Of a DNA stretch of 6,990 nucleotides, positions 1 to 6,990 are shown piece after piece. Source of the stretch: a bacterium (GTDB lineage Bacteria; JAHJDO01); NCBI GenBank assembly GCA_030611945.1, contig JAUWOV010000084.1, positions 1-6,990 of the forward strand. The letters are read 5' to 3'. The notes below the pieces were generated by a model. That model saw only the letters and a list, made by a program, of their open reading frames with translations, was not told the origin of the DNA and searched no databases. Each line of letters starts with the position of its first letter. Position 1 is the first letter of the stretch. Position numbers and translations under genes: made by a program.

Positions 1-1
1 T

Positions 2-139
2 TGGCAATTAGCTAAAGATAAGGTGCCGAATCTGGACAAGCGCTTGCTTATGATTCCTCCTATTGACCTTGATACTGCGATTAGATTAGATCAGTCTTTT
101 TCTGCCCAGGGGGGTAATGATGTGTTGACCGTTCCCTAA
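2..139 (+). CDS. C-terminal fragment of an unidentified protein (5' end outside the window)
   Basis: An open frame enters from the left edge and runs 45 codons to a TAA at 137-139. It begins Trp-Gln-Leu-Ala-Lys and ends Gly-Asn-Asp-Val-Leu-Thr-Val-Pro; the middle carries a Leu-Met-Ile-Pro-Pro-Ile-Asp-Leu-Asp stretch. Composition looks like ordinary protein and codon choice resembles the neighbours, so I infer a real gene tail rather than chance. I do not recognise the family. Its last 54 nt overlap, tail to tail, the 3' end of the minus-strand apbE gene. The last roughly 20 residues of ApbE lie past the usual family end, which makes the plus-strand reading the better candidate for the selected frame in the overlap. 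No terminator hairpin is visible after it. Confidence 0.5.
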   Translation, partial: WQLAKDKVPNLDKRLLMIPPIDLDTAIRLDQSFSAQGGNDVLTVP

Positions 140-1198
140 AACTGGTTTGATATTTGCTAATCCTGACGATTTTATTAGATTTAAATTACCGTCTTTTATA
201 GTAATTATTAATGCTTCTACGCCTTTTAATTTTTCTATTAGTTCCATCCCTTTTTTCTCTCCAAGCACTGTTATTGCTGTTGCCAGACTGTCAGAAGTCA
301 AACAATCTGGGGAGAATATAGAAACACTTACTATTTGATTATTTACCGGATAACCTGTTCTTGGGTCAATTATGTGGGAATATCTCTTGCCGTTCAGCAT
401 AAAAAATCTTTCATAATTTCCGGAGGTTGCAACTGCGCTGTCCCTCAAGTTTATAATTCCTATAATCTTATCCTTTTCTATGGGATGTTTTATGCCTATT
501 TCCCACAGTTTCCCATCCTCTCGTTTGCCAATAGCTCTGATATCGCCTCCTGCGTCAACAAGAGCTCCTTTAATATCATAGCTCTTAATAAGATTTATAG
601 CCATATCTACTGCATATCCCTTGGCTAATGCGCCCAAGTCAATTTTCATGCCCGCTTTATTGAACTTCACCACGTTAGAGAAAGCCACCGATTTTAATTG
701 GTGGTCGTCATCGCAGTCTGTTAGAGAACGGAGTTCTCTAACGTGGTTCACATTATTGTTTTCTATTAAAATATCTCTGTATCCAACAAGAGATAAAGTC
801 TTTAGAATATTCTGCGCATCCGGAAACTCTTTTGATTTTTTGGCATTATGCCATATATCAATTAACGGCTTACACGTAATATCAAACGCCCCACCTGATA
901 ACTCTGAAGCATAACGGGCTTTGTTTATCACATACAGAAGTTCTCTGCTGAATTTCTGTTCACCTCCACCTGTTTTGTTTAGCAGGCACAGTTCACTATC
1001 CGGTTTATGGGCACTCATAATATTTTCTATTCTTGATATTTCTTGAAACCCAGCCCGAGCTGCTGAGCGTATTATTGCTCTGCTGTTTCCAACAACAATG
1101 ATATTTACTTCTGTGCCCATTAAGAATTTTGTTTCTTCATAACGGATGGCACGGGGAGAACAACCTGTAATTAAGAACACAGAAAACAAAAGAATCAA
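86..1198 (-). CDS. apbE: FAD:protein FMN transferase, ApbE family, lipoprotein
   Basis: ApbE enzymes use FAD and Mg2+ to attach FMN covalently to a Thr/Ser of target proteins such as RnfG/RnfD or NqrB/NqrC, outside the cytoplasmic membrane. The N-terminus is a hydrophobic signal ending in a lipobox (Leu-Ile-Thr-Gly-Cys, Cys13), so the product should be a membrane-anchored lipoprotein. Family motifs in order are FLMGTEV (25-31), IDLGALAKGYAVD (186-198), DAGGDI (215-220), ATSGNYERF (257-265), HIIDPRTGYPV (275-285) and the metal-site segment around Asp303 and Thr307. The annotated start is TTG at 1198 and has no good Shine-Dalgarno; an ATT at 1219 or 1216 would add a Lys to the signal n-region (see findings). 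Residues about 150-176 are not part of the normal fold: they are encoded by a palindromic insertion. The C-terminal 20 residues or so exceed the family end and overlap the convergent gene. It is third in a probable rny-ymdB-apbE operon. No target flavoprotein is in the window. Confidence 0.93.
   Translation of the reverse strand: MILLFSVFLITGCSPRAIRYEETKFLMGTEVNIIVVGNSRAIIRSAARAGFQEISRIENIMSAHKPDSELCLLNKTGGGEQKFSRELLYVINKARYASELSGGAFDITCKPLIDIWHNAKKSKEFPDAQNILKTLSLVGYRDILIENNNVNHVRELRSLTDCDDDHQLKSVAFSNVVKFNKAGMKIDLGALAKGYAVDMAINLIKSYDIKGALVDAGGDIRAIGKREDGKLWEIGIKHPIEKDKIIGIINLRDSAVATSGNYERFFMLNGKRYSHIIDPRTGYPVNNQIVSVSIFSPDCLTSDSLATAITVLGEKKGMELIEKLKGVEALIITIKDGNLNLIKSSGLANIKPVLGNGQHIITPLGRKRLI
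666..751. mobile_element. In-frame nested-palindrome insertion inside apbE, with 5-bp direct repeats
   Basis: The element lies between direct repeats TTCAC (666-670) and TTCAC (747-751). Its ends are inverted: CACGTTAGAGAA at 671-682 and its complement at 734-745. With flanking bases the perfect inverted repeat is 14 bp (669-682 against 734-747). Inside are two further hairpins. CCACC at 685-689 pairs with GGTGG at 700-704, extended inward by A-T and G-T pairs. GTTAGAGAAC at 720-729 pairs perfectly with 733-742 around a GGA loop. The repeat-to-repeat distance is 81 bp, exactly 27 codons. Removing it gives ApbE the continuous sequence NNNVKFNKAGMKIDLG, which matches the ordinary family layout. 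No transposase is present, so this would be a non-autonomous miniature element; the mechanism is inferred. Confidence 0.75.
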
Positions 1199-1222
1199 AA
1201 GGAATTTTGAATTAATAATTGT

Positions 1223-2011
1223 TTATAACTTCTCGCTTATTCTCTTAATGGATAGCGCTTTCCCAGAATCATAATCCGCTTCAATAATTACCCCATGTAA
1301 CAGGATATCATCTGAAGCAGCTTCAATTTTTACCGGGACTTGCGTTAGAAAACGTTGGAAAACGGCGTCTTTTTTTGCTCCTATTATTGAATCATGAGGG
1401 CCTGTCATTCCGGCATCTGTAATATAGGCTGTGCCCATGGGAAGAATCTTTTCATCAGCTGTTTGAACATGTGTATGGGTTCCTAACACTGCAGTAGCTT
1501 TACCGTCCAAGTATCTGCCTAAAGCTATTTTTTCAGATGTCGCCTCAGCATGAAAATCTATAATATTTACCATTGTTCTGTTTTTTAATTTTTTTATTTC
1601 TTTATCCGCTGTCTTAAAAGGACAATCTAAAGGCTTCATAAAAATACGCCCCATAAGATTTATGATTCCAATTGTGTATCCTTTTTTGCTTTTAAATATC
1701 GTAGAACCAATCCCTTTGACTCCATCAGGGTAGTTTGCAGGACGCAGTATTTTACCATCTGTGTCCAAAATACTTAGTATATCCTTATTGCTCCATATGT
1801 GATTGCCTGATGTTATAATATCTATTCCGTAAGAAAAGAGCTGATTGGAAATCTTCTGTGTAATTCCTTTACCTCCTGCAGCGTTCTCTCCGTTTGCTAT
1901 ACACATGTCTATGCTGTTTGTATTCAATAAGGTTGGAACAAGTTTCTCTATTGCACAGCGTCCAGCCTTACCAACAATATCCCCAATGAAAAGAATTCTA
2001 ATTTTAGCCAA
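1223..2011 (-). CDS. ymdB: YmdB-family metallophosphoesterase (TIGR00282-type)
   Basis: This is a calcineurin-like binuclear metal phosphodiesterase of the Bacillus YmdB type. Characterised members hydrolyse 2',3'-cyclic nucleotide monophosphates (and cAMP in Deinococcus) and affect sporulation or biofilm decisions. The 262-residue length is typical. Metal-site motifs visible are FIGDIVG with Asp11, ANGEN (39-43, Glu42, Asn43), TSGNH (68-71... Asn70, His71), DFHAE (152-156, His154), GTHTHVQTAD (177-186, His179, His181) and GMTGPHDSIIG (201-211). There is no signal peptide, so it is cytoplasmic. It starts at TTG eight nt after the rny stop codon, with only a weak AGG-containing Shine-Dalgarno overlapping that stop, which suggests translational coupling. 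The rny-ymdB pair is a known conserved neighbourhood (ymdA-ymdB in Bacillus). The in vivo substrate here is not known. Confidence 0.95.
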   Translation of the reverse strand: MAKIRILFIGDIVGKAGRCAIEKLVPTLLNTNSIDMCIANGENAAGGKGITQKISNQLFSYGIDIITSGNHIWSNKDILSILDTDGKILRPANYPDGVKGIGSTIFKSKKGYTIGIINLMGRIFMKPLDCPFKTADKEIKKLKNRTMVNIIDFHAEATSEKIALGRYLDGKATAVLGTHTHVQTADEKILPMGTAYITDAGMTGPHDSIIGAKKDAVFQRFLTQVPVKIEAASDDILLHGVIIEADYDSGKALSIKRISEKL

Positions 2012-2019
2012 TTTTCTGC

Positions 2020-3594
2020 CTATTTTGCATAATCAGCTACTCTGGTCTCGCGAATCAAAGTAATCTTGATCTGTCCCGGATAATTCAAGTTTTCTTCTAT
2101 TTTTTTACTTATATCCCGCAAAAGTTTAACACTTTCCGTATCACTTATCTTGTCAGGCTCAACCATAACCCTGATCTCTCTGCCGGCATTAATTGCATAT
2201 GTTTTATTAACGCCTGGAAATGATGTTGCAATACTTTCTAATTCTTCCAGCCGCTTTACATATTTCTCAAATGTTTCGCGTCTTACTCCGGGTCGTGATG
2301 CAGAGATTGCATCAGCTGCCTGAATAAGTACGGAAAGTATGGTATTTGCCGGCTTTTCCTCATGGTGTGAAGCTATCGCATAAACGATATTATCCGGTTC
2401 ACCGCATTTCTTTGCCAGATCTGCGCCTATCTGCGCATGCGTACCTTCTACTTCATGATCCACGGATTTACCTATATCATGCAGGAGACCCGCGCGTTTT
2501 GCTGTCTTTATATCCTGTCCCAATTCCGCAGCCATTGCTCCTGCCAGATAAGCAGCTTCCTTTGAATGCTGCAGTACATTCTGCCCGTAACTTGTTCTAT
2601 ACTTCAGACGCCCAATCAGTTTCATTTCTTCCGAGTTAAGTCCCTGAACTCCAACTTCCAAGGCAGCCTGTTCTCCTGCTTCCTTAACAGCAATCTGAAT
2701 TTCTTTATCAGCTTTTTCTACAACTTCTTCTATTCTGCCTGGATGAATCCTTCCATCAGCAATAAGTTTTTCTAAAGCAACTTTTGCAATCTCTCTTCTT
2801 AGAGGATCAAAACCTGAAAGTATAACCGCTTCCGGAGTGTCATCAACAATGATATTTATACCTGTTGCAATCTCAAACGCCCGAATATTTCTTCCTTCGC
2901 GGCCAATGATGCGTCCTTTCATTTCGTCGTTTGGCAAGGATACAACGGATACCGTAGATTCAGTGGTGTATTCTGCAGCGCATCTCTGAATTGCTATAGC
3001 TATAATTTCCTTGCCCTTTTTCTGGGCATCTTCCCGAGACTCATCTTCTATTTTCTTCGCTAAAAGCGCTGCATCATATTTTGCTTCTTCAGCTATTTTG
3101 GCAAGAAATATCTCTTTGGCTTTTTCCGGGGTAAGTTCTGAAATCCTTTGAAGGCTGCGTTTTTCCTCTTCTAATGTCCGCGTAAGTTCTGCTTGTTTTT
3201 TACCCAGATCTTCCGTTCTTCGTCTTATGCTATTTTCCTTATCTGCGATATCCCGTTCTCTTCTTTCCCACAGGTCAACTTTTCTGTCTAAATTTAATTC
3301 CTTCTGACTTATCTTACTTTCAAGAGCGGAAAGCTCCTTTCTTCTTGAACTTGTTTCCTGCTCAAAGGTAGATCTTAACTTATACAGCTCATCCTTTGCT
3401 TCTAGATCCAGTTCCTTCCGCTTTGTCTCAATCTCTTTTTCTGCATCTTTTAGTATTTTTGCAGAGTATTCTTCCGCCCCATTTATCTTTGACTCAGCTC
3501 TATATTTTCTATATACATATCCTGCCGCTCCAAAGCTGAGCCCGACTCCTGCAGTCACAAGCCAAAAAACATAACTACTTAAAAAACCAATCAT
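2020..3594 (-). CDS. rny: Ribonuclease Y
   Basis: RNase Y is a membrane-anchored endoribonuclease that initiates mRNA decay and processing. The 524 residues have the full architecture: one N-terminal transmembrane helix (about 4-27), a long charged coiled coil (about 33-205), a KH RNA-binding domain with the GxxG loop in IIGREGRNIR (229-238), and an HD hydrolase domain with candidate metal ligands His343, His372-Asp373 (LLHDIGK), His410 and Asp428 (in AADAISASRPG). Length is close to Bacillus subtilis RNase Y. The ATG at 3592-3594 is preceded by a perfect AAGGAGGT Shine-Dalgarno (complement of 3604-3611) at 9-nt spacing, which fixes the start. The gene heads the minus-strand operon with ymdB and apbE and stands divergent from the cold-shock gene. 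Its long, structured leader suggests post-transcriptional control, possibly by RNase Y itself (inference). Confidence 0.98.
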   Translation of the reverse strand: MIGFLSSYVFWLVTAGVGLSFGAAGYVYRKYRAESKINGAEEYSAKILKDAEKEIETKRKELDLEAKDELYKLRSTFEQETSSRRKELSALESKISQKELNLDRKVDLWERRERDIADKENSIRRRTEDLGKKQAELTRTLEEEKRSLQRISELTPEKAKEIFLAKIAEEAKYDAALLAKKIEDESREDAQKKGKEIIAIAIQRCAAEYTTESTVSVVSLPNDEMKGRIIGREGRNIRAFEIATGINIIVDDTPEAVILSGFDPLRREIAKVALEKLIADGRIHPGRIEEVVEKADKEIQIAVKEAGEQAALEVGVQGLNSEEMKLIGRLKYRTSYGQNVLQHSKEAAYLAGAMAAELGQDIKTAKRAGLLHDIGKSVDHEVEGTHAQIGADLAKKCGEPDNIVYAIASHHEEKPANTILSVLIQAADAISASRPGVRRETFEKYVKRLEELESIATSFPGVNKTYAINAGREIRVMVEPDKISDTESVKLLRDISKKIEENLNYPGQIKITLIRETRVADYAK

Positions 3595-3638
3595 AATGCC
3601 GTTACCTCCTTTATAATAAACACATAGGAGCTACACGC

Positions 3639-3746
3639 ATCAGATTTTTCTTACATTTTAATGTCTCTGCTCTTTCCTCTTTTTAATATCCCAAGTCTCC
3701 TTAAATACATATTACTTTTCTCATTAAATGCCTAGAAAAATCTGAT
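3639..3746 (-). repeat. Long imperfect inverted repeat in the rny 5' leader
   Basis: The arms are 25 nt each: 3639-3663 and 3722-3746. They match at 20 of 25 positions when one is reverse-complemented: 13 consecutive pairs (ATCAGATTTTTCT), a 5-nt internal mismatch block, then 7 pairs (TTTAATG). The 58-nt interior is A/T-rich with no strong fold that I see. It lies wholly between the predicted rny promoter and the rny Shine-Dalgarno, so the transcript would carry a long stem about 28 nt upstream of the ribosome binding site. It could be an RNA regulatory structure or the remnant of a miniature inverted-repeat element. No clear target-site duplication flanks it. Confidence 0.65.
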
Positions 3747-3773
3747 AATCTTTATAGCTTTACCTTTTAGCTA

Positions 3774-3802
3774 ATTCTATATTTGGAGGGTTTTAAAGTC
3801 AA
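3774..3802 (-). promoter_or_regulatory. Sigma-70-type promoter for rny-ymdB-apbE
   Basis: On the minus strand a -35 box TTGACT (complement of 3797-3802) is separated by exactly 17 bp from a -10 box TAGAAT (complement of 3774-3779). Each box matches consensus at 5 of 6 positions. Transcription would start near 3766, giving an rny leader of about 170 nt. Prediction only. Confidence 0.65.
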
Positions 3803-3866
3803 GGGAAATTCTGACAAAAATTAAATACTTCCCGATGAATATCGTGACTATACTTCGATTTTGCAA

Positions 3867-3880
3867 TTATTTATAAATAA
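3867..3880. repeat. 14-bp perfect AT palindrome between divergent promoters
   Basis: TTATTTATAAATAA is its own reverse complement. It lies between the rny -35 box and the cold-shock gene -35 box, 27 bp upstream of the latter. It could be an operator or UP-like element, but in such AT-rich DNA it may be chance. Confidence 0.35.
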
Positions 3881-3907
3881 ATTTTTTTGGGAAACTCCAG
3901 AAATAGT

Positions 3908-3935
3908 TTGACTTTTATTTTCTTTTTGTTATTAT
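3908..3935 (+). promoter_or_regulatory. Sigma-70-type promoter for the cold-shock gene
   Basis: A -35 box TTGACT (3908-3913), a 16-bp T-rich spacer and a -10 box TATTAT (3930-3935) precede the cold-shock gene. Transcription would start near 3942 and give a leader of about 80 nt. AT-rich DNA upstream could act as an UP element, in keeping with strong expression. Confidence 0.65.
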
Positions 3936-3948
3936 GCAGAAAGTTAGC

Positions 3949-3996
3949 AGGACAAGGAAAGTGGTATTGAGACGATAGTCTCTCATGTTTTGTCCT
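3949..3996 (+). promoter_or_regulatory. Structured 5' leader of the cold-shock mRNA
   Basis: Two nested pairings are visible. AGGACAA (3949-3955) pairs with TTGTCCT (3990-3996), and inside it GAGAC (3969-3973) pairs with GTCTC (3978-3982) around a GATA loop. The structure ends 9 nt before the Shine-Dalgarno AAAAGGAG (4006-4013). Cold-shock mRNAs of other bacteria use leader structure for temperature-dependent stability and translation; that this one does so is inferred. Confidence 0.5.
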
Positions 3997-4021
3997 CAAA
4001 AGAACAAAAGGAGTTTGAAAG

Positions 4022-4228
4022 ATGGCGACAGGCAAAGTAAAGTGGTTTAATGACGCAAAAGGTTACGGGTTCATCACCCCAGACGATGGAAGTGATGACT
4101 GTTTTGTGCATCATTCCGCTATTGAGGGCGCAGGATTTAAGTCCTTGGCTGAAAACGACGCTGTAGAGTTCGACATAGAGAAGGACGATAAAGGTCGTAA
4201 CAGAGCTGGAAACGTAAAAAAGCTATAA
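4022..4228 (+). CDS. Cold-shock domain protein (CspA family)
   Basis: A 68-residue single cold-shock domain, a small five-stranded OB-fold beta barrel that binds single-stranded RNA/DNA and acts as an RNA chaperone in the cytoplasm. The start GKVKWFN is typical. RNP1 is KGYGFI (13-18) and RNP2 is CFVHHSAI (27-34). The RNP2 has Cys27 where Val/Ile is usual, and His31 where many members have Phe, though FVHHSAI is also common. The ATG follows AAAAGGAG at 8-nt spacing. The gene uses more GAC and GTA-type codons than the flanking genes, consistent with high expression. It is monocistronic: its own promoter lies upstream and a strong intrinsic terminator follows. Divergent from rny, so an RNA chaperone and an RNA-decay enzyme share one intergenic region. 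Which csp paralogue it is cannot be told. Confidence 0.97.
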
Positions 4229-4261
4229 AAAATATAGTCTAATTTATAAATCCAATAGATA

Positions 4262-4308
4262 AACTTGCTCAGTTAAGTAAATTAATTGGGCAGGTTTTCT
4301 TTTTTTTG
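4262..4308 (+). terminator. Rho-independent terminator of the cold-shock gene
   Basis: A 10-bp stem pairs AACTTGCTCA (4262-4271) with TGGGCAGGTT (4287-4296), including two G-U pairs. It has a 15-nt AT-rich loop and is followed at once by a T-rich tract (4297-4307). It lies 34 nt after the cold-shock stop codon. Confidence 0.87.
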
Positions 4309-4334
4309 ATTTTTCATCTAATTTGCATTATAAT
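4306..4334 (+). promoter_or_regulatory. Candidate promoter for trpCBA, overlapping the upstream terminator
   Basis: A perfect -10 box TATAAT (4329-4334) lies 17 bp after TTGATT (4306-4311), a 4/6 -35 match whose first two bases are the end of the terminator T-tract. Initiation near 4341 would give a leader of about 120 nt. A second, weaker possibility is TTGAAA (4419-4424), 17 bp, AATAAT (4442-4447), which would start about 6 nt before the trpC ATG. Confidence 0.5.
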
Positions 4335-4348
4335 TCTTGAGTAAAAAA

Positions 4349-4382
4349 GACACAAAGTGGCAAAGGCACAGAGGCACAAGAG
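4349..4382 (+). repeat. Short degenerate GGCACA-type tandem repeat in the trp leader
   Basis: Imperfect units follow one another: GGCAAA (4359-4364), GGCACAGA (4365-4372), GGCACAAG (4373-4380), preceded by CACAAAGT. The sequence is purine- and A/C-rich and very different from the AT-rich surroundings. From 4383 to 4450 the leader continues as low-complexity A/T DNA with GAAAATTAG-like units. I see no attenuator, T-box or Trp-rich leader peptide in 4335-4460. Confidence 0.45.
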
Positions 4383-4460
4383 AAAAAATAATTAAAAATT
4401 ATGAAATTTAGTAATTCATTGAAAATTAGAAATCGAAAATTAATAATTTAGTCTTTAGAT

Positions 4461-5258
4461 ATGATACTTGATAAAATAGTTGAAAATAAAATACAGGAAG
4501 TTAAGAACAGAAAAATAGAAGAACCTGTTGTTATGCTTAAGGGAAAAATCGATACTTCTGATAAACCAAGGAATTTTGTATCAGGTATTTCAAAACATGG
4601 GAAAGAGATAATATCTCAAATGAATCTTATTGCTGAAATTAAGAAAGCATCTCCTTCTGCAGGAGTCATAAAAGAAGATTTTTCTGTAGAGAAAATTGCC
4701 GAAGCCTATAAAATAGCAGAAGTGGATGCAATTTCTGTTTTAACGGATAAAAAGTTCTTCCAAGGGGAGATAAAACACCTAAATATAGTCAAAAATATAG
4801 TCAATGTCCCAATTTTGAGAAAAGACTTTATTGTGGATGAGTATCAAATATATGAATCAAGAGCATATGAAGCAGATGCAATTCTTTTGATAGTTCGTTT
4901 ACTTGAGAGATCGCAGCTTGCAGATTATCTTGCTATGGCTGGAGAGCTTGGAATGGCTGCGCTTGTTGAGGTTCATTCCGAGAAGGAACTTGAGCAGGCT
5001 CTATACTGCAATGCGGAAATAATAGGAATAAATAACCGCGATCTTGATACCCTGAATGTTGATATTGAAACAAGTCTCAGAATAAAAGCGGAAGTTCCTG
5101 AGAATAAGATCGTTGTAAGTGAAAGCGGAATAAGAACAAGAAATGACGTTAAAAAACTTTATAAATGCGGTATACATGCTATACTTGTTGGAGAAATATT
5201 AATGAGAAGTGATAACATAGAATCTGAAATACAAGAACTAATTGGTGAAGAAGAATGA
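4461..5258 (+). CDS. trpC: Indole-3-glycerol phosphate synthase
   Basis: TrpC (EC 4.1.1.48) cyclises and decarboxylates CdRP to indole-3-glycerol phosphate in the cytoplasm. The 265-residue product is a single-domain TIM barrel of ordinary length. Visible family motifs are [13 protein letters not shown] (56-68) with catalytic-type Glu59 and Lys61, [12 protein letters not shown] (119-130) with Lys121, LVEVH (168-172) with Glu170, GINNRDL (189-195) with Asn191/192, and VSESGI (219-224), plus the phosphate-binding VGEIL near 243. There is no fused TrpF domain. The ATG gives the usual N-terminus, but it has no convincing Shine-Dalgarno, so translation may be weak or use a very short leader. It overlaps trpB by 4 nt (ATGA). 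Confidence 0.97.
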
Positions 5259-6445
5259 AATTACCTGATAAGCGCGGTCGCTTTGGAGAATTTGGCGGTA
5301 AATTTGTGCCTGAAACTGTTATACCTGCGCTCCTGGAACTTGAGAAAGCCTATTTATCTGCAAAAAAAGACAAAAGCTTTCAAAAAGAATTAAATTATTA
5401 TCTGTGTGAATATGCAGGCAGACCTTCACCTCTATATTTTGCCCAAAGGCTTACCAAAAGGCTTGGAGGAGCAAAAATATATCTTAAAAGAGAGGATCTC
5501 CTGCATACAGGAGCGCATAAGATTAATAATACCCTTGGACAGGTACTACTTGCCGTAAAAATGGGGAAAAAGAGAATTATCGCAGAAACCGGCGCAGGAC
5601 AACATGGGGTTGCAACAGCAACTGCTGCGAGTATGTTCGGGCTGGAATGTGAAGTGTTCATGGGCACAGAAGATATTCAAAGACAATCCTTAAATGTATT
5701 CAAAATGAAGCTCCTTGGAGCAAAAGTTACACCCGTAACCTCTGGAAGCAGGACGCTCAAAGATGCTACAAATCAGGCGATTAGAGACTGGGTTACAAAT
5801 GTCAGGATCACACACTATGTTATTGGCTCTGTTGTTGGTCCTCATCCATATCCAATGATTGTGAGGGATTTTCAAACAGTTATTGGTAAAGAGACCAGAA
5901 AACAAATTCTCAGGATTGAAAAAAAATTACCTGACTATATTGTGGCATGTGTTGGCGGAGGAAGTAATTCCATAGGGATTTTTTATCCATTCATACCTGA
6001 GAGGAAAGTTTCTCTTATTGGTGTGGAAGCCGCAGGTTTCGGCATAAAAACAGGTAAGCATGCCGTAACACTGGGAAAAGGGACAGTAGGCACGCTTCAT
6101 GGAAGTATGAGTTATCTCTTACAAGATGGCGACGGACAGATAAAAATAGCGCATTCAATCTCTGCAGGACTTGATTATCCCGGAGTTGGTCCGGAGCATA
6201 GCTTTCTGAAGAAAACAGGCAGAGCTAAGTATCATTCTATTACAGATAAGGAGGCTCTGGAAGGGTTCAAGCTGCTTTGCAAGACAGAGGGTATTATCCC
6301 TGCTTTAGAGACTGCTCATGCAATCGCTTATGTAAAAAAACTTGCGCCCAAGCTCAAGAAAAATCAAACAATTATAATCTGTCTTTCCGGCAGAGGAGAT
6401 AAAGACGCAGACACAGTAGCAAAGGTGCTGGGAGTAAAGCTGTGA
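5255..6445 (+). CDS. trpB: Tryptophan synthase beta chain
   Basis: TrpB (EC 4.2.1.20) is the PLP enzyme that joins indole to L-serine to form tryptophan, as the core of an alpha2-beta2 complex. At 396 residues it is a standard TrpB1. The N-terminus has [14 protein letters not shown] (7-20). PLP binds Lys89 in [10 protein letters not shown] (84-93). Glu111 in [10 protein letters not shown] (111-120) is the catalytic acid, GGGSN (234-238) is the phosphate-binding loop, [13 protein letters not shown] (303-315) is the conserved substrate segment, and SGRGDKD (378-384) is the C-terminal signature. The start overlaps the trpC stop as ATGA with a GGTGAAGAAG site just upstream, and its stop overlaps the trpA start as GTGA. 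Both point to translational coupling. Confidence 0.98.
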
Positions 6446-6990
6446 ACAGGATAGAACGGGTATTTCTTAATCTATCCGAAACAAATACAACTGCTTTCAT
6501 TCCTTTTATAACTGCAGGCGATCCAAGCGTTGCTATAACAAAGAAACTGGTTTTCGCATTTGAGAAAGCCGAAGCTGATATTATTGAACTTGGTGTTCCT
6601 TTTTCAGATCCGCTTGCAGATGGTCCTACAATACAACAAGCTTCTGAAAGAGCGCTCAAAAATGGAGTTTCTCTACGAACTGTGATAACACTTGTCAGAG
6701 ACATCAGGGAAAAAAGCAGTATCCCTATTATCTTGATGGGATACTATAATCCAATATTCAGATATGGAATTGACAATTTTGTAAAAGACTCTATAAAAGC
6801 TGGTATTGACGGAATTATTGTTCCTGATCTTCCGCCGGAAGAAGCTCTTCCAATCTATAATAAAACAAAAAAGTCCCCTCTTGCTATAATATTTCTTGCA
6901 GCTCCTACAAGTACAGACGATAGAATTAGACTAATTGCCGGAATGACGGAAGGATTTATTTATTATGTGTCGCTTACCGGCGTAACCGGA
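6442..6990 (+). CDS. trpA: Tryptophan synthase alpha chain (3' end outside the window)
   Basis: TrpA (EC 4.1.2.8) cleaves indole-3-glycerol phosphate to indole, which is channelled to TrpB. The frame starts at GTG 6442-6444, overlapping the trpB TGA by 4 nt, with GGGAG (6430-6434) 7 nt upstream. It is open for 183 codons to the right edge. Motifs are [11 protein letters not shown] (19-29) and [17 protein letters not shown] (49-65). Glu49 and Asp60 fall at the positions of the two catalytic acids of Salmonella TrpA. Further motifs are [13 protein letters not shown] (97-109), [12 protein letters not shown] (123-134), [12 protein letters not shown] (151-162) and [10 protein letters not shown] at the edge. 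About 80 C-terminal residues are missing. No sign of truncation other than the window boundary. Confidence 0.97.

Follow-up and report, generated by a model that had tools for sequence, protein, structure and literature searches.

An in-frame palindromic insertion in apbE and its probable kinship with GIY-YIG-nuclease elements

The insertion in apbE

The stretch of DNA that we analysed (the window, 6,990 nucleotides) carries on its minus strand an apbE gene, the reading frame of which crosses a palindromic segment bounded by short direct repeats. The features are as follows (TIR, terminal inverted repeat).

86-1198, minus strand: apbE host gene, FAD:protein FMN transferase (PF02424, E = 1.3e-87; matches to ApbE proteins of the PDB); its reading frame crosses the element.
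666-669: target-site duplication copy 1, TTCA (TGAA on the coding strand), single at the empty site of congeners and following the 4-bp YNNR rule of the family.
670-682, minus strand: 3' TIR of the coding strand, CCACGTTAGAGAA on the plus strand, 13 bp, perfectly complementary to 734-746.
670-746, minus strand: palindromic mobile element, 77 bp; 81 bp are absent in three congeneric species, the folding z is about -4, and relatives occur elsewhere.
685-704: inner hairpin CCACC/GGTGG, present in the minimum-energy folds; related copies in L146, L171 and G309.
720-742: inner hairpin GTTAGAGAAC-3 nt-GTTCTCTAAC, competing with the outer stem; of the same type as the free-standing 31-bp copies L169, L171, L178 and L292.
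734-746, minus strand: 5' TIR of the coding strand, TTCTCTAACGTGG on the plus strand, 13 bp, perfectly complementary to 670-682.
747-750: target-site duplication copy 2, TTCA; empty site in congeners.

The element is 77 bp long, gene-free and bounded by perfect 13-bp TIRs, as in MITEs; relative to the family core CCCCGTTAGA, each TIR arm carries one paired change. The inverted ends, 81-bp length, preserved frame and lack of a stop reported in the initial annotation are all present in the sequence: together with one duplication, the element adds 81 bp and thus 27 residues to ApbE (NHVRELRSLTDCDDDHQLKSVAFSNVV), and the frame through it reads NHVR...FSNVV with no stop. The 5-bp TTCAC repeats described at its borders do exist, at 666 and 747, but the fifth base is ambiguous because the last base of the element is identical to the adjoining host base. 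A 4-bp duplicated target (TTCA) is the preferred reading, in line with the 4-bp duplications of the family, and it places the element at 670-746. As for the two nested hairpins also described, the structure comprises a single outer stem (670-682/734-746) and both inner hairpins are possible (720-729/733-742 and 685-689/700-704), but the former competes with the outer stem. The folding energy corresponds to z = -4.0 as DNA and -3.9 as RNA, one of 200 shuffled sequences folding equally well, and the element had no match in Rfam.

The alignment of apbE orthologues showed that three congeneric species (G002, G003 and G004) lack exactly these 81 bp, the empty site being the single-copy AATGTGAAGTTC in G002 and G004, and the diverged AGTGTTAAGTTT in G003. 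The proposed mobile insertion thus passed the comparison with orthologues, which are devoid of the 27 residues and have a single GTGAA. Sequence data alone could hardly make a stronger case that this segment is a non-autonomous TIR element that was inserted here. Aligned to the solved ApbE 7esa, the insert falls within a four-residue connector, just before the conserved DLGAIAKG. A surface-loop position, as fits a short connector between two aligned stretches of solved ApbE, is plausible, and the 27 residues probably constitute a tolerated loop.

The 3' end of apbE overlaps another repeat (window 1-150), which is multicopy, common to many contig ends of the host genome, and the source of the final ~22 ApbE residues. 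Its alternative frame (WQLAKDKVPNLDKRLLMIPPIDLDTAIRLDQSFSAQGGNDVLTVP) had no Pfam match, and it is probably the end of an unassembled repeat, e.g., an insertion sequence.

Copies in the host genome and in other phyla

Six two-ended copies were found in the host genome, in agreement with the multicopy nature that had been supposed, and they include those on contigs C103, C80, C104, C83 and C88. Hence, neither a 27-residue segment common to all orthologues nor a palindrome devoid of further genomic copies was observed. The sister copy of C103 lies between rplL and rpoB (gene names from ORF reading) and reads 'TGAA CCACGTTAGAGAATTTTCTCTAAGCGTGG TGAA'. This 29-bp copy (G000:C103:10856-10890; L007 2357-2396) stands just upstream of the rpoB start, where it could influence how the RNA polymerase subunit is translated; C67 and C103 have the CCAC variant of the ends in common. 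The C80 copy (flanks TAAA/TAAA) is crossed by no long ORF. The C104 copy (flanks TTTA/TTTA) is inside an OppF-type ABC gene (INPVRKDFSNGVN), the G004 orthologue of which also carries the insert. The C83 copy, inside a Na/Ca exchanger gene (SPVRSNPESFRGVAHLVRTSNGVN), is absent from all four congeneric exchangers, the adjoining linker being also variable in length, and the C88 copy is inside a MacB gene (DPVRSNPESFRDATSMAQTSNGAA). The intragenic copies of the host genome, the number and frame of which the initial annotation had proposed to determine, are four and share one reading phase, the OppF-type, exchanger and MacB copies reading PVR...SNG. Both the mobility of the element and its in-frame tolerance are well supported.

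Half or decayed copies occur in the host genome on C38, on C77 and in the UvrD helicase gene of C108. The latter was considered as a clean insertion common to three congeners and was rejected upon alignment, which showed a decayed half copy with a 4-codon difference only. With the search pattern used, G002 and G003 have no two-ended copy.

A scan for the exact palindrome CCCCGTTAGA-(3 to 63 nt)-TCTAACGGGG, a pattern that sets the upper limit of the scanned copy length, covered a domain-wide sample of 385 genomes. The palindrome occurred in 24 of them, versus none of the 385 with the reversed-pattern control, and a collection of 84,980 species contained at least 115 stretches with CCCCGTTAGA...TCTAACGGGG ends. 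The hosts of these stretches include Omnitrophota, Patescibacteria, Planctomycetota, Phycisphaerae, Nitrospirota, Deltaproteobacteria, Cloacimonadota, Aenigmatarchaeota, archaea and others, so that the family, first thought to be that of a single lineage, crosses phyla instead. Identical 4-bp direct repeats flank 61 of 124 distinct copies (0.5 expected), an excess that no other length or offset approaches, and the flank consensus is G-YNNR / YNNR-C; among the 63 copies with non-identical 4-bp flanks, 42 nonetheless agree with YNNR left and right. Stem positions 11, 12 and 13 are complementary in 118/124, 97/123 and 83/119 copies, respectively, despite differing bases, and pairing is at background from position 14 onward (27/100). 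The scanned copies span 26-81 bp and have otherwise very variable interiors; since two strong inner hairpins are confined to one subclass, mostly of 65-bp copies, the interior structure is no family rule. The subfamily of the window copy, in which GTTAGAGAAC-NNN-GTTCTCTAAC is followed by an asymmetric hairpin, is also represented in G001, G309, L146, L171 and L198. A literature search, which covered few subscription journals, found no prior account of the CCCCGTTAGA palindrome family, which is apparently undescribed.

G309 has four near-identical 80-bp copies on C51 and C54 (L284-L287), at least three of them in related ORFs in the frame VHPVR...SNG, and these were either duplicated along with the genes or recently amplified. 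Similar hairpins on phage contigs (L121, L123, L126, L128, L138, L130, L131 and L144) have flanks that are inverted, not repeated; these inverted GC..GC or AT..AT flanks led us to reject the viral hits as elements, and they are probably transcription terminators.

Coding compatibility was assessed in genes regarded as interrupted when the flanks join in one frame once the insert is removed, with 80 codons per side. In such genes, insert length plus four is divisible by three in 25 of 26 cases, and the frame is open in 24 of 26. An ORF-based set gave 33 of 34 copies in frame, a count that is partly circular as it required an open frame, the non-circular count being 25/26. At frame-keeping lengths, each strand offers two open frames through the TIRs, PVR...SNG(V) or TPLE...LTG, which are used by 27 and 7 copies of the ORF-based set, respectively. 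The initial annotation proposed that the element tolerates or favours coding-compatible insertion: the in-frame excess is real, but among intergenic copies frame-keeping lengths are only weakly in excess (31/71, p = 0.08), so that selection against frameshifts suffices to explain the bias.

Several copies (L239, L241, L240, L202 and L216) split ATGAAA start codons at A|TGAA|A; by ORF reading, the genes hit are prolyl-tRNA synthetase-like (L239), response-regulator-like (L241) and glycosyltransferase-like (L240), and a start is provided by an ATG within the element and/or a GTG restored at the junction GGGG|TGAA. Another ATG start codon is hit at a TGAA/TGAT site in L367 (2315-2620), where a GTG is left at the downstream junction.

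GIY-YIG elements and the origin of the palindromes

In three genomes rich in such ends, TIR sites number 50, 31 and 37, versus 0, 3 and 0 in the control. Larger elements with the same kind of borders encode a GIY-YIG nuclease. One of them, in G385 (a genome with a Jorgensenbacteria contig), measures 277 bp; its CCCCGTTAGAGACA TIRs are perfect, the duplicated target is TGAT, and a GIY-YIG ORF with one stop fills the interior. G254 has two elements of 126-127 bp that keep only the first part of the GIY-YIG ORF, and internally deleted copies still carry MFYTYVLRSEKDGRRYTGITENL.

A PF01541 search was performed on 30 genomes, mostly picked for carrying the palindromes, and 60 loci with short-frame matches were then read. 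Exact inverted repeats of at least 11 bp, directly bounded by identical 4-bp repeats, were found at six of these 60 loci (L418, L422, L429, L433, L452 and L454), L454 being a 130-bp derivative. The other five have a GIY-YIG ORF between TIRs with a 4-bp duplication; the window copy has no ORF. When a duplication was not required, 19 of 60 stand-alone GIY-YIG loci were bracketed by inverted repeats, versus 3 of 60 with the non-complement control. L417 and L427 have CCCCGTTAGA-type TIRs and YNNR but non-identical flanks, and GIY-YIG elements with CCCCGTTAGA TIRs in other genomes are L417 and L433. The clear elements cluster at 254-305 bp, and the full-length ones of 254-285 bp enclose a single nuclease ORF of ~90 aa, intact in L417, L427, L418, L422 and L429, which starts in the left TIR and ends in or just past the right TIR (SLTG). 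These ORFs match Pfam GIY-YIG (PF01541, E ~1e-15), with a weak similarity to TIGR01453, and their signature residues (Y, G, R, H and E) are conserved in the alignment. The TIR sequences differ between elements (CCCCGTTAGA, TCCTGTTAGA, CCCAGCACCTC, CCCCGCCCTCT and CCCCGCCCCCAT).

From the near-identical ends, the same type of duplication and the intermediate deletions in other genomes, GIY-YIG elements are likely the parents of the window element, which itself keeps no GIY-YIG sequence and is linked to them by shared ends and duplication type. In neither the host genome, which is 91% complete, nor those of its congeners did the PF01541 search find a stand-alone GIY-YIG gene, the congeners' hits being mostly long-frame and UvrC-like; the mobiliser is therefore absent from the host, lost or unassembled. 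It may be that the element is by now stranded in this genome, or that the missing 9% contains the gene. No GIY-YIG relatives were found on plasmids and only distant ones in phages, none of 15 GIY-YIG hits on viral contigs having these ends. The literature search, limited to few subscription journals, found no account of TIR-bounded GIY-YIG elements in prokaryotes.

Several neighbouring observations concern the same genes. In a Microgenomates genome, one 23S rRNA gene (L190 3631-6374) contains a GIY-YIG gene at 5269-5538 together with a CCCCGTTAGA palindrome at 5758-5832. At L415, L430, L440, L466 and L467, inverted repeats belonging to other palindrome families (TTCTGTCATTCCCG, CGGGGAATCCAG, CGAAGCAATCTCA and GGGGATGACAG) enclose GIY-YIG genes, which suggests a wider association between GIY-YIG genes and palindromes. 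In G309, a four-helix-bundle protein gene (23S rRNA intervening-sequence type) lies between two such ends (L368 1383-1952); the ~1-kb element considered around it was set aside, its right end belonging to a separate 101-bp palindrome.

Four other origins of the window element were weighed. An unseen DDE or other ordinary transposase might move the palindromes as a MITE family, the GIY-YIG genes being passengers between the same ends. TIRs and a fixed 4-bp duplication are indeed typical of DDE elements, and the lack of a stand-alone GIY-YIG gene in the host genome points the same way, yet no transposase was bounded by these TIRs in the loci examined, and the GIY-YIG ORF fills nearly the whole interior, ends at the TIR (SLTG) and occurs with several TIR sequences; we consider this origin rather unlikely. 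When TIR pairs were used to look for autonomous copies in the first 8-kb loci, only adjoining palindromes paired. It is extremely improbable that the element is a single-strand hairpin element of the IS200/IS605 or REP/RAYT type, moved by a Y1 transposase: the hairpins are strong and Y1 matches occur in each of the five genomes of the genus, but these ends are on none of the genus's Y1 loci, and the flanks co-vary as 4-bp duplications with a single-copy empty site, whereas such elements do not duplicate their target.

Membership of the Rickettsia palindromic element (RPE) family proper would account for short palindromes inserted in frame in conserved genes (PMC2229807, PMC10969869). We regard it as very improbable, since RPEs are reported to differ in size (105-146 bp) and host range, with no duplication reported for them, the comparison being by description only. 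The continuous ORF could evoke a segment native to apbE, a hairpin with a regulatory role or a palindrome arisen by chance, but this reading retains virtually no probability: it is already refuted by the empty site of the congeners, the segment being absent from them and, at that point, from solved ApbE sequences, with relatives in unrelated genes and no Rfam counterpart.

We consider it quite probable that the window element derives from GIY-YIG-nuclease elements as a non-autonomous, MITE-like form and belongs to a cross-phylum family on which the nuclease would act in trans. We propose that the element inserted into apbE at a TGAA site, thereby duplicating this 4-bp target, and that the insertion survived because element and duplication make 81 bp and entered the frame stop-free. 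The GIY-YIG nuclease, which we infer to be the mobilising enzyme, through a staggered cut and the recognition of the folded form, would act in trans on the folded element ends and on the YNNR target, making staggered cuts 4 bp apart; the hairpin element would be inserted between the cuts, and gap repair would then duplicate the target. A broader proposal, to which we would give equal weight for and against, is that a new class of DNA transposons (~250-300 bp, diverse and mostly CCC-starting TIRs, 4-bp YNNR duplications) moves by means of GIY-YIG nucleases alone, and that its deletion derivatives are the in-frame palindromes in proteins of many uncultivated phyla and possibly also the RPEs of Rickettsia.

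Implications and comparison with known systems

To our knowledge, protein-coding palindromes have stayed unexplained since the Rickettsia reports, with no agreed duplication signature and no known mobiliser. In the CCCCGTTAGA family, insertion leaves a precise signature (4-bp YNNR, 13-bp TIRs) and an enzyme can be put forward as a candidate, which makes palindrome mobility directly testable. It also offers a route by which segments of 11-27 residues enter proteins in frame in many phyla, and by which new N-termini arise when start codons are hit. A caution follows for metagenomic proteins: a short 'PVR...SNGV' or 'TPLE...LTG' stretch in them can derive from a mobile element. Should the nuclease drive the movement, GIY-YIG elements would rank with the smallest DNA elements known to mobilise themselves, and transposition would be performed by an enzyme class that, as far as we know, is not known to act as a transposase.

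The GIY-YIG domain is otherwise tied to DNA mobility in homing endonucleases (group I intron or free-standing) and in Penelope-like elements. The TIR elements share this nuclease domain (PF01541), but they have no intron or reverse transcriptase, and the TIRs that enclose their gene come with 4-bp duplications at numerous unrelated sites. IS200/IS605, REP/RAYT and PATE elements use a Y1 transposase and do not duplicate their target; the window family also has hairpin ends, but it duplicates its target and none of the Y1 loci of the genus has these ends.

Bacterial MITEs are usually TA-ended, and their partner, where known, is of an IS family. Those of the Correia/NEMIS, RUP and ERIC type are non-autonomous, with TIRs and a target duplication, and are sometimes fused to ORFs (PMC2229807). 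The window element is likewise non-autonomous and multicopy, with TIRs and a target duplication, but the apparent partner of its family is a GIY-YIG nuclease element of about 270 bp.

We know of no mobiliser of RPEs. These elements and their Wolbachia equivalents are short palindromes tolerated in frame in unrelated conserved genes, with intergenic copies and a conserved peptide translated from the element (PMC10969869, PMC2229807, PMC3767692). They measure about 100-150 bp, come from Rickettsia and Wolbachia, and have their target duplication entered as '?' (PMC2229807). The window family also occurs in frame in conserved genes and in intergenic copies, so that the parallel drawn by the initial annotation holds for behaviour, i.e., in-frame insertion. 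In contrast, the window copy measures 77 bp and its family 26 to ~300 bp, with other phyla as hosts, a 4-bp YNNR duplication and GIY-YIG-encoding full-length relatives. By analogy, the window element would work like RPEs; we claim no membership of their family, from which descriptions of size and host set it apart.
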